Part shown: piece by piece, positions 1 to 64,000 of the stretch
Position numbering within the stretch: the stretch's first letter is position 1
Layout: each line of letters opens with the position of its first letter
From: Halobacillus yeomjeoni
GTDB taxonomy: Bacteria > Bacillota > Bacilli > Bacillales > Halobacillaceae
Length of the DNA: 64,000 nt
Direction of reading: 5' to 3'
Assembly (NCBI RefSeq): GCF_020171525.1
Contig: NZ_JAIVAI010000001.1
Coordinates: 1,364,001-1,428,000 of the forward strand
Translations under genes and position numbers: made by a program
Notes under the pieces: model-generated
Databases searched by the model: none
What the model was told of the DNA's origin: nothing
Seen by the model: the letters and a program-made list of their open reading frames with translations, nothing else

Positions 1-323
1 GCTTCAAAAGAATCAGCTCGGTGAGGGGTGGAAACCGCTATGATAACCGCTATGTCTGAGATTTCTAAATGACCGATCCTATGAACGATAGCAGTCTCTG
101 CATCAGGCCATCGTCTTTCTATTTCCTGTCCGATTTCAGCCAGCTTCTTTTCAGCCATTGGACGATAAGCCTCATACTCTAAATATAATGTTTTCTTATC
201 TCCCGTCCACTCTCTTACTGTACCGATGAACGTATTGATGGCACCGGCGCTTCTTCTCGTCACTATTGTTACCACTTCTTGAACATCGAGCTCGCTTTCA
301 GTAATCCAATAGTTGCGGCTCAT
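1..323 (-). CDS. moaE: MoaE, molybdopterin synthase catalytic subunit (3' part outside window)
   Basis: The first 107 codons are present; the gene runs off the left edge. MoaE is the large subunit of molybdopterin synthase, which adds dithiolene sulfur carried by MoaD to cyclic pyranopterin monophosphate in the cytoplasm. The translation starts MSRNYWITES and contains the family blocks around FIGTVREW, LEYEAYRPMA and the HRIGHLEISD stretch. Its ATG overlaps the mobB stop by one base (TAATG), so the two are translationally coupled in a molybdenum-cofactor operon transcribed leftwards. The family is about 150 residues long, so roughly a third is missing. Confidence 0.93.
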   Translation of the reverse strand, partial: MSRNYWITESELDVQEVVTIVTRRSAGAINTFIGTVREWTGDKKTLYLEYEAYRPMAEKKLAEIGQEIERRWPDAETAIVHRIGHLEISDIAVIIAVSTPHRADSFE

Positions 324-841
324 TACACTCCCCCTGTAACAACTTGATATACTTCAGGCACTTGTCTTCTCCAATCATCCAAATGATAAACAGGGAAATC
401 AAGGCCTTCCGTCAATTTCAAATCCCAAGTGATGACAAATTTGATATTGGATAGTTCCAGTAAATCCAGGTCTTCTGAACGCTTGATTACAACAGCTTTA
501 GGATAGGGTTCATTTTTGAACCCTTCGATCACAATCAAGTCAGGGTTAAAGAAACGATATAGTTCTACCAGGCGTTCTAAAGACAATGAATCCCTGTGAT
601 CAAGTTCCAGTTGAAATCTGCGCGCGCTGTCCACTCCTGTCATAAACGCTCCTGATTCATGCAGACGATAGCTGTCTGTGTCATGATGCATCACTTTCAG
701 CGGTTCATCGTGGCCATGATGTTTGATGGCAGCTATTTGCTCCCCTTTGCCCGTTCCGTAGGCAATCAACTCTTGCAACAGTGACGTTTTTCCACTGTTT
801 TTGAAGCCTACAATTTGGAATACCGGTGCTTCCTTTACCAT
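323..841 (-). CDS. mobB: MobB, molybdopterin-guanine dinucleotide biosynthesis adaptor GTPase
   Basis: 172 aa, normal length for MobB. A P-loop (GFKNSGKTSL, residues 12-21) lies at the N-terminus, followed by the AIKHHGHD block and the DLIVIEGFKNEPYPK segment near residue 100, both typical of MobB. MobB binds GTP and assists MobA in forming the guanine dinucleotide form of the molybdenum cofactor. It lies directly upstream of moaE with a TAATG overlap. A MITE copy is inserted about 30 bp upstream of its start (871-1338), so the native promoter may be displaced or supplied by the element. Confidence 0.93.
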   Translation of the reverse strand: MVKEAPVFQIVGFKNSGKTSLLQELIAYGTGKGEQIAAIKHHGHDEPLKVMHHDTDSYRLHESGAFMTGVDSARRFQLELDHRDSLSLERLVELYRFFNPDLIVIEGFKNEPYPKAVVIKRSEDLDLLELSNIKFVITWDLKLTEGLDFPVYHLDDWRRQVPEVYQVVTGGV

Positions 842-870
842 TGACCTCTCCCCTTTATTCGATTATGTAA

Positions 871-1338
871 GGCTCTGTTAAAGGCTGGTGTTGTTATCTC
901 ACAAGTGAGCTCATATCAGCTCTTTCTGTCCTGGGATTTGTATGAGGCGGCCTTTTAGAATGACTCGCTTTCCGTGGGGTACCGTGAGCCTCCTCAGGCT
1001 GCGCCTTCCGGGGTCTCACGATGTACCTTTATCCCACAGGAGTCTCGCCATTCTAAAAGGCAGCCTCTTCAAGTAGAAGGGTCGAAAAGGCCATAATCGA
1101 AGTCCGGTACACCAACTACAGACGGGATGGCAGGGAAAACAGGTAGACTCCTGCGGGAAAAAGGAACAAGGTGAGACCCCGGAGAACGAAGTTCGAGGAG
1201 GCTCAGCGTTCCCCGCGGAAAGCGGACTGTTTTCCCTGCCATCCCATGCTCTGAGTAAATAACGGACCGGACACCTAATCATAGAAGTGGACTATTTAGT
1301 AATCGTTTAAAATATCAACAACAGAATATAACAGAGCC
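871..1338 (+). repeat. MITE copy 1, full length (468 bp), 8-bp target duplication
   Basis: Starts GGCTCTGTTA and ends TAACAGAGCC, with imperfect inverted similarity continuing for about 29 bp. It is flanked by an exact 8-bp direct repeat TTATGTAA at 863-870 and 1339-1346. Inside are two large palindromic modules: A at 944-1067 (arms GGCCTTTTAGAATG / CATTCTAAAAGG) and B at 1134-1245 (arms GGGATGGCAGGGAAAAC / GTTTTCCCTGCCATCCC). The cores of A and B resemble each other in opposite orientation. No transposase is encoded; ORFs across it are by-products of the palindromes. Confidence 0.92.
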
Positions 1339-1345
1339 TTATGTA

Positions 1346-1378
1346 AAAACCCCTACCGATTCGAGCGGCAGGGGTTTT
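1346..1378 (-). terminator. Rho-independent terminator of yitW
   Basis: Inverted repeat AAACCCCT...AGGGGTTTT immediately downstream of the yitW stop, with a U-rich tail on the minus strand. The right-hand target duplication of MITE copy 1 abuts this hairpin. Confidence 0.8.
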
Positions 1379-1386
1379 CGTTTAAA

Positions 1387-1698
1387 TCAATCTGGAATTC
1401 CCAGTGCGATTTTCGCATAACGACTCATGCGATCTTTCGTCCAAGGTGGATTCCATACGATATTAACCTTCACTTCATTCAATTCCGGCAGATCTGCCAG
1501 GCAGCGCTTGACATCCTGCTCGATGTGACCAGCTAAAGGGCATCCCATTGCCGTCAATGTCATCGTTACAGTCGTGTTTCCCTCTTCATCTATGTCGACG
1601 CCATATACCAGGCCCAAGTTGACAATGTCGATTCCCAATTCAGGGTCAATGACATTCTCAAGGGCACCCATTGCATTTTCTTCAAGTGCAGTACTCAC
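1387..1698 (-). CDS. yitW: YitW / MIP18-family iron-sulfur assembly factor (DUF59)
   Basis: About 103 aa. The DUF59/PaaD-like fold is clear: VIDPELGIDIVNLGLVYGV near the N-terminus, the TLTAMGCPL segment with the conserved cysteine, and VNIVWNPPWTKDRMS near the C-terminus. Family members help mature iron-sulfur proteins. The GTG at 1698 is chosen because a strong Shine-Dalgarno (GAAGGGGG) lies 7-8 nt before it; the longer ATG frame at 1725 would place that ribosome site inside the gene. It lies downstream of yitV on the same strand, as in B. subtilis. Confidence 0.9.
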   Translation of the reverse strand: MSTALEENAMGALENVIDPELGIDIVNLGLVYGVDIDEEGNTTVTMTLTAMGCPLAGHIEQDVKRCLADLPELNEVKVNIVWNPPWTKDRMSRYAKIALGIPD

Positions 1699-1771
1699 AT
1701 TTGTTCCCCCTTCACTTATCTTCAAACCCTATTATAACCAAAATTCTCTTCAGAATAAAATACCAGGTTCC

Positions 1772-2536
1772 TTATAAGACTAATTCTAACCAGTTCACCA
1801 TTTCAAGGACAGCGAAACGGCTGACTTTGTGGTCTCGCCCTACCTCTCTGAAGAACCGGATATTTTCAGGATTTTTATATGATTTAAGAGCATCATTGTA
1901 AAAATCATAGGCGTGCTCAAAAGGAACGACCGGATCTGCATCCCCATGCCAAAAGAATATAGGGCGGCCTGCGAGCTTTTCTTGTTGAAGAGACAAATCG
2001 ATCCCCTTCAACGACTCGAATAATTCATCCAATTGTTCTTGAGGAATCGGCAGCTGGATGCCTGTCTTTTCGACGTCCTGAATGAGCTTATTAGCAAATG
2101 CTACCGGCTTCGGAGACCCCATCATGCACGTACAAGCTTGTATCCACGGGTACATTGTCATGGCTGCTGTGGAGGTTACGCCTCCCATTGAAGTGCCACC
2201 GACCCCGACCCTTCGGTCTTGGATTAAACCAGATCGATCCAATTCGTCCTTCATATCTTGCAGCTCTTTTAAATTCTGATACACGATATCCCAAAACTTG
2301 AAGTTCAGTTCATCCTTTGATAACTCTTCATCTCGTTCTCCGTGAAACGCACTGTCAGGCAGTATGACGCGGTATCCTTTTTGAGCCAATAAGTATGCTT
2401 GTGGTAAATTATGTTCTTTTGCAGAAGTAAAGCCATGGAAATAAATGAACACAGGTAAAGCATCATTTTGTTTTGCAGACTCTACAACAGTTAATACAGG
2501 TATGTCTTTGAGTGTTTGACGATATATGCCGATCAT
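1772..2536 (-). CDS. yitV: YitV-like alpha/beta hydrolase (esterase / prolyl-oligopeptidase type)
   Basis: 254 aa, cytoplasmic, no signal peptide. The oxyanion strand FIYFHGFTSAKE lies near residue 30, the nucleophile elbow GTSMGG near residue 115, the acid in WHGDADPVVP near residue 195 and the catalytic His in GRDHKVSR near the C-terminus: a complete Ser-Asp-His triad. The substrate is unknown. It precedes yitW on the minus strand and is divergent from yitU, matching the B. subtilis yitU-yitV-yitW neighbourhood. Confidence 0.88.
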   Translation of the reverse strand: MIGIYRQTLKDIPVLTVVESAKQNDALPVFIYFHGFTSAKEHNLPQAYLLAQKGYRVILPDSAFHGERDEELSKDELNFKFWDIVYQNLKELQDMKDELDRSGLIQDRRVGVGGTSMGGVTSTAAMTMYPWIQACTCMMGSPKPVAFANKLIQDVEKTGIQLPIPQEQLDELFESLKGIDLSLQQEKLAGRPIFFWHGDADPVVPFEHAYDFYNDALKSYKNPENIRFFREVGRDHKVSRFAVLEMVNWLELVL

Positions 2537-2716
2537 GGTTCTGTTTCCTTTCTGATAAAAACTTTACTTTTCATTTAATTGCTACTAATTCTATATTGAT
2601 ACAATATAATCGTAACACTGCCTTTTTTAATTGGAAAGTGTTAGGTAACGCAGTGGGAAATTCTTTACAATGGGTTTTCTTCCCACTAAACTATACATAC
2701 AAATGAGGTGAAAGAA

Positions 2717-3541
2717 ATGAATGAACAACATTTAATCGCATTAGACTTAGACGGCACACTGTTGACAGACGACAAAGTCATCAGTGAACGTACGAAGAAA
2801 ACCGTCTTACAAGCCATGCAGCAGGGACATATCGTTGTCATCGCAACAGGACGTCCTCACAGAGCCAGTATCGATTTTTATGAAGAATTAGGGTTGGACA
2901 CACCTATGGTCAACTTCAATGGAGCTTTGATCCACCACCCTAAAGATCATCGTTGGGATGCCATTCACTCACCGATTGGAATTCGGACTGCCCACAAAAT
3001 CATTCATGTGTGCCATGAACTTGGAGTGAAGAACATTCTCGCCGAAGTAAAAGATCAAGTATATTTGGATCAATATGATGATGAAATCATGAAAATTTTC
3101 CAAGGAAAAGATGATTCACCAATCACTGTGGGAAGATTACAATCTAATTTGAAAGATGACCCGACTTCCCTCCTTATTCACCCCGAAGAAGATAAAATCA
3201 AAAAACTCCGCGAACGCTTGGACGAAGAAGCTTCTCTAATCGAACACCGCAAGTGGGGCGCGCCTTGGCACGTCATAGAAATTGTCCGAGCCGGGATGAA
3301 TAAAGCTGTCGGTCTTGATAAAATCGCCCGTTATTTCCACATTCCCAAAAGTCGCGTCATCGCATTCGGTGATGAAGACAATGATTTAGAAATGCTCGAC
3401 TATGCTGGAGTAGGTGTCGCTATGGGAAATGCCATTGATGAATTAAAAGCTGTAGCAAAACATGTCACCGGAACAAATGAAGAAGACGGGATCGATGCAT
3501 TTTTGACCGATTATTTGAATCTAAATAAAAAAGCCATGTGA
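2717..3541 (+). CDS. yitU: YitU-like Cof-type HAD phosphatase
   Basis: 274 aa. HAD motif I is LDLDGTLL (N-terminus), motif II IATGRPH (about residue 46), and motifs III/IV a lysine near residue 205 and GDEDNDLEML (about residue 220). This is the Cof/subfamily IIB architecture, acting on small phosphorylated metabolites such as sugar phosphates or flavin/pyridoxal phosphates; the substrate cannot be read from sequence. The ATG at 2717 is preferred over an in-frame GTG at 2708 because GAGGTG (2705-2710) is an ideally spaced ribosome site for it. The leader has an AGTGGGAA / TTCCCACT inverted repeat at about 2650-2690. Confidence 0.9.
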   Translation: MNEQHLIALDLDGTLLTDDKVISERTKKTVLQAMQQGHIVVIATGRPHRASIDFYEELGLDTPMVNFNGALIHHPKDHRWDAIHSPIGIRTAHKIIHVCHELGVKNILAEVKDQVYLDQYDDEIMKIFQGKDDSPITVGRLQSNLKDDPTSLLIHPEEDKIKKLRERLDEEASLIEHRKWGAPWHVIEIVRAGMNKAVGLDKIARYFHIPKSRVIAFGDEDNDLEMLDYAGVGVAMGNAIDELKAVAKHVTGTNEEDGIDAFLTDYLNLNKKAM

Positions 3542-3585
3542 GACAACTTTTTCCTTGTTTAGAACGTAAGGAAATCCCCATACTA

Positions 3586-3617
3586 AGCTTGAACGTGAAA
3601 GCGTTCAGGCTTTTTTT
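3586..3617 (+). terminator. Terminator of yitU
   Basis: AGCTTGAACG ... CGTTCAGGCT followed by seven T residues, directly between yitU and the next small gene. Confidence 0.85.
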
Positions 3618-3636
3618 ATGACAGGAGGGGCTTGTC

Positions 3637-3780
3637 ATGGAACAGCAGAAGAAAGATCGCAAAGACAACAGATATACAGAAGTCCGTCCATTCGATGAAA
3701 GCAGAATGGAGCCAAAACGGCTCTCAGATGCGAATCGAAAAGAGATGGAAGCTGATCAACATACGGTAGGAGGGTTTTAA
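3637..3780 (+). CDS. Small hypothetical protein, 47 aa
   Basis: ATG at 3637 has a strong ribosome site (CAGGAGGGG, 3622-3630) and the frame ends in TAA at 3778-3780, two bases before the next gene. The product is highly charged (begins MEQQKKDRKDNRYTEV, ends HTVGGF) and has no hydrophobic stretch. I do not recognise the family. Its tight coupling to the following DUF3813-like gene suggests a two-gene operon of small cytoplasmic, possibly sporulation-time, proteins; that is inference. Confidence 0.7.
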   Translation: MEQQKKDRKDNRYTEVRPFDESRMEPKRLSDANRKEMEADQHTVGGF

Positions 3781-3781
3781 A

Positions 3782-3988
3782 ATGGCGAACAATCTATTTG
3801 AAAATGCTAAAAATGCAATGAACCGCTTCACCCAAAACCGTGGTGGTAACCAAAAAGCAAGTCAACAAGACATGCAGGCGGCCAAGCAGGCGATTCAATC
3901 CGCATATAGCGAATGTTCTCAAGAAGAGAAACAACAGCTACAGCAATTTGAACAGCAGCTTGAAAATCACCAACAGAATTTGCGATAA
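3782..3988 (+). CDS. Small DUF3813-like protein, 68 aa
   Basis: Starts MANNLFENAKNAMNRF and is rich in Gln, Asn and Glu with a helical C-terminal half (EEKQQLQQFEQQLENHQ). It resembles the Bacillaceae DUF3813 family found near yitU/yitT. A GTAGGAGGG ribosome site lies 8-12 nt upstream, inside the tail of the preceding small gene, and a strong terminator follows. The function is unknown; the low complexity and absence of membrane segments suggest a small soluble, perhaps spore-associated protein. Confidence 0.75.
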   Translation: MANNLFENAKNAMNRFTQNRGGNQKASQQDMQAAKQAIQSAYSECSQEEKQQLQQFEQQLENHQQNLR

Positions 3989-3997
3989 CGATTTGAG

Positions 3998-4030
3998 AGT
4001 CAGACCCAGGAGGGTCTGGCTTTCTTTTTG
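3998..4030 (+). terminator. Terminator after the DUF3813-like gene
   Basis: AGTCAGACCC - AGGA - GGGTCTGGCT hairpin followed by TTCTTTTT. Confidence 0.88.
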
Positions 4031-4126
4031 TATTAAACAGGAAAATAATTCGGTCGTTTGCTGGACGCAAATCTTACTTTATTTAGTTACAATAATAACG
4101 ACCCTGATTATTTTCTGAAATGAAAT

Positions 4127-4166
4127 GCGCCTGATTGCCAGTAAGCAATCAGGCGCGACTTTTTTA
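4127..4166 (+). terminator. Orphan rho-independent terminator
   Basis: GCGCCTGATTGC - CAGTA - GCAATCAGGCGC is a perfect 12-bp stem followed by GACTTTTTT. No gene ends just before it: the preceding 96 bp (4031-4126) contain no convincing ORF. It sits 5 bp from MITE copy 2, so it may belong to a gene lost or moved when the element arrived. Confidence 0.75.
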
Positions 4167-4171
4167 TAATA

Positions 4172-4641
4172 GGCTCTGTTAAAGTCTGTTGTTGATATTT
4201 TAAACGATTACTAAATAGTCCCCGTCTAGAATTAGGGGTCCGGTCTGTTATTCACTCAGAGCATGGGATGGCAGGGAAAACAGTCCGCTTTCCGCGGGGA
4301 ACGCTTGAGTCTCCTCGAACTTCGTTCTCCGGGGTCTCACCTTGTTCCTTTTTCCCGCAGGAGTCTACCTGTTTTCCCTGCCATCCCGTTCGTAATTGGT
4401 GTAGCGGACTTCGGTAACGGCCATTCCTACCCTCCTACTTTGAAGAGGCGGCCTTTTAGAATGGCGACACTCCTGTGGGATAAAGGTACATCGTGAGACC
4501 CCGGAAGGCGTAGCCTGAGGAGGATCACGGTACCCCACGGAAAGGGAGTCATTCTAAAAGGCCGCCTCATACAAATTCCAAGACAGAAAGAGCGGATACA
4601 AGCTTCCAGATGAAATAACAACACCAAGCAATAACAGAGCC
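4172..4641 (-). repeat. MITE copy 2, full length (470 bp), inverted relative to copy 1
   Basis: Begins GGCTCTGTTA and ends TAACAGAGCC, flanked by the exact 8-bp direct repeat TTATAATA (4164-4171 and 4642-4649). It carries the same two palindromic modules as copy 1 but in reverse order, with the GGGATGGCAGGG module first, so it is inserted in the opposite orientation. ORFs across it are artefacts of the repeat. Confidence 0.92.
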
Positions 4642-4672
4642 TTATAATAAATACAAATGCAACAACACTAAA

Positions 4673-5098
4673 TCAAGGTCGATAGTAGGTCTTTCTTAAT
4701 GTAATGGCATACAAAGCATGCCCGACGAGCCAATAAATGACCGCCTCAACATCTGTAACTGCAGGGGTCTCCTTAATGGCCAGCAGGGTCAAAGGGACGT
4801 AAGTAGTTGCAGCAAAGGCGGTCAGACCTATTGATAAGAGCCAAAGATTTCTGCTCGTTTCCTTCAAAAAACCTCTTGTAAATGCCAGCACATAAATTAC
4901 CCCTATCACCCAGGAAATGATCATATGAAAGAACCATTCGATGATAACCGGCCATTCAATACCACCAATCACAGGAATGAAATCCACATTCATTAAAAGT
5001 GTGTACACTTTCTTTCCTGTCACGAGTTCAACAAACCACATGTACATTCCAAGTACGATTCCTGAAGTCGTCCCGATCCAAAGCCCCCATCTAACCAT
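4673..5098 (-). CDS. Hypothetical integral membrane protein, 141 aa
   Basis: About four hydrophobic segments are visible (residues 4-24, 53-73, 83-100, 118-135) with short charged loops, so this is a small cytoplasmic-membrane protein. No catalytic motif or family signature was recognised. It lies 18 bp after the DUF2785 gene on the same strand, and both probably share a transcript. MITE copy 2 is inserted about 30 bp past its stop. Confidence 0.7.
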   Translation of the reverse strand: MVRWGLWIGTTSGIVLGMYMWFVELVTGKKVYTLLMNVDFIPVIGGIEWPVIIEWFFHMIISWVIGVIYVLAFTRGFLKETSRNLWLLSIGLTAFAATTYVPLTLLAIKETPAVTDVEAVIYWLVGHALYAITLRKTYYRP

Positions 5099-5116
5099 AT
5101 GTGACCTCCGTCTTCA

Positions 5117-5944
5117 TTAATAAGCTTCTTGTTTCCTAAGTTCCCTAAGTAAGTTTTCTAAAACCTGCCTAAGATCCCTGTACTCTCCGTCCAGCATACG
5201 GAAATATAATGCCCGTAATAGGTGCTTCGCATTATTGATAATAATATCTTCTCTTGGATCCTGCCAGCTCTCTCGGTAATAGAGCAGGGTCTCCAGCCAT
5301 TCGACACGATCTATTGGTTGGATTTTTTTGAACATCATCATGATCGCTGTGACCATCCGCTCCTCTTCGTCATATAAGTATGGCTGGTCGATTAAAAATT
5401 GACTTTTAATGATCGGCAGCATTTCTTTCACTTCAGTTTCGGTGATTTCACCACATTCCGCAACATGATGAATGGCATCTGCAGCATGGGCGATCGCGTG
5501 TGCCCACCCCTTATCTTGCACATAACCTCTGTGATCCATTTCCTGTTGCATATATTTCTTTAAATTATCCCACACACGAAGAACTTCAGCTTCTTTTAAA
5601 AATGGGGTTTTTTTATGCTTTTCAATGATGGGCGGAATCAGTAAAACAGAAAAACTACGTTTGAATACAGCATCTTCTTCTTTTTTGGAAGAACTGATTC
5701 TGTAAAACAAATAATTTTTGTTCAAAATTGATTGAAGAATATTCTTTAACTGTTCATGGCTATAGTGACCTCGCTCAATGAAGTTGGTGAATATGGAATG
5801 AATGAGATCATCACGTAAAAACGGATGCACGGACCCGATTTTTTGTAACATCATCGTCGTCAGCTCTTGAAGACTTTGATTTTCAGGCAAAACATAGTCA
5901 TTATTTTTTATTGGTTGTAAAACATCGATCAACCGCGTTTCCAT
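5117..5944 (-). CDS. DUF2785 domain protein
   Basis: 275 aa, helical and soluble. The family hallmark is in the middle: DHRGYVQDKGWAHAIAHAAD, with the conserved Trp-His-His-Asp pattern, followed by an acidic helix repeat. Function is not established for DUF2785. The ATG at 5944 is selected because it follows a G-rich ribosome site (AAGGGGGGGTG); the longer frame to 6001 would add a cysteine-containing leader without a ribosome site. The run of seven G makes this start a plausible target for a C-rich regulatory RNA such as the candidate at 24191. Confidence 0.85.
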   Translation of the reverse strand: METRLIDVLQPIKNNDYVLPENQSLQELTTMMLQKIGSVHPFLRDDLIHSIFTNFIERGHYSHEQLKNILQSILNKNYLFYRISSSKKEEDAVFKRSFSVLLIPPIIEKHKKTPFLKEAEVLRVWDNLKKYMQQEMDHRGYVQDKGWAHAIAHAADAIHHVAECGEITETEVKEMLPIIKSQFLIDQPYLYDEEERMVTAIMMMFKKIQPIDRVEWLETLLYYRESWQDPREDIIINNAKHLLRALYFRMLDGEYRDLRQVLENLLRELRKQEAY

Positions 5945-6076
5945 AGGGCACCCCCCCTTAAATTGATTACATTGTAACACAGGAAATACCAATTCCATCA
6001 TTATAATGTTTAGGAGTTTTGACTAAGGCTTTTTTTTGGTAAAATAAAAACAGTTGATAGAAGGAGGTTAATGAAT

Positions 6077-6340
6077 ATGGCTGTACAAGTACAAGAAACA
6101 CCAAACCCGAACGCAAGAAAATTCACGACAGATTCTATGATCTTCCAAGGAGACGGCAGTGTATCTGTCATGCCTGGACAAACAAGTGAACATAAAATCA
6201 TGAATGACTTAATGGAACTCGACGGTGTCGATAACGTCTTCGGTTTCCAAAATTTCATCACTGTCAATAAACTGCCTGACGCTGATTGGGATGTATTGAC
6301 ACCAAAAGTCGAAGGTGTACTGACTGAATACGGATATTAA
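6077..6340 (+). CDS. NifU N-terminal (Nfu_N) domain protein
   Basis: 87 aa. QETPNPNARKFT near the start, the central EHKIMNDLMELDGVDNVFGFQNFITV and the C-terminal half form a stand-alone Nfu_N domain, which in larger proteins precedes the cysteine-bearing NifU domain. This copy has no CxxC, so it cannot ligate a cluster in the usual way; an accessory role in iron-sulfur protein handling is inferred. The second ATG (6077) is chosen because AAGGAGG at 6061-6067 is too close to the first ATG (6071). A TTGACT/TAAAAT pair (6019/6040) with short 15-bp spacing may be its promoter. Confidence 0.87.
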   Translation: MAVQVQETPNPNARKFTTDSMIFQGDGSVSVMPGQTSEHKIMNDLMELDGVDNVFGFQNFITVNKLPDADWDVLTPKVEGVLTEYGY

Positions 6341-6351
6341 TCACACTAAAA

Positions 6352-6382
6352 AAGCCGCCACGATTCATATCGTGGCGGTTTT
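6352..6382. terminator. Bidirectional terminator
   Basis: AAAGCCGCCACGAT - TCAT - ATCGTGGCGGTTTT between two convergent genes; A and T tracts on both sides allow it to serve both strands. Confidence 0.88.
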
Positions 6383-6390
6383 ATTTATCC

Positions 6391-7281
6391 TTATTCAGAA
6401 GGAAAACTTTCAAGAGGTATATTATTTACGTTTGTCGGCTTTCCGTCTTTTGAGCTCTCTTCAAATAAAGTCAGTGTAACTAAACCGAAGTCCGGGCGTT
6501 TATCTTCAGGGACATCAATGTTCAACTCAAACGATGACCAGGCAGGAGCTCCATCCGATACCTGCACAGGTGTCGGTTCGATGATGACGTTATGACCATC
6601 TTCGACGCTATATAGGAAAGAGCCTTCAAACACACGCGCTTCTCCTTGAATTACATAGGAACCATTCTCTCCTGATACAGTAACCTCACGAAAAGCCTGT
6701 CCCTTGCCATATGTTTTTCCTTTTTCATTTTCAGCCTGAGCAGAGTTCTCATCATTGACCGTGAAGGACTGAGTTACTTGATAAGGTACAGCTTCAAGAG
6801 ATTGATCATTGATCGTATCCACTAGGAAAGTGATCGTCGCTTCATACTCTCCTTGTTCTTTGACATTGGTCCACGTCTCTGTAGCTGTAAGGGATTCTCC
6901 TGAACCCAATTCTTCCGTTGTAAGTTCTTGAGTGAACATTTTATCAGCAGAAAATGTGTACACACTATCCCCTTCTGAGTTGTTCACCTTGATTTCATAT
7001 TTTTGGCTGGAAGTGAATCCTAAGATCACCGGGGAATCTCCTGTGTTTTTCAATGAAAAGTCAAAGCTCACTGCGTCTTCTGACGCTTCGATCCCTACAT
7101 CCATGGACAATTGTTCAATCAACTTTTCCACATCGATTTCAGGTTCTGGATTATTAGAAGAAGTTTCCACAGTTTCCTCCTTTTTATTTTGTGCCTCGGC
7201 CGATTCCTTTTCAGCCTCCGCTCCACATGCGATTAACCCGAAGGCTAAAACCCCCATCATGATGGCTGTTCTTTTTTTCAT
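6391..7281 (-). CDS. Secreted lipoprotein with BsuPI and Gmad2-like domains
   Basis: 296 aa. A type II signal peptide with lipobox GLIAC at about residues 16-20 anchors it outside the membrane, followed by a Glu/Asn-rich linker. Residues about 55-170 resemble the BsuPI (intracellular proteinase inhibitor) beta fold (FDFSLKNTGDSPVILGFTS; a run ending in ETWT), and residues about 195-290 resemble the Gmad2 immunoglobulin-like domain (VTVSGENGSYVIQGEARVFE). Both are extracytoplasmic beta-sandwich modules in spore-formers; the partner is unknown. ATG at 7281 has GAGGAG seven nt upstream; an in-frame GTG one codon earlier is less well spaced. Confidence 0.82.
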   Translation of the reverse strand: MKKRTAIMMGVLAFGLIACGAEAEKESAEAQNKKEETVETSSNNPEPEIDVEKLIEQLSMDVGIEASEDAVSFDFSLKNTGDSPVILGFTSSQKYEIKVNNSEGDSVYTFSADKMFTQELTTEELGSGESLTATETWTNVKEQGEYEATITFLVDTINDQSLEAVPYQVTQSFTVNDENSAQAENEKGKTYGKGQAFREVTVSGENGSYVIQGEARVFEGSFLYSVEDGHNVIIEPTPVQVSDGAPAWSSFELNIDVPEDKRPDFGLVTLTLFEESSKDGKPTNVNNIPLESFPSE

Positions 7282-7344
7282 CACGCCACTCCTCTGTATT
7301 TGCTATTTGTGATATTTGTCGTATACAAGGAAGAAAAGTTACAA

Positions 7345-8196
7345 CTATTTATCATCTTTTCTGAAAAAGCCGAAAATCCCCGTTGTTTGAACGATGTTTG
7401 TAAAGGCTTGAGGATCCACTTCAGAAATGATGTGTTGTAAATCATACAACTCATACCTTGTGATAACCATGACAAGCATATGTTTATCCTGTTGTGTAAA
7501 AGCTCCCCTTGCAGGCAGCGTTGTGATTCCTCTTACCATTTGAGCGTGGATCGATTTTTCCAAATCGGCAGCTTTGTTCGTAATGATCATAGCTGTCAGT
7601 TTCTCATGGCGAGTATGGATTGCATCAATTACGCGTGTCGTTACATATAAAGTCAAAAGAGTATAAAGCGCATTTTCAGGTTCGTACAGGAATCCAGCTA
7701 TAACGATGATGGCTCCATTAATGAATAGAAAGTACGTTCCAATCGGCCGATCCTTCATGCGCGATAAAATCATGGCGATAATATCGAGACCTCCGGTGGA
7801 AGCACCCCACTTCAAGGTTATACCTACTCCCATACCACCAAGGACACCACCAAAAACTGCGTTTAGAATGATATCATTTGATAATTGCTCTATAGGGATG
7901 ATTTCCAAAAAAAGTGTCGTAAAGGCTACTGACACTGCACTATAGACGGTAAAGCCCCTCCCTACTTTATACCAACCTAGAATAGCGACAGGGATATTAA
8001 GTATGAATAAAATCAAACCGGTACTAAGCCCCTGGATGCCTAAAAAATCGGTCAATACGCTGGTCATCAATTGCGCAATACCAGTGAAACCACTTGCGTA
8101 AACGTTTGCTTCAATCAAGAATAAATTCAAAGAAACAGCATTAAGTACTGCGCCCACTAATACGATGAATATACGTTTTATTTCAACAGTGAACAA
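7345..8196 (-). CDS. yitT: YitT-family membrane protein (DUF161 plus DUF2179)
   Basis: 283 aa. Five to six membrane helices in residues 5-175 (for example LVGAVLNAVSLNLFLIEANV, GVLGGMGVGITLKWGASTGG) are followed by a cytoplasmic DUF2179 domain, with TRVIDAIHTRHEKLTAMIIT through ITRYELYDLQHIISEVDPQA. This is the YitT/YqfU architecture; the transported or sensed molecule is unknown. A TTG start at 8196 is chosen because AGGAGGG lies six nt upstream; starting earlier would place that site inside the gene. It is divergent from the DegV gene, as yitT and yitS are neighbours in B. subtilis. Confidence 0.88.
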   Translation of the reverse strand: MFTVEIKRIFIVLVGAVLNAVSLNLFLIEANVYASGFTGIAQLMTSVLTDFLGIQGLSTGLILFILNIPVAILGWYKVGRGFTVYSAVSVAFTTLFLEIIPIEQLSNDIILNAVFGGVLGGMGVGITLKWGASTGGLDIIAMILSRMKDRPIGTYFLFINGAIIVIAGFLYEPENALYTLLTLYVTTRVIDAIHTRHEKLTAMIITNKAADLEKSIHAQMVRGITTLPARGAFTQQDKHMLVMVITRYELYDLQHIISEVDPQAFTNIVQTTGIFGFFRKDDK

Positions 8197-8315
8197 GAAA
8201 AACCCTCCTAACAAAGCTTCTATTCCTTTTTATCACCAGAAAGTTGTAAAAGCAAGTAAATAAATACCAATTCCTGTCACCTTATGTCGAAGTCGCAATA
8301 AGGTTCAAATATATT

Positions 8316-8344
8316 TTGACTACTTCCTCTATTGTGCCTAAACT
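8316..8344 (+). promoter_or_regulatory. SigA-type promoter of yitS
   Basis: TTGACT (8316-8321), 17-bp spacer, TAAACT (8339-8344), with a start expected near 8351, about 30 nt before the DegV start codon. Confidence 0.6.
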
Positions 8345-8380
8345 AAAGATAGAATAAATAAAAAGCAGAGGATGACGATT

Positions 8381-9241
8381 ATGACGGTACAAATTTTGTG
8401 TGATTCCGCATGTGACTTACCTAAAGAGACATTAGAATCTTATTCTGTCGATGTATTGCCACTAAGAGTGACCATCGATCAAGAAGAATACGAAGACGGG
8501 GAAGGAATTTCACCCCAGGAAATCTATGAAAAAATGCGTAATGGGAAAGAACCGAAAACGAGTCAAGTTTCCCCTCAAGCTTTCAGAGATCGATTCATGC
8601 ACTATATCCAAAAGGAGCAGCCATTCATATACTTTGCTTTTTCCTCTGAATTATCAGGTACATACCAAACAGCTAAGATGATTGAACAAGAATTGAAGGA
8701 AGAACACCCTGATGCCCAATTCCAAGTCATCGATACGAAAGCCGCATCTTTAGGATACGGTTTAATCATCATGAGAGTAGCTGAATTAGCGAATGAAGAC
8801 CGTACTTTTGAAGACATCTTGGAAATCGGTCAATACCACGCCGCTCATATGGAACATCTATTTACGGTAGATGACCTTGAATACTTACAGCGCGGGGGCC
8901 GTGTAAGTCGTACAGCTGCTTTTGTAGGTGGACTTCTTAAAATCAAGCCTCTCCTTCATATGGAAGAAGGCAGACTGATTCCTCTGGAAAAAATCCGAGG
9001 ATCGAAAAAAGTTCTAAAACGTATGGTTGAGTTGATGGGAGAGCGTGGAAACGATTTGGAGAATCAGCGGGTTGCCATCAGTCATGGAGACGATGAAGAA
9101 GCTGCAAAACAACTAGCAGACATGATCCGTACGGAGTTTGGAACCAAAGACATCCACATCGATATGATCGGTTCTGTTATCGGAGCCCACGCAGGCCCGG
9201 GAACAATCGCCCTATTCTTCTTAAATGACACTCACAAATAA
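8381..9241 (+). CDS. yitS: DegV family protein (YitS), fatty-acid binding
   Basis: 286 aa, full length for DegV. Typical blocks are ILCDSACDLPKE at the N-terminus, KTSQVSP near residue 55, YFAFSSELSGTYQTA near residue 85 and DDLEYLQRGGRVSRTAAFVG near residue 165. DegV/FakB proteins bind one fatty acid and present it to the kinase FakA for phosphorylation and use in phospholipid synthesis. ATG at 8381 follows AGAGGA with good spacing; the ATG at 8372 overlaps that site. A hairpin just after the stop overlaps the ribosome site of the next gene. Confidence 0.92.
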   Translation: MTVQILCDSACDLPKETLESYSVDVLPLRVTIDQEEYEDGEGISPQEIYEKMRNGKEPKTSQVSPQAFRDRFMHYIQKEQPFIYFAFSSELSGTYQTAKMIEQELKEEHPDAQFQVIDTKAASLGYGLIIMRVAELANEDRTFEDILEIGQYHAAHMEHLFTVDDLEYLQRGGRVSRTAAFVGGLLKIKPLLHMEEGRLIPLEKIRGSKKVLKRMVELMGERGNDLENQRVAISHGDDEEAAKQLADMIRTEFGTKDIHIDMIGSVIGAHAGPGTIALFFLNDTHK

Positions 9242-9270
9242 AATATCACCAACATACTTGTAACTAAACT

Positions 9271-9307
9271 CCCTTCTTTACGTCTAACGTAAAAAGGGGG
9301 TCTTTTT
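9271..9307 (+). terminator. Terminator-like hairpin that includes the next gene's ribosome site
   Basis: CCCTTCTTTACGT / ACGTAAAAAGGGGG with one mismatch, followed by TCTTTTT. The 3' arm (AAGGGGG, 9294-9300) is also the Shine-Dalgarno of the lipoprotein gene starting at 9308, so the same hairpin could stop yitS transcripts or mask translation of the next gene in read-through RNA. Confidence 0.7.
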
Positions 9308-10210
9308 ATGCGTAAAACAACCGGCTTTATTTTTCTCATATTTGTCCTGTTGTTATCTGCGTGCAGCGGAAAAGGTGGAGAAGAATCCAGCTATGAAACA
9401 GCCGACTCTGAAGGTGAAAGCACTGAAGAATCAGAGTCCAAGTCCCATGGAATATCAGAAGCACCAAAACAAGATAGTGCTACAGAAGAAAAGCAAGATG
9501 GATCGGAAAATACAGATAATAAAATGATGATCTATCAAGCAGATATCCAATTGGAAACGGACGATTATGAGAAGTTTACTCAGGACTTGGATAAAAAAAT
9601 GAATGAATACGATGCATATATGGTCGAAACCAACATCCATAAAACTGAACAAGGAAACCGTCAGGGATTTATCCGTCTCCGGGTACCACAAAAACGTTTC
9701 CAATCATTGATGACTGCATTTGGTGAAATAAGCGATAATCTTTTATCAAAAAATGTCTCTGGACGAGATGTCACAAAAGAATATGTCGACCTTGAATCAA
9801 GACTTGCGGCGAAAGAAAAGGTAGAATCCAGACTGCTGACATTTTTAGACCAGGCCAGCGCAACGGAAGACTTGATCAAAATCTCTCAAGACCTGGAACG
9901 TGTCCAATCAGATATAGAATCCTTAAAAGGACAGATGAACTACTTAAAAAACCAAAGTGACTTTTCAACCATTACTCTATCCATTACAGAAACGAAAGTG
10001 GTTGTTCCAAAAGTGGATCAAAAACAATTGAATACATGGGAGAAAACAAAAAAAGCCTTCAATGATTCCTTGAACGGAATCCTTCAATTCTTCTCATTCA
10101 TGACGATATTTGTAATCGGATATTCTCCAGTCTTAGTCATCCTGCTTGGACTTGGAATCATTCTATGGCTTATGAAAAAAAGAAGATCAAGGCAAAAAGA
10201 AAGTAATTAA
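9308..10210 (+). CDS. DUF4349 lipoprotein
   Basis: 300 aa. The N-terminal signal peptide ends in lipobox LLLSAC (Cys about 19), followed by a Ser/Glu-rich low-complexity linker to residue 70. The DUF4349 domain (about 72-290) has IYQADIQLETDDYEKF, FIRLRVPQKRFQSLMTAFGE, then GRDVTKEYVDLESRLAAKE, a coiled-coil hairpin, and a C-terminal membrane helix at about 262-288 followed by a basic tail. It is anchored at both ends on the outer face of the membrane. Function unknown. Its ribosome site lies in the terminator hairpin of yitS; no separate promoter was seen in the 66-bp gap. Confidence 0.88.
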   Translation: MRKTTGFIFLIFVLLLSACSGKGGEESSYETADSEGESTEESESKSHGISEAPKQDSATEEKQDGSENTDNKMMIYQADIQLETDDYEKFTQDLDKKMNEYDAYMVETNIHKTEQGNRQGFIRLRVPQKRFQSLMTAFGEISDNLLSKNVSGRDVTKEYVDLESRLAAKEKVESRLLTFLDQASATEDLIKISQDLERVQSDIESLKGQMNYLKNQSDFSTITLSITETKVVVPKVDQKQLNTWEKTKKAFNDSLNGILQFFSFMTIFVIGYSPVLVILLGLGIILWLMKKRRSRQKESN

Positions 10211-10272
10211 ACTCATTTTTCATGTCTGTCTTTCCTACATTTGAACAAACAATGAAAGTAAGCAAGCACGTT

Positions 10273-10330
10273 GAAAAGAGGCCGTGGAAATGGGAGTTTC
10301 TCCATTTCCACGGCCTCTTTTCACTTCTTT
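10273..10330 (+). terminator. Strong terminator after the DUF4349 gene
   Basis: A stem of about 20 bp, GAAAAGAGGCCGTGGAAATG on the left arm and its complement on the right, followed by a T-rich tract. Confidence 0.88.
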
Positions 10331-10373
10331 TTATATAAGCAAAAAAACCTTACTTTATTATTTCAAAAAAATA

Positions 10374-10402
10374 TTGTTTTTCCTTGTCGAAAAGTGTTTA
10401 AT
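10374..10402 (+). promoter_or_regulatory. Probable SigA promoter of the c-di-GMP protein gene
   Basis: TTGTTT (10374-10379), 17-bp spacer, TTTAAT (10397-10402), about 50 nt before the AGGAGG ribosome site at 10446. The -35 box is weak. Confidence 0.4.
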
Positions 10403-10458
10403 ATTTTGTAAAAGGGGTAAAGAAGCAAGATTATATTATTTTTGTAGGAGGCGAAACA

Positions 10459-13407
10459 ATGGTTTTACGGTCTTCCAAACCATTTTTTAAATTCAAAAAA
10501 AACATACCTGTAAAAAGACTCCCCCAATTACCTGATAAAAGCAAGGAAATAACTAATCTTTTTGAATCTGTTTCAGATACCGTTTATTACATGGACAAAA
10601 CGAGCAAAGAAATGGTATACAATCACCCCCTTTCCAAACAACTCGGGTTCTCCTCCTCGAAAAATCGACCTTTACACAAGTGCTTTGAAAAAAAGTCATC
10701 CATTGAGTTTAAGAAATATTTAGAAGATGCATGCGATGGCAATACACACATTCGATTTTTAAACGGAAAGTATAAAGATGGGTCCCTAGTGGTTCTCCAA
10801 ACTTGTTTTATTCCGCACATCAAGGATGAAATCGTGATGGGTGTATTTATCATGTTCAAAAACATCAGTCAGGTGGAAAAAGTGGAAACGGACTTGCAAA
10901 TCAGAAACCTGGCATTGAAACTTGCGGAAACTTCAGCCAACCTTGGGACATTTGAGTACAACTATGAAGAAGAATCCTTTATCGGTTCCCCAATCACTTA
11001 CGAGTATCTCCATATTAAGGATATTAAGGACATTAAGGATATCTCTTCCCATGTTCAGTCTTTAATGGCCCCTGAAGATTTCAATTCCATGGTGGGACAA
11101 TTCACCTCGGACAAAAAAATAAATGAATTGATTACATTGAAATACAAAATCAATTCAAATGACGGAGAAAAAATGTTTAAATCTGTCGCCAACATTCAAT
11201 ACAAAGAGAACCGCCCCTACCTATTGACAGGGATAATCCAGGATATTACGAAAGAAGTGGAAATCCAAAGAGAACTTGATGTAAAAGAACAATATCTGAA
11301 AAACATCTACAACAACTTAAGCATAGGGCTGTGGTGTTTCGATATGGAACGCAATGAACTGGCATTCGCATCCAAAGGACTCGAATCTATTTACGATCTT
11401 CCCCTGCAGAAATTTTATGATAAACCTGATATCAGCAATGAGTATATCCATCCTGAAGATATAGCAAAGGTAGAAAATGCGCGTTCTAATTTAATGAAAG
11501 GTGAAAAAATCGAACTCACATACAGGATCAAACTGGAAAAAAATCAGGTGAAATGGCTTCATGAAGAGACTATTCCTATTAAAAATGAAGAAGGAGTCAT
11601 CATCCAGTGTCTCGGGGCTTTATATGATATTACTTCCCAAAAGGATCTTGAACATGAAATTGATTACTTGTCTAAACATGATGATTTGACCGGACTTCCT
11701 AACAGACGAGAGTTCGAACGGATCTTTGGAATTTGGGTAAATAAAGAAAACTTTACGTTAATGTCAGTGGACATTGATCGTTTCAAGTACATCAATGAAA
11801 CTCTCGGACTGGAAATTGGTGATGAAGTTCTCGTAGAAGTTGGAAAAAAGCTGCACCGTTTAGTTAAAGAAGACGGTCTGGTTTTTCAGTTTGGTTCTGA
11901 TGAATACATTATCCTATTGGATACAACACCAATAAAATCGAACCAACTGGCAAACGAAATCATTAAGACTCTTGAAATCCCATTCAACATCCAAGGCTAT
12001 GATATTTATTTGACAGTCAGTATCGGAATAAGCTTTTACCCCACTGACGGAAAGACATCTTCTGAAATGCTGCAACGAGCCAATATCGCGCTGAATATGG
12101 TCAAAAAAAATGGTAAAAACAATTTCAAAATCTATTCCTCCACTAAAAATATATCTACGTTCAAAAAATATAAGTTAGAGAAAGACATGAGAACAGCTCT
12201 TTGCGAGGAACAGTTTGAGCTTTACTACCAGCCGCGTATAGATAGTTACAATGGAAAGCTGGAGGGTGCAGAGGCATTACTTCGTTGGAATCACCCAGAA
12301 TGGGGACTCATCTCTCCTGGTCTCTTCATTCCCATGGCAGTTGAAAGTGGATTTATCATAGAGCTATCAGAATATGTAATTAAAAAAGCTTGTCAGCAGC
12401 TCGATTCCTGGAGAAATGATGGCCTCCCTGTACGTCCGGTTTCTGTGAATATATCCCCTAGAAGCCTGATGAAAGAAGACTTTATTGAAGTACTGACTCA
12501 AACCATGAACGCTTACAATATTAAAGGCGAATGGCTGGAGTTGGAAATTACCGAAGATACATTATTGACGAAGGAACCATATTTAATCGAGATTTTCAGT
12601 AAATTGAAAGAGATGGAAATATCAATAGCCATCGATGACTTCGGTACAGGCTATACCTCTTTTACACAATTAAAGGAGTTTGATATTGATATTATCAAAA
12701 TTGATAAAAGCTTCATTAAAAACTGTGGAGCAGACTCCCATAAAGATAACCAAATAATTTCTTCTATGATTCATTTAGCTCATGGATTAGGTATCGAAGT
12801 AGTAGCTGAAGGAGTAGAAGAGATCCATCAATACTCATTTTTAAAGCAGAAAGAATGTGACCAGATTCAAGGGTATTACTTCAGCAAACCCCTCCCGGCT
12901 CAAGAATATGAATTCTATTTGAAAAGAGGAATCCTACGGCCGAAAAGTCAGATCAAATTATCTTTTGAGAAAAACCGCCGTCAATTTTACAGGATGGAAT
13001 TTCCATACCCATTACTCGGCTCATTTTCAATCGTAGAATTTTATAACGAGAGCGTCGTTATAGGAAAATCAAAAGTATTGATAGAAAATATCAGCATAGG
13101 CGGCTTAAGGTTTATTACTAAGCTGCAACTGCCGGTCAATCCGGAAATTATGCTGCGCTTTTACTTCAAACTTTTTGGTAAAGATTACAGTCTTGATGGG
13201 AAGATCGTTTGGAAAGGTGAAGTGAAACCTGAAATCTTTCAATATGGGGTGAAATTTAATATTGAGGAGCAGACGAGGGATGAACTGGCAGATACGATGA
13301 ACAAGCTTTATGTGTACAAGAAAAACAACAAACCCATCCCTGAATCGAATTTCATCGATACAGAAGCTGTCATTTATTTGAACAGACAACAAAAGACAAT
13401 AAAATAA
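10459..13407 (+). CDS. PAS-GGDEF-EAL-PilZ cyclic-di-GMP protein
   Basis: 982 aa, no membrane helix or signal peptide, so cytosolic. Three PAS-like regions (about 30-145, 150-270, 280-395) precede a GGDEF domain (about 400-565), an EAL domain (about 580-815) and a PilZ domain (about 835-960). The GGDEF signature is altered to GSDEY (residues 479-483), suggesting a weak or dead cyclase. The EAL domain keeps EALLRW (605-610), IDDFGTGYTS and VVAEGVE, so c-di-GMP phosphodiesterase activity is likely. PilZ keeps RRQFYR (840-845) and an ENISIGG motif, the usual c-di-GMP ligands. A Lys-Asp repeat (IKDIKDIKD) lies near residue 187. It faces the polymer operon that ends at 13919, suggesting it tunes that pathway; that link is inference. 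Confidence 0.92.
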   Translation: MVLRSSKPFFKFKKNIPVKRLPQLPDKSKEITNLFESVSDTVYYMDKTSKEMVYNHPLSKQLGFSSSKNRPLHKCFEKKSSIEFKKYLEDACDGNTHIRFLNGKYKDGSLVVLQTCFIPHIKDEIVMGVFIMFKNISQVEKVETDLQIRNLALKLAETSANLGTFEYNYEEESFIGSPITYEYLHIKDIKDIKDISSHVQSLMAPEDFNSMVGQFTSDKKINELITLKYKINSNDGEKMFKSVANIQYKENRPYLLTGIIQDITKEVEIQRELDVKEQYLKNIYNNLSIGLWCFDMERNELAFASKGLESIYDLPLQKFYDKPDISNEYIHPEDIAKVENARSNLMKGEKIELTYRIKLEKNQVKWLHEETIPIKNEEGVIIQCLGALYDITSQKDLEHEIDYLSKHDDLTGLPNRREFERIFGIWVNKENFTLMSVDIDRFKYINETLGLEIGDEVLVEVGKKLHRLVKEDGLVFQFGSDEYIILLDTTPIKSNQLANEIIKTLEIPFNIQGYDIYLTVSIGISFYPTDGKTSSEMLQRANIALNMVKKNGKNNFKIYSSTKNISTFKKYKLEKDMRTALCEEQFELYYQPRIDSYNGKLEGAEALLRWNHPEWGLISPGLFIPMAVESGFIIELSEYVIKKACQQLDSWRNDGLPVRPVSVNISPRSLMKEDFIEVLTQTMNAYNIKGEWLELEITEDTLLTKEPYLIEIFSKLKEMEISIAIDDFGTGYTSFTQLKEFDIDIIKIDKSFIKNCGADSHKDNQIISSMIHLAHGLGIEVVAEGVEEIHQYSFLKQKECDQIQGYYFSKPLPAQEYEFYLKRGILRPKSQIKLSFEKNRRQFYRMEFPYPLLGSFSIVEFYNESVVIGKSKVLIENISIGGLRFITKLQLPVNPEIMLRFYFKLFGKDYSLDGKIVWKGEVKPEIFQYGVKFNIEEQTRDELADTMNKLYVYKKNNKPIPESNFIDTEAVIYLNRQQKTIK

Positions 13408-13514
13408 TTCATTATTCCTTTCAGTTCTACTAACCACTTTAAAAATCGTCTGTTCTGGAAATGCAGTTTCACTCCTTTTTTCATCAGAGGGTCGTAGGGG
13501 ATTACTTTTTATAA

Positions 13515-13849
13515 GGTCCTGTTATTGCTTGGTGTTGTTATTTCACATGTGAGCTCATATCAGCTCTTTTTCGTCCTGGGTTTTGTATGAGGCGGCCTTG
13601 GTAATGACTCCTCCTCAATGTAGAAGGTTCGAAAGGCCATAATCGAAGTCCGTTACACCAACTACGAACGGGGTGGCAGGGAAAACAGGTAGACTCCTTC
13701 GTGAAAAAGGAACAAGGTGAGACCCCGGAGAACGAAGTTCAAGGAGACTAAAGCGTCCCCCGCGGAAAACGTACTGTTTTCCCTGCGATCCCATACTCTG
13801 AGTAAATAACGGACCGGACACCTAACCCCATTACAGCTTTAACAGAGCC
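13515..13849 (+). repeat. MITE copy 3, partial (335 bp; module A mostly deleted)
   Basis: Same orientation as copy 1. The left end reads GGTCCTGTTA (two changes), the right end TAACAGAGCC. Module A is reduced to a short remnant near 13591-13615, while module B (13670-13795) remains with several substitutions. Flanking 8-mers (TTTTATAA and TTAAAATA) do not match, so no target duplication remains. This is the most diverged copy. Confidence 0.85.
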
Positions 13850-13863
13850 TTAAAATATAGAAG

Positions 13864-13899
13864 AAAAAAGCTCAGAGACTTTATGGACTCTGAGCTTTT
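13864..13899 (-). terminator. Terminator of the six-gene polymer operon
   Basis: AAAAGCTCAGAG ... CTCTGAGCTTTT, a 12-bp stem just past the last gene of the operon with a T tract on the minus strand. Confidence 0.85.
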
Positions 13900-13918
13900 A
13901 ATCAATTCGATAGGATTT

Positions 13919-15613
13919 TTATTTGAATACTTCCTTTACTAAATCTTTCAATTCCTCCGCAGTAATGACATAGGTCGTTCGATCATTCGCTGCTAATTCT
14001 TTGACTAACTCATCTTCGTAACCTTTGACCATATCAATCTTAGAAAAAGTTAAGTTAAAACGACCAGCAAGTTGTTCTGTCTGCTTTTTCATCTCTTCGG
14101 TATGCACGCTTGCCGCATACACCATCACAACATGTTCTACTCCGTTGGAAAGCAGATGGTTTTCCCATTCGACTTCATTCAGAACAGGTCCTAAGAACCT
14201 TTTCCTATTCCCGGATATGACGTTGATTTCTCCACTCTCCACTTTTGTTCCATCCAATGACTCGTCTATGCCGTATTCAAAGCCATTCAACATATTTATC
14301 AATAAGGATGTTTGATTGAGTTGACCTTCTTCCTTCACATATGTCGTCTCTTTCAAACTATGAATCGACTGTGCCACACGGTAAACTTCCCCTATCGAAT
14401 CATCATTCATTACAATATCGGCAGAAGGAGCCGTTCCATAACTGACCGTATTACTAATGCCGGCTTTATTGAGTGCAGCAGGTTCCAGATTCGCATTTCC
14501 TACAGCCAGCCAATAAGCTACATTGGTAACAGAAGCAGGTAACTGATTTTCTTGGATAGGCGATAAGCCTTTGTTTAATATCACATTCAACTTCAGCATC
14601 CTATCCCCAATATCAAATCCATGGAGGAAGATTTTGTGATCAGTATTCTGTAAATATTCAGCTAACTGTTCTATATCATCCTTTGAAAATTCCAATTCAT
14701 CAATAGGTGTGAATTGTATTCCATTCTCTTCAGCGACCTTCTTCTCTTTTTCATATAAGCTGGAATCTGAATCAAGTAATGTTACGATTTCCTTAATTTC
14801 ATGCCTCAGCAGACTGAACCATTCCGGATCTGTCGGATAAGGGCCTAAGACAATTCGACTGTCATCATAAGTGAAGACCATTCCCCGCTCAAAATCATCA
14901 TCTAACAATTCAGCATGCTTTTCTGCCTTTATTCCTGTCGCGCTGACGAGCAATTTCTTCACATAGTCCACACGATGCTTTCCTAAATAACAGTGAACGT
15001 AATACTTTTTCCCATCGTTTTCCTTCACCAAATTCAGAATACCATCCAACGATTCTTTATTATCCCCCACCCATGGAAGCATCGGGTAGGAATGGATGGA
15101 GAGTCCGACCTCTTCACCGTTTACCTTTTCCTCTTTCAATAATTGATTTTCGAAAACAATCGTCGGATTCAAGAGAGTAATGACTCCATCATACCCCTCT
15201 TCCTTAAGTTTCAATAAGTCATCTTTTTGAGGATATGGTCCGAACGTGATTTGTTCGGTAGCCTCTTGGACTTCCCCTTGACTCAAAGCGACCAAAGCAG
15301 AATTGGTATTGCTGAACAAGTAAAAAACGATTCCAGCATTGACCAGGAAGAATGCTGTGATTGAATAGGATAGGGCCCTTCTGTCTTTTCTTACGACCCA
15401 GCGATAAAAGACATAGGTGACAAGAAGACCGAACAGTCCCCATCCGAATACGAAATATTTCAGTGTGCTGTCAATTTCGCTTTGTTTCCGGCCGATTTCT
15501 ACTAACCACTCTTCAAAAGGAACGATGAAGAAGAGCAGGAAGTATCCTCCACCACTAAAGCCGAAAGCACCTAAGAATAGGAGCAATAATAGGATTTTAA
15601 TATACTTAGACAT
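13919..15613 (-). CDS. Membrane protein with tandem dual-specificity-phosphatase-like modules
   Basis: 564 aa. Three membrane helices (about 5-30, 48-68, 78-100) are followed by an extracytoplasmic or cytoplasmic region made of repeated modules that each begin with a GPYP-like turn (TFGPYPQKDDLLKL, IVLGPYPTDPEWFSL, LAVGNANLEPAALNK, FLGPVLNEVEWENHL). Module 1 has a complete protein tyrosine phosphatase loop HCYLGKHR (His207, Cys208, Arg214). Module 2 has HGFDIGDR (residues 331-338), where Cys has become Gly. Modules 3 and 4 lack the loop. One active and several structural modules are inferred. It is the last gene of the operon and overlaps the preceding gene by 8 bp. Confidence 0.8.
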   Translation of the reverse strand: MSKYIKILLLLLFLGAFGFSGGGYFLLFFIVPFEEWLVEIGRKQSEIDSTLKYFVFGWGLFGLLVTYVFYRWVVRKDRRALSYSITAFFLVNAGIVFYLFSNTNSALVALSQGEVQEATEQITFGPYPQKDDLLKLKEEGYDGVITLLNPTIVFENQLLKEEKVNGEEVGLSIHSYPMLPWVGDNKESLDGILNLVKENDGKKYYVHCYLGKHRVDYVKKLLVSATGIKAEKHAELLDDDFERGMVFTYDDSRIVLGPYPTDPEWFSLLRHEIKEIVTLLDSDSSLYEKEKKVAEENGIQFTPIDELEFSKDDIEQLAEYLQNTDHKIFLHGFDIGDRMLKLNVILNKGLSPIQENQLPASVTNVAYWLAVGNANLEPAALNKAGISNTVSYGTAPSADIVMNDDSIGEVYRVAQSIHSLKETTYVKEEGQLNQTSLLINMLNGFEYGIDESLDGTKVESGEINVISGNRKRFLGPVLNEVEWENHLLSNGVEHVVMVYAASVHTEEMKKQTEQLAGRFNLTFSKIDMVKGYEDELVKELAANDRTTYVITAEELKDLVKEVFK

Positions 15614-16703
15614 CGCTTTCCCCCACGGATGATTGTGCGTCGATGATCGATTCCATTAAAGGAGCATATACCTTCCAAAAGAAAGCATCATCGGCGTTGA
15701 AAAATGAATTCACATGCTTGTACCAGCTTGGCATCGACCAGCGGGCATAATAGTCTTCGCCTACATCTGCATAATCTCCGGCAAAGTAATACGTTTTTCT
15801 TTCCTTGTTATGGAGAATTGCAGGAAATGAAGCAGGGATGCCGTTATCTTCCAACAACTCTTCAGCTTTAGGACTGATCGCTAATTCATATCGCGCTTCC
15901 ACATCCACCTCTTCTGTAGGTTGGATGATGTCAAACCAGTATCCGTACTCTCCATCGACGGCGTCCGGATAAAGGGAGCGGGCTTCTTTTTCCCACTTGA
16001 ATTGAACCTTGTCGTGGACATCTTCTGATGGAAGTACAATGACATAATCATGATCATTCACAAATGCAAGTCCCTTCCCTTTGAACTTCCATTCTTGATC
16101 ATGCTGTCGCTCCCAATTCTCCCTCAGCCAAACCGGCACTTCCCCATCATCTAACTCTTTGAAATATCTCCCGATCCACCCTGTCCATGTGATCCCGAGA
16201 TTTTTTTCCACAAGCTTTCGGACACTTGGGTTCGTTGGTGAAGCCAGAGAGTTGAATTCAACAATTAATGTGTTCTCATCTGTTTTGTTCATCATGATTT
16301 GATTCCATTCATAAATCGTAAGACCGCCGTATAACAGTTCAGAACGCTCACCTAAAGGGTTGCCCTGCAAATCTTTGTCGTACACGCCATACGTATCAGC
16401 TACATAGATCAAATCCACTGGATCCGGTATTTCAAAGCTTTCATCCCCTTGGTATTCTTCAGGGTCATACCCATAATAATCCGATTCCAGTTGATAAGAT
16501 TCACCAGACGGGTCACGAACCTTCTTATGGTCCAGCACCCAATACAATCCTTTGTGTTCTCGATAATCATTTTGTGGAACGGTTTTATCCATCACAGCTA
16601 CCGATAATGCTTTCTTACTATCAAACTGCCAGGAAAGAAACGGGTAGAATAGGAGGATGAAAAATAACAGAATGAAAATAACACCTAAAATTCGTTTAAT
16701 CAT
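15606..16703 (-). CDS. Exported or membrane-anchored protein of unknown function
   Basis: 365 aa. One N-terminal hydrophobic helix (residues 3-22, ILGVIFILLFFILLFYPFL) would anchor or export it. The rest is acidic and rich in Tyr and Trp; an alpha/beta core with LIYVADTYGVY and TLIVEFNSLASPTN might be a class-I amidotransferase-like fold, but no catalytic triad is evident. The ATG at 16703 follows GGAGAAC; the longer frame (to 16841) merely overlaps the glycosyltransferase gene. It overlaps both neighbours, so it is an integral part of the polymer operon. Function unknown. Confidence 0.75.
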   Translation of the reverse strand: MIKRILGVIFILLFFILLFYPFLSWQFDSKKALSVAVMDKTVPQNDYREHKGLYWVLDHKKVRDPSGESYQLESDYYGYDPEEYQGDESFEIPDPVDLIYVADTYGVYDKDLQGNPLGERSELLYGGLTIYEWNQIMMNKTDENTLIVEFNSLASPTNPSVRKLVEKNLGITWTGWIGRYFKELDDGEVPVWLRENWERQHDQEWKFKGKGLAFVNDHDYVIVLPSEDVHDKVQFKWEKEARSLYPDAVDGEYGYWFDIIQPTEEVDVEARYELAISPKAEELLEDNGIPASFPAILHNKERKTYYFAGDYADVGEDYYARWSMPSWYKHVNSFFNADDAFFWKVYAPLMESIIDAQSSVGESDV

Positions 16704-16714
16704 GAACGTTCTCC

Positions 16715-18145
16715 TTACGTATTTTCTTGAGATAGGCCTTTTCTTTCCATTCCTCCCCAAGCACCTTTTCGTGCTTTTCTGTTCGGACGGATTCTGAAAA
16801 ATGCCATCGTTCTCCAGATCGCATTGAGCTGACGGTACCAAAAGCTCTCAATCATACTGAATAACATTAACTTGAAGAAATCACGGACTCTCGTATATTT
16901 ACGGAAAGTCATTTCTTCTAATAGAACCGCACTCATCGATAAGAACATTCCAAAAACGAAAGTAGCCAAAATGAATAAAATGGCAAACGGAACGTTGACG
17001 ATATCAAAGTATAAACCGACTAACATAAGGATTGTGCCGACTAATTCAACCGTCGGACCAATCAATTCGACCAGGAAAAAGTAAGGCATGGCGATTAATC
17101 CCATGTGCTTATATTTAGGGTTGAACATCGTTTTTTTATGTTTCCATAAAGCTTGGAATAACCCTTGATGCCAGCGGATTCTTTGTCTTCCCAACACTTT
17201 CAGTGAAGATGGTGCTTCTGTCCAGCATATCGGGTTCGGGAGGAAAATAACTTTCGCTTTACTCTTTTTATCATAAAGATATTTTTGCAGCCTTATGATA
17301 ATCTCCATATCCTCACCGACAGTGGTTGTATCATAACCACCGATTTCAATGATTTCCCTCTTCCGAAAGATTCCAAATGCCCCGGATATGATCAACAATG
17401 AATTGATGCCAGAGAAGCCGAGCCTCCCCATCAAAAATGATCGTAAGTACTCAATGACTTGGTGGATGGCCAATGGATTTTTAGGAAGACCTACTGAGAC
17501 CACACGTCCATCCTCTACTGTCGTTCCATTGGCGACACGGATAATGCCCCCGCAAGCTACAATATCATCCTCGCCTTCAATGAAGGGTTGAGTAGTTTTT
17601 AATAAAGCATCCCGATCCAATAATGAATCAGCATCGACGCTGCAGATATAAGGGAAGTTCGAAGCGTTCACACCTGCATTGAGTGCATCGGCTTTCCCTC
17701 CATTCTCTTTATCCAGCACGATCAATTGAGGATATTGAAGAGAGCGGTAAACTCCACGAATCTCCTCTGTAGGGATTTGATATCGGATCGGTACATTCAC
17801 CTCATGCAATGAGTACGATTCTATCAATTCCTCTAAAGTAGCATCAGTGCTGCCGTCATTGATGACGATGACTTCATATTCGGGATATTCAACTAACAGG
17901 GCGGACAATAAATTACTGACAATCGTTTTTTCTTCATTATATGCTGGAATCAACAGTGACACAGGCGGGGTCAGGTGCGACCGGTTAAGATCTTTATAAA
18001 CCTTGTGAGATGTCCTTCTCATGTAATGTTTTACTTGTTTTAAAGAAAGCAAAAACAGGGATACGTAATAGAAATCGACAAACAACACGTAATAAAGAAT
18101 GATTAAATTAAATAGGTAGTAGATATCAAAGAATAAAATGTCCAT
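16715..18145 (-). CDS. Processive family 2 glycosyltransferase (membrane polysaccharide synthase)
   Basis: 476 aa. A hydrophobic N-terminal segment (about 5-35) is followed by a GT-A domain: LIPAYNEEKT (about residue 65), INDGSTD (about 96), SVDADS (about 175), GEDMEI (about 285) and RQRIRWHQG (about 330), i.e. the D, D, D, QxxRW set of cellulose, hyaluronan and poly-GlcNAc synthases. Further membrane helices lie at about 365-425. It would polymerise a UDP-sugar and extrude the chain. The start codon follows the HEAT gene stop without a gap. The polymer is unknown; the operon has no deacetylase or known PgaA/B partner. Confidence 0.9.
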   Translation of the reverse strand: MDILFFDIYYLFNLIILYYVLFVDFYYVSLFLLSLKQVKHYMRRTSHKVYKDLNRSHLTPPVSLLIPAYNEEKTIVSNLLSALLVEYPEYEVIVINDGSTDATLEELIESYSLHEVNVPIRYQIPTEEIRGVYRSLQYPQLIVLDKENGGKADALNAGVNASNFPYICSVDADSLLDRDALLKTTQPFIEGEDDIVACGGIIRVANGTTVEDGRVVSVGLPKNPLAIHQVIEYLRSFLMGRLGFSGINSLLIISGAFGIFRKREIIEIGGYDTTTVGEDMEIIIRLQKYLYDKKSKAKVIFLPNPICWTEAPSSLKVLGRQRIRWHQGLFQALWKHKKTMFNPKYKHMGLIAMPYFFLVELIGPTVELVGTILMLVGLYFDIVNVPFAILFILATFVFGMFLSMSAVLLEEMTFRKYTRVRDFFKLMLFSMIESFWYRQLNAIWRTMAFFRIRPNRKARKGAWGGMERKGLSQENT

Positions 18146-19228
18146 TTAAGATCCTCTCAAATGCTTTTCTTGTAATACTTTATTCGCAATGTCTTTAGCA
18201 AAGATATCTTCATGAGTATCCGCGACATCTTTCAACTCTTTTCGACCTTTTTCGCCAAAAGCATATAAAGTTTCCGCAGCACGGACACGCACCCACCAGT
18301 TCTTGTCCTGGATTGAATGATTAACAAGTTCCGGAATGGCTTGTTCCAATTTACAGCTTTGGATGACATATATGGCAAGTACTCGTTCTTCCCAAGAGGA
18401 TGAGAATAAAAAATCGAAAATGGCCTCGGGTTCTAAAATCATCCCTATATCTCCGATGGCTCTCATTGCTTTCAATCGTATTTCTTTTTCTTCCCGCCTT
18501 AATAGAGTAGTCAGTAAAGGCAGTTGATTCATCGCTTTTCGTTTCCCTATGATTTCAAGAAATACGCCTTGCAGCTCAGGAGATACTTGATGAAAATGCT
18601 GAACAATATAATCAATCAAAGTAGGATCATCGGAGCCTGTACTTACCAGCATATCCCCGATGTGGACGATCACTTTATGAGGGAGTTCGTTTTCATGAAT
18701 GACCATGTAGTTCAACACTTCAATGCTTTCCCCCATTTCACACAAAGCACGGACCACTGACCTTCTCAAATCATATTCTTCTGTATAGAGGTGCTGTTTT
18801 ATAATAGGAACGAACTGTTTCAAGTGTAACTCGGTCGCTTCGTTTACTCCTGCCGAAACGATCCACCACCTTTTATCCTTCAGCATCGTTTCCACTTCTT
18901 TAACGACACCGAAATCTTCAATGACAATGTTCAGTCGTTCGATTTCTTTCTCGCTATTGATTACACCCGCAATTTGTATGGCGATCTCTTTGATCACCTG
19001 CCGCTGCCACTTAGCACTTGAAGAGATCAGAAAAACCGGACGGTCGTAACCTGTAGTAATGTAACGGATTACTAATGGGTAGACCTTCGCATGGAAATCC
19101 TGCATCTTTTTAGCTCTGTTACGCAACATGATTTTTTTAGTAAGTAAATAAAAGAACAAACCTATGATAACTAAGGAAAAAAAGATCGCAAAAAATAAAA
19201 TAAAATATACAGTGATTACCATTCGCAT
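18146..19228 (-). CDS. Membrane-anchored HEAT-repeat protein
   Basis: 360 aa. One N-terminal membrane helix (residues 5-30), then a basic stretch and helical repeats; HEAT-type units are visible at about 145-345, such as RRSVVRALCEMGESIEVLN, IRLKAMRAIGDIGMI and WWVRVRAAETLYAFGEKG. HEAT arrays are protein-binding scaffolds, so a role in assembling or gating the glycosyltransferase encoded immediately downstream is plausible. Two starts are possible (19228 or 19222); the second has better spacing to GATGGAG. It lies 8 bp after the receiver protein gene. Confidence 0.83.
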   Translation of the reverse strand: MRMVITVYFILFFAIFFSLVIIGLFFYLLTKKIMLRNRAKKMQDFHAKVYPLVIRYITTGYDRPVFLISSSAKWQRQVIKEIAIQIAGVINSEKEIERLNIVIEDFGVVKEVETMLKDKRWWIVSAGVNEATELHLKQFVPIIKQHLYTEEYDLRRSVVRALCEMGESIEVLNYMVIHENELPHKVIVHIGDMLVSTGSDDPTLIDYIVQHFHQVSPELQGVFLEIIGKRKAMNQLPLLTTLLRREEKEIRLKAMRAIGDIGMILEPEAIFDFLFSSSWEERVLAIYVIQSCKLEQAIPELVNHSIQDKNWWVRVRAAETLYAFGEKGRKELKDVADTHEDIFAKDIANKVLQEKHLRGS

Positions 19229-19236
19229 CTACTCCA

Positions 19237-20454
19237 TCATAATTTAACTAAATCCCTTTTCAACCTAGCTTTTAGTACGTCCATAGAAAACGGCTTTGTA
19301 ATATATTCATCCGCTCCCATTTCAAACGCACGAACCATGTAGTGATGCAAAGTCTGAGTGGTCAAAAAATAGAATTTTGTACGATTCAATCGTTCTTGCT
19401 TTCTGATCTCATAACATAACTGCAGGCCATCCATATCCTCCATCTTGATTTCCGATAAGATGTAGTGAGGATTGAATTCCAGAGCGGCATCCAGAGCTTT
19501 CTTCCCTTGAGAGCAGGCTTTAATCACCCACTCGTTTCCAGACAAGTAATTTTCGATCAGAGCTGGAGTGATCGGGTCACTATCGACGATGAGGACGCGG
19601 ATCTTATCATTATCACCCTGCACTCCTTGCTCTGAATTCTGAACCGGTTCGTCGTTGAACTCCTCCTCCATTTCTTCTTCCTCTACATCTGGGCTGAAAT
19701 CTATTGGGAAGGCTGCACTCTCCCCCCTTACAGCTATCGAATCAGAAACTAGTTCTTCTTCCTCCTGATCCAGAGCCTCTAACTCTTCTAAATAGCGATC
19801 GTCTTCTAAACGATCGTTCTCACTCACAGAAGCAGTTTCTTCTTCATAAAACTCGTCTTCTTCTAAACCCAGAGCTTCTTCAAGTGAAGCTTTCACACTA
19901 CGCTGCGTGAGCGGTTGTTCACTGAGTTCACCTTCACTGCTTTCATCATCCATTTGAAGATTCATAGACTCATTGGATGCTGAAGCTTCACTTTCTTCTG
20001 GTGTGGAAGGGGAAGAGAGGGGCTCCTCCACGAACCCCAAAGTCTCTTTTTCTTTCTCCATCAATGATTTAAAGCTTTCGGCTTCAATGGCTAAATCATT
20101 TGCACCCATCGGTACATGGATACCACTTTCCGCATCCACACTCTCCAGTTCTTTAACAATCAGTTGTTTAACAATGGTGTGGACTCCTTGAGCGACCAGC
20201 CATTCCCGCCCATGCTGAACGTGATAGGCATGAGCACCTTTTTCAAATTGAGCGGAAATAAATGTAGAAATACGATTGATACTCTCTTCATCATAGACCT
20301 CACTCAATTCTTTCAACTGACTGAGTACAGCCTTCAGATAAGTAGTTTTTGTTGATGCTGAAAAGAATTCTTTTTGTTCACTCACCATATACTGATGGAT
20401 TGCAAACAACGTTTTTTGAATTTGTATGAACGACTGATCTCTGTAATCGCGCAC
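19237..20454 (-). CDS. Receiver-domain protein with a substituted phospho-acceptor site
   Basis: 405 aa. Residues 1-115 are a helical region of unknown type, 120-285 an extremely acidic linker (runs of Glu, Asp and Ser), and about 288-405 a response-regulator receiver domain without an output domain. The receiver retains IRVLIVDSDP, the switch Thr (FLTTQT) and the Lys in YITKPF, but the phospho-acceptor position reads ILSEIKM, so Asp is replaced by Glu (E335). One of the two pocket acids is also Ser. It is therefore expected to be phosphorylation-independent. A GTG at 20454 is preferred since AAGAAGGTGG lies just upstream; an in-frame GTG at 20463 is too close to it. Confidence 0.85.
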   Translation of the reverse strand: MRDYRDQSFIQIQKTLFAIHQYMVSEQKEFFSASTKTTYLKAVLSQLKELSEVYDEESINRISTFISAQFEKGAHAYHVQHGREWLVAQGVHTIVKQLIVKELESVDAESGIHVPMGANDLAIEAESFKSLMEKEKETLGFVEEPLSSPSTPEESEASASNESMNLQMDDESSEGELSEQPLTQRSVKASLEEALGLEEDEFYEEETASVSENDRLEDDRYLEELEALDQEEEELVSDSIAVRGESAAFPIDFSPDVEEEEMEEEFNDEPVQNSEQGVQGDNDKIRVLIVDSDPITPALIENYLSGNEWVIKACSQGKKALDAALEFNPHYILSEIKMEDMDGLQLCYEIRKQERLNRTKFYFLTTQTLHHYMVRAFEMGADEYITKPFSMDVLKARLKRDLVKL

Positions 20455-20502
20455 GACTTCCACCTTCTTAGTTTAAAAATTTGCCTCGTCTTTCAATGAC
20501 GA

Positions 20503-21981
20503 TCATCCTTCTTCGGAAGCTGCTTTTCTGCTCTTCAAACTAAGGATGGTGACTGCAATGATGAACAGGCCGAGAACCCCTCCGACAAAGCCGATAAACA
20601 ACCAGTTATAGCCTTGGTCTTCTTCTACAACGAAAACGTCTGCCGTTTCTCTTTCCATTCCTATACGATAACTTCCATCTTCGTGCTGACGGACCAGACC
20701 ATCATGCAGCAAACCTCTCAACTGCTGGTTCTGTTCCAAGCCTTTCAGTGAAGCCGTTTTAGTTTCTTCAGCATTGTTGATGGCAACAAGCATCGTTTGA
20801 TCTTCATGCGTACGCTTGAAGACCGCCATGCCATCCTGATTGTAAACTTCTTCGAAATTACCTTTGGTCATCGCAGGAAATTCTTTTCTCATAGAATTTA
20901 ACTTTTCAATTCTCTGCTTCAGTTGTTCATCGTTTGCTTTGAAATTCATCATCGGATTTTCTTCCAAATTTCCCCCATCATCAAGCGGCACTTCTGTGCC
21001 GTAATACACGACCGGTATTCCCGGAGATGTATATAGATAAGTCAAGGCCAGCTTCAGTCTCGTAATCGGGTTTTGTCCTTCTTTTACAGCTAGGTGTGTA
21101 AACCTTACATCTTTGAAGTTATTTAACTCTTTTATCGTACTTTTCTCAGAAATAGTTAAGTTTTTATCATTTGAATTTTTATGAAGTTCTTCCAATGAAC
21201 CTCCTGCTGTTTTAAATGTACTGCGGACTTCGTTGAAAAATAATTGATCCACAGTTGCATCCACTATGCTTTCAGGCCCTTCAGATATCAAAAATAAACC
21301 TTGAGTATCTTCTTGTTGATCCAATTGATTCAGGAAGTCCTCTGGGTTTTTAGATCCATGGTGGAAACGGAAACCATCCACTCCAGTTTCCTCGACCCAG
21401 AAATTTACTGTTTCTGCAAAATACTGCTGCACCTCGGAATTCTCCAGATCCAATGCAGGTAAGCCCCTGGTCCAGCGTATCCGTTCATCTTGATTCGCAT
21501 TGGATTGATACCATTCGTCTTTATCGCCATCTTCAGTCCAACTGTGATTTTCCGACGTATAGCCGATCACCATGTCAAAAATGACTTTCATATCCCGGGC
21601 GTGGGCTTCTTCCACTAAGCTCCTGGCTTCTTCCATCGTTCCGAAATGTTCTTCAACAGACCGGTAATCTTCAGTCCAGAATCCGTGAAATCCGCCCGCC
21701 TCATTTTTCATGATCGGGGAAAGTTCAATAGTCGTAAAACCGAGCTCCTTGATATGATCTAATTGTTTAATCACTCCATCAATGTCTCCGCCATGATAAG
21801 CTTTCGGATTTTCCAAATTTGTTTCATAATCATTTTCAGTAGTCCCATTCATGAACCTGTCCACCATTATGTAATAGATGCTTTGGTCCTGCCCCTCCTG
21901 TGGAGTGTCATTTTCTGCATGCACTGTCATTGCCGTTGGCAAGACGAGGAAGAGAATCAAAGTCATGAATAATCGTTTCAT
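20503..21981 (-). CDS. Secreted GH13 alpha-amylase homologue lacking catalytic residues
   Basis: 492 aa. Signal peptide at residues 1-22 (cut near VHA-END), GH13 barrel about 30-365, C-terminal membrane helix about 458-482 with a basic tail, so it is tethered outside the cell. The family framework is obvious (IYYIMVDRF, GGDIDGV, GFTTIELSPI, GIPVVYYGTE). The catalytic core is altered: the nucleophile region reads GFRFHHGSK with His207 where GFRxD has Asp, and region IV reads FTHL (T295-H296-L297) where NHD is expected. The general acid Glu may remain (E234). It is probably a carbohydrate-binding pseudoenzyme. First gene of the operon; AAGGAG ribosome site. Confidence 0.88.
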   Translation of the reverse strand: MKRLFMTLILFLVLPTAMTVHAENDTPQEGQDQSIYYIMVDRFMNGTTENDYETNLENPKAYHGGDIDGVIKQLDHIKELGFTTIELSPIMKNEAGGFHGFWTEDYRSVEEHFGTMEEARSLVEEAHARDMKVIFDMVIGYTSENHSWTEDGDKDEWYQSNANQDERIRWTRGLPALDLENSEVQQYFAETVNFWVEETGVDGFRFHHGSKNPEDFLNQLDQQEDTQGLFLISEGPESIVDATVDQLFFNEVRSTFKTAGGSLEELHKNSNDKNLTISEKSTIKELNNFKDVRFTHLAVKEGQNPITRLKLALTYLYTSPGIPVVYYGTEVPLDDGGNLEENPMMNFKANDEQLKQRIEKLNSMRKEFPAMTKGNFEEVYNQDGMAVFKRTHEDQTMLVAINNAEETKTASLKGLEQNQQLRGLLHDGLVRQHEDGSYRIGMERETADVFVVEEDQGYNWLFIGFVGGVLGLFIIAVTILSLKSRKAASEEG

Positions 21982-22016
21982 TTAAAAATCTCCTTATTAT
22001 TTAGAAATGTAATTTA

Positions 22017-22046
22017 AGATTAGCGTTTTACACATAGACAAGTCAA
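22017..22046 (-). promoter_or_regulatory. Candidate promoter of the polymer operon
   Basis: On the minus strand TTGACT (22041-22046), 18-bp spacer, TAATCT (22017-22022), about 35 nt upstream of the first gene's start. The -35 is good and the -10 weak, which would suit an activated promoter. Confidence 0.4.
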
Positions 22047-22061
22047 TCGGATAATTTGCCA

Positions 22062-22075
22062 GGTGTACATACACC
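22062..22075. promoter_or_regulatory. Palindromic operator candidate upstream of the polymer operon
   Basis: GGTGTA-CA-TACACC, a perfect 6+6 inverted repeat centred about 25 bp upstream of the -35 box, where an activator would bind. The regulator is unknown. Confidence 0.4.
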
Positions 22076-22172
22076 CTATAAATTGTATCAAATCAGTGAA
22101 CATTCTACTTTCAATCCTCCTGACAGAGATTCAAAAAGCTAAATATCTTCATATAGTGCCTGCGTATGAACA

Positions 22173-22203
22173 AAAAAGCCATCCTTCAGCAAGGATGGCT
22201 TCC
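22173..22203 (-). terminator. Terminator of asnO
   Basis: Minus-strand hairpin AGCCATCCTT - GCTG - AAGGATGGCT followed by TTTTTTG. Confidence 0.88.
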
Positions 22204-22205
22204 AT

Positions 22206-24047
22206 TCATAAACGAACCTTATATTTACTTAACCAATAATTAATTTGACATAAGTGGGCAATCAACTGCGGACCGGTCATCAGCTGTCCGAACCACGGCG
22301 TTTGAATAGACTTCCCTTCTGATTGATTCAACGTAATGATTCTATTCCTATCGAACAAATCAAACAACGGTGCATTCGGGTCTGCTGCGATTTCATTCAT
22401 CCATGTACACACCGCTTTCGTGTAATCAGGATGAAAGGTTTTCGGGTAAGGGTTTTTCTTACGGAACAACACTTTATCAGGAAGGATGCCCCTTAAAGCT
22501 TCACGAAGGAGCCCTTTCTCTCGATCATTATGATGTTTCATATTCCAAGGGATGTTCCAGGCATATTCGACCAATCGATGATCACTGAAGGGTACACGGA
22601 CCTCCAAACTGGCCCCCATGCTCATCCGGTCTTTTCGTTCCAACAACGTCTGCATAAACCAATTCATATTCAAATAGAACATTTGTTTATGTTTTTGAGA
22701 CGCCCTCCCTTCTTCAGGTAAGACGGGAGCTTCATCTATGGTCTCTTGATACCTCCTCAACATGTAGGATTCAATATCCAAATCGTCGTTCAAGTCATCC
22801 AGGATGAGCGACTCACGCGCATGAAGTGAGCGAATCCACGGAAACCCTTTTCGTTGTTGATCTTCTTTACGGTAATACCATGGGTAGCCGCCAAAAATCT
22901 CATCTGCGCATTCCCCTGACAGAGCGACCGTCACATGTTTTTTTATTTTTTCACAAAACCAGAGCAGTGAAGAATCTACATCCGCCATGCCTGGCAGGTC
23001 TCTGAGTTCCACAGCGCGTTTAAGACGATTTACAAGGTCTTCTGTCCGCGCTTCCATCACTGTATGATCGGTCCCGTTCTGTTTACTTACCAATTGAATG
23101 TATGCTTCATCACGGTCAGGTTGGAAGTCATTCTTCTTAAAAAATTTATCCTGATCTTTGTAATCGATGGAGAACGTTTGAAGAGTCCCCATTTTTTCAT
23201 TCTTATAGTGTTCGGCGGCTATTGCTGTAATCGCACTGGAATCAACGCCTCCTGACAAGAAAGTGCCGAGTTTCACGTCTGAGACCAACTGTCTTTCAGA
23301 AGCATCGATGAAGAGCTCTCTAACCCTCTCCACGGTCTCCTGGAACGAGTGAGTATGAGGTTGGCTGACTACATTCCAATAACGTCGAACAGTCAAATTC
23401 CCCTTTTCCCACACAGCAAAATGACCTGGCCGGATTTCTTGCACATGTTTAAATATGCCATGACCAGGAGTTCTGGATGGCCCAAGAGATAATACTTCCT
23501 GCAGCCCTTCTTTATCCACCCTTTCTTCTACATCAGGATGAGCCAGGATTGCCTTGATTTCTGACCCGAACATGAAACCACTCGAGTGATCACTGTAAAA
23601 AAGTGGTTTGACTCCTAAACGGTCTCTCGCTAAAAACAACCGCTCTCTTCTTTTTTCCCAAATCGCAAAAGCGAATATTCCATTCATATGGTCGACACAA
23701 CGTTCTCCCCACTGCATGTAACTGATTAAAACGACTTCAGTATCAGAATGAGATTGAAAACTCCATCCCTTTTCTATCAATCGGTTTCTGATTTCTTCCG
23801 TGTTATACAATTCTCCGTTGTAACAGAGGATATACTTCTCATTGTGGGCTTCCCTGATCATCGGCTGCCTGCCCCCTCGAGGGTCTACAACAATCAACCG
23901 TTGATGTCCAAGAGCTGCTGGACCCTCAATCCACTTCTGATAATCATCAGGTCCACGGTGTCTTAACGTTTCGGCCATCCGATCCAATATCATTGTTTTA
24001 TCAATGAATTTATGATTATAGTCGATCCATCCAACAATTCCACACAC
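22206..24047 (-). CDS. asnO: Glutamine-hydrolysing asparagine synthetase (AsnO type)
   Basis: 613 aa, the length of B. subtilis AsnO rather than AsnB or AsnH. The N-terminal Ntn glutaminase starts MCGIVGW with the catalytic Cys2, with RHRGPDD and CYNGELYN for glutamine binding; the synthetase domain has the pyrophosphate loop SGGVDSS near residue 265 and SGECADEIFGGYPW near residue 360. It converts aspartate, glutamine and ATP to asparagine in the cytoplasm. The start is GTG. Its neighbour yisL is also its neighbour in B. subtilis. A terminator-like hairpin lies in its leader (24092-24123). In B. subtilis AsnO is linked to sporulation. Confidence 0.93.
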   Translation of the reverse strand: MCGIVGWIDYNHKFIDKTMILDRMAETLRHRGPDDYQKWIEGPAALGHQRLIVVDPRGGRQPMIREAHNEKYILCYNGELYNTEEIRNRLIEKGWSFQSHSDTEVVLISYMQWGERCVDHMNGIFAFAIWEKRRERLFLARDRLGVKPLFYSDHSSGFMFGSEIKAILAHPDVEERVDKEGLQEVLSLGPSRTPGHGIFKHVQEIRPGHFAVWEKGNLTVRRYWNVVSQPHTHSFQETVERVRELFIDASERQLVSDVKLGTFLSGGVDSSAITAIAAEHYKNEKMGTLQTFSIDYKDQDKFFKKNDFQPDRDEAYIQLVSKQNGTDHTVMEARTEDLVNRLKRAVELRDLPGMADVDSSLLWFCEKIKKHVTVALSGECADEIFGGYPWYYRKEDQQRKGFPWIRSLHARESLILDDLNDDLDIESYMLRRYQETIDEAPVLPEEGRASQKHKQMFYLNMNWFMQTLLERKDRMSMGASLEVRVPFSDHRLVEYAWNIPWNMKHHNDREKGLLREALRGILPDKVLFRKKNPYPKTFHPDYTKAVCTWMNEIAADPNAPLFDLFDRNRIITLNQSEGKSIQTPWFGQLMTGPQLIAHLCQINYWLSKYKVRL

Positions 24048-24091
24048 TCAAGCCTCACATCCCTCTTCTTAAAAATACGTTTACAGGACAT

Positions 24092-24123
24092 AAAAAAACC
24101 ATCATAGCTTACTATATGATGGT
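24092..24123 (-). terminator. Terminator-like hairpin in the asnO leader
   Basis: On the minus strand ACCATCATA - TAGTAAGC - TATGATGGT followed by seven T, a classic intrinsic terminator 45 nt upstream of the asnO start. It may be an attenuator of asnO or the end of a short minus-strand RNA starting near the TATAAT at 24183-24188. Confidence 0.7.
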
Positions 24124-24155
24124 GCAAGCAGGAATATGAAATTTTAAAAAGACGA

Positions 24156-24188
24156 TTGACACGCTCATTGATAATGATTATCATTATA
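24156..24188 (+). promoter_or_regulatory. SigA promoter overlapped by a Fur box
   Basis: TTGACA (24156-24161), 17-bp spacer, TATCAT (24179-24184). A near-perfect Fur box covers the -10 and spacer: GATAATGATTATCATTATA (24170-24188) matches the 19-bp consensus GATAATGATAATCATTATC at 17 positions. Iron-replete Fur would block this promoter. Confidence 0.85.
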
Positions 24189-24190
24189 AG

Positions 24191-24306
24191 TGATAACAGA
24201 TTCGCTTCCGTTCCCCCCAAATTCGGAAGCATGAATAAGTAATTTCACGTAAACCTTTTACCCCTATATGCGAAAACGCTGCATGTATTTACATGCAGCG
24301 TTTTTA
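24191..24306 (+). ncRNA. Candidate Fur-regulated C-rich small RNA
   Basis: About 115 nt between the Fur-box promoter and a strong intrinsic terminator, with no credible ORF. Hairpin 1 pairs GCTTCCG (24204-24210) with CGGAAGC (24224-24230) and exposes a loop with six consecutive C; a second C-rich single-stranded segment (CTTTTACCCCTATA) lies before the terminator. This layout (iron-repressed promoter, exposed C-runs able to pair with G-rich ribosome sites) is like FsrA, the iron-sparing sRNA of B. subtilis. Homology to FsrA is not shown, only analogy of design. The location, between asnO and yisL, is unlike any FsrA locus I know. Confidence 0.65.
24273..24306. terminator. Terminator shared by the sRNA candidate (+) and yisL (-)
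   Basis: AAAACGCTGCATGTA - TT - TACATGCAGCGTTTTTA, with T tracts on both strands, so it can end the plus-strand RNA and the yisL transcript. Confidence 0.88.
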
Positions 24307-24666
24307 TTATGCTGGAAGTACTCCAGCTCCCAAGAAACCGAAGCCAAGGATGATAGCCGCTATAGCAGCGACAACCAATTGACCCCACCAAAGGGCAGCT
24401 GGCTTTTTCTTTTTATACTTGATAGTAACCATTTCCATGGCTGTTATTGCCCATAAGCCGACAAGCACTTTTATGATGATCAGAGCACCATAACTTTCAT
24501 AGCTCGCAAACAACGAGCCGCCAGAATATAGAATCAATAAATAAAATAAACGTAAAATCATGTGTGAGATTTTTGCCGCTTTTTCTCTTCCTCCACGGGT
24601 GAAAGTGGTTGCCAAACCAACCAGGACCAATGCGATTACCCATGAGGTAATATGTAGATGTGCCAT
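24307..24666 (-). CDS. yisL: YisL family membrane protein (DUF1516)
   Basis: 119 aa, the length of B. subtilis YisL. Four membrane helices (about 7-22, 37-55, 62-80, 94-114) with a positive KYKKKKP loop inside. The order yisL-asnO matches B. subtilis, though yisN is absent between them and is replaced by the Fur-box RNA region. No biochemical role is known. Confidence 0.9.
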   Translation of the reverse strand: MAHLHITSWVIALVLVGLATTFTRGGREKAAKISHMILRLFYLLILYSGGSLFASYESYGALIIIKVLVGLWAITAMEMVTIKYKKKKPAALWWGQLVVAAIAAIILGFGFLGAGVLPA

Positions 24667-24786
24667 ACTTCTTATTCCCCTCCTTATAAATGATTCTGTT
24701 GATATGATACCACGAGTTACGGATCACTGCCTATTCTAAGACGTTTTTCCCTGTTTTCTAAGTTTTAAGAAAATAGCAACAAAATT

Positions 24787-24795
24787 TGTTATAAT
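24787..24795 (+). promoter_or_regulatory. Extended -10 promoter of rocD
   Basis: TG-T-TATAAT (24787-24795), a perfect -10 with the extended TGn motif; no clear -35 box. About 30 nt before the start codon. Confidence 0.55.
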
Positions 24796-24827
24796 GGAGG
24801 AAGATTTTATGAATTTGGAGGGATAGT

Positions 24828-26021
24828 ATGTCAGTAATGAGCCAAGGTATCATCGATCAAACGCAAGAATACGGGGCAAAGAACTACCACCCGCTTCCAA
24901 TTGTGATAGCAAAAGGAGAAGGAGTCTGGGTTGAGGATCCTGAAGGGAATCGCTACATGGATATGTTAAGTGCATACTCCGCCGTCAACCAAGGCCATCG
25001 CCACCCGAAAATTATTCAAGCATTGCAAGATCAAGCGAGCCGTGTCACATTGACTTCTCGTGCATTCCACAATGACCAATTAGGTCCTTGGTATGAAAAA
25101 ATTTGTAAAATCACGAATAAAGAAATGGCGCTCCCGATGAACACAGGTGCCGAAGCAGTAGAAACTGCGATAAAAGCTGCACGCCGCTGGGCGTATGATG
25201 TAAAGAAAGTGAAAGAAGACCAAGCGGAAATCATCGCTTGCACGGGGAACTTCCACGGACGTACAATGTCTGCGGTATCTTTATCCTCTGAAGAAGAATA
25301 CAAGCGCGGATTCGGACCGATGCTTCCAGGCATTAAATTGGTCCCTTACGGTGATGTAGAAGCACTAAAAGAAGCCATTACAGAGAATACCGCCGCTTTC
25401 TTACTTGAGCCTATCCAAGGAGAAGCAGGAATCGTCATGCCTCCTGAAGGATTTTTGAAAGAAGCCTATGAAGTATGTCAAAAAGAAAACGTATTGTTTG
25501 TAGCCGATGAAATTCAAGCGGGACTAGGCCGAAGTGGTAAAATGTTCGCTTGTGACTGGGAAGATGTAAGCCCTGATATGCTGATTCTCGGTAAAGCATT
25601 GGGCGGAGGTGTATTCCCGATATCTTGTGTCGTTGCAAACAAAGAAGTGTTAGGAGTGTTCAATCCAGGTTCCCACGGGTCCACCTTTGGCGGTAACCCG
25701 CTTGCATGTGCAGTATCCGTCGCTTCACTTGAAGTGATTGAAGAAGAGAAACTTGCAGAACGTTCCCTTGAACTTGGAACCTACATGATGGAAGAACTAC
25801 GCAGCATCGATAACCCGAAAATCAAGGAAGTCCGAGGCAAAGGGTTGTTTATCGGAGTTGAAATGACGGAACCAGCTCGTAAGTATTGTGAACAACTGAA
25901 AGATAAAGGGTTGTTATGTAAAGAAACACACGAAAATGTAATCCGTTTCGCTCCTCCACTAGTTATTAGTAAAGAAGATTTGGATTGGGCCATCCAACAA
26001 ATCAAAGAAGTTTTAAGCTGA
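24828..26021 (+). CDS. rocD: Ornithine aminotransferase RocD
   Basis: 397 aa, full length. This class III PLP aminotransferase transfers the delta-amino group of ornithine to 2-oxoglutarate, giving glutamate semialdehyde and glutamate in arginine/ornithine breakdown and proline supply. Diagnostic segments: [47 protein letters not shown] and the PLP lysine in [12 protein letters not shown] (about residue 254), then [16 protein letters not shown]. It stands alone, with its own promoter and terminator. In a halophile it may also feed proline, a compatible solute (inference). Confidence 0.95.
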
Positions 26022-26030
26022 GTCTATAAT

Positions 26031-26066
26031 AAAGAAGCCGCTCCCATACAAATGGAGCGGCTTCTT
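26031..26066. terminator. Bidirectional terminator between rocD and the GDYXXLXY gene
   Basis: AAAGAAGCCGCTCC ... GGAGCGGCTTCTTT, a perfect 14-bp stem with T tracts on both strands. Confidence 0.88.
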
Positions 26067-26075
26067 TCATTCTTA

Positions 26076-26585
26076 TCAATCAATAGTTTTGAGAGATTTG
26101 ATTTTCAACTGACCCCAGGGGGCTACTATGATCTCTACCAAACGATCTCCCTCGCCTTCGTACTCTTCCCCCGTATTTTCTTCAATGTAATATCGATCGA
26201 CACTTAGATTTACGACGTAGGTTTCCGTGTGCTCATCATACCATTCGAACTTCGCTGGAAGAACGATTTGATTTTCCCCACTTTGAAATGACGATTCAGA
26301 AGCTTTGACGAGCTGGTGGATCCCTTTTTCACCTTCCTCTAATAAAAGAAAAACCCGCTCTCTCCATTTTACATCTTCAGACCCTGACCATTTTTCTTTC
26401 GGAAAACGTTCCACTTCAAAACCTAAAGTGACATAATCTCCATAAAAAGGATCTCTCGGATCGACCGGTGCCGTTTTTAAAGTGATCGATTCGCCGAAAA
26501 CGTCCATTGCATAATAGGATACTGACATTCCAACAAGGAAAAGGATTTGAAGACCCACGATGACATAAAACCATTTACGTTTCAT
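26076..26585 (-). CDS. GDYXXLXY family membrane-anchored protein
   Basis: 169 aa. An N-terminal membrane helix (residues 7-26) is followed by DPRDPFYGDYVTLGFEV (about 42-58), the GDYxxLxY motif that names the family; the rest is beta-rich and faces outside. These proteins usually sit beside DUF2157 membrane proteins, as here, where the two genes overlap by 4 bp (ATGA). Function is unknown. Confidence 0.85.
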   Translation of the reverse strand: MKRKWFYVIVGLQILFLVGMSVSYYAMDVFGESITLKTAPVDPRDPFYGDYVTLGFEVERFPKEKWSGSEDVKWRERVFLLLEEGEKGIHQLVKASESSFQSGENQIVLPAKFEWYDEHTETYVVNLSVDRYYIEENTGEEYEGEGDRLVEIIVAPWGQLKIKSLKTID

Positions 26586-27781
26586 GACTCTCCTCCCCCT
26601 TTATGGATCTGTCTGCGTTTGCGTTCTAAGAAAAAGCTCATCATGAATAACAAAATTCCACCGATAAAGAAGAACAACGACCTGTTCATAAAATCCCAGG
26701 CCAGCTGGAAATAAGCTAAAAATGTCGTCAATATGAACGCTGCCGTCCCTTTATTGACCCAGCGTACAGTCTCTGTTTGATACCCTGATACCAGCCAAAG
26801 TAAAGAATAGGCAAACAAAATCAACAAGGACAGAGCGTCACCGAAACCGAATTTGAAAACGGGTACGAATAAGATCAAATCGATCCAGTAATGATTGGTC
26901 GAACTCAAGGCCGACCGAATGACTGTCAAAACGAATAATACTGCCCAAATGATAAAGAATGCGAAGGTGGATTCAGCTTCCAAAAAAAGTTCGTCGACGC
27001 CCAGTAAGATGACCTGGAAACCATTGACGATTAATACTGAAACAACAGCCATCGTTTTTAAGACCCTTATTTGACCTCGGTCTGCAAGCAGGTCATCCAG
27101 TAAATACAGAATGAGGAATAAAACGATCAACCAGTAATACTGGAGGTTTTCGTTCAAAACGAATACTAAAGACTGGATCGAATAACTGATACCGAAAACC
27201 AAAGTGAGCCAAAGATCTTTTTTGGAATATACTACCCATCCGATTCCTAAAATGAACAGCAGCCCGAGCCAGAAGTGATACTCTTGGAACACGACTCCAC
27301 TGTAAATCTGGCCGATCGTTAAAAGGATGACAGTAGTGATGAAAAGAATATGATCGCGGAAAACGAGGTAAATCCCGTACCCCGCAAGCGACCAGATAAG
27401 GAACGGGAAAGCACTGTAAGAGGTGAAGTGATACATTTGGCCGGTCAAAAATATCCCGGAACCGAAAATGAGCAATGCGATAAGAATGAAACTAAGCCCA
27501 AGCCGTTGTGATTGTTTTCTGTACACCTGTTCTCCTGCTGCATAAAAACCGAGCATAGATACGAGGATGATAGCCATTTTCACAAGGTCCGGCATAAAGG
27601 ACCAATTGGAAGCGATGAATGTGAGGAAACCTAAACCGATGAAGATTGCTGCAAAAGTAAAGAGCAGAGGTTTGTTCTGCCTTTTTGGATACCTCTCGAT
27701 CAACTGCTCCCGCTGATGTTCGGAAATGATTTGTTCTTCGACCCACTTTTGACTTTCCTTGACGACTTGAGCCCTGTTCAT
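26582..27781 (-). CDS. DUF2157 multi-pass membrane protein
   Basis: 399 aa. A soluble N-terminal region (residues 1-40, with the WVEEQIISEHQREQLIERYP helix) precedes about 12-13 membrane segments and a basic C-terminal tail (LERKRRQIHKGG). It belongs to the DUF2157 family and is translationally coupled to the GDYXXLXY gene by a 4-bp overlap. The function of the pair is unknown. The DUF418 gene lies 16 bp upstream, so all three probably form one operon. Confidence 0.83.
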   Translation of the reverse strand: MNRAQVVKESQKWVEEQIISEHQREQLIERYPKRQNKPLLFTFAAIFIGLGFLTFIASNWSFMPDLVKMAIILVSMLGFYAAGEQVYRKQSQRLGLSFILIALLIFGSGIFLTGQMYHFTSYSAFPFLIWSLAGYGIYLVFRDHILFITTVILLTIGQIYSGVVFQEYHFWLGLLFILGIGWVVYSKKDLWLTLVFGISYSIQSLVFVLNENLQYYWLIVLFLILYLLDDLLADRGQIRVLKTMAVVSVLIVNGFQVILLGVDELFLEAESTFAFFIIWAVLFVLTVIRSALSSTNHYWIDLILFVPVFKFGFGDALSLLILFAYSLLWLVSGYQTETVRWVNKGTAAFILTTFLAYFQLAWDFMNRSLFFFIGGILLFMMSFFLERKRRQIHKGGGES

Positions 27782-27797
27782 TGGTCTGCCCCCTTTT

Positions 27798-28988
27798 TCA
27801 AAAAACGTCCTTTGTCTTCCGCCTGAATGGCTGTTTCTTGTTATATGTCAATGATCTCCATAACCACTCCAATGGACCATACTTGAAATGGTGCAGCCAG
27901 AGTTTGCTGGCTAAAATTTGGATGGAAAAGACGACAATAACGAAAATTACACTCCAAAGAGGCGTGACCTTCCCGTACAATCCAAGACCTACAGAATAAA
28001 AAACGAAAAAGCTGATGATGGATTGGAAAATATAATTGGACAGCGACATTCTACCGATCCAGGTGAGCGGGTAAGCAATCTTCGAACCTATTTTTGTGCG
28101 GAATAATAAAGTAATAGATAAGACATAAAAGATGGCAGACGCCGTTCCCCCGATATTATCTTGAGCTAACCCCAACCATTCCGGGTTCCCGAACATATAT
28201 GGTCCCGCTTTAAAAGAAAGAAAGAGGACACCTGTAACGACCCATACTTTGATGATGGAACGGCGGTGGGTATCCGGGTCATGAAGCCAGTGCTTTTTAC
28301 AAACATACATGCCCAGTAAAAACATCGGCAGAAGACTTAGAGCCAGAAACGGAAGGTTCCCGACCTGGTGGGCATAAAGCCAGTCGGTCAGATTCTGCTG
28401 CCATATAGCCAACAGATGACCCTCACTATAATTTCCTACTGCCTGCTGGATAGCTGCATGGTCAACCATACCCTCGAACTGCCCCCTGATTGTAAAAAGA
28501 AGCAGTGTCAGAGGTAACACTAACAATGCAAGCATTGCATAAGACCATAGCAGCAGTGTTCTTGGGGAGGCATTGAAAAAGACGAATAACAATAGACCGA
28601 GAGTTCCATAGGATAATAGGATATCCCCGTGCCAAATCAGAAAGGCATGGACTAAACCGAATCCAATCAGGATGAGCAGCCTCCGGAAAATCACTGGGCG
28701 ATAAGCGACCTGCTTCTCTTCCAATCGATCCTTCATCATCTGCATACCGAAACCGAACATAAAAGAAAACAGCGTATAGAAGCTTGCCTGGAAAAAAATA
28801 TCGATGATGGATTGAACCGTATGGCTCACAGAAGAAGTCCAATATTCACTTTCTCCGCCATACAAGAAATAGGGAGCGTTGAATGCAGGGACATTGACCA
28901 TGAATATCCCGAGTATCGCGAGGCCGCGGGCCGCGTCAATCCAACTTAACCTTTCTGATTCACGAATGGGTGCAGCTGATGTGTTCAT
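27798..28988 (-). CDS. DUF418 membrane protein (YxaH/YrkO type)
   Basis: 396 aa with about nine to ten membrane helices. The N-terminal ERLSWIDAARGLAILGIFMVNVPAF is the family hallmark (an acyltransferase-3-like start), and the C-terminal half has the DUF418 segment YPLTWIGRMSLSNYIFQSI. The function is not established; some related proteins are proposed to transport or modify surface molecules. First gene of a likely three-gene minus-strand operon, divergent from gerPA. Confidence 0.88.
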   Translation of the reverse strand: MNTSAAPIRESERLSWIDAARGLAILGIFMVNVPAFNAPYFLYGGESEYWTSSVSHTVQSIIDIFFQASFYTLFSFMFGFGMQMMKDRLEEKQVAYRPVIFRRLLILIGFGLVHAFLIWHGDILLSYGTLGLLLFVFFNASPRTLLLWSYAMLALLVLPLTLLLFTIRGQFEGMVDHAAIQQAVGNYSEGHLLAIWQQNLTDWLYAHQVGNLPFLALSLLPMFLLGMYVCKKHWLHDPDTHRRSIIKVWVVTGVLFLSFKAGPYMFGNPEWLGLAQDNIGGTASAIFYVLSITLLFRTKIGSKIAYPLTWIGRMSLSNYIFQSIISFFVFYSVGLGLYGKVTPLWSVIFVIVVFSIQILASKLWLHHFKYGPLEWLWRSLTYNKKQPFRRKTKDVF

Positions 28989-29076
28989 ATATGTATTCCC
29001 CCTATCCTCTTTATTTTACTTCGATTACGTAATTTAAACAATTTAGTTTCATAAAATAGTGGAAAGGAGTTTTTTT

Positions 29077-29298
29077 ATGCCAGCAAAAGTGGGAGCGATT
29101 AAAATTCTTTCAATCTCTTCTTCAAGCATATTCAATGTCGGAGATGTCTATCATATGTCCCCACAAGCATGGGCGAAAACCTTTGCAGGCGGCGGATCTT
29201 TTAATACAGGGAACAGAATTCATGTCGACATCAATCGTTCCAATACTTTTGTCAATGATGAGGAAAACATCGATCAAAGTATTATCAATGATGCCTAG
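29077..29298 (+). CDS. gerPA: Spore germination protein GerPA
   Basis: 73 aa. MPAKVGAIKILSISSSSIFN begins the family, followed by VGDVYHMSP and the Gly-rich FAGGGSFNTGN. GerP proteins sit in the spore coat or outer interspace and let germinants reach the inner-membrane receptors. ATG at 29077 follows GGAAAGGAG; a longer frame to 29059 has no ribosome site. A CATAAAATA string at 29050-29058 resembles a SigK -10 but has no well-placed -35. First gene of a six-gene cluster; in B. subtilis gerP is expressed under SigK. Confidence 0.92.
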   Translation: MPAKVGAIKILSISSSSIFNVGDVYHMSPQAWAKTFAGGGSFNTGNRIHVDINRSNTFVNDEENIDQSIINDA

Positions 29299-29310
29299 GA
29301 GGTTGGAGGA

Positions 29311-29535
29311 ATGAACTTGACCGTCCACCAGTCCATCAGTATACACGTGCTCAGAATCGGCTCCATCTCTAATTCTTCTATCGTCCAAATCGGAAGCTCC
29401 GGTGTCATACAGTCCAAAGCGGACTTATACAATACAGGCGGATTCACTAAGCCTGCAAAGCTTGCAAAACCGCAGGATGGCTCAGTCAAAATCATCGGGG
29501 AAGCCGCACCACTCGTCCCACTTTCCATAACATAG
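29311..29535 (+). CDS. gerPB: Spore germination protein GerPB
   Basis: 74 aa. MNLTVHQSISIHVLRIGSIS and SSIVQIGSSGVIQSKADLYN with FTKPA are characteristic of GerPB. It lies 12 bp after gerPA with a GGAGG ribosome site. A coat protein needed for normal permeability of the spore to germinants. Confidence 0.92.
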   Translation: MNLTVHQSISIHVLRIGSISNSSIVQIGSSGVIQSKADLYNTGGFTKPAKLAKPQDGSVKIIGEAAPLVPLSIT

Positions 29536-29579
29536 ACAGCCTCTTCCCCGCATAAAGTAACCAGAGGGGGTGAGCACAT

Positions 29580-30119
29580 TTGAACTCATACAATCCTTGG
29601 AATGAATGGATGCAGCAGATGTTCCGGCAGGTGGAACAGCAGCAGCGGCTGATCGAGGAATTACAAAATAAAATCGAACATCTGCAAGCGAATGTTCAAC
29701 CAAAAACGGTCATTGAAAAAATTGAATACCATTTCGATCAACTGAAAATAGAAACGTTGGAAGGAACGCTGCAGATCGGACTCACTCCAAATGGCTCAGA
29801 TCTTTCAGATGTCGGTGACCTCTACACACAGAAGACAAATACTGAGGACCCGATCCTTCACACCCTGCATACATTCATGACAGAAGATATCCCTCATTGG
29901 ATGGCCCAGTATATCCGCGACCACGATTTGAATGTAAGTGAACAGCACCAGCAGCAAATTGTCGCTGATGTTCAAAAGCAACTTTCTCAAAGAGTGGAAT
30001 ACTATAAAAATCAAGATACAAAAATGGACGCAATGGCAGTGGTTCATCAAATCCAAACTGAGATCCGATCATCGATCGCCCAATATCTTGATACGTTTCA
30101 AGGAGATGATTTTGAATGA
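29580..30119 (+). CDS. gerPC: Spore germination protein GerPC
   Basis: 179 aa. The N-terminal coiled coil (NEWMQQMFRQVEQQQRLIEE) and the central IEYHFDQLKIETLEGTLQIG are typical of GerPC, the largest GerP protein. A TTG start at 29580 is used; AGAGGGGGTG lies about seven nt upstream and no ATG is available nearby. It ends in an ATGA overlap with gerPD. Confidence 0.9.
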   Translation: MNSYNPWNEWMQQMFRQVEQQQRLIEELQNKIEHLQANVQPKTVIEKIEYHFDQLKIETLEGTLQIGLTPNGSDLSDVGDLYTQKTNTEDPILHTLHTFMTEDIPHWMAQYIRDHDLNVSEQHQQQIVADVQKQLSQRVEYYKNQDTKMDAMAVVHQIQTEIRSSIAQYLDTFQGDDFE

Positions 30120-30319
30120 ATTTCATCGTTCATAACTACGGCCTTCATGTAGGTAACATCCAGGTGACGGGTGTTTCTTCTTCCTCTGTCTTTTTGATTG
30201 GAGACAACAAAACGATCAGGCTCCAATCGTATTTTGACACACCTGCAGAATCTTTGATCATCGGCCCTTTCACTCCCTTGGAATCCAATGGAGAAGTGGA
30301 AGTGGATAAGAATGATTAA
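30116..30319 (+). CDS. gerPD: Spore germination protein GerPD
   Basis: 67 aa, starting MNFIVHNYGLHVGNIQVTGV with SSSSVFLIGDNKTI, as in GerPD. Its ATG overlaps the gerPC stop by four bases, and its end overlaps the start of gerPE by 8 bp, so it is translated in coupled fashion. The C-terminal tail is acidic. Confidence 0.9.
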   Translation: MNFIVHNYGLHVGNIQVTGVSSSSVFLIGDNKTIRLQSYFDTPAESLIIGPFTPLESNGEVEVDKND

Positions 30320-30680
30320 GCGGATGGTGTATGTCAATCACATTGAAGTCAAATCAGTGACGATCGGGTCTGTCATGGAGGTTGGGGATGTCTATCGTGC
30401 ATCTCCAACCTCCACTGTTTTAGCCGTCCAGAAAGAGGGGGAGGAATACACGACCGACACATTCAACTACGAAGACTATCCGATATTTTCAATCCCCCCT
30501 TCCCCTCCACTACATCCCATTGAAATTAGCAGCTTCTATTATCATAACTCCCCGATTATAGTCGATCACGTCTCCGTAAAAGGTCTTTCTACAGCTGCTG
30601 TGCTTCAAATCGGCGGCATTGACCATTTCGATGCTTCCTCCCGTACCAAACACATCCGGATTATTAACAATGAACCTTAA
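30312..30680 (+). CDS. gerPE: Spore germination protein GerPE
   Basis: 122 aa. VNHIEVKSVTIGSVMEVGDV at the N-terminus and a second copy of the same pattern near residue 78 (VDHVSVKGLSTAAVLQIGG) give it the internal duplication seen in GerPE. The start at 30312 is chosen to agree with family length; an ATG at 30324 is also possible and the ribosome site is weak for both. It overlaps gerPD. Confidence 0.87.
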   Translation: MIKRMVYVNHIEVKSVTIGSVMEVGDVYRASPTSTVLAVQKEGEEYTTDTFNYEDYPIFSIPPSPPLHPIEISSFYYHNSPIIVDHVSVKGLSTAAVLQIGGIDHFDASSRTKHIRIINNEP

Positions 30681-30749
30681 TCTGTTTTTCGCATAGGTTG
30701 TTACTATATAGACCTAAAGAACGGATATGCAGAAAAGGAGGCGATGTTT

Positions 30750-30968
30750 ATGCCGGCCATTGTCGGGCCCATCAACATCAACAGCGTGGGCGGTGGTGTC
30801 GTCAACTTCGGAGACTCGTTCTACCTTTCTCCTAAAAGCACCTCAAAGACCAACGCCGGTTCAGGAGGTTTCAACACCGGAAACTGGATCGTGACCAATA
30901 ACGGCTTCAGTTCGACTAACCCATTCGACCCGGATGTGAACGATCAGAACATTACTGCCAACGCTTAA
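30750..30968 (+). CDS. gerPF: Spore germination protein GerPF
   Basis: 72 aa. MPAIVGPININSVGGGVVNF, GDSFYLSPKS and GGFNTGNW are hallmarks of GerPF, which is paralogous to GerPA (shared MPA start and FNTGN motif). ATG at 30750 has AAGGAGG eight nt upstream; the ATG at 30744 is too near it. A 69-bp gap after gerPE could hold a separate promoter, none being obvious. Last gene of the cluster; a terminator follows. Confidence 0.92.
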   Translation: MPAIVGPININSVGGGVVNFGDSFYLSPKSTSKTNAGSGGFNTGNWIVTNNGFSSTNPFDPDVNDQNITANA

Positions 30969-31037
30969 AATCCCGCCTGTTGAATGTACATCATAAACTC
31001 CACTGAAGTGAGTCATCCCTAACTGTCACTATAGTGT

Positions 31038-31080
31038 TAAAAAGCCCCGTGCACTCCAAGAAGCGAGTGCACGGGGTTCG
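31038..31080. terminator. Bidirectional terminator between gerPF and yisB
   Basis: CCCCGTGCACTC ... GAGTGCACGGGG, a perfect 12-bp stem flanked by A-rich and T-rich tracts, between convergent genes. Confidence 0.88.
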
Positions 31081-31081
31081 T

Positions 31082-31369
31082 TTATCTGTTCTTTTTACGA
31101 TTGGATTTTCTTATCGTAATTTTCTTTTCAGGATCTTGTTTTTGGACCCATTTCAAGTATTTCTTCATATCCGGGTGGTCCCTGAGCCTCTCAACCGAAT
31201 GATAAAAAGCAGCTAATTCTTCATTAGTAAAAAGAGCATGGATTTGGCGGTGGCACGCATCACATAACATGATGGTCGGACCATTGACTCCGCCGAACTG
31301 CCTTGGAACGAGATGATGTTCTGTCGTTACTACCGGGGATCTTGAACACAACTCACACGTTTCCCCCAT
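31082..31369 (-). CDS. yisB: YisB, HNH endonuclease family protein
   Basis: 95 aa. The zinc and catalytic pattern is complete: CELC near the N-terminus, then HHLVPRQFGG, CDACHRQIH. A basic C-terminus (KKITIRKSNRKKNR) fits DNA binding. In B. subtilis yisB lies between sbcC and gerPF; here it follows addA directly. ATG at 31369 has GGAGGTGG six nt upstream, and this site lies within the last codons of addA, so the two are coupled. The role is unproven. Confidence 0.87.
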   Translation of the reverse strand: MGETCELCSRSPVVTTEHHLVPRQFGGVNGPTIMLCDACHRQIHALFTNEELAAFYHSVERLRDHPDMKKYLKWVQKQDPEKKITIRKSNRKKNR

Positions 31370-34300
31370 CTTCATCCACCTCCACGATATAGGAACCTTC
31401 AAAGAAGTAAAGACATTTTCTGTGGACCGGCTCTTTCCATATTTTTTCTAACGCATAACTGTAGAGATTGATTTGTGTTCCATATCGTTCACGCATGAGC
31501 TCCTCTACAGAATGGTATTGCTCGGGGAATGTATCCGACTTGTAATCCAATATCATCCATCCATCTTCATAAGGAATCATTGCATCAATAACACCTTGAA
31601 TGAACACACGCTCTTCCGTGGGTGCTGTCCATTCTTTGTACACTTCATGAGCTGGAAGCGTCATACTGAAGGGAACTTCCCGTTCAATACGCTCTGCCCG
31701 CAGTACAAGCTGACCGACTGACGTTTGGAAAAAGGCCGCTATTGCATCAAAATCAATGACATCCGCTTCTTCACGACGCATGACTTCTTTCAACACGAGA
31801 TGCTCGACAAACTCTTCCACTTCTTCCGGATCCATTTCTTTGTTCATAGGGATATGCTGCATAACCGTATGCATGGCACTCCCTTTTTCAGCCGCGGTCA
31901 TTTTCTTATCCTGCTGCATGAACCGAGGACGCTTGACGATCGGCGCCCGGTAAGGCGTCAATAACTGGTCGCTGGAATACTCATCCTTGACCTCGCGCTG
32001 GCGCTTAATCTCCGTGACGGTTTGTTTTGCCCGGCTGTGAGCTGCTTTACGGTGTGGATAAACGTAATTCAACCGCTTTTCGACAAGATCTTTATCATGC
32101 GCATCCTCTTCTACCGCTACCCACTCCGCAACCGCTTTTTTCAACTCTTCATCACGGTGTTTTTCCCGCTCCTCCAAAAGAGCGAATTCTCTACCATGTG
32201 CGATATGGACTTTCCATTCTGATTCATCGTTGTGAATTTCTTCGGCTGTCTTCACTTCGATTTCTCCACGAAGGTTGTCTGTATGATGGTGCCTGACTAA
32301 CGCAGGACCCACCCAGTCTAAATACGATTTCGCTTCCAGGCGTTCATGAGGAGGAAGGACCCAGTCAGGGGAATCAGCAAAGGATTGCCATTTCTCCTGT
32401 TTCTTTTCAAATGAATTGACGTTTCCGACCATGACCAGTTTTTCTTTTGCCCGGGTCAAGGCCACATATAGGACTCTCATTTCTTCTGCCAGCAATTCTC
32501 GTCGTTTCGCCTGCTTCAATGCATGGTAAGCAAGAGTCGGAAACATAAGACGTTTTTCTGGATTGATATACCGGGAACCAAACCCATAGTCTTTATGAAG
32601 CAAATAGCGGTTTCTCAAATCCATCATGTTAAATTGTTTGTCCATCGCTCCAAGGATAACGACAGGAAACTCCAGCCCTTTACTTTTATGGATGGTCATG
32701 ATGCGGACGACGTCTTCCTGTTCCCCAAGGGCTCTTGCAGCTCCGAGGTCATCCCCACGCTCCTCAATTCTTTCTATGAACCTAAGGAAACGGAACAAAC
32801 CTCTGAACGATGTCGCCTCATAAGAACGGGCACGATCATACAATGCTCTCAAATTCGCCTGCCTCTGTCTTCCACCCGGCATTCCGCCGACAAAATCGTA
32901 ATACCCCGTCTCTCTGTAAATATCCCAGATCAATTCTGACAACGCACCTTGTCTCGCTCGTTCACGGAAGCTTTGCAGCTGCCCTAAGAAATCCTGGACT
33001 TTCCGACCTAATTCATCATTGTGAGCATAAGATTTCAGCGCTTCATAATAACTGACCCGCTTCTTAGATAAACGAAGCTTTGCAAGCTCATCTTCATTCA
33101 ACCCTACAATCGGCGATTTTAATACGGATGCTAATGGGATGTCCTGCATCGGGTTATCAATGACTTTCAGGAAGCTGAGCATCACTTTGATTTCAATCGC
33201 TTCAAAGTACCCTGTAGAGAGCTCAGCATAGACAGGTATTCCTTGATGCTTCAACTCTTCTACAATCATCGGTGCCCAAGTCATCGACCGCATCAAAATG
33301 ACGATGTCCCTGAATTGGAGGCTGCGTTTTGTTCCCGTCTCCTTATCAACGACCTGCATCGGAGGCTGATCTCCATGACCCAGCCATTCTCGTATCATTT
33401 TCCCATACGCACGGGCTTCCAGCTGCGCTTTTTCAAGGTCTTTGTATTCCTCCTGCTCAGGCGTTTCTTCCTCTGTGGACTCACGGTCGATCAGGAAAAG
33501 TTCGCCCTCGGCTTCATCGGAAGTCAATTCGTCATAAATTTTATTACTATAAATCAACTCCGCTTCTTTTTCATATTCCATTTCACCGACTTCTTCATCC
33601 AAAACTTGTCTGAAGATATAGTTCGTCGCATCCAACACTTGTTTCCGGCTTCTGAAATTCCGGGCAAGATCGATCCGTTCTCCTTCATTTTCCTCTTTCC
33701 CATACGCTTTATATTTATTCAGGAATAAAGAAGGCTCGGCATGGCGGAAGCGGTAAATGCTTTGTTTGACATCCCCTACCATGAACAAGTGACCTGCTTC
33801 CTCACTATCTGTCAGTAAGCGGAGCAGCGTTTCCTGGACCAGGTTCGTATCCTGGTATTCATCTATCAATACCTCGGAGAATTGAGTATGGAAACCTTCC
33901 GCTACCTTAGACGGGACCGGATGCTCCGGAGTCGATGTTTCATCCAGTAGAATTTGAAGGCAGTAATGCTCCAAGTCTGAAAAATCAACGATCGCTTTTT
34001 CTTTTTTCAGTTGTTCATAGCGTTGTTTGAAGTCTTTGACGATGACAGCCAGCTGTTCCATGACGGGGTGGAGTTCCTGCATATCTTCCAGATAACTGGT
34101 CAGGGAACGTGAGAACCATTCGTCACGCACTTCCGTCCATCGCTTTTTATAGCTGTCCCTTATCTTTTTCGCTCTTTCCTTCTTCTCGTCATCACAGTCC
34201 ATTTTCTTTCTGGAAAGGGTGGCAAATTTACTTCCACTGATAAACTGTTGAAGCTCTTCCCAAGAATGTTCCAAGGCACCTTTGGCTTGCTGGATCATCT

Positions 34301-35072
34301 CTAAATCAGCATCAGCCGCCTCCCCGTACGTGTAAGGACCATCCGGCTCCCGAGTCAGGTCTAAAAACTTCCGGACTTCTACTTCCATCGCTTTCAGCTG
34401 GCTATGGACTTCCTGTTTCAATAAATTCAGCCATGGCAGGTCCTTTTCTCCCTGCACTTCCTCGACATCATACATGGATACCATTTCGTCCAGCCAAGCT
34501 TCCGGCCATGGGTTTTGTGTTGCGAATGTGTAAAGATCGAGGACGAGCTTCTCCACGTCCAGATCACTGCGGTCGCTGGAAAAACGGTCGACGACATCAA
34601 AGAAGCGTTCCTGCTCTCCGCCTTCTTTTCCATACCAGTCCTCGAACAAATCCTCCAATACTTCCTGCTGAATCAAATCGGATTCAATCGTATCCGCTAT
34701 CCGGAATCCCGGATCCAAATCCAGCATATAGGCATATCTCCTCACAACTTCCATACAAAATGAATGCAGAGTCGAAATCGAAGCGTTCTGCAGTAAGGAC
34801 AGCTGTTTTTTCAAGTGGTGTGAACCCGGGTTTTCATCGAGTGCTTCCGTAAGTGCTTGACCGACACGGTTCCTCATTTCCTGTGCAGCGGCATTGGTAA
34901 AAGTGACGACAAGCAAGGAATCGATATCGACAGGAGACTCCTTATGAAGCAGCTTTTGAATGATTCGTTCCACCAACACAGCCGTCTTCCCTGACCCTGC
35001 CGCTGCTGCTACTAAAATGTTTGAACCGTGGGAGTAGATCGCCCGTTGTTGTTCTTCCGTCCAACTTACCAT
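31353..35072 (-). CDS. addA: AddA, helicase-nuclease subunit of AddAB
   Basis: 1239 aa, full length. UvrD-type helicase with Walker A AAAGSGKTAVL (about residue 23), DEYQDTN (about 407), VVTFTNAAAQEMRNR, and MTIHKSKGLEFPVV (about 790); the C-terminal RecB-type nuclease has MILDYKSDTF near residue 1180. With AddB it resects double-strand ends to a Chi-like site and loads RecA, the Firmicutes counterpart of RecBCD. It overlaps addB by 7 bp and the downstream yisB frame slightly. Confidence 0.96.
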   Translation of the reverse strand: MVSWTEEQQRAIYSHGSNILVAAAAGSGKTAVLVERIIQKLLHKESPVDIDSLLVVTFTNAAAQEMRNRVGQALTEALDENPGSHHLKKQLSLLQNASISTLHSFCMEVVRRYAYMLDLDPGFRIADTIESDLIQQEVLEDLFEDWYGKEGGEQERFFDVVDRFSSDRSDLDVEKLVLDLYTFATQNPWPEAWLDEMVSMYDVEEVQGEKDLPWLNLLKQEVHSQLKAMEVEVRKFLDLTREPDGPYTYGEAADADLEMIQQAKGALEHSWEELQQFISGSKFATLSRKKMDCDDEKKERAKKIRDSYKKRWTEVRDEWFSRSLTSYLEDMQELHPVMEQLAVIVKDFKQRYEQLKKEKAIVDFSDLEHYCLQILLDETSTPEHPVPSKVAEGFHTQFSEVLIDEYQDTNLVQETLLRLLTDSEEAGHLFMVGDVKQSIYRFRHAEPSLFLNKYKAYGKEENEGERIDLARNFRSRKQVLDATNYIFRQVLDEEVGEMEYEKEAELIYSNKIYDELTSDEAEGELFLIDRESTEEETPEQEEYKDLEKAQLEARAYGKMIREWLGHGDQPPMQVVDKETGTKRSLQFRDIVILMRSMTWAPMIVEELKHQGIPVYAELSTGYFEAIEIKVMLSFLKVIDNPMQDIPLASVLKSPIVGLNEDELAKLRLSKKRVSYYEALKSYAHNDELGRKVQDFLGQLQSFRERARQGALSELIWDIYRETGYYDFVGGMPGGRQRQANLRALYDRARSYEATSFRGLFRFLRFIERIEERGDDLGAARALGEQEDVVRIMTIHKSKGLEFPVVILGAMDKQFNMMDLRNRYLLHKDYGFGSRYINPEKRLMFPTLAYHALKQAKRRELLAEEMRVLYVALTRAKEKLVMVGNVNSFEKKQEKWQSFADSPDWVLPPHERLEAKSYLDWVGPALVRHHHTDNLRGEIEVKTAEEIHNDESEWKVHIAHGREFALLEEREKHRDEELKKAVAEWVAVEEDAHDKDLVEKRLNYVYPHRKAAHSRAKQTVTEIKRQREVKDEYSSDQLLTPYRAPIVKRPRFMQQDKKMTAAEKGSAMHTVMQHIPMNKEMDPEEVEEFVEHLVLKEVMRREEADVIDFDAIAAFFQTSVGQLVLRAERIEREVPFSMTLPAHEVYKEWTAPTEERVFIQGVIDAMIPYEDGWMILDYKSDTFPEQYHSVEELMRERYGTQINLYSYALEKIWKEPVHRKCLYFFEGSYIVEVDEDGGNV

Positions 35073-38000
35073 GGAGAGTCCTCCTCTCTTTTTGTAATTT
35101 TGTCTAATATTTCTTCGTCTTTCATTTCCTGCAGCTTGCGATATTCATTCTCTTCTAAGCTCGGATCGAATTGACAGACAGAACGATACGGGCATAGATT
35201 ACAGGCGACCTGCTGCTTTTGTTGATAAGGGTCAAGTTTCACTTCCCCTTCCGTAATGGCTGTCCCGGCTTGACTCATCAAATCACGTATATAGCGGCTC
35301 AATTCTTGGAAACGACCTGCATCAGCCGTATGAGACCCCTTATAAAAACCACCCTTCGCCTTTAACCCTGCCGGGATGATCTGACTATGTCCTTTATCCA
35401 ATCCTGTATCCATCATTTGGACGATTCGTTCATTTTCCAATAACAGACCCTGCATTTTGAATTTCTTGAAGATCTCCTCTTCAATTTTTTCATCATCCAG
35501 CATCTGCTTACCGGAAATCATCGGGTTGTGGACATGGAAGTAAAGTACCCCCGCCGGAGCAGCCGGTGCCCCTAACCATTGCTCTGCATTGGATAGAACA
35601 ACATCCAAATAGGCAAGCATCTGTAAGGACAGCCCATAATAGACCTCCAGTAAACTGAGACCTTTTGCACTCGACTTATAATCGATAATCCGCAAAAACA
35701 AGTCATTTTCCGTCAAAGCTCTGTCTACTCGATCGATTCTTCCTCTAAGCATCAGTTCATAGCCGTTCGGCAGATCCAATGAGAGAGGAGGAAGCTTCGA
35801 ATCCTTTTCCATTCCAAAACCTAATTCCAACCCTATTGGGGAGAACTGACTTTTTCTTGCCTGCTCGCTGAGAACGAAGGCGGCGCGGGCAATGACTTGT
35901 TGAAGCTTCTTCTGGATATATTGATAACGATTCGAACTGCGCAAAATCTGATTTTGTAAAACCGGTGCCAGCTGATGGGTGGCTTTTTCTGCATAGCGAT
36001 CGGTTTCATTGCGATTCAATTGAGAAAAGTCGCGTCCTTCTGATTGGACCCATTCGGTAATTTGTTTCAAAGCTTCGTGGAATAATTGACCGATATCCGG
36101 CGCATCCAGTTTGTATGTCTTCCGCTCTTCAAGATTCAAACTGTGTCTCGCGAAATACTGGTAGGAACAACGGTGATATGTTTCCAACCGCGATACACTG
36201 GATTTCAACTGTTTATTGAACAACTGACCTGTTGTTTCTTTAGAAAGGGACGTCGGTTTATTTTGATAAAACAGACTTTGTAAGACGCGGTTCGTCAGGC
36301 CGGACGGTTCTTCATGAGTGATATACCAATTCAACACATTCCACCATACCGGTTCCATCTTATACCCTTTCAAGTACCTGGCAAGCTGAGAAGTCAATGC
36401 TGATCTCGTTTTAGCAGGGTTGGTAATGAACCTTGAAGCTTCATGAAGGTCATCAGGATCTTGTAAAAGCAGGTGCTCCTGACACGCCGGGAATAGTTCT
36501 TCAACTCTTTGAATGATTTGAGCGGGAATTTTGGACTTTCCTTCTTCATTGCTGAGCGGATAACTGATCCAAAGCCGGTCTTTTGCCATCGTCAACGCCA
36601 AGTAGACATAAAAACGGTCGTCCAATAATTGACGACTGCTGCCGTCGGCCAGCCGGAGCCCATGCTCTGCAAGCAACGAACGCTCCTGCTCAGAAATCAT
36701 CCCGTCACTTGGCGGCTTCATAGGCCACATCCCATCTGTCACTCCTAACAGGAATGAAACTTTGATTCCTGTCATTCTGGAACGGTCGACACTACCGACA
36801 ATGACATGGTCCATACTAGGCGGCACATGGGCAAAAGTCAGGGACTCGAGACCACTTTCTATCATGCTGCGAAAGACTTGGAGAGACATCTTTTCTTCTC
36901 CTGCCATTTCGACCATCTCATCAAGCAGCTGTAAAACGGCATCCCAAACCTGCTGCTGCTCACGCCCTCGTTCAATTTCGCCATCCTCGTCATAACGGTC
37001 TCTCCATTTTTCTAACTGTTGAGGAACACGAAGCTGCTCAAGCCACAGATAGATGGATCGAGAACGCTCTTCAATTGTATCGGCAGCCCGTAATTCACTG
37101 TCGAACGTCTCCATAGCCGCCCTTACCTGGCTTCGGTATGCATTGATCCGTATCTGCTTTTGTTTTTCCTCATCCGTCTGTGAAGCCTGCTCAAAACCTC
37201 TGAATCGTTGATAAATCCAGTCCTCATCAGAAAACCATTGACTTCTTGAACGGACCCCATACTCAAGGACATAGTTTTCCAGTTCATCAATCGCGTCTTC
37301 AGTCAAAGGAAATTCAGAGTCGGTCGTAGGAATAAACCCTGTTTTCAGTAATCGGAAGACGGCATCATAACGGAAGTTCCCTTCAATCACATCCAACGCC
37401 GACCTGATCAATTCAATCATCGGATGGTTCAGCATCGTCCGCTTCTCATCAATAAAGACAGGGATATCATAGTCATCGAATAAAGTATCTATCAAACTGT
37501 GATAAACCTCCGGCTCACGCATTAAAATGGCCATGTCTTTAAAGCGGTAACCTTCTTCGCGGACCAATCTCAATATTTCCTGAGCGGCTCCCTCGACCTC
37601 GGCTCTCGGGTGTACTGCTTCTGATATTTGAATCGGCGCATCTCCTTCGAATGGCGGTGCTGGTCGTTCGTCAAAATACTGTTCCAAATGCTTGAAAGCA
37701 GGCCGCTCCTTCAGTCGTCCATTTTCATGGTCAAGAATTTCGACACTTTCAACAGATGTCCCTGCTTCGGCAGCCACCTGTTTCAAATACAGAAACGTTT
37801 CTTTCGTTTCATGGAACAAATCAAGCTCCGGGTTCGTTTCATCTTCCGGAGGCTCTGTCGTCAATGTCACATGGACGGTCTTCACTTTTTTCAGCAATGC
37901 TTCAATGACGGTATACTCCTGCGGTGTAAAGCTGTGGAAGCCGTCGATATATATTTCAGCACCTTCTAAAAATGAAGCCTCCGGGATTTTGTCCGCCAAC

Positions 38001-38572
38001 AATTGCAGCTGATCCTCACTATCTATGTATTGCTCCCTGAGCGCATCCACCAAGCGGTCATAAATGTAAGACAAATCTTCAAGCTTATCCCTCAGCCCCT
38101 GTTCCTGACTCGTCGTGTGCGTATACTGGTCAATGGCAGCCATTTGCTGGTGAAGATCTTCCGGCATGATCCGGTAACGCTTGAACTCTGTAATCATCCC
38201 TTCCAATTGTTCAATGAACCCTTGTTTTTCGACTGCTTTCTGAAAAACACTCCAATCCGATGTCCGTTCTTCTACAATCTTTCTCAACATCATCTGGACC
38301 CCTGTAGAAGTGATGAATTTCTTCGTTCCTCCACCGGTTTCCTGGAGCACTCTCCATGCCAGACGTGAAAAACTGAACACTTGTGCACGAATCGATCCTT
38401 CCAACCCTTGACGTTTCAAAAGCGCATATTCTTGTTGAAAAGTCATTTGATCCGGCACAATATATAACAGTGCGGGCCCTCTTGGATCTGCTTTCAACTT
38501 CGTCTCAAGTTCTTCTAAGCAGCGGGTGCTCTTTCCTGCCCCTGAGCGCCCTGCCATCAATCGCATCCCCAT
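35066..38572 (-). CDS. addB: AddB, helicase-nuclease subunit of AddAB
   Basis: 1168 aa. N-terminal P-loop GRSGAGKSTRCL (about residues 8-19); nuclease motif LRIIDYKSS near residue 963; iron-sulfur ligands are one Cys in TYHRCSYQYF (about residue 800) and three in ACNLCPYRSVC (about 1120-1130), so the 4Fe-4S cluster is intact. It forms the AddAB complex with the overlapping addA product. MITE copy 4 is inserted about 65 bp upstream of its start, between addB and the signal peptidase gene, and may separate them transcriptionally. Confidence 0.96.
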   Translation of the reverse strand: MGMRLMAGRSGAGKSTRCLEELETKLKADPRGPALLYIVPDQMTFQQEYALLKRQGLEGSIRAQVFSFSRLAWRVLQETGGGTKKFITSTGVQMMLRKIVEERTSDWSVFQKAVEKQGFIEQLEGMITEFKRYRIMPEDLHQQMAAIDQYTHTTSQEQGLRDKLEDLSYIYDRLVDALREQYIDSEDQLQLLADKIPEASFLEGAEIYIDGFHSFTPQEYTVIEALLKKVKTVHVTLTTEPPEDETNPELDLFHETKETFLYLKQVAAEAGTSVESVEILDHENGRLKERPAFKHLEQYFDERPAPPFEGDAPIQISEAVHPRAEVEGAAQEILRLVREEGYRFKDMAILMREPEVYHSLIDTLFDDYDIPVFIDEKRTMLNHPMIELIRSALDVIEGNFRYDAVFRLLKTGFIPTTDSEFPLTEDAIDELENYVLEYGVRSRSQWFSDEDWIYQRFRGFEQASQTDEEKQKQIRINAYRSQVRAAMETFDSELRAADTIEERSRSIYLWLEQLRVPQQLEKWRDRYDEDGEIERGREQQQVWDAVLQLLDEMVEMAGEEKMSLQVFRSMIESGLESLTFAHVPPSMDHVIVGSVDRSRMTGIKVSFLLGVTDGMWPMKPPSDGMISEQERSLLAEHGLRLADGSSRQLLDDRFYVYLALTMAKDRLWISYPLSNEEGKSKIPAQIIQRVEELFPACQEHLLLQDPDDLHEASRFITNPAKTRSALTSQLARYLKGYKMEPVWWNVLNWYITHEEPSGLTNRVLQSLFYQNKPTSLSKETTGQLFNKQLKSSVSRLETYHRCSYQYFARHSLNLEERKTYKLDAPDIGQLFHEALKQITEWVQSEGRDFSQLNRNETDRYAEKATHQLAPVLQNQILRSSNRYQYIQKKLQQVIARAAFVLSEQARKSQFSPIGLELGFGMEKDSKLPPLSLDLPNGYELMLRGRIDRVDRALTENDLFLRIIDYKSSAKGLSLLEVYYGLSLQMLAYLDVVLSNAEQWLGAPAAPAGVLYFHVHNPMISGKQMLDDEKIEEEIFKKFKMQGLLLENERIVQMMDTGLDKGHSQIIPAGLKAKGGFYKGSHTADAGRFQELSRYIRDLMSQAGTAITEGEVKLDPYQQKQQVACNLCPYRSVCQFDPSLEENEYRKLQEMKDEEILDKITKREEDSPW

Positions 38573-38637
38573 AACTTCCGCTCCTTCCTGTGTATCTTCA
38601 TTGTCTCCATTTTATCATTTATTGTTAGGCTCTGTTA

Positions 38638-38800
38638 TTGCTTGGTGTTGTTATTTCATCTGGAACCTTGTATCCGCTCTTTCTGTCTGGAAATTTGTAT
38701 GAGGCAGCCTTTTAGAATGACTCCCTTTCCGTGCCCCTGATTCCAGAGGGGGACTATTTAGTATTCGTTTAAAATATCAACAACAGACTTTAACAGAGCC
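38638..38800 (+). repeat. MITE copy 4, internal-deletion derivative (163 bp)
   Basis: Ends GGCTCTGTTA / TAACAGAGCC. Flanked by TATTGTTA (38630-38637) and TTTTGTTA (38801-38808), a 7/8 target duplication. It keeps the left end through half of module A (GGCAGCCTTTTAGAATG) and then jumps to the right end, losing module B. Confidence 0.88.
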
Positions 38801-38867
38801 TTTTGTTAAAGTCGTCGGCTTTCCTATGTTTTTACTTCTCACCAATCAGCCAAGTGCATACACAACT

Positions 38868-38892
38868 AAAAAAACCGCCCAACCAGGACGGT
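38868..38892 (-). terminator. Terminator of the signal peptidase gene
   Basis: Minus-strand ACCGTCC - TGGTT - GGGCGGT followed by seven T. It implies that sipV and addB are separate transcripts here. Confidence 0.75.
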
Positions 38893-38937
38893 AAGTATGT
38901 TTATCAATGGATCGGCTTATTCTTTGTTGATTCCTTC

Positions 38938-39477
38938 TTAGAATTGCAGGTTCATCTGCGAAAACGGCCAGTAACGCACATCTACTTTACCAACCACTGT
39001 ATCCATTTTCACAAAACCGAAATACCGGCTGTCCAGGCTATCCCTGCGATTATCCCCCATAACGAACAAATGTCCCTCCGGAACTCTCTTTTTCCCTGTT
39101 ACAGCTTCTAAACTAAAGTCATTCGTAAATGGGAGGCCGTCGTTGGGCCGCAAAGCATCCAGATAATATTCAGGGACGAACTCCCCGTTGATGAACAATT
39201 GGTCTTCCTTCACTTCTATCCGGTCGCCGGGTACTCCGATTACCCTTTTCACGTAATCTTCTTCTTTATTGGCATGAAAGACGATGACATCATGTCTGCT
39301 GATGTTCTGCCAGTCATAGATGATCTTATTTACCATAAGCAGATTCCCATCATACAGGGTGGGTTCCATAGACTCTCCTTCTACGATATAGCTTGCGAAT
39401 AAATAAGATCGGAATACAAAAGCAAGAAGCAGGGCCAGAACAATGGTGCGGATTGCTCTTTTATATTTTTTCTTCAT
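38938..39477 (-). CDS. sipV: Type I signal peptidase (SipV-position)
   Basis: 179 aa. One N-terminal membrane helix (about 9-28), then the catalytic Ser in VEGESMEPTL (about residue 36) and Lys in DYVKRVIGVPGD (about 76), with MGDNRRDSLDSRYFG near residue 142: the complete Ser/Lys dyad of a small Gram-positive SPase I. It removes signal peptides from exported proteins on the outer face of the membrane. Its position next to yhjE and addB matches B. subtilis sipV. Confidence 0.92.
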   Translation of the reverse strand: MKKKYKRAIRTIVLALLLAFVFRSYLFASYIVEGESMEPTLYDGNLLMVNKIIYDWQNISRHDVIVFHANKEEDYVKRVIGVPGDRIEVKEDQLFINGEFVPEYYLDALRPNDGLPFTNDFSLEAVTGKKRVPEGHLFVMGDNRRDSLDSRYFGFVKMDTVVGKVDVRYWPFSQMNLQF

Positions 39478-39531
39478 GGTTTAATCCTCCAGGTGTCATT
39501 CTACCCATATTTTACCCCTTCTGGATTAAAC

Positions 39532-40140
39532 TTAATCACCGGTATAAGCCTTCTGCTCCGCCTTTCGCTGGATTCGCTTCTCTATGTATTTTCCGATCAC
39601 CCAAAACAGCAGAATACACACACCCACGACGATCGTTTTAACGGGATTTTGTGCGAACGATGCGATACTGCTGCCGACGTAAGCAATAGTGAAAATCATG
39701 ACAGACTTTCCTAATAAAACAGCCAGTATGAATTGCTGACGATTCACTTTTGAAAGACCAGCCACAATGTTGATGATCGCCGAAGGAGAAAACGGGAAGC
39801 ACATCAGTAAAAACAAAGGTCCGAATCCATGCTCCTCGACCCATGTCATGACGCGCTTCACTTGTCTTTGTTTAGTGATGAACTTGAAAAAGCGTTTATC
39901 CCCTAATTTACGAATAATCATGAAGACGCTGATGGCCCCGATCACCGCTCCAAGCCAAGAATAAAAAAATCCTTTCAGTAAACCATAGACCACTGAGTTG
40001 GCGAGTACAAAAACCACTAATGGAAGGATAGGTAGAAATGCTTCCAACAGGGGTAGAAGTATACCCGGAAGTGGTCCAAAACTTTCAAGCTGTTCTAGTT
40101 GGTGAATGATATAGTCAAACAATTGATCATTTTCAGCCAT
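39532..40140 (-). CDS. yhjE: YhjE, TVP38/TMEM64 (DedA-like) membrane protein
   Basis: 202 aa with about five to six membrane segments and the family pattern in LGAVIGAISVFMIIRKLGDK and FGPLFLLMCFPFSPSAIINIVAG. TVP38/TMEM64 proteins are implicated in lipid scrambling or transport. The ATG at 40140 follows GGAGGAG; a longer in-frame start (40179) has no ribosome site. It precedes sipV on the same strand as in B. subtilis. Confidence 0.9.
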   Translation of the reverse strand: MAENDQLFDYIIHQLEQLESFGPLPGILLPLLEAFLPILPLVVFVLANSVVYGLLKGFFYSWLGAVIGAISVFMIIRKLGDKRFFKFITKQRQVKRVMTWVEEHGFGPLFLLMCFPFSPSAIINIVAGLSKVNRQQFILAVLLGKSVMIFTIAYVGSSIASFAQNPVKTIVVGVCILLFWVIGKYIEKRIQRKAEQKAYTGD

Positions 40141-40344
40141 TCTCCTCCAACGATCGATTGTTACAGAAAATAAGTACATAAGTCGGCGCTTCTCCTTGTT
40201 TACACGAGTGATACGTGCAGCCTTTTCCCTTTATTTTATACGAAAGACGACTTCCTGCATACCTTTAGACTGGAACAAAGGAATATCATCTTCATTTCCA
40301 ATTTCATCCCTTTCGAAAATTCACTTGCATAAACAGGAGAGATC

Positions 40345-40377
40345 CGTGGTATAATACAAAATAAGAACAGATGTTCG
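40345..40377 (+). promoter_or_regulatory. yhjD promoter with LexA (SOS) box
   Basis: Extended -10 TG-G-TATAAT (40347-40355) with the start expected near 40362. Immediately after is AGAACAGATGTTCG (40364-40377), which keeps the GAAC-N4-GTTC core of the B. subtilis LexA box and differs from CGAACATATGTTCG at two positions. LexA bound here would block initiation. Confidence 0.65.
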
Positions 40378-40395
40378 TATTTGGAGGAGAATAGC

Positions 40396-40812
40396 ATGAG
40401 GTATTTAAAACAGAAAGAACTTGACCTGGCTTCCCGCTATTTATTTTTATCCATGGCTATCGCCGTCATTAAACAAGATCGAAAACACTTCGAACAGGGA
40501 AAATTCAAAATTAAAGAGCCTTATATGGAACTGTTGGGGAAAATGGAGCTTGAAGCGAGGGAAGAAAGGAAGCAGCTGCGACATCAAATGGACCAGCAAA
40601 ACTTACAAGTCGTTGAATCAGGCAGAAACGACTCTTTCACTTCTTTTTTGTTTTTGGCCCATGGGTACGAAGAAAAAAGAAATTACTTTAATCCGGCCAT
40701 TCGGAAAAAAGTCGAAAATATTCTTTTTGAGCTTATGAAAAAGTCTCAGCAATCAGCTCATGGCGGGCATCATGAGAAACTGGCGATGAGTTCAGACGAT
40801 CCTCGAGGATGA
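40396..40812 (+). CDS. yhjD: YhjD-like protein, probable SOS gene
   Basis: 138 aa, soluble and helical (MRYLKQKELDLASRYLFLSM start; FKIKEPYMELLGKMELEAREE). It is divergent from yhjE as yhjD is in B. subtilis. ATG at 40396 follows GGAGGAG. A LexA-type box overlaps its transcription start, consistent with DNA-damage induction. Its last 80 bp overlap the comK 3' end on the opposite strand. Function unknown. Confidence 0.82.
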   Translation: MRYLKQKELDLASRYLFLSMAIAVIKQDRKHFEQGKFKIKEPYMELLGKMELEAREERKQLRHQMDQQNLQVVESGRNDSFTSFLFLAHGYEEKRNYFNPAIRKKVENILFELMKKSQQSAHGGHHEKLAMSSDDPRG

Positions 40813-41260
40813 CCCGGAAATGTGCAGTTCTTTGTACTTGATTTGCAAACATTCCCACAGATACAGGAATATTGATTGAAGTGCCATTGGAAAACTTTAA
40901 AGACGTCGTGTGGTCGGGTTCACCTTTAAATGAGCGGATGTATTTGTGAGCGATCCAGGAGCATTCTTTACGTTTGGGGGAAATGATCGGAAAGAAATAA
41001 ATACCCATAGCTTCCGAAATAACAATCGGAGGTTTGTGAGTGTAGCTCGTCACCTGCTTTGTGCCTAAGAGGCGCCCTTCTAGACTACTGGCAAAATACC
41101 GGCAGGAATCATCAACAATCTGGCTTGGCCACTTTGCAACCTCGAAAGAACCATTCTTTTCAAAGGCTTGTGTAACCACTTGTCCACGTTCATCGTATTT
41201 AGCAATGAGCGCCATCGTCTGCGGGTTGATTTCGTATTCTGTTTTACAAACTTCTTCCAT
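40733..41260 (-). CDS. comK: Competence transcription factor ComK
   Basis: 175 aa. Strong ComK core: QIVDDSCRYFASSLEGR, SYTHKPPIVI, IYFFPIISPKRKECSWI, KFSNGTSINIPVS and FANQVQRTAHFRV. ComK binds AT boxes (AAAA-N5-TTTT) and switches on DNA-uptake and recombination genes. It is about 15 residues shorter than the B. subtilis protein (192 aa) at the C-terminus and lacks its basic helical tail, which may affect tetramer formation or proteolysis control. I see no clear AT-box pair in the 297-bp upstream region. Its 3' end overlaps yhjD convergently. Confidence 0.92.
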   Translation of the reverse strand: MEEVCKTEYEINPQTMALIAKYDERGQVVTQAFEKNGSFEVAKWPSQIVDDSCRYFASSLEGRLLGTKQVTSYTHKPPIVISEAMGIYFFPIISPKRKECSWIAHKYIRSFKGEPDHTTSLKFSNGTSINIPVSVGMFANQVQRTAHFRVILEDRLNSSPVSHDARHELIAETFS

Positions 41261-41557
41261 CCATTCAACATCCCTTCAATTCAATTTGCGGCAGTTCAAA
41301 GGAACTAGCCGCCATCTTTTTAAATTTACCAAAACATCTCTGAAAAGTCTAAACATTCTTAATAAATGTGCAAAATATTCCACTCTGATATACTACAGTT
41401 AAGATTGACCCTTCTCATTTCCAATACACTCATCACCATCTTTTCTTTCCTTACGACCAAAATCAGGATTAAGAAGTGTAAAGAAATCAAGTTCGGGTTC
41501 AATGACAGGATTTTCTTTCAATAGAAACACCCCCATTCTATTAAGGAGGAATGAAGC

Positions 41558-42010
41558 ATGTGGAAACGCAGCAAAAAACAATCGAACGAACCATTGGAAG
41601 TCAAAGACCTCTCCATCCATGATGTCCGTAAAGCCATCCACGCTTTTGCGGATCAAAAGCAGCACGACGTCCCTTTGAGTGTACTGATCAACGAAGATTT
41701 GACGCTGGACTATGACCTTCTCTCCCCATTTCTCCACGCAAAACCTGAGAAAAAGTTTTATATGTCTCGGGAAACCTATGAGTTATTCGAAGAAAAGGAT
41801 CATGAATTAGCCCGGGAGATCGACACCGTTCAAAGAGCAGTCGATGAATACATCAAGCAGGCTGAGGAGCTGCCTGTCATAGAAACCGATCCATACCGCC
41901 GGATAAATTATTATAAGCTTGAAAAGCTGGATTTGTTACATGAACGCCCGGAAAGAGACTATTACCTGACACGTGAAGAAAACATGATCACTTATCGGAA
42001 GCCTAAATGA
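41558..42010 (+). CDS. DUF3939-like hypothetical protein
   Basis: 150 aa, hydrophilic. Two internally similar blocks are visible: YMSRETYELFEEKDHE and YYLTREENMITYRK, each ending a helical segment (residues about 15-95 and 95-148). I tentatively place it in DUF3939, a family of Bacillaceae proteins of unknown function. ATG at 41558 has AAGGAGG nine nt upstream. It is divergent from comK. Confidence 0.7.
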   Translation: MWKRSKKQSNEPLEVKDLSIHDVRKAIHAFADQKQHDVPLSVLINEDLTLDYDLLSPFLHAKPEKKFYMSRETYELFEEKDHELAREIDTVQRAVDEYIKQAEELPVIETDPYRRINYYKLEKLDLLHERPERDYYLTREENMITYRKPK

Positions 42011-42565
42011 AGAGTGAAAGGATCTTAACGAGGAAACGAAAATAAAAAAAGAGCCAATGCTCATCGGAGCATTGGCCAAAAAGAGACGACTGGTTAACTT
42101 TTGAGTGAGGGAATTAATCGTTTGAAAAAGACTCTTCCAATGAAAAGCTTTTTCATACAATAACACTCATCAGTAATGAAAATTACTGACCTATTTATGA
42201 TAACCAAACCATAAATAGTATGAGATCAATAAGCATCACCGCTTATCTATTTACTATTTTAGTATATTCACATAATGAATTCACCGAAAAGTCATTGCGG
42301 AAGACCGCAAGCGCTTGCGCAATTGTTAGTATCTTACAACACCCATCCTCTCTATTCCCCATCTCACGGTTTTAGAAGAAGCTTCTGATTATCAAGAACC
42401 TTTTAAGTGTCTCAAATAAAGGCATTTTTTTTAAAATCAATATAAAAGTGGTGGCTGACCTGCCATTTGAACTGCGACTTTCCGCACAAAACATTGCGTA
42501 CCTCCACAAGAAAAAACACCTCCAGCTTTTATCAAGCCAAAGGTGAATAGTGTTCCATTTAATTT
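42011..42565. other. 555-bp gene-poor interval with hairpins
   Basis: No substantial ORF. Present are a minus-strand terminator (42043-42080), a possible 20-codon minus-strand ORF (42094-42156), a set of perfect hairpins (TCAGTAAT/ATTACTGA at 42169-42188; TATTTATG/CATAAATA about 42193-42218; AATAAGC/GCTTATT about 42228-42250) and a 14-bp cre-like palindrome CGCAAGCGCTTGCG at 42306-42319. The part from 42330 to 42560 shows nothing I can assign. Confidence 0.6.
42043..42080 (-). terminator. Minus-strand terminator without an assigned gene
   Basis: On the minus strand GGCCAATGCTC - CGAT - GAGCATTGGC followed by TCTTTTTTT. The nearest upstream annotated minus-strand gene ends 485 bp away, so it probably serves a short RNA or peptide gene in the interval. 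Confidence 0.8.
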
Positions 42566-44104
42566 CTAAGACTGTGAAACATATTCCCGCAAATTTCTTC
42601 GTAAAATTTTTCCGGTAGTATTTTTGGGGAGCTCTTCCATAAACTCTACCCGTGCAGGAATTTTATACCTTGCTAAGTGTTCTGCACAATAGTCGATGAC
42701 TTCTGACTCATTAAGCAGAGGGTTAGTCGTAACAACAAAAGAGATGACCGTTTCCCCAAGCTCAGGATGAGGTGCTCCGACTACTGCCACTTCATGAATA
42801 TCCGGATGACTGTACATCACCTCTTCGACTTCACGCGGATAAACGTTGTAGCCTCCCACAAGGATCATATCTTTTTTCCGGTCCACGATGTAAAAGTATC
42901 CCTCTTCATCCTGACGAGCCATATCACCTGTATAAAGCCATCCGTCTCTAATAGCAACAGCTGTTTCATTAGGCATCTTATAATAGCCTTTCATCACGTT
43001 TTTCCCTTTGACAATCAATTCGCCTACCTCACCTGTAGGAACTTCATCACCTAATTCATCAACTACCTTATTTTTAACATCACGTATATCACAACCTATC
43101 GATCCTGCCTTACGGGGACGATCCAACGGGTTGAATGCAGTCACTGGAGAAGCTTCTGATAATCCGTATCCTTCGGAGATGCGTACATTGAATAATTCCT
43201 CAAAAGAATTCAACAAGGCAACCGGCATCGCCGAACCTCCAGAAACACAAATCCGCATATGTTTGAATGTATCGACATAGTCTTTTCCTGTCTTTAACAA
43301 GTAATTATACATCGTCGGCACACCGGCAAACATAGTTGCTTTGTGCTTCTCAGCCACTTCAAATACTTCCTGTGGTGAGAATTTTGGAACCACGAGCACT
43401 GTTCCTCCACTCATCAAAGGAGCATTAAGAGCCACAGTCAGGCAGAATACATGGAACATCGGCAGTGTAGCAATCACTCGGTCATCAGAAGAGATGCTCA
43501 AATAATCCGAAACATCGATGGCATTTGAATACAAGTTTGTATGTGTGAGCATAGCCCCTTTAGGCCGTCCGGTTGTTCCTGAAGTATAAAGAATGACAGC
43601 AACATCGTCTCCTGACAATTCCGGGGACTCAAAAGAAAGGTTTCGATCTTGAAGCATACTTGGAAACGGTTTCATTTTTTCGGATAAAACGGACCCTGTG
43701 ACATCGACTCCACTTCCTGTGTCCGCAAAAATATAGTGCTCGACCTGGAGGAGATGATCCATATATTCAAACTTCTCCATCAGGACATCCATTGTAATGA
43801 CCGCCTTGACATCAGCATCTTTTAAAATATAACTCATCTCATCTACAGTGTATGTCGGATTGACTGGTATCACTGTTAGACCGCATCGCAGCGCTCCATA
43901 AAGTCCGACCATGAATAACGGACTATTTCCGCTGACTAAAGCTACATGATCACCTTTAGCATACCCGAGCTCTTTCAATTCAGCTGCAAACCGGCTGACT
44001 AAAACATCAAACTCCTTATAGGTAACGGATTTTTCCTGAAATATGTACGCTTCTTTCAACGGGTGTTCCTGAGCGGTTCGGGACAACTGTTCACTTAAAT
44101 TCAA
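42566..44104 (-). CDS. yhfL: Long-chain acyl-CoA synthetase (YhfL-like AMP-binding ligase)
   Basis: 512 aa. ANL-superfamily motifs: ILYTSGTTGRPKGAMLTH (about residue 165), YGLSEASPV, WLYTGDMARQDEEGYFYIVDRKKD (about 385) and the catalytic Lys in PKNTTGKILRR near the C-terminus. It activates fatty acids to acyl-CoA. A TTG start at 44104 follows GGGGGAG with six-nt spacing; the length then equals B. subtilis YhfL (about 513). A longer frame would run through the promoter and operator. A palindromic operator sits in its leader, as expected for a fatty-acid-responsive gene. Confidence 0.9.
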   Translation of the reverse strand: MNLSEQLSRTAQEHPLKEAYIFQEKSVTYKEFDVLVSRFAAELKELGYAKGDHVALVSGNSPLFMVGLYGALRCGLTVIPVNPTYTVDEMSYILKDADVKAVITMDVLMEKFEYMDHLLQVEHYIFADTGSGVDVTGSVLSEKMKPFPSMLQDRNLSFESPELSGDDVAVILYTSGTTGRPKGAMLTHTNLYSNAIDVSDYLSISSDDRVIATLPMFHVFCLTVALNAPLMSGGTVLVVPKFSPQEVFEVAEKHKATMFAGVPTMYNYLLKTGKDYVDTFKHMRICVSGGSAMPVALLNSFEELFNVRISEGYGLSEASPVTAFNPLDRPRKAGSIGCDIRDVKNKVVDELGDEVPTGEVGELIVKGKNVMKGYYKMPNETAVAIRDGWLYTGDMARQDEEGYFYIVDRKKDMILVGGYNVYPREVEEVMYSHPDIHEVAVVGAPHPELGETVISFVVTTNPLLNESEVIDYCAEHLARYKIPARVEFMEELPKNTTGKILRRNLREYVSQS

Positions 44105-44120
44105 GACGTGCTCCCCCTTT

Positions 44121-44138
44121 AATGAATGGTCATTCATT
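44121..44138. promoter_or_regulatory. Palindromic operator in the yhfL leader
   Basis: AATGAATG-GT-CATTCATT, a perfect 8+8 inverted repeat located about 20-36 nt after the predicted start site. The TGAATG/CATTCA half-sites are those of the FadR regulon of Bacillus, but the spacer is shorter than in the B. subtilis consensus. A TetR-type repressor sensing acyl-CoA is likely. Confidence 0.6.
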
Positions 44139-44162
44139 TTAAAATCAAGAATTTTCAGTCTA

Positions 44163-44191
44163 ATTATAAGGTATAATTTACACCTTGGCAA
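44163..44191 (-). promoter_or_regulatory. SigA promoter of yhfL
   Basis: Minus-strand TTGCCA (44186-44191), 17-bp spacer, TATAAT (44163-44168): five of six and six of six consensus bases. Confidence 0.75.
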
Positions 44192-44269
44192 GAAATGACT
44201 ATTCAAGAATTTTACAAAAAGAGACATAGAAAAAGACCGATCCAAAATCGGATCGATCTTTTAGAGGTT

Positions 44270-45271
44270 TCAGTAAACCATTTCCAGGAATTGTTCTTTT
44301 GTAATTTTACCTAAGTAGTAAGATATGTCTATATCTCCTAAAGCCTCGGATATCGCCTGACGTTCATACTTCGTTCCAATCAACTTTTCTTCAACATCAT
44401 TGATATCACCGACACCGAAGAAGTCTCCGTAAATTTTAGCGTTTTTAATATAGCCTTTTGCTACATCCAGGCGGATATCGTACGTCCCTGCACCTTCCAC
44501 CCGCTTCGTGTGCTGACTGTTGAATTTTGGTGATTTCCCATAATTCCAGTCCCAGTTTTTATACCGTTCTTCTGCAAGCTCGTAAATATTTTCCCAATCT
44601 TCTTCAGTCAACTTGTATTGGGGAACATCTTTGACATCATCCACATCAAAAATATATCGGAGGATCATATTTTTAAAGTCTTCCATCGAAATTTTCTCAT
44701 CGAGAAACTCTGATACATTCGCAACCCGGCTTCGGATGGATTTGATTCCCTTGGACTTGATTTTTTCTGTTTTCACATTCAGCGCAGAAACTACATTCTC
44801 GATTTCTGAATCCAGCATCAATGTCCCATGACTGAACATACGGCCTTTCGTGGAAAACTGTGCATTCCCAGATATTTTCCGCCCATCTTCGGCAACGATA
44901 TCATTTCTTCCCGAAAGCTCTGCTTTGACTCCCAGTTGTTTTAAGGCCTCCGTCACAGGTTTCGTGAATTTAGCAAAATCATGGAAGCTGTTTCCATCAT
45001 CTTTTGTAATAAAGCTGAAGTTCAAGTTACCTAAGTCGTGGTAGACCGCTCCTCCTCCGGATAAACGGCGCACGACGTGAATATTATTCTCTTCCACATA
45101 ATCCGTGTTGATTTCTTCCACCGTGTTTTGGTTTTTACCGATGATAATCGATGGTTCATTAATATAGAACAGAAGATAGGTTTCATTGATATCCAGATTT
45201 TTCAGCGCATACTCTTCTATCGCCAAATTGATTCTCGGATCATTGATTCCCTCATGATCGATAAACAACAT
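44270..45271 (-). CDS. lplJ: Lipoate-protein ligase LplJ
   Basis: 333 aa. MLFIDHEGINDPRINLAIEE, IGKNQNTVEEIN, RRLSGGGAVYHDLGNLNFSF (about 70-89) and LSGRNDIVAEDGRKISGNAQ are near-identical to the B. subtilis enzyme, which uses ATP to attach exogenous lipoate to E2 and H proteins. The C-terminal accessory domain is present. The ATG at 45271 agrees with the B. subtilis start; a GTG three codons earlier is part of the ribosome site. It lies between yhfI and yhfL as in B. subtilis (yhfJ). Confidence 0.94.
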   Translation of the reverse strand: MLFIDHEGINDPRINLAIEEYALKNLDINETYLLFYINEPSIIIGKNQNTVEEINTDYVEENNIHVVRRLSGGGAVYHDLGNLNFSFITKDDGNSFHDFAKFTKPVTEALKQLGVKAELSGRNDIVAEDGRKISGNAQFSTKGRMFSHGTLMLDSEIENVVSALNVKTEKIKSKGIKSIRSRVANVSEFLDEKISMEDFKNMILRYIFDVDDVKDVPQYKLTEEDWENIYELAEERYKNWDWNYGKSPKFNSQHTKRVEGAGTYDIRLDVAKGYIKNAKIYGDFFGVGDINDVEEKLIGTKYERQAISEALGDIDISYYLGKITKEQFLEMVY

Positions 45272-45340
45272 GTTCCTCACCCTTTCTGACTTTCCTCTAG
45301 TACATCATTCTACCTGTTGTCTTAAGATTAGACAATTGTT

Positions 45341-46081
45341 CTACTCTTTTGGCCCCTTCCAACTTAATCCTTCTTGAGCTATCTGAATGGTGCCGCTGAA
45401 TACGTCTTCTGCCTCCTGCTTCAATTTTGTAAGCTGACCGAAATGAGGAAGGTGACTCAACCAAAGGGTATTCACTTCACCTTTGGCGGCAATACGGGCA
45501 GCTTCCGTGCTCGTCATGTGCCCAGGACCTTTTCCGTCCATCCCTTTATAAAAATTCGTATCCGTAATAAGGAGATCAGCTTGGTGGGAAAAAGCAATCC
45601 AATCATCTGTATAGCTTGTATCAGCGGTATACACGACTGTGCTTGTCCCATCAGTGATCTTCATTCCATAGCAAGGAACAGGGTGTGAAGTTTTCTGGAA
45701 ATCGATTGTAAATGGTCCGGTTTGCAGAGTGCGGGATGGATCGTAAGCAACCCCTTCCGTATATTGGTGAGTCAAAGACCGGAACTTTTCCGGTTCTTCA
45801 TCATGTCCATATATCGGAAGGATATTTTTTGTTTCATTCAACGTATTGGTGACAAGACAAGCATACTGCAACGGACCTATATCTGCGATATGGTCGTGGT
45901 GATAATGCGAAAGCAGCACAGCATCAACCTCTTCCACCTTCACAAACTGTTGCAATCTGGAAAGTACACCACTCCCACAATCGACCAATAAAGTAAAGCC
46001 ATCACATTCAAACAAATACCCGGACGTTGCATTCCCCGGGGCCGGATAAGCTCCCCAGCACCCAATAATGGTCACCTTCAT
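45341..46081 (-). CDS. yhfI: YhfI, MBL-fold metallohydrolase
   Basis: 246 aa. MKVTIIGCWGAYPAPGNATS at the N-terminus; zinc motif LSHYHHDHIAD (about residues 58-68), then further ligands in TSHPVPCYG, ADTSYTDD and WLSHLPHFG. This is the tRNase Z/phosphodiesterase-like MBL group; substrate unknown. The ATG at 46081 follows AAGGAG by eight nt. Divergent from yhfH and upstream of lplJ, as in B. subtilis. Confidence 0.9.
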   Translation of the reverse strand: MKVTIIGCWGAYPAPGNATSGYLFECDGFTLLVDCGSGVLSRLQQFVKVEEVDAVLLSHYHHDHIADIGPLQYACLVTNTLNETKNILPIYGHDEEPEKFRSLTHQYTEGVAYDPSRTLQTGPFTIDFQKTSHPVPCYGMKITDGTSTVVYTADTSYTDDWIAFSHQADLLITDTNFYKGMDGKGPGHMTSTEAARIAAKGEVNTLWLSHLPHFGQLTKLKQEAEDVFSGTIQIAQEGLSWKGPKE

Positions 46082-46151
46082 ACATTTCACTCCTTGTATC
46101 TTTTTTACTATTTACATATTGTTTTATAACACATAGTTGATTTTTGCATAT

Positions 46152-46160
46152 TGTTATAAT
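46152..46160 (+). promoter_or_regulatory. Extended -10 promoter of yhfH
   Basis: TTG-T-TATAAT at 46151-46160 includes the extended TGn motif and a perfect -10, about 45 nt before the start codon; the -35 is not recognisable. Confidence 0.5.
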
Positions 46161-46209
46161 ACAATGATTTTACATTCGAAATATTTAAAAAATTTGGAGG
46201 CGATGCTCA

Positions 46210-46338
46210 ATGATGAATGTTCTTGAATTCTTCCGTAACCTACCGAAAAAACTCTGCTCCAACTGTGGCAATGTTATTCAGGAAAAAGCCGACTGTTATG
46301 GTAACCTTTGCGATGAATGCGATCACCCGGCTCGATAA
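46210..46338 (+). CDS. yhfH: YhfH family zinc-ribbon small protein, 42 aa
   Basis: Starts MMNVLEFFRNLPKKLCSNCG and has two Cys pairs (CSNC and CDEC) separated by about 18 residues, a compact zinc ribbon; an extra Cys lies in ADCYGN. YhfH of B. subtilis has the same size and sits beside yhfI. GGAGGCGATG provides the ribosome site; the ATG at 46210 or 46213 may be used. Function unknown, possibly nucleic-acid or protein binding. Confidence 0.85.
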   Translation: MMNVLEFFRNLPKKLCSNCGNVIQEKADCYGNLCDECDHPAR

Positions 46339-46383
46339 TTTTAGTATTCCACAAAAACATAATTATGGAACATGGTTGATGGA

Positions 46384-46411
46384 GCAGCTGAGGTAGCTGC
46401 TTTTTTTTTTT
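46384..46411 (+). terminator. Terminator of yhfH
   Basis: GCAGCT - GAGGT - AGCTGC followed by eleven T. Confidence 0.85.
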
Positions 46412-46485
46412 GCAATCAGGGATATCCAAGTCCCATATATGAATATCTTCCCTTAAACCACCTCCATACAGATCGTTTATCAATA

Positions 46486-46623
46486 AGCTCTGTTAAAGTC
46501 TGTTGTTGATATTTTAAACGATTTCTAAATATAGTATTGTCTAGGATCAGGGGTTCGGTCCGTTATTTACCGAGAGCATGGGACTCACATGTGAAATAAC
46601 AACACCAAGCTAATAACAGAGCC
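46486..46623 (-). repeat. MITE copy 5, shortest derivative (138 bp)
   Basis: Inverted orientation relative to copy 1; starts AGCTCTGTTA (first G changed to A) and ends TAACAGAGCC. Exact 8-bp target duplication TATCAATA at 46478-46485 and 46624-46631. Both palindromic modules are gone; only the terminal regions and a short piece next to module B remain. Confidence 0.9.
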
Positions 46624-46713
46624 TATCAATAAGTAGAAGCAATCGAAAAGGCTTTCTTTGCTAGTAGCCATCTCCCCCTCATAGAATATCAGTATTAATC
46701 ATTTCCTAATTAC

Positions 46714-46745
46714 AAAAAAAAAGAACCCATATCCAATGGATTCTT
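46714..46745 (-). terminator. Terminator of the lacI-type gene
   Basis: On the minus strand AAGAATCCAT - TGG - ATATGGGTTCTT followed by ten T; the hairpin begins within the stop-codon region. Confidence 0.75.
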
Positions 46746-47757
46746 ATTGTACCGACACCTGTTTTCTTTTCGTGGAGTCACGCAGGAGTAAATGATGATC
46801 GAAAATATAGGTTTGAAATGATCTCACCCCGGGATGATGGAGTTCCTGGACCATGATCTCTATCGTTTTAGCTGCCATTTCCTTCACAGGCTGCTCAATG
46901 GTCGTGACAGGAGGAACCATCAACATCGATATCATTTGATTATCAAATCCTACGACAGCCAAATCTTCAGGAATACGCCATTCTGACTGCCCCGCCTCAT
47001 AAATGATGCCTGCTGCAACTTCGTCCGATCCTGTAAATACCCCATCGACTTCCGGGTGATTTTCTTTCAAATAATGAAAGATTTCCTGCCCATCTTTTAC
47101 GTTGATGCCCCAATCGATGATTACCTGTTCATTAGTTGAAGAAGCTGTCAGCGAAAGAGCATCGTTAAACCCTCTCCACCTTTCACGAGTCAAATGACTT
47201 TCTGCACCACCGCATACATACGCAATATTTGAACAATCTTCCTCAATCAGATGCAGCGTAGCTTCATACGCGGCCTTCCGGTGATTCATGTGTACCATGG
47301 GAACAGAAGCAGACTCCATGTACTCGTTACACAAAACGATAGGTCCTGATTCAAGGTAAGGTTCAATAGTTTCCCAATCATTGACTTTCGATGTCATAAT
47401 GACCCCGTCTACTTGTTTGGTTCGCAATAATTGCAAGTAATCCAGTTCTTTTTTCTTTGAATCATGGGTTTGACATACGATGATCTGGTACCCCCATTCT
47501 GAAGCCTTCTCTTCCATCGACTCAATCAAAAGACCGAAGAAAGGATTCGTTATACGAGGCAGGATTACGGCAATCGTATCGGTACGTTGACTGCGCAGCC
47601 GACGAGCAGAAGAATTAGGAACATATCCTAAATCATTCATAGCCTGCATGATTCTTTGTCTTTTTTCATCTGTCACGTAAGGCTGGTCGTTGATGACACG
47701 GGAGACGGTCGTCCGTGATAATCCAGCCAATTTTGCTACATCTTCAATCGTAGCCAA
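46744..47757 (-). CDS. LacI-family transcription regulator
   Basis: 337 aa. N-terminal LacI helix-turn-helix (ATIEDVAKLAGLSRTTVSRV, residues 2-21) with hinge helix ARRLRSQRT, then a periplasmic-binding-protein type effector domain (TDTIAVILPRITNPFFGLLI; DGVFTGSDEVAAGIIYEAG; DLAVVGFDNQMIS). The ligand, probably a sugar, is not evident and no sugar genes adjoin it, so it may act at a distance. An operator-like palindrome overlaps its own promoter region (47789-47802), suggesting autoregulation. It is separated from hemY by a terminator. Confidence 0.88.
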   Translation of the reverse strand: MATIEDVAKLAGLSRTTVSRVINDQPYVTDEKRQRIMQAMNDLGYVPNSSARRLRSQRTDTIAVILPRITNPFFGLLIESMEEKASEWGYQIIVCQTHDSKKKELDYLQLLRTKQVDGVIMTSKVNDWETIEPYLESGPIVLCNEYMESASVPMVHMNHRKAAYEATLHLIEEDCSNIAYVCGGAESHLTRERWRGFNDALSLTASSTNEQVIIDWGINVKDGQEIFHYLKENHPEVDGVFTGSDEVAAGIIYEAGQSEWRIPEDLAVVGFDNQMISMLMVPPVTTIEQPVKEMAAKTIEIMVQELHHPGVRSFQTYIFDHHLLLRDSTKRKQVSVQ

Positions 47758-47788
47758 TATGATTCCTCCTACAAATTTTCTATGTAAT

Positions 47789-47802
47789 TGAAAACGTTTC
47801 CA
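47789..47802. promoter_or_regulatory. LacI/CcpA-type operator upstream of the lacI-family gene
   Basis: TGAAAACGTTTCCA, a palindrome with the central CG of LacI-family sites; it also matches the cre consensus at 13 of 14 positions, so CcpA is an alternative binder. Confidence 0.6.
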
Positions 47803-47856
47803 TTTAAAATCATACTAATCCCAAAGTGTTCTTGCAAGCCCTTACATGAAATAAAT

Positions 47857-47889
47857 AGAAAAAACTGCCACACGAATGTGACAGTTTTT
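47857..47889 (-). terminator. Terminator of the hemEHY operon
   Basis: Minus-strand AAAAACTGTCACATTC ... GTGGCAGTTTTTTC, with T tract, adjoining the hemY stop. Confidence 0.85.
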
Positions 47890-49299
47890 CTATAAGTCTT
47901 TCAAGTAAGACAAGACTTGTTTTGCAGCGGCTTCTCCTTGGTCGATACAATCCGGCAGTCCGATCCCTTCATAGGAACCGCCTGCCAAATACACTCCTGG
48001 TAACTCCGAAGCCATCTGATCATAAACTTTTTTCAAGCGATCTTTATGACCTACCTTATATTGAGGCATCGCGTCATACCAACGGGTAACTACAGAAAAA
48101 TCAGGCCGGTCAGAAATGTTCATAATTTTATTGAGATCTTTTAATGCCAGTTCGACTATTTCTTCATCGGACAAATCTACAACTTCCTGATCATTCGGTT
48201 TACCTACATAACACCTCAATAATACTTTTCCATCCGGTGTAGAATGAGGCCACTTTTTATGGGTCCAGGTACATGCTGTAATTCTGTATTCACTGTTTCT
48301 TGATACGACGAACCCTGTTCCATCAATATCCTTTTTAATAGCAGACTCGTCAAATGCCATCGCCACATTGGCAACAGAAGTGGCATTCGTTTCTTTGAAT
48401 GGAGCCATGAAATCATATTGAGAAAGCATCCGTTGAGCTGAAAAGTGCGGGGCAGCAATTACGATCGAATCGGCTTCCCTTACACTGCCATCATCCAGTA
48501 ACAAATGGTACCCGGATTCTTTCTTTTCAATATGATCCACCTTAGTGTTTTTGAGAACTGAACCTGATTCTAACTGATTTTCAATAGAATCGACCAGAGA
48601 TCCCAAGCCCCCTTCCAACGTACGGAACATGCTTGGTTTCTTCTCCCCTTTTTTCGGGATTCTTCGAGGATATTCTTTCCTTAAACCTTTAATAAGGCTT
48701 CCATAACGCTGCTCTAAATCATAGAACATCGGAAACGTCGCCTGCAGACTGAGTTCATCCATATCACCGGCATAAATCCCTGATAGAAGTGGTTCAATCA
48801 AGTTTTCAACCACTTGATTTCCAAGTCTTCTTTTGAAGAATAAGCCCAAAGCTTGATCTTCTTCGACCGTTTTCTTAGGAATGAACAAATCCATTGCTGC
48901 TCTTATCTTTCCGGCTGGCGTAAACAATCCCGAAAAGAGGAAAGGTCGGATTTTCGTGGGAATTCCCATGAATGACCCTTGTGGAATCTTATGAAGTCTG
49001 CCTTTGACGAGAATATAAGACTGCCCCGTACCATTAGGGACAAGTGAATCCTTTAATCCTACTTCTTCAGCCAATCGGGTTGCACTCTTTTTCCGCTCAA
49101 GAAAAGAATCGGGCCCACGTTCAATCGTGAAGCCCTCTCTTTTTTCTGTTTTGATTTTCCCGCCCAACGAAGGGCCGGCTTCTATTAACTGGACGTCCAC
49201 CGGCAGTGATTGACTGCGGCACTCTTTCTGCAGGTAATAAGCCGCTGTCAATCCTGTGATTCCACCGCCGATGACGACCACTTTTTTATTCTCAGACAT
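47890..49299 (-). CDS. hemY: HemY/CgoX, coproporphyrinogen III oxidase
   Basis: 469 aa. FAD-binding Rossmann motif VVIGGGITGLTAAYYL at the N-terminus, ERGPDSFLERK (about 56), FKRRLGNQVVENLIEPLLSGIYAGD (about 150) and the C-terminal YLAGGSYEGIGLPDCI. In Firmicutes this enzyme oxidises coproporphyrinogen III to coproporphyrin III in the coproporphyrin-dependent heme pathway. Last gene of hemE-hemH-hemY, with 7 bp from hemH. Confidence 0.95.
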   Translation of the reverse strand: MSENKKVVVIGGGITGLTAAYYLQKECRSQSLPVDVQLIEAGPSLGGKIKTEKREGFTIERGPDSFLERKKSATRLAEEVGLKDSLVPNGTGQSYILVKGRLHKIPQGSFMGIPTKIRPFLFSGLFTPAGKIRAAMDLFIPKKTVEEDQALGLFFKRRLGNQVVENLIEPLLSGIYAGDMDELSLQATFPMFYDLEQRYGSLIKGLRKEYPRRIPKKGEKKPSMFRTLEGGLGSLVDSIENQLESGSVLKNTKVDHIEKKESGYHLLLDDGSVREADSIVIAAPHFSAQRMLSQYDFMAPFKETNATSVANVAMAFDESAIKKDIDGTGFVVSRNSEYRITACTWTHKKWPHSTPDGKVLLRCYVGKPNDQEVVDLSDEEIVELALKDLNKIMNISDRPDFSVVTRWYDAMPQYKVGHKDRLKKVYDQMASELPGVYLAGGSYEGIGLPDCIDQGEAAAKQVLSYLKDL

Positions 49300-49306
49300 A
49301 AAATCC

Positions 49307-50236
49307 CTACTCTTTTACTTTTTGCATGACGACATTCGCCAAAGTGTGGATGAATTTAGGATGCGTATTCGGCATCTCGGGACGATAGTAACCTGCGCCC
49401 ACTTCATCACAGACCACTTTACACTCATAATCGTTGTCGTAGAGGACCTCTAAATGATCGGAAACGAAACCGACCGGAGCATAAACGAAAGTCTCATAAC
49501 CTTTTTCATGGTATAAATCACGGGTCAAGTCTTGGACATCCGGTCCGATCCATGGATCCGGTGTATTCCCTTCACTTTGCCAGCCAACTTCATATTGAGT
49601 GATTCCGGTCGCATCTGAAATCAATTCAGCCGTCTTCTTCAGCTGATCCGGATAAGGGTCGCCTCCTTGTAAAATCTTCAATGGAAGACTGTGGGCAGAG
49701 ACGATCAAGCATGCCTTTTCTTTTTCTTCTTCACTCATCTTTGCATACTCTTCGTTGATTTTTTCTTTCCAGTAATCGATGAAACCTGGTGCGTCGTACC
49801 AGCTTTCAACAGACTGAATTTCAATTCCGTGTTTATCTGCTTCCTCTTTAGCTCGTCCATTGTAGGATTTCACGCTGTAGGTGGAATAGTGAGGGGCTAA
49901 CACGATGGAAACAGCTTCTTTTATTCCATCCTCGGCCATCTGCTCTACCGCATCCTCGACGAAAGGCTCGATGTGTTTCAATCCAAGATAAAGTTTGAAT
50001 TCAACCTCATCCTGAATATTATTCAACTCATCCTGGAGAGCCGTCCCTTGATCTTCTGTAATTCTCGCAAGCGGAGAAATTCCTCCAATTGCATCATAAC
50101 GATCTCTCAAGTCCTGCAGCATTTCATCCGAAGGCTTACGACCTCTGCGGATGTGGGTATAATACCTTTCTAAATCTTCCTCTTTATAAGGTGTGCCATA
50201 AGCCATCACTAAAAGGCCCATACGCTTTTTTGCCAT
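49307..50236 (-). CDS. hemH: HemH/CpfC, coproporphyrin ferrochelatase
   Basis: 309 aa, monofunctional soluble length. [34 protein letters not shown], the metal-binding His in [12 protein letters not shown] (about residue 183) and the acidic segment with [11 protein letters not shown] (about 264) are typical. It inserts ferrous iron into coproporphyrin III. Second gene of the hem operon, 17 bp after hemE. Confidence 0.95.
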
Positions 50237-50253
50237 GTTGATTCACCTCGAAA

Positions 50254-51288
50254 TTATTTTTTTGAATACGTGTGGATCAGGTCGGTCAGACGCTTCAATG
50301 TTTCTGGTTGAATGTCCGGTGTGACCCCATGCCCTAAATTAAAGATGTGCGCCGGATGTTGACGCCCCTCATCTATAATACGCTTTGTGCGCTCTTCAAT
50401 CACGTCCCAATCGGCTAAAAGGATGGAAGGATCGAGATTTCCTTGCAGTGGCTTCGTAATACCAGCTTTTCTTGCTTCTGTAATAGACATTCTCCAGTCA
50501 AGACCGATTACATCAGCAGGAAGATCATTCCATTCCATAGCTAAATGACGGGCGCCGACTCCAAACAGAATCAATGGGACGTTTTCGGTTTTAAGCTCTT
50601 TGAAGATACGCTCCATGACTGGCTTGATGTAAGTGCGGTAATCTTCTACGTTCAAAGCACCTACCCATGAATCAAAGATTTGAATGGCACTCGCACCTGC
50701 TTTCACTTGAGCACGCGCGTACGTAATGACCATATCCGCCAATTTTTCCATCAACGAGAACCACGTCATCGGTTCACTATACATAAGTGACTTCGTCTTA
50801 TTGTAGTTTTTGGAAGGTCCTCCCTCGATCATATAGCTTGCCAGAGTGAATGGGGCACCACTGAAGCCGATCAAAGGTACGTCCAATTGTTCTTTGGTCA
50901 AGAGACGGATCGTATCCATGACGTATGGGACGTCCGATTCAGGATCGATTGTTCCAAGCTTATCGATGTCCGCTTTGCTTCTGAATGGGTTATGGATGAC
51001 AGGTCCGACACCTTTTTTGATTTCTACGTCAACTCCGATAGCCGGTAGAGGAGACATGATGTCTTTGTACAAGATGGCAGCATCGACTCCGTACTGCTCA
51101 ACAGGAAGGCGTGTCACATAAGCACCTAGTTCAGGTTCATGAGTGATTTCAAATAGAGAATACTTCTCTTTCAGCTTTCTGTACTCAGGCTGGGATCTTC
51201 CTGCCTGGCGCATATACCAGACTGGTGTATGTTCAGTTTCTTCACCGCGAAAAGCTCTTAGAATCGTATCATTTTTAATTTTATTCAT
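50254..51288 (-). CDS. hemE: HemE, uroporphyrinogen III decarboxylase
   Basis: 344 aa. [27 protein letters not shown] (the substrate Arg pair and family signature), [19 protein letters not shown] and the C-terminal [14 protein letters not shown] are diagnostic. It converts uroporphyrinogen III to coproporphyrinogen III, the entry to the coproporphyrin branch. First gene of the minus-strand hemEHY operon; the 108-bp upstream gap must hold the promoter, but I do not see a convincing one. Confidence 0.95.
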
Positions 51289-51396
51289 TGTTTCTACTCC
51301 TTTTACACGTACGTCTTATATCCGTTTACCATGATACCGATAAATTCCGGCTCTGTATAGAAAAACACCCGAATTGTCATGAGATTGTTCATATTA

Positions 51397-53565
51397 TCAC
51401 AGGTCCCAACTCAATTTAACCGTATTGGAAGGTTCCCCTTCCTTACCTGTCAGTGGATCGACAGGAATGATATAGTAGGTGGTTTGATCGAATATACTGA
51501 AGGCACTGACTTGGTAACGTCCTTCTCCTGTCACTTCTCCTACCTTTACATCATCTCCCTCTTCTTCCCTGTAAATACGGTAAACAACTCGCTCATCCTC
51601 CGCCGGGGTCCATGTAAGTGTCCCCTTGAGAAGTGCCAGGCCTGCTAGATTCAACTGCCCTTCAAGGTCGTTGATTACAGGTAACTGAATCGGTTGAGGC
51701 AAAGCTTCGACTCCATCCGGCTTTTGGAAAGAAGAAGTGAGACTTTTTTGTTGATCGATTTTGTTTAAAATCTTTTTCATCAACGCCGTCGGGTAAGCGC
51801 TGCTTCCATTCAACCAGGATCCTTTGTCTGCCTGGTCATACCCCATCCATAGAGCTCCTGCATATTCCGGGGTATACCCTGCGAACCACACATGCGCATT
51901 TCCCTTGTTAGAGGGGTGACCATGCGTTCCTGTTTTACCCGCTAGTGCTTTGTCGTAGACCCCTGAACTGGCAGTGCCGCTTTTCACTGCTGTTTGCAGC
52001 ATTTCAGTCATATACCAAGCGACCTGTGGACTGAATACGTTTGTTTTGTTCTTGGAATGTTCATGAATCACTTCCCCTTCGCGATTCAGGATTTTGTCGA
52101 TGGTGTACGCTTCGACTTTGTTTCCGTTATTAGCAAAGCTGCTATAGGCCTCTGTGAGTTGAAGTGGGGAATAGCCTTGTGATAATCCTCCCAAAGCGAT
52201 GGCGAGACCATTATCCTTCGTTTTCAAGTCCATTTTTTCCAAATATCCTTTGGCGTATGGAATTCCGATTTGATTGAGCAGCCATACGGCAGACACGTTT
52301 TTAGACTCAATAATCGCTTCATAAATAGACACACTCTCCTCATAACGATTGTCATGGTTGGAGGGTTCGAATCCACCTTCGAATTTCTGCTTTTCGTCGG
52401 ATATCAAAGTGAAGGGCTCGTACCGTCCTGTCATCAAGGCTGGACCATAAACGGCTAAAGGCTTTATGACAGAAGCAGGCTGGTGTTTCGTAGTGACCCG
52501 GTTTAAATCTCCGTGCTTGAAATCTCTACCTCCGACTGCAGCGACCAATGCTCCTGTTGAATGATCCATCAACGTCAATGCTCCTTGGACCTCTCCATTG
52601 GATCCTGGCACAAATGCTCCATTTTTCATTTGCTCAGATGCTGTACGCTGTACGACAGGGTCCATCTCAACAATGATCCGATATCCTCCCCGCTTCAACT
52701 CATCCCGGGAAATATGATACTTGTCCGCCGCTTCATTGATGACCAGATCTACATAGCTGTTGGACCAGGTGTCATCCTCATTTTCCTTCGCACTTACAGC
52801 CAACGTCGCTCCTTGCATACGTTTCAACTTTTCTGAAGGAATCATACCGAGATCTTCCATCCTGGCAAGGACCAAATTCCTCCGCTGTTTGGCAGCCTTA
52901 GGATGATCGATGGGCGAATATGAGTTAGGCGCTTTGGGAAGACCGGCAAGCAACGCTCCTTGTGGCACCGTCAAATCCGAGACCGATGTACCGAAATAAT
53001 GATGGGAAGCTGCTTCGATTCCATACGTACCTGCACCAAAGTAGATTCGATTCAAATATAACTCCAGTATTTCATTCTTCGAATAGTTACGTTCCAAGTA
53101 AAATGCAGCCATGACTTCTTTCGTCTTTCTCATCCATGTTTTATCATTTGATAGAAACAAATTTTTAGATAGCTGCTGCGTAATTGTGCTTCCACCCTCT
53201 ACTTTTTCCATTGCAATGATGTCACGGTATAAAGCCCGCATGATGGATTTCACATCCACCCCGTTATGTTCATAAAACCGGTTATCCTCAATGGCAATGA
53301 ACGCGTCTAGGACATGTTGTGGGATGTGATCGATTGATATGTTTTCCCTGTTTTTGGTGTAGATTCGTTCGATCAATTGGCCATCCCTTGTTTCAACGGT
53401 CGACATTTCGTCTAAGACCAACGCTTGTTCATCTACGACAAACCGACCTCCGAAAACAATGATGACCAGACCGATCAGAAACAAACCAGCGAATAATACG
53501 GCGGTGTATAAAGGCCATTTGAAATAGTACGCCCAGTTGGGCAATCGTTGTTTTAATCGATTCAC
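51397..53565 (-). CDS. pbpF: PbpF-like class A penicillin-binding protein
   Basis: 722 aa. Short cytoplasmic tail, membrane helix (about 17-38), glycosyltransferase domain with EDNRFYEHNGVD (about 91) and EGGSTITQQLSKNLF (about 118), then a transpeptidase domain with the active-site Ser in QPASVIKP (about 355), SKN (about 418) and AGKTGTHG (about 542). A fibronectin-III-like tail follows (about 625-720). It polymerises and cross-links peptidoglycan. Its place beside hemE and hmoB matches B. subtilis pbpF, whose product acts mainly in spore development. Confidence 0.93.
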   Translation of the reverse strand: MNRLKQRLPNWAYYFKWPLYTAVLFAGLFLIGLVIIVFGGRFVVDEQALVLDEMSTVETRDGQLIERIYTKNRENISIDHIPQHVLDAFIAIEDNRFYEHNGVDVKSIMRALYRDIIAMEKVEGGSTITQQLSKNLFLSNDKTWMRKTKEVMAAFYLERNYSKNEILELYLNRIYFGAGTYGIEAASHHYFGTSVSDLTVPQGALLAGLPKAPNSYSPIDHPKAAKQRRNLVLARMEDLGMIPSEKLKRMQGATLAVSAKENEDDTWSNSYVDLVINEAADKYHISRDELKRGGYRIIVEMDPVVQRTASEQMKNGAFVPGSNGEVQGALTLMDHSTGALVAAVGGRDFKHGDLNRVTTKHQPASVIKPLAVYGPALMTGRYEPFTLISDEKQKFEGGFEPSNHDNRYEESVSIYEAIIESKNVSAVWLLNQIGIPYAKGYLEKMDLKTKDNGLAIALGGLSQGYSPLQLTEAYSSFANNGNKVEAYTIDKILNREGEVIHEHSKNKTNVFSPQVAWYMTEMLQTAVKSGTASSGVYDKALAGKTGTHGHPSNKGNAHVWFAGYTPEYAGALWMGYDQADKGSWLNGSSAYPTALMKKILNKIDQQKSLTSSFQKPDGVEALPQPIQLPVINDLEGQLNLAGLALLKGTLTWTPAEDERVVYRIYREEEGDDVKVGEVTGEGRYQVSAFSIFDQTTYYIIPVDPLTGKEGEPSNTVKLSWDL

Positions 53566-53658
53566 GTTCGTGCATCCTTTCTAGACTATCCTTCAAACTT
53601 GCGACCGCTCATCACCTCTTGCTACACTGAAATCAACAAGTGAAAGGGGAATTCTATA

Positions 53659-54165
53659 ATGAAGGTTTCGATGACAAGTGGTACATTGAATTACTTAAAA
53701 AAATTAGACCAACAACATCCAGACGCCCACCTCCGTTTCATGCAGGACCAGGACAAAACTGTCGCCTACTACGAAGGAGAAAACCTGTCCATTTTTGAGG
53801 AAGGACGCAATTATGAAGTCGTCGATTCAGTCGGGGAAGTCAAACCTCAAGGCTATGTGGTCATGAATAATATCCCGGTTGCAGATGAAGGACGACCTGT
53901 TTTTGAAGATCGTTTCAAAAACCGTGCTGGCAGTGTAGAAAATAGAGAAGGTTTTCAAGCGATTCGCATTTTACGTCCTATGCAGGGCAATACTTACGTC
54001 GTCCTTACCCAGTGGAGAAACGCTCAAGACTTCGAAGATTGGAAGAACTCTCAGTCTTTCGAAGATGCGCATAAAAAGTCCGGACCCCAACATAAGAAAA
54101 AACCTTCTTTCATTGACGGCGATGCTTATATCACCAAGTATCAAATGATTGATGTAAACGAATAA
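53659..54165 (+). CDS. hmoB: HmoB-like heme-degrading monooxygenase
   Basis: 168 aa. The C-terminal half (about 65-160) is an ABM domain: EGFQAIRILRPMQGNTYVVLTQW and FEDWKNSQSFEDAHKK, as in IsdG/HmoB heme oxygenases; the N-terminal half is the HmoB-specific extension. It cleaves heme to release iron. It is divergent from pbpF and near the heme synthesis operon, as yhgC/hmoB is in B. subtilis. I see no Fur box upstream. Confidence 0.88.
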   Translation: MKVSMTSGTLNYLKKLDQQHPDAHLRFMQDQDKTVAYYEGENLSIFEEGRNYEVVDSVGEVKPQGYVVMNNIPVADEGRPVFEDRFKNRAGSVENREGFQAIRILRPMQGNTYVVLTQWRNAQDFEDWKNSQSFEDAHKKSGPQHKKKPSFIDGDAYITKYQMIDVNE

Positions 54166-54168
54166 ACG

Positions 54169-54202
54169 AAAAGTGAGCGGATCTCAGCCGCTCACTTTTT
54201 TG
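54169..54202 (+). terminator. Terminator of hmoB
   Basis: AAAGTGAGCGG - ATCTCAG - CCGCTCACTTTTTT; it may also serve the convergent thioredoxin gene. Confidence 0.88.
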
Positions 54203-54211
54203 TTTCTCCGC

Positions 54212-54694
54212 TTATTCTGTATCCTCCAACACTTCTTTCTGGAAGAACTCTTTAAACGTAGCTTCCGGCTGGTTCCCCATCAAACGGGCGGCTTCTTTAC
54301 CGTCTTCAAAATGTATAATGGTCGGGGTAGCTTCAATGTTGTATTCCTGCCATTGAGGTTCGAACTCCAATAAGTTCAATTTCTTCAGATCCACGTTCAT
54401 TTCCTCTGACAAAGGAGCGACTACCGGCGTTGCTTTTTGACAATGTACACAGGTAGGACTGTAGAAATAAACGGTAATATCCTCACCGGACTCAAGCTTA
54501 TCTTCTAATTTTTCCGGCGTAATCTGGTTTTGATAGTTTTCGTCATCCAATTGATCGATCGTAGCTTGTTTAAGGTCATCCTTTCCATAAGGATTGCCTT
54601 CTGTTTTTTGTGAGTTTTGATAGTTTACTACAAATGCCAATACGGCTATCAAGACAGCAAGTCCTGTTCCGAATATGATCATACTTTTCTTCAT
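54212..54694 (-). CDS. Membrane-anchored thioredoxin-like thiol-disulfide oxidoreductase
   Basis: 160 aa. One N-terminal membrane helix (about 5-24), a linker, then a thioredoxin fold with the redox pair in YSPTCVHCQKA (about residues 86-96) and the cis-Pro in EATPTII. The catalytic domain is outside the cell. It overlaps bdbC by 4 bp, so it is probably the BdbA/BdbD-type partner that receives oxidising equivalents from BdbC and forms disulfides in exported proteins. Confidence 0.88.
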   Translation of the reverse strand: MKKSMIIFGTGLAVLIAVLAFVVNYQNSQKTEGNPYGKDDLKQATIDQLDDENYQNQITPEKLEDKLESGEDITVYFYSPTCVHCQKATPVVAPLSEEMNVDLKKLNLLEFEPQWQEYNIEATPTIIHFEDGKEAARLMGNQPEATFKEFFQKEVLEDTE

Positions 54695-55119
54695 GATTCC
54701 AAACTCCTTTTCTTCCTGACCAGGATCATGTGAATGGTGAAAATAATGATGAATGCAGCGCCTGCAAGGAAAGGAATTGTGATAAACCCAAAATAATTGA
54801 TGTACTGGCCACTGCAGGGGACGACACCGCAGGCCCCTCCATCAGACAACGCCGGCACCTTCTGCATCCCATAATGATAGAGGGATACAAGGATTCCTCC
54901 CCCGCTTAAAAACAATCCTGGCAGGGCAATATCGAGATTCTTCTTCCATAATGACACCCCGTACACGATTACAAGAGGGTACATGAGTATCCGTTGGTAC
55001 CAACAAAATTCACAAGGTTCATAACCGAGAACCTCTGAAAAGAACAAGCTTCCGGCTGTGGCGACTAGTGCTGCTGCCCACATGATAAAGCCGTAAGTTT
55101 CAACATATGATTTCATCAA
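54691..55119 (-). CDS. bdbC: BdbC, DsbB-family disulfide oxidoreductase
   Basis: 142 aa with four membrane helices. First redox pair CEFC in GYEPCEFCWYQRI (about residues 36-39) and second pair in GACGVVPCSGQYINYFG (about 97-102), as in BdbC/DsbB. It passes electrons from the extracytoplasmic thioredoxin to quinones. It leads a two-gene operon with a 4-bp overlap. In B. subtilis BdbC is needed for ComGC and thus competence; comK is in the same window. Confidence 0.92.
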   Translation of the reverse strand: MMKSYVETYGFIMWAAALVATAGSLFFSEVLGYEPCEFCWYQRILMYPLVIVYGVSLWKKNLDIALPGLFLSGGGILVSLYHYGMQKVPALSDGGACGVVPCSGQYINYFGFITIPFLAGAAFIIIFTIHMILVRKKRSLES

Positions 55120-55384
55120 AAATTATCCTTTCTTACTCTCCATGTGTATTATACAAGGTATCGTTTTGAAAACAAAACAGTTTCCTAGAATTGTTTACAA
55201 AACCGTCATTTTTATCTGATCCCCCTTCTTTTAACGCCTTAGGTGATATAAAACAAACCATCGGAATCTATCATTTCCAAGGAAATATTGTCGAGATACG
55301 GATAAAATCAACCACCTACGTTTAAGCAGAAAAAGCACGGGAATATTCATAATACCGTATTATTCAAGAAAGGATGATTGAATC

Positions 55385-55816
55385 ATGGACGAAAAAATGA
55401 AAGCTCTGATTGAAGGTTTGAATGAGGATCTCGCCCACGAATATGCAGCAACCATCATGTATACGTATAACGCTGCAGTCGTAACAGGTTTATACCGTTC
55501 CGTATTGAAGCCTTTTTTTGAAAGTGAAGTCGCGGACGAGCAGGGACACGCCTTATACTTAGCCGAAAAAATCAGCACTCTCGGCGGTACACCTACGACT
55601 ACACCAGCAGAAGTGAAGCAATTGACTGAAGTCAAGCCGATGCTTGAGGAAGCTAGAGAAGCCGAACGCCAGACGATCAAAAGGTACGAAGAAAGAAAAG
55701 CGCAGGCTGAAGAACTCGGACTTACTGAATTATCTGTGAAACTGGACGATATGATCGCCGATGAAACAGGTCATATGGAGGAAATCAGCCGCCTCCTTCA
55801 AGACTCCAGACTATAA
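55385..55816 (+). CDS. Ferritin-like (bacterioferritin/Dps type) protein
   Basis: 143 aa, a four-helix bundle with di-iron ligands: Glu and His in EDLAHEYAATIMY (about 15-27), ESEVADEQGHALYL (about 45-58), EAREAERQTIKRY (about 82-95) and DDMIADETGHMEEI (about 119-132), i.e. ExxH pairs. It could be an iron store or rubrerythrin-like oxidase. It stands alone. The 265-bp upstream region has an imperfect GAATA/TATTC repeat at about 55341-55365 but no recognisable Fur or PerR box. Confidence 0.83.
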   Translation: MDEKMKALIEGLNEDLAHEYAATIMYTYNAAVVTGLYRSVLKPFFESEVADEQGHALYLAEKISTLGGTPTTTPAEVKQLTEVKPMLEEAREAERQTIKRYEERKAQAEELGLTELSVKLDDMIADETGHMEEISRLLQDSRL

Positions 55817-55832
55817 AGAGAATAGTCAGATT

Positions 55833-55868
55833 CAAGAAATCCGCTGATCCTTGTCAGCGGATTTCTAT
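55833..55868 (+). terminator. Terminator of the ferritin-like gene
   Basis: AGAAATCCGCTGA ... GTCAGCGGATTTCT with a short T tract. Confidence 0.82.
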
Positions 55869-55938
55869 CATTTGTCTCTTGGAAGCGGTTGTATTACACT
55901 CTATGAAACAACGAATATGAGGAGGCACTTTTAAAATC

Positions 55939-57120
55939 ATGTGGGAGAAAACTTTCCAGGCAATCGATGAACAGTATGAACATATGGTAGAAACAAGAAG
56001 GTACCTGCACCAATACCCAGAGATTTCTTTTCATGAAGAAAAAACGGCGCAATTCGTTTGCGATACATATGAACGGCTCGGTATTCCTTATAAAAGCGAA
56101 ATCGGCGGCAACGGAGTAATCGCCAGGCTTGAAGGCGGCCGCCCAGGCAAAACTGTCGCCCTCAGAGCGGACTTTGACGCTCTGCCTATCCACGAACAAA
56201 ATGATGTGGAATACAAATCCAAAAACGAGGGAGCTATGCATGCCTGCGGGCACGACGGTCACACCGCTGCTTTGTTAGGTTTGGCGAAAGCATTGGTCCC
56301 TTACCAAAAAGAAATTCCGGGTACTGTCGTTTTCCTTCATCAACACGCCGAAGAATATGCACCAGGTGGAGCCAAGCCCATCCTGGAATCAGGGGAACTT
56401 GATGACGTTGATGCTGTATTCGGCACCCATCTCTGGGTCAATACCCCGACAGGCGTCATCCACACTTCTAAAGGAGCTTTCATGGCAGGTGCCGATCGCT
56501 TCGAAATTACCATTCAAGGAAAAGGCGGACACGGAGCCCAGCCCCACCAGACAAAAGATGCCATTGTGATTGCCTCCCAGCTCGTGGAATCTTTGCAGCA
56601 AATCGTCAGTCGAAGGATCGACCCTTTGAAAACAGCCGTGTTGTCTATCGGGACGTTTGAATCCGGGCACGCCTTCAATATCATCGCGGACTCTGCCAAA
56701 CTGACAGGAACCGTACGGACATTCGATGCTGACGTCCAGCAAATCATCATGAGCGAAATGGAAAAAATCATAAAAGGAACTTGCTTAAGCCACGGTGCAG
56801 AATACGACTTCAATTATGAAAAGGGGTACCCTCCCGTTTTCAATCACAAAGAAGAAGCTGAGATGATCCTCAATCGTTCTCATGAAGCTGATCCTTCTTT
56901 AGAAACGGAGGAGGTCGACCCTGTGATGGCTGGAGAGGACTTTTCTTACTACTTACTTGAAAAACCAGGAGCTTTTTATTTTACTGGAGCTCAACTTCCT
57001 GACCACTATTACCCTCATCACCATCCGAAGTTCGATTTTGATGAAAAAGCTCTTCCTCATGCAGCAAAGACGTTATGGCAGGCTTACCGCAGTTACCAAG
57101 AACACCATCAGGAAGGTTGA
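55939..57120 (+). CDS. yhaA: YhaA-like M20 family amidohydrolase
   Basis: 393 aa. M20D features: RRYLHQYPEISFHEEKTA at the N-terminus, ALRADFDALPI and HACGHDGHTAAL (about 94-105, metal site), HQHAEEYAPGGAKP, and ITIQGKGGHGAQPHQ in the lid domain; the C-terminal MAGEDFSYYL is conserved. It hydrolyses N-acyl amino acids or small peptides; the substrate is not defined. It neighbours ecsC as yhaA does in B. subtilis. Its last 13 bp overlap the ecsC frame convergently. Confidence 0.9.
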   Translation: MWEKTFQAIDEQYEHMVETRRYLHQYPEISFHEEKTAQFVCDTYERLGIPYKSEIGGNGVIARLEGGRPGKTVALRADFDALPIHEQNDVEYKSKNEGAMHACGHDGHTAALLGLAKALVPYQKEIPGTVVFLHQHAEEYAPGGAKPILESGELDDVDAVFGTHLWVNTPTGVIHTSKGAFMAGADRFEITIQGKGGHGAQPHQTKDAIVIASQLVESLQQIVSRRIDPLKTAVLSIGTFESGHAFNIIADSAKLTGTVRTFDADVQQIIMSEMEKIIKGTCLSHGAEYDFNYEKGYPPVFNHKEEAEMILNRSHEADPSLETEEVDPVMAGEDFSYYLLEKPGAFYFTGAQLPDHYYPHHHPKFDFDEKALPHAAKTLWQAYRSYQEHHQEG

Positions 57121-57818
57121 AGCAGACGGAGGCGGCTCGCATTAAGAGTCGTCTCTCCAAGTTGATGCATGAGATTTCTATTAGCAAAATAACCGACGAC
57201 CGCCCCGAAACCTGGTACGAGCTGGAGCATTTTCACAAAGTCTATCGAATCTCTGTACTCGATTTGAAGAGTCTTCCAGTCTATCTGCTTTTGCTTCTTC
57301 TCCACTTCACTCCAATTCAACACCAACTCTTTCACCTGCTTCCTTGTATGATCACTTGAAAAGGCGAGCATAAACACATAGAGAAGGTAGACACGTTCTT
57401 CGTATTTATGGACATTGAATCCATATATTTGTGCTGCATCGAACAGAAACTTCATCTTGATGGAAAGCAGAAGCGGAAAGTCTGCCACTCCGAACCAAAG
57501 CCCTCCAAGTCCTGTAGCTGCTCCCTCAATGGATGCTGCCCTTTGGTATTCTTTCAACCTTTTTTTAATCAACAGCTCCCTCTCTTCAAAAGACCATTCT
57601 GAAGATACCTCTACAGGTCGGATGTATTCCGATGATGTCATGGCCAGTTCAATCATCTTCTGCACACTTGAAGTAACGACCTTATGAACAGATTCAGGGA
57701 TTTTATCATTTACGGATGTCTGCCATTTCTTCGTGGAGCGTTGTAAAATAGATGATCTTTTTTCGATAGACCGGCTCCACCTCAAAGCTTCTTTCAATGC
57801 TCTTTCTTCGTAATTCAT
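57108..57818 (-). CDS. ecsC: EcsC family protein
   Basis: 236 aa. The EcsC core has EGAATGLGGLWFGVADFPLLLSIKMKF (about 113-139), an amphipathic or membrane-associated helix pair, and a C-terminal FGAVVGYFANRNLMHQLGE. Role unknown. The ATG at 57818 follows GGAGGTGG. In B. subtilis it is the third gene of ecsABC; here a terminator (57979-58008) separates it from ecsB. Confidence 0.88.
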   Translation of the reverse strand: MNYEERALKEALRWSRSIEKRSSILQRSTKKWQTSVNDKIPESVHKVVTSSVQKMIELAMTSSEYIRPVEVSSEWSFEERELLIKKRLKEYQRAASIEGAATGLGGLWFGVADFPLLLSIKMKFLFDAAQIYGFNVHKYEERVYLLYVFMLAFSSDHTRKQVKELVLNWSEVEKKQKQIDWKTLQIEYRDSIDFVKMLQLVPGFGAVVGYFANRNLMHQLGETTLNASRLRLLQPS

Positions 57819-57978
57819 CGTTCCACCTCCAGTTACCTTGCAAAAGGTTGTCTCACTGTTTATTTTATTGGGATGGTATTCTAACAAATCTACCACGTAT
57901 TACAAGACTCCGCTCTCTGTATACGTATTCCCCCATTAATCAGTTTCACTCTATATCGTTACCCAAAATTGGGGCATA

Positions 57979-58008
57979 AAAAAAGAGAGTGCAGTCAAGC
58001 ACTCTCCT
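57979..58008 (-). terminator. Terminator after ecsB
   Basis: Minus-strand GGAGAGTGC - TTGACT - GCACTCTC followed by TTTTTTTA; it separates ecsAB from ecsC. Confidence 0.85.
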
Positions 58009-58017
58009 GAGTATCAA

Positions 58018-59232
58018 TCAAACAAGCTTCTGTTTCACGTACCCTTGAATAAAGGCGATACTGAATAAACTGCCCCCTGCCCATACAATCACCAATCCAA
58101 GCAAGTTCCATTGGAAAATGAACAATAACCCGAAAAGAAAAGTCTGGAACAGAGTGATTTGTTTGAGCCACTTCAATAAAGCCTGCTGCTTCCATTCATG
58201 CCGAAGGGGATAGATATCGAGCCAGGCAATGGTGCGGTGGTGATTCCACAACGTCATCATTTGGAACGCACTCAAATATAAAAACAGTAGAGCGAAAGCG
58301 ACTTTCACCCACATGTTCGGTACAAACCAAATTGCAGCACCGCCTATCAACACCAATCGCGTGTACATACCTAAGTAATCACTGCTCCGTATGAATGTAA
58401 TTCGATACAAGTAGCTGAATGACTGCTCTTGAGCGTAGGGGATTCTGCTTACTACCGCATTGACCAAGAGATGTCTTTTCTTGACCGTATTCTTCAAATG
58501 AGGAACATCGGTGAACATGTTCGCAATCCGGTAGAACGTACGCATGCGTTGGTGGTCTTTTTCTACGAGCAAGTCCCATGCAAGGCCTGCTTTTTGACGG
58601 GAAATCATATACGTATACAGGAAAACAGCAGCCAATAACAGCGCAATAACCCCGGCAAACACCCATTCACTTTTGGCAATGAAGTAAAAAACGGCTATGT
58701 TCAAGAGAATTTTTGCTGTTTGATCCGTCCTTCGTATACGGGGATTCCTCTCTTTTAACATCCACCAGTTGGACACCATATTCAATACTTTGGTGAACAG
58801 GACAAGAACAATCATTATCAAATAATGCTGGCTTCCGAGCTCAGGATATGATGCAAAATAAAGCGGTCCAAGAGCAGCGGCTAACAGGAAAACGACGTAC
58901 AGCTGAATCAAGAAACTATAGTAAAGACATCGTTTGAAGTAGTCACTTAGTTGAAATTCCGCCGGAAGCAGGAATATCAAGTCCGCTTCCTTCAGCAGAG
59001 TACGGACAGGGCTGTAACTGGCCACGAGACCAAATATAACCCCGGTAATGACTGCAGTCGGAAACGATGGTGGCAGATCCAAAAGCCATTGTTGATAATA
59101 ATAGGCGAGCGCTGAAATGAAAAACAACATCGCAACAGCGATATGACCATTAAAGATGTATTTCAAATACCGACTGGTTTCTTTTACATGATCAGAAAAA
59201 CGCCGATTCCAAAACTCTTTTGCGTTAATCAT
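58018..59232 (-). CDS. ecsB: EcsB, ABC transporter permease
   Basis: 404 aa with roughly eight membrane helices, a basic N-terminus (KEFWNRRFSDHVKETSRYLKYI) and an EcsB-type loop region (HQRMRTFYRIANMFTDVPHLKNT, about 215-237). It pairs with EcsA; in B. subtilis Ecs affects protein secretion, competence and RasP intramembrane proteolysis, and a peptide export role has been proposed. It overlaps ecsA by 8 bp. Confidence 0.92.
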   Translation of the reverse strand: MINAKEFWNRRFSDHVKETSRYLKYIFNGHIAVAMLFFISALAYYYQQWLLDLPPSFPTAVITGVIFGLVASYSPVRTLLKEADLIFLLPAEFQLSDYFKRCLYYSFLIQLYVVFLLAAALGPLYFASYPELGSQHYLIMIVLVLFTKVLNMVSNWWMLKERNPRIRRTDQTAKILLNIAVFYFIAKSEWVFAGVIALLLAAVFLYTYMISRQKAGLAWDLLVEKDHQRMRTFYRIANMFTDVPHLKNTVKKRHLLVNAVVSRIPYAQEQSFSYLYRITFIRSSDYLGMYTRLVLIGGAAIWFVPNMWVKVAFALLFLYLSAFQMMTLWNHHRTIAWLDIYPLRHEWKQQALLKWLKQITLFQTFLFGLLFIFQWNLLGLVIVWAGGSLFSIAFIQGYVKQKLV

Positions 59233-59968
59233 GATTTTCTTCCTTCGTCAATTGGACATAGATATCATCTAAAGCCGCATCCGGTTGATGGAAGGCGGTT
59301 CTCAATTCATCAAGCGTCCCTTTCGCTCTGATTTCTCCGTCATGTAAAATGATGAATCGATCGCAGTATTTTTCAGCCGTGGCGAGGATATGGGTAGACA
59401 TCAGGATGCCTGCCCCCTTCTCTTTCATATCCTCCATCATTTGTAAAAAGGACTGAATGCCGAGGGGATCGAGACCCACAAAAGGCTCATCTACGATATA
59501 AAGGTCAGGCTCTATAAGGAAAGCGCACATGATCATCACTTTCTGACGCATCCCCTTAGAAAAGTGAATCGGAAACCATTTCAATTTTTTCTCCAGACGA
59601 AACTCTTTTAATAAAGGATCCAGCCTCTTTTTAAATACATCTTCCGGAATATTGTATGCCATTGCAGTCAAGTGCAGATGTTCATATAAAGTTAACTCAT
59701 CATAAAGGATCGGCATCTCTGGTATGTAACCGATCTGCTGACGATATTTTTCAGGATCTTTTTCAAATGAGGTGCCATTGATGGATACCTCACCTTTTTT
59801 CGCCTGCATCATTCCGATGATGTGTTTGATCGTCGTACTTTTACCTGCACCATTCAAACCGATCAACCCTACGATTTCTTTCGGTTTTACATCAAAGGAA
59901 ATTCCGTGCAGCACGTTTTTATGTGTATATCCCCCATGGAGTTGGTCGACTTTTAACAAAGGTTGCAA
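59225..59968 (-). CDS. ecsA: EcsA, ABC transporter ATP-binding protein
   Basis: 247 aa. Walker A GLNGAGKST (about 37-45), ABC signature FSKGMRQKV (about 137), Walker B LYIVDEPFVGLD (about 157-168) and the switch His in STHILATAE. Partner of EcsB. A TTG start at 59968 is preferred because AGAGGG lies six nt upstream and the N-terminus then aligns with B. subtilis EcsA; ATGs at 59974, 59986 or 59992 are alternatives. Divergent from hit, as in B. subtilis. Confidence 0.92.
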   Translation of the reverse strand: MQPLLKVDQLHGGYTHKNVLHGISFDVKPKEIVGLIGLNGAGKSTTIKHIIGMMQAKKGEVSINGTSFEKDPEKYRQQIGYIPEMPILYDELTLYEHLHLTAMAYNIPEDVFKKRLDPLLKEFRLEKKLKWFPIHFSKGMRQKVMIMCAFLIEPDLYIVDEPFVGLDPLGIQSFLQMMEDMKEKGAGILMSTHILATAEKYCDRFIILHDGEIRAKGTLDELRTAFHQPDAALDDIYVQLTKEENHD

Positions 59969-60113
59969 CTTCATCCCTCTTTTCATAATCATCCATTCTT
60001 CACAAATTTTATCACATTTGACCTTTTACTTGTATAAATCAAACGAATGCTTCCCCTCGGGCGGAAAAGAGATTTTATGGTACAATATAACAAAATCAAA
60101 AGGAGTGAGGATC

Positions 60114-60548
60114 ATGAGTCATGCACAGGATTGCATCTTTTGTAAAATCATCGAGGGGGAGATTCCATCAGCAAAAGTATACGAAGATGAGGATGTTCTC
60201 GCATTTCTGGATATCAGTCAGGTGACTAAGGGGCATACCCTCGTCATTCCTAAGCATCATACGAAAAACATCTATGAAACGGATGAAGCGGTAGCTGAAA
60301 AAGTATTCGCTCGAGTACCGAAAATTTCAAACGCGCTGAAGAAAACGTATGAACCAATCGGAATGAACGTTCTTAACAATAATGAAGAACCTGCAGGACA
60401 GTCGGTCTTCCACTTACATATCCATTTGATTCCGAGATACGGAAAACAGGATGGCTTCGGAGCTAAATGGGAGGTCCACTCTGACGATTACACGACAGAG
60501 CAGCTTCAACAAATCGCTTCAGAAGTGAATCAGAACATCGCTCCATAA
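60114..60548 (+). CDS. hit: Hit, HIT-family nucleotide hydrolase
   Basis: 144 aa. CIFCKIIEGEIPS with the zinc-binding Cys pair, FLDISQVTKGHTLVIPK and the histidine triad VFHLHIHLIPRY (about 98-109). HIT proteins split nucleoside phosphoramidates or dinucleotides. The ATG at 60114 follows AGGAGTGAGG; a longer in-frame extension to 59772 runs antisense to ecsA and is not used. A TG-G-TACAAT extended -10 lies at about 60078-60086. Confidence 0.93.
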   Translation: MSHAQDCIFCKIIEGEIPSAKVYEDEDVLAFLDISQVTKGHTLVIPKHHTKNIYETDEAVAEKVFARVPKISNALKKTYEPIGMNVLNNNEEPAGQSVFHLHIHLIPRYGKQDGFGAKWEVHSDDYTTEQLQQIASEVNQNIAP

Positions 60549-60560
60549 AAGCATCAGATT

Positions 60561-60589
60561 TTGTTTTTTCAAAGTGGTATTGATATAAT
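60561..60589 (+). promoter_or_regulatory. Probable promoter of trpP
   Basis: TTGTTT (60561-60566), 17-bp spacer, perfect TATAAT (60584-60589); the leader of about 80 nt contains the TRAP site. Confidence 0.55.
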
Positions 60590-60639
60590 ACAACTATGCA
60601 TCTGCATGTGGTCACGAGGACACACATGAGGTGTAAATA

Positions 60640-60667
60640 TAGTTTAGATTAGTTTAGTTGAGGAGAG
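60640..60667 (+). promoter_or_regulatory. TRAP (MtrB) binding site over the trpP ribosome site
   Basis: Six G/TAG triplets (TAG, TAG, TAG, TAG, GAG, GAG) spaced by exactly two bases, starting at 60640, 60645, 60650, 60655, 60660 and 60665. Two more GAG triplets lie upstream at 60616 and 60628. The last two triplets form the Shine-Dalgarno GAGGAGAG. Tryptophan-bound TRAP would wrap this RNA and block translation. Confidence 0.88.
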
Positions 60668-60675
60668 TTGTTTAA

Positions 60676-61218
60676 ATGAATACTCGTATTTTAGTCATGT
60701 TATCTTTGTTTGTAGGAATCGGGGCTGTGCTGCACGCGATACTCCCTCCATTTTTCCTGGGAATGCGTCCTGATATGATGTTAGCCATGATGTTTTTAGG
60801 GATTGTTTTATTCCCTAAACTTCCTTATGTGCTCATCTTATCCCTTGCCACAGGCTTCATTTCCGCTTTGACCACGACGGTTCCTGGTGGACAGATCGCC
60901 AACTTGATTGATAAACCCATTACAGCATTGTTCGCTTTCGGATTATTTCTTTTGATTCGTAATACAATGAATGGTAAATTTGCAGTTTCTGTCATCACTG
61001 GAATCGGAACACTGGTGAGTGGGACGGTTTTCTTGAGCATCGTTCTTTTTGTTATCGGTCTGATGAATGCAAGCTTCGGTGTCCTGTTCGCTACAGTGGT
61101 TTTACCTACTGCAGGATTGAACGTAGCTCTTATGCTCATCATCTACCCGGTTGCATCTAAGATCATCAAGAGATCCAGAATAGTACAAACGAGCACGATT
61201 CAACGATATTCGGCCTGA
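60676..61218 (+). CDS. trpP: TrpP (YhaG), tryptophan transporter
   Basis: 180 aa with about five membrane helices (starting MNTRILVMLSLFVGIGAVLHA; FLGMRPDMMLAMMFLGIVLFP; ALTTTVPGGQIANLIDKP is the polar signature). TrpP imports tryptophan in Bacillus. An intact TRAP site overlaps the ribosome site, as in B. subtilis trpP, so translation should be shut off when tryptophan is plentiful. The organism should therefore encode MtrB. Confidence 0.93.
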   Translation: MNTRILVMLSLFVGIGAVLHAILPPFFLGMRPDMMLAMMFLGIVLFPKLPYVLILSLATGFISALTTTVPGGQIANLIDKPITALFAFGLFLLIRNTMNGKFAVSVITGIGTLVSGTVFLSIVLFVIGLMNASFGVLFATVVLPTAGLNVALMLIIYPVASKIIKRSRIVQTSTIQRYSA

Positions 61219-61255
61219 CCCCTCTTTGTCAGGCTTGCAGATATGAATGGCTTAT

Positions 61256-61290
61256 GAGAGACACTACACGATCGTAGTGTCTCTGTTTAT
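61256..61290 (+). terminator. Terminator of trpP
   Basis: AGAGACACTAC - ACGATC - GTAGTGTCTCT followed by GTTTAT; the T tract is short. A second weaker hairpin (GCCTGAC/GTCAGGC) lies just after the stop at about 61213-61233. Confidence 0.65.
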
Positions 61291-61409
61291 ACCCTTCCAT
61301 TAAGAATATACTCCAAGATCATGACAACATTTTTTTATCAATGAGGTTTCAATCTTTTACTTTATGAGAAAATAATAGTATGAGATGGACATGAAAGGAG
61401 TTTTTTTAT

Positions 61410-61823
61410 ATGCCAAATTCAAAATCTTTAGCCTTAGGTTTCATCGTTGGTGGAGTCGTAGGAGCAGCATACACATTACTTAGTGCACCATCCTCTGGTC
61501 GTGACTTCCGTGAAAACGCAAAAATGAAAAGTGAAAGCCTCAAAAACACAGTCCTAAGCCTTCGCGAAGAAGGAATGCAGTTGAAAGATCAAATTGCTCA
61601 AACTTCAAAAGAAGGAGCAGAGTTGATCAAAGAGTTATCCGAAGATGTGAAAACTTCCATCGAAAGCTGGAAGAAAACTGTCGAACCTCACCAGAAAAAC
61701 ATCCAAAAATACTTGGAACAAATTGAAGAAAGCTTAAAAGAGCTTGAAGAAAAAGCAAAAGCTGATCAAGAGAATAATGATGATGACACTCAACCGAGCC
61801 ATGAAGTCATCAACCACCAATAA
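61410..61823 (+). CDS. yhaH: YhaH, YtxH-domain general stress-like protein
   Basis: 137 aa. The N-terminal hydrophobic glycine-rich helix (ALGFIVGGVVGAAYTLLSAP, residues 7-26) followed by SSGRDFRENAK is the YtxH/GvpP-like motif, then a long charged coiled coil (about 40-120). Related proteins in Bacillus are stress-induced and membrane-attached. It follows trpP as yhaH follows yhaG in B. subtilis. ATG at 61410 has AAAGGAG upstream. Confidence 0.87.
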   Translation: MPNSKSLALGFIVGGVVGAAYTLLSAPSSGRDFRENAKMKSESLKNTVLSLREEGMQLKDQIAQTSKEGAELIKELSEDVKTSIESWKKTVEPHQKNIQKYLEQIEESLKELEEKAKADQENNDDDTQPSHEVINHQ

Positions 61824-61832
61824 TTGAACCTA

Positions 61833-61866
61833 AAAAGCCCCGGAGGACATCATCCACCGGGGCTTT
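61833..61866. terminator. Bidirectional terminator between yhaH and opuAC
   Basis: AAAGCCCCGG ... CCGGGGCTTT between convergent genes, with flanking A/T tracts. Confidence 0.85.
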
Positions 61867-61872
61867 CTCGTG

Positions 61873-62790
61873 TTATTCAGCTGGTTTCAAATCTTCGATA
61901 GAGTCTGCTTCCATATACTTCGGTACGACCAGTCCGATTTTAGCACCTTCTAAGTTCGCACCAAGGTCTACCAAGTTTTCTTTATGCTGCTCATAAAGGT
62001 CTCCGTGCGTCCCTGGAAGCCATGCCGCAACCATTCCTGCAACTTCACCTTCAGCGACAGACTGCCACATCGGTCCGTTGTCAAGTGGTGTAATCGTCAC
62101 GTCAAATCCTTGCTGCATCAATACTTGCGCTACCACGTTTGTTGAAGCAATTTCAGAATCCCAGTTGACGAAGACCAATTCAACTTCAGTACCTTCTACT
62201 TTATCCGTACCTTTCGTCCATTCATCTACTTTATCCTGGTTATTTTCGATCCACTTCTTAGCTGCTTCCTCTTCACTCATACCTTCGTTGATATCAAGCA
62301 TGACTGACTGCATATCATCTGCTGTCCATTGGAATTGATCAAGAATTTGATAAGCATTCGGCTTATCTTCTTCAAGACCTTTTCTTACCATTGTCTTGAT
62401 CTGCTCTTCTCCACCAAAGACACCGTTTGGATCTTCAAGGTATTTAAGGTCATATTTTGCAAATTTCCAGTGTGGAGTCCAGCCTGTTACAACGATCGGT
62501 TCTTCATTTTCAACAGCTTCACCTAATGCGGTAGCCATTGCACCTGAAGAAGAAGTAGATACTTCCCAGCCAGCCAAGCTATCGTATTCTTCAACAGCTT
62601 TTTGTGCTGATTTAACGACTCCTGCTCCAGCCTCGATCCCAGTGATTTCGTAATTCATTTCTTCACTGGCGCTTTTTTCTTCCTTTGCTCCTGAATCGGC
62701 TTCCTCCTCTGAAGAACCGCATCCTGCAGCAATTAAAGTCAAAGATAATCCGGCTGCTACGCCTAGACGCTTCCAATCAAAGTTAAACAT
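61873..62790 (-). CDS. opuAC: OpuAC, glycine betaine-binding lipoprotein
   Basis: 305 aa. Signal peptide with lipobox IAAGC (Cys about 24), acidic Ser/Glu linker, then the binding domain: IEAGAGVVKSAQ, IVVTGWTPHWKFAKYDLKYL (with two cage Trp, about 100-120), EGTEVELVFVNWDSEIASTNV (third Trp, about 210) and AWLPGTHGDLYEQ. It captures glycine betaine outside the cell for OpuAB/OpuAA uptake, a main osmoprotection route in halophiles. Last gene of opuAA-AB-AC. Confidence 0.94.
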   Translation of the reverse strand: MFNFDWKRLGVAAGLSLTLIAAGCGSSEEEADSGAKEEKSASEEMNYEITGIEAGAGVVKSAQKAVEEYDSLAGWEVSTSSSGAMATALGEAVENEEPIVVTGWTPHWKFAKYDLKYLEDPNGVFGGEEQIKTMVRKGLEEDKPNAYQILDQFQWTADDMQSVMLDINEGMSEEEAAKKWIENNQDKVDEWTKGTDKVEGTEVELVFVNWDSEIASTNVVAQVLMQQGFDVTITPLDNGPMWQSVAEGEVAGMVAAWLPGTHGDLYEQHKENLVDLGANLEGAKIGLVVPKYMEADSIEDLKPAE

Positions 62791-62863
62791 GTAAATCTCT
62801 CCCCTTATTATTTATATCAAAGGAAAAAGAGGGTGACCTCCCTTTCCTTTCATCCCATTAAAA

Positions 62864-63709
62864 TTAATCGCCACGTTGTGTATTCAAGTTCTGGGTGAAT
62901 CGATCGATGATGATGGCCAGGATTACAATACCAAGGCCGGCAACAAAGCCTGTACCTACGTCTGCTCGCTGTAAACCTGTAATAACTGTTTGTCCAAGGC
63001 CTTTAGCACCGATCATTGAAGCGATGACAACCATTGAAAGAGCAAGCATGACGGTTTGGTTGATTCCAGCCATGATCGTTTTCTTCGCCATTGGCAATTG
63101 AACTTTGAATAACTTCTGAACCCCGGTCGTTCCAAATGAATCGGAGGCCTCAATCAATTCATGAGACACTTGACGGATCCCTAAGTTTGTAAAACGAACG
63201 GTCGGTGGTGTAGCGAAGATTACGGACGCTGCAACCCCCGGAACCATACCGATACTGAAGAATGCAACTGCCGGAATCAGATAGACGAAAGCCGGCATCG
63301 TCTGCATGAAGTCCAAAATAGGCGTCAGAATTGTTTCAGCTAATTTGCTTTTCGCCATCCAGATACCAAACGGTACTCCGATAATGACGGAGATCAAACT
63401 GGCAAAGATGACAAGAGTGAACGTGTTCATCAATTCTGCCCAGAGCTCCTGGTTGGCAATGAACCAAAGACCAATCACGGAAAAAGCAGTCAAACCAAAC
63501 TTTTTTCCTGAGACGAAGAAAGCAAGAACTCCGACTATGAGAATGAATAACCAAATCGGAATGCTCATCAGCCATTCCTCAGCGAACATTTCAATGAAAT
63601 CGCCGAAATCATTTTTTATAAAATCAAATAAAAATTCAAATGTATCCGTAACCCAGTCTGTGGCGGCGGATATCCATTCCGCCATAGGAATCTTAGGAAT
63701 CAGACCCAT
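62864..63709 (-). CDS. opuAB: OpuAB, glycine betaine ABC transporter permease
   Basis: 281 aa. Extended N-terminal amphipathic segment, then about six to seven membrane helices with the coupling EAA-type loop LIEASDSFGTTGVQKLFKVQLP (about 180-201). Dimeric permease of the OpuA system. It overlaps opuAA by 17 bp and lies 73 bp upstream of opuAC. Confidence 0.94.
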   Translation of the reverse strand: MGLIPKIPMAEWISAATDWVTDTFEFLFDFIKNDFGDFIEMFAEEWLMSIPIWLFILIVGVLAFFVSGKKFGLTAFSVIGLWFIANQELWAELMNTFTLVIFASLISVIIGVPFGIWMAKSKLAETILTPILDFMQTMPAFVYLIPAVAFFSIGMVPGVAASVIFATPPTVRFTNLGIRQVSHELIEASDSFGTTGVQKLFKVQLPMAKKTIMAGINQTVMLALSMVVIASMIGAKGLGQTVITGLQRADVGTGFVAGLGIVILAIIIDRFTQNLNTQRGD

Positions 63710-64000
63710 TTAAGTTCACCTCACTTCCAGCTAGTGCAGCAATGACTGCTCCTTTGACAATAATCCCTTTCAGTTTGCCGTCTTCAATAACAGCAACCGG
63801 CACAGGAGCATCATGAATCAATTCAAAGATTTCGTTCATAGATGTATCTTTAGATGCTTTTGGAATATCCGTGCGTAATATTCCTTTCAACTCTTTCACA
63901 TCTTTTTTAGCTGCTTCAGACACATCTTCAGCAGTGACATATCCATGCAGGTTCCTTTTAGCATCTGTCACATAAATCGTAGATAGTCCTTCCTTACGCA
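63693..64000 (-). CDS. opuAA: OpuAA, glycine betaine transporter ATPase (C-terminal CBS part only)
   Basis: The last 101 or so codons, reading in from the right edge (…RKEGLSTIYVTDAKRNLHGYV). This is the tandem CBS region that follows the ATPase domain in OpuAA; CBS domains of OpuA sense ionic strength or nucleotides. The ATPase domain lies outside the window. The acidic end resembles the anionic tail described in other OpuA ATPases. Confidence 0.9.
   Translation of the reverse strand, partial: RKEGLSTIYVTDAKRNLHGYVTAEDVSEAAKKDVKELKGILRTDIPKASKDTSMNEIFELIHDAPVPVAVIEDGKLKGIIVKGAVIAALAGSEVNLNGSDS

Follow-up and report, generated by a model that had tools for sequence, protein, structure and literature searches.

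A predicted Fur-controlled, C-rich small RNA of FsrA-like design beside yisL in Halobacillus yeomjeoni and its kin

The window analysed here, a 64,000-nucleotide stretch of the Halobacillus yeomjeoni genome, holds a predicted small RNA (sRNA) between an asparagine synthase gene, its divergent neighbour, and a yisL-like gene, which is convergent with it. A preliminary description, drawn from the letters alone, had proposed at this site a Fur-controlled RNA with the design of FsrA in a new place. The features of the locus are as follows:

22206 to 24047, minus strand: asparagine synthase gene (PF00733, 1.8e-94)
24156 to 24161, plus strand: -35 hexamer TTGACA (promoter scan; its first five bases, TTGAC, are invariant in 15 aligned loci)
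24170 to 24188, plus strand: Fur box GATAATGATTATCATTATA, overlapping the -10 hexamer (18/19; kept in relatives)
24179 to 24184, plus strand: -10 hexamer TATCAT, 17 nt from the -35 hexamer (promoter scan; the two together 11/12)
24190 to 24305, plus strand: predicted sRNA (folding, alignment, covariance model)
24191 to 24202, plus strand: 5' element UGAUAACAGAUU, complementary without mismatch over 12 nt to the sdhC leader of H. yeomjeoni
24204 to 24230, plus strand: hairpin 1, with a 7-bp stem and a 13-nt loop containing CCCCCC (sequence, fold)
24256 to 24264, plus strand: second C-rich strand UUUUACCCC (also given as TTTTACCCC), able to pair perfectly over 9 nt with GGGGUAAAA of the acnA ribosome site
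24272 to 24305, plus strand: Rho-independent terminator with 15 pairs, a 4-nt loop and a U tail (variants in relatives)
24307 to 24666, minus strand: yisL-like gene (DUF1516; PF07457, 2e-32)

The promoter is as first described, with a perfect -35 hexamer and five of six bases in the -10. The Fur box over the -10 hexamer, originally put at 17/19, matches the 19-mer GATAATGATTATCATTATC, which we take to be the Fur box consensus, at 18 of 19 positions, 17/19 being the score of the opposite strand. This is the sole site with three or fewer mismatches in the window (0.04 expected), and when a further 400 kb of the genome are added, 464 kb in all, the next-best score is 15/19. Judging from the position of the -10 hexamer, transcription would start at about 24190-24192. 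Hairpin 1 (GCTTCCG, loop TTCCCCCCAAATT, CGGAAGC) carries the claimed run of six C in its loop, at 24213-24218, and the second C-rich strand and the strong terminator are likewise present. The fold of 24190-24308, a stretch that includes the terminator, has an energy of -39.1 kcal/mol (z -8.5), and none of 200 shuffles is as low. No Rfam family matches anywhere in the window at cut-off, and the matches of a permissive scan all lie far below their respective family cut-offs. Short frames are present in the predicted transcripts, and these could point to a small peptide gene or a dual-function RNA. Such a reading is highly improbable: by eye, no conserved frame with a ribosome site was noted among the relatives listed, and some of the changes in the stem of hairpin 1 are compensated, which argues against a peptide gene.

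The terminator stem ends at 24305 and the yisL stop codon begins at 24307, so that by sequence the terminator could also be used by the convergent gene. An antisense RNA, or a shared terminator, acting mainly on yisL would draw on this abutment and on the possible bidirectional use. However, the predicted RNA ends before yisL begins, and a yisL-directed role leaves the C-runs and the distant targets described below unexplained, which makes this reading extremely improbable.

Searches with blastn found 17 loci with the promoter, the Fur box and the C-runs. The yisL gene adjoins the RNA in all 17, and tblastn found the asparagine synthase gene in 16 of them; rocD is the second gene from the RNA in Halobacillus. 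The synthase gene deserves attention as a possible object of Fur control, with the plus-strand RNA as a by-product, given that the palindromic Fur box is situated some 120 bp upstream of the synthase start, and that the minus strand contains a 9/12 promoter match at 24140-24111. However, this weak match lies clear of the Fur box, which the plus-strand promoter (11/12) does overlap. Furthermore, the C-runs and the terminator are conserved, and the sRNA is kept both in L018, where no synthase gene was found within the flank examined, and in L028, where this gene lies further away. We therefore consider a synthase operator very unlikely.

A covariance model of promoter and RNA, built from 15 of the 17 loci (L017 and L025, with unclear ends, were excluded), matches 39 of the 44 genomes of the family, in all six genera. 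Since 15 of the 39 are its own seeds, the informative figure is 24 of 29 non-seed genomes, linkage to yisL having been checked for only part of these 24. In one of the six genera (g2), the model matches a single genome out of five, and weakly. The closest yisL sequences to that of the window come from named Halobacillus species, a genus that the NCBI taxonomy places in Bacillaceae. A further scan covered 80 named yisL loci, many from the same genomes as the model search, and looked downstream of yisL, on the opposite strand, for a C-run together with a Fur box scoring 15/19 or better. Both are kept in 32 loci, namely, 22 of 22 in Halobacillus, 4 of 4 in Salimicrobium, 2 of 4 in Thalassobacillus, 3 of 5 in Pontibacillus and one MAG; the Fur box is absent in two Thalassobacillus. 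The remaining 48 loci are without the RNA by this criterion, although three of them (L129, L139 and L146) have fewer than 270 bases downstream, too short to tell. Conservation of the loop C-run and the Fur box had been set beforehand as the test on which the initial proposal would stand or fall, and, alongside the model matches, 28 of the 30 yisL loci from Halobacillus, Salimicrobium and Thalassobacillus keep them.

At 28 of the 32 yisL-linked loci (those of Halobacillus, Salimicrobium and Thalassobacillus), the C-run sits in a hairpin loop, and the other four (three Pontibacillus and the MAG) have a C-run without such a hairpin loop. Because shuffled flanks yield a C-run in a loop in 55% of cases, the criterion is weak for a single locus, and the support comes from repeated conservation and from pair changes rather than from any one fold. 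In a hairpin alignment of 20 sequences, in which the row of the window is out of register, 78% of cells are paired, and 6 of 500 shuffles reach the covariation score. These pair counts are modest. RNAalifold on a MAFFT alignment recovered the terminator and not hairpin 1, probably because hairpin 1 shifts between species. At one and the same locus, versions of the RNA are nearly wholly different in sequence yet keep the Fur box and the C-run, and the locus thus suits asking how fast regulatory RNAs change while their job persists.

Two ribosome sites in the window had been offered as example targets, at the starts at 5944 and 44104. Both do have a G-run, but neither belongs to a known iron enzyme: the first gene encodes a DUF2785 protein, and the second, with a TTG start, is an ORF that by eye resembles an AMP-binding synthetase. 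Better targets lie elsewhere in the genome. FsrA of B. subtilis is reported to act on sdhC, citB, gltAB and leuCD (PMC8464778). We located sdhC, acnA, gltB and leuC by protein family in 15 Halobacillus genomes, telling acnA from leuC by length. The ribosome site GAGGGGGGTAAA precedes the sdhC start in all 15 genomes, GAGGGGGTAA precedes acnA in all 13 genomes read of the 15 (the start being taken from an anchored reading in G009 and from a script in the other 12), and GGGGG precedes gltB in all 15, so that the conserved G-runs measure 5-6 G. For leuC, a G-run was found in H. yeomjeoni only (1 of 15). In H. yeomjeoni, all four genes have at least 5 G, compared to 30 of 431 ORFs (about 2e-5 if independent); the published FsrA targets dctP, resA, qcrA and gltD stand outside this count, and the background ORFs, drawn from the 464 kb with starts picked by a simple script, include acnA and leuC.

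When the 431 ORFs are ranked by the length of their best match to the two C-rich strands, acnA comes first and alone reaches 9 nt, and five ORFs reach the 8 nt of sdhC; with the whole RNA, 7 of 431 ORFs reach 9 nt, acnA among them. The whole RNA also forms a perfect 12-nt match with the sdhC leader at the RNA 5' end, a length that none of the 431 ORFs attains (background maximum 10) and that 6 of 20,000 shuffled sRNAs reach. The longest perfect match between sRNA and sdhC varies across the 15 genomes: one genome has 12 nt, four have 9 (GGGGGGTAA), one has 7 and nine have 6. The leaders of yisL, rocD and asnB, taken as controls, attain 8 nt in some of the genomes; pairing of the 5' element itself with sdhC amounts to 4-6 nt in the other genomes of a reduced set. 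In terms of duplex energy, the RNA scores lower with the sdhC leader of its own genome than with the leaders read for yisL, rocD and asnB in 13 of 15 genomes (not in G011 and G012). Within the H. yeomjeoni genome, energy does not single out the targets, with 26 of 431 ORFs equalling or surpassing sdhC and 14 equalling or surpassing acnA. Nor are the genome patterns searched for further targets enriched to any useful degree: GGGGTAA-N1-10-ATG occurs 47 times versus 45 in the reversed control, and another pattern 47 versus 37. The single lutA leader read, in L235, has no G-run.

Coevolution of the 5' element with sdhC was considered and is unsupported once near-identical genomes are dropped. By run length, co-variation gives p 0.20 in 15 genomes and 0.37 in the reduced 11; by energy, it gives p 0.002 in 15 genomes and 0.08 in the reduced set. 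An earlier co-occurrence table (8 both, 5 neither, 2 discordant; Fisher p 0.011) was a by-eye, post hoc tally that ignored kinship. The order of the 5' element and the C-run precludes one continuous duplex. According to PMC8464778, the only FsrA pairing proven in vivo in B. subtilis is that with gltAB, through regions upstream of the C-rich ones, and hence the 5' element of the present RNA may matter as much as its C-runs. A PrkA kinase gene of the same genome (L266:1916-3811, minus strand) has a leader resembling that of sdhC (TCTGTTATGACGGGGG, an 8-nt match to the sRNA 5' end) and is a possible further target.

Taken together, the stretch very probably makes a small RNA that is induced by iron starvation and whose C-runs can pair with the ribosome sites of iron-enzyme genes, sparing iron. 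When iron is plentiful, Fur bound to the box over the -10 hexamer would block the promoter. When iron is short, the RNA would be transcribed up to the terminator, with one C-run displayed in the loop of hairpin 1 and the other single-stranded before the terminator. These would pair with the G-run ribosome sites of sdhC, acnA and gltB, and in H. yeomjeoni perhaps of leuC, stopping translation and saving iron; in H. yeomjeoni, the RNA 5' end might form a further duplex of 12 nt with the sdhC leader, immediately before the ribosome site. Blocking of iron-enzyme ribosome sites by C-run pairing under iron starvation has been reported or proposed for FsrA and IsrR (PMC8464778, PMC9410917 and PMC11257911). 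Observed sequence, conservation, synteny and complementarity form the basis of this scheme, and from them we infer transcription, control by Fur and repression. We consider it likely that the locus encodes a trans-acting, Fur-repressed iron-sparing sRNA of about 115 nt, similar to FsrA and IsrR and residing at a locus of its own. The observation of the preliminary description is thus confirmed and its interpretation supported. Halobacillus and its kin gain a concrete candidate for a regulator of the FsrA type, with named targets and testable bases; a literature search turned up no publication describing a Fur-controlled sRNA for Halobacillus.

FsrA has Fur-controlled partner proteins, FbpA, FbpB and FbpC, of which FbpA and FbpB were sought in the same 15 genomes. 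The FbpB family is represented in all 15, and FbpA exceeds the cut-off in 12, lying below it in H. yeomjeoni. No clear Fur box was found upstream of either, with scores of at most 12/19 in the 11 places read for FbpB and at most 14/19 in the 10 places read for FbpA. A small FbpB-family ORF follows acnA at a distance of about 1 kb (L256, G000:C1:755146-755256, minus strand). In 14 of the 15 genomes, no more than 4 kb separate an FbpB-family match from that of acnA; in G002, the two are on different contigs.

Applied to 398 genomes of the class, the covariance model gave 20 matches, that in H. yeomjeoni included. Rfam identifies two of these, L088 and L089, as true FsrA (115.7 bits), and their recovery serves as a positive control for the search; the FsrA of L088 follows, as read by eye, a YkuI-like EAL gene. 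Three others (L083, L085 and L091) have no C-run. Among the other 14 matches, all but L075 display, by eye, four or more consecutive C after a Fur box, in a sample that is biased because the model itself contains C-runs. Six of these 13 (L073, L074, L078, L079, L080 and L090) were scanned against Rfam at E 0.05 and gave no match. Candidates with a Fur box and a C-run were seen in another family (f36), at about position 1500 of L073, L074, L076, L081, L082, L084, L086, L087 and L090. An ORF near those of L073, L074 and L090 resembles, by eye, an FhuF-type iron reductase, and these three candidates, when scanned, gave no Rfam match. In one genus of f36, L077, L078 and L079 hold, also at about 1500, a Fur-box RNA with five or six C in the likely loop (CCGAGCTG...CTCGG), downstream of rocD with one ORF between. 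It is conceivable, and we advance it tentatively, that the iron-sparing sRNAs of Bacillales form, rather than one family, a lineage-specific set at different loci, comprising FsrA, the yisL-linked RNA and the other-family candidates, which have in common no more than the Fur-box promoter, the C-runs and the G-run sites of sdhC and acnA, and that the yisL-linked RNA replaced FsrA in Halobacillus and its kin. This raises the question of whether FsrA, IsrR and the yisL-linked RNA are related by descent or have separate origins.

The suggested test against the Rfam FsrA model (RF02273) was negative: the model gives no match in the window, at cut-off or up to E 10, and at its cut-off of 80 bits none of 61 genomes (H. 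yeomjeoni and 60 relatives, searched with stricter filters) scores over, the B. subtilis control being detected. Weaker matches of the model in relatives were read at 12 loci and not taken as FsrA, because the best Fur box nearby scores 13/19. The yisL-linked RNA, by contrast with FsrA, which was not found by search there, is widespread in Halobacillus and its kin. It could still have descended from FsrA, diverging and relocating to the yisL locus, and would then be a homologue and not an analogue. The two have the same arrangement of promoter and Fur box, and an RNA of Pontibacillus litoralis (L148, about 2870-2990, minus strand) aligns with an Rfam-confirmed FsrA in a way that 1 of 500 dinucleotide shuffles and none of 300 plain ones equal. 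PMC12871923, in general terms, states FsrA homologues across Bacilli, Staphylococci and Listeria. However, 174 of 300 shuffles align with FsrA as well as the window sRNA does, and of 14 yisL-linked RNAs compared with FsrA, only those of L148 and L111 stand at 1/500, the other 12 ranging from 12 to 468 of 500. The FsrA model lists neither the window nor L148 at E up to 10, nor nine further loci of the yisL-linked type at E up to 0.5, and the neighbours and the placement of the C-runs differ. A distant link to FsrA through the Pontibacillus RNA is possible, from one alignment unbacked by the FsrA model, and we regard the homologue reading as unlikely, favouring the FsrA-like RNA at its own locus.

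Among characterized sRNAs, RoxS/RsaE resembles the RNA described here in its C-rich regions, which pair with mRNAs of central metabolism, and differs in being controlled by ResD and Rex, not Fur, according to PMC8464778; its model, RF01820, has no match in the window up to E 10. IsrR of Staphylococcus is described as Fur-repressed, with 4-7 C in the loop of a stem-loop and further C-rich regions, as having citB and gltB2 among its targets, and as a non-orthologue of FsrA (PMC9410917 and PMC11257911). The RNA of the window likewise has the Fur box and the C-run in the loop of a stem-loop, whereas IsrR, described from staphylococci, has two Fur boxes and three C-rich regions. As for genomic position, FsrA lies next to ykuI, and the RNA of the window between asparagine synthase and yisL. 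The likeness to FsrA comprises the Fur box over the promoter, with the predicted control by Fur, two C-rich regions, a terminator, a comparably small size (FsrA has 84 nt; PMC8464778), and targets or likely targets, here by complementarity alone, in sdhC, citB/acnA, gltAB and leuC. Unlike FsrA, whose C-runs occupy the linker and the terminator loop, the RNA of the window carries one in the hairpin 1 loop and the other in the linker, and its neighbour genes, architecture and sequence are different. The initial characterization as an FsrA-like design in a new place is thus upheld by the Fur-box promoter, the C-rich strands and the G-run sites of sdhC, acnA and gltB. Because both a model match and the locus were tested and neither agrees with FsrA, the best reading is that the RNA would work like FsrA yet is not to be filed as FsrA.
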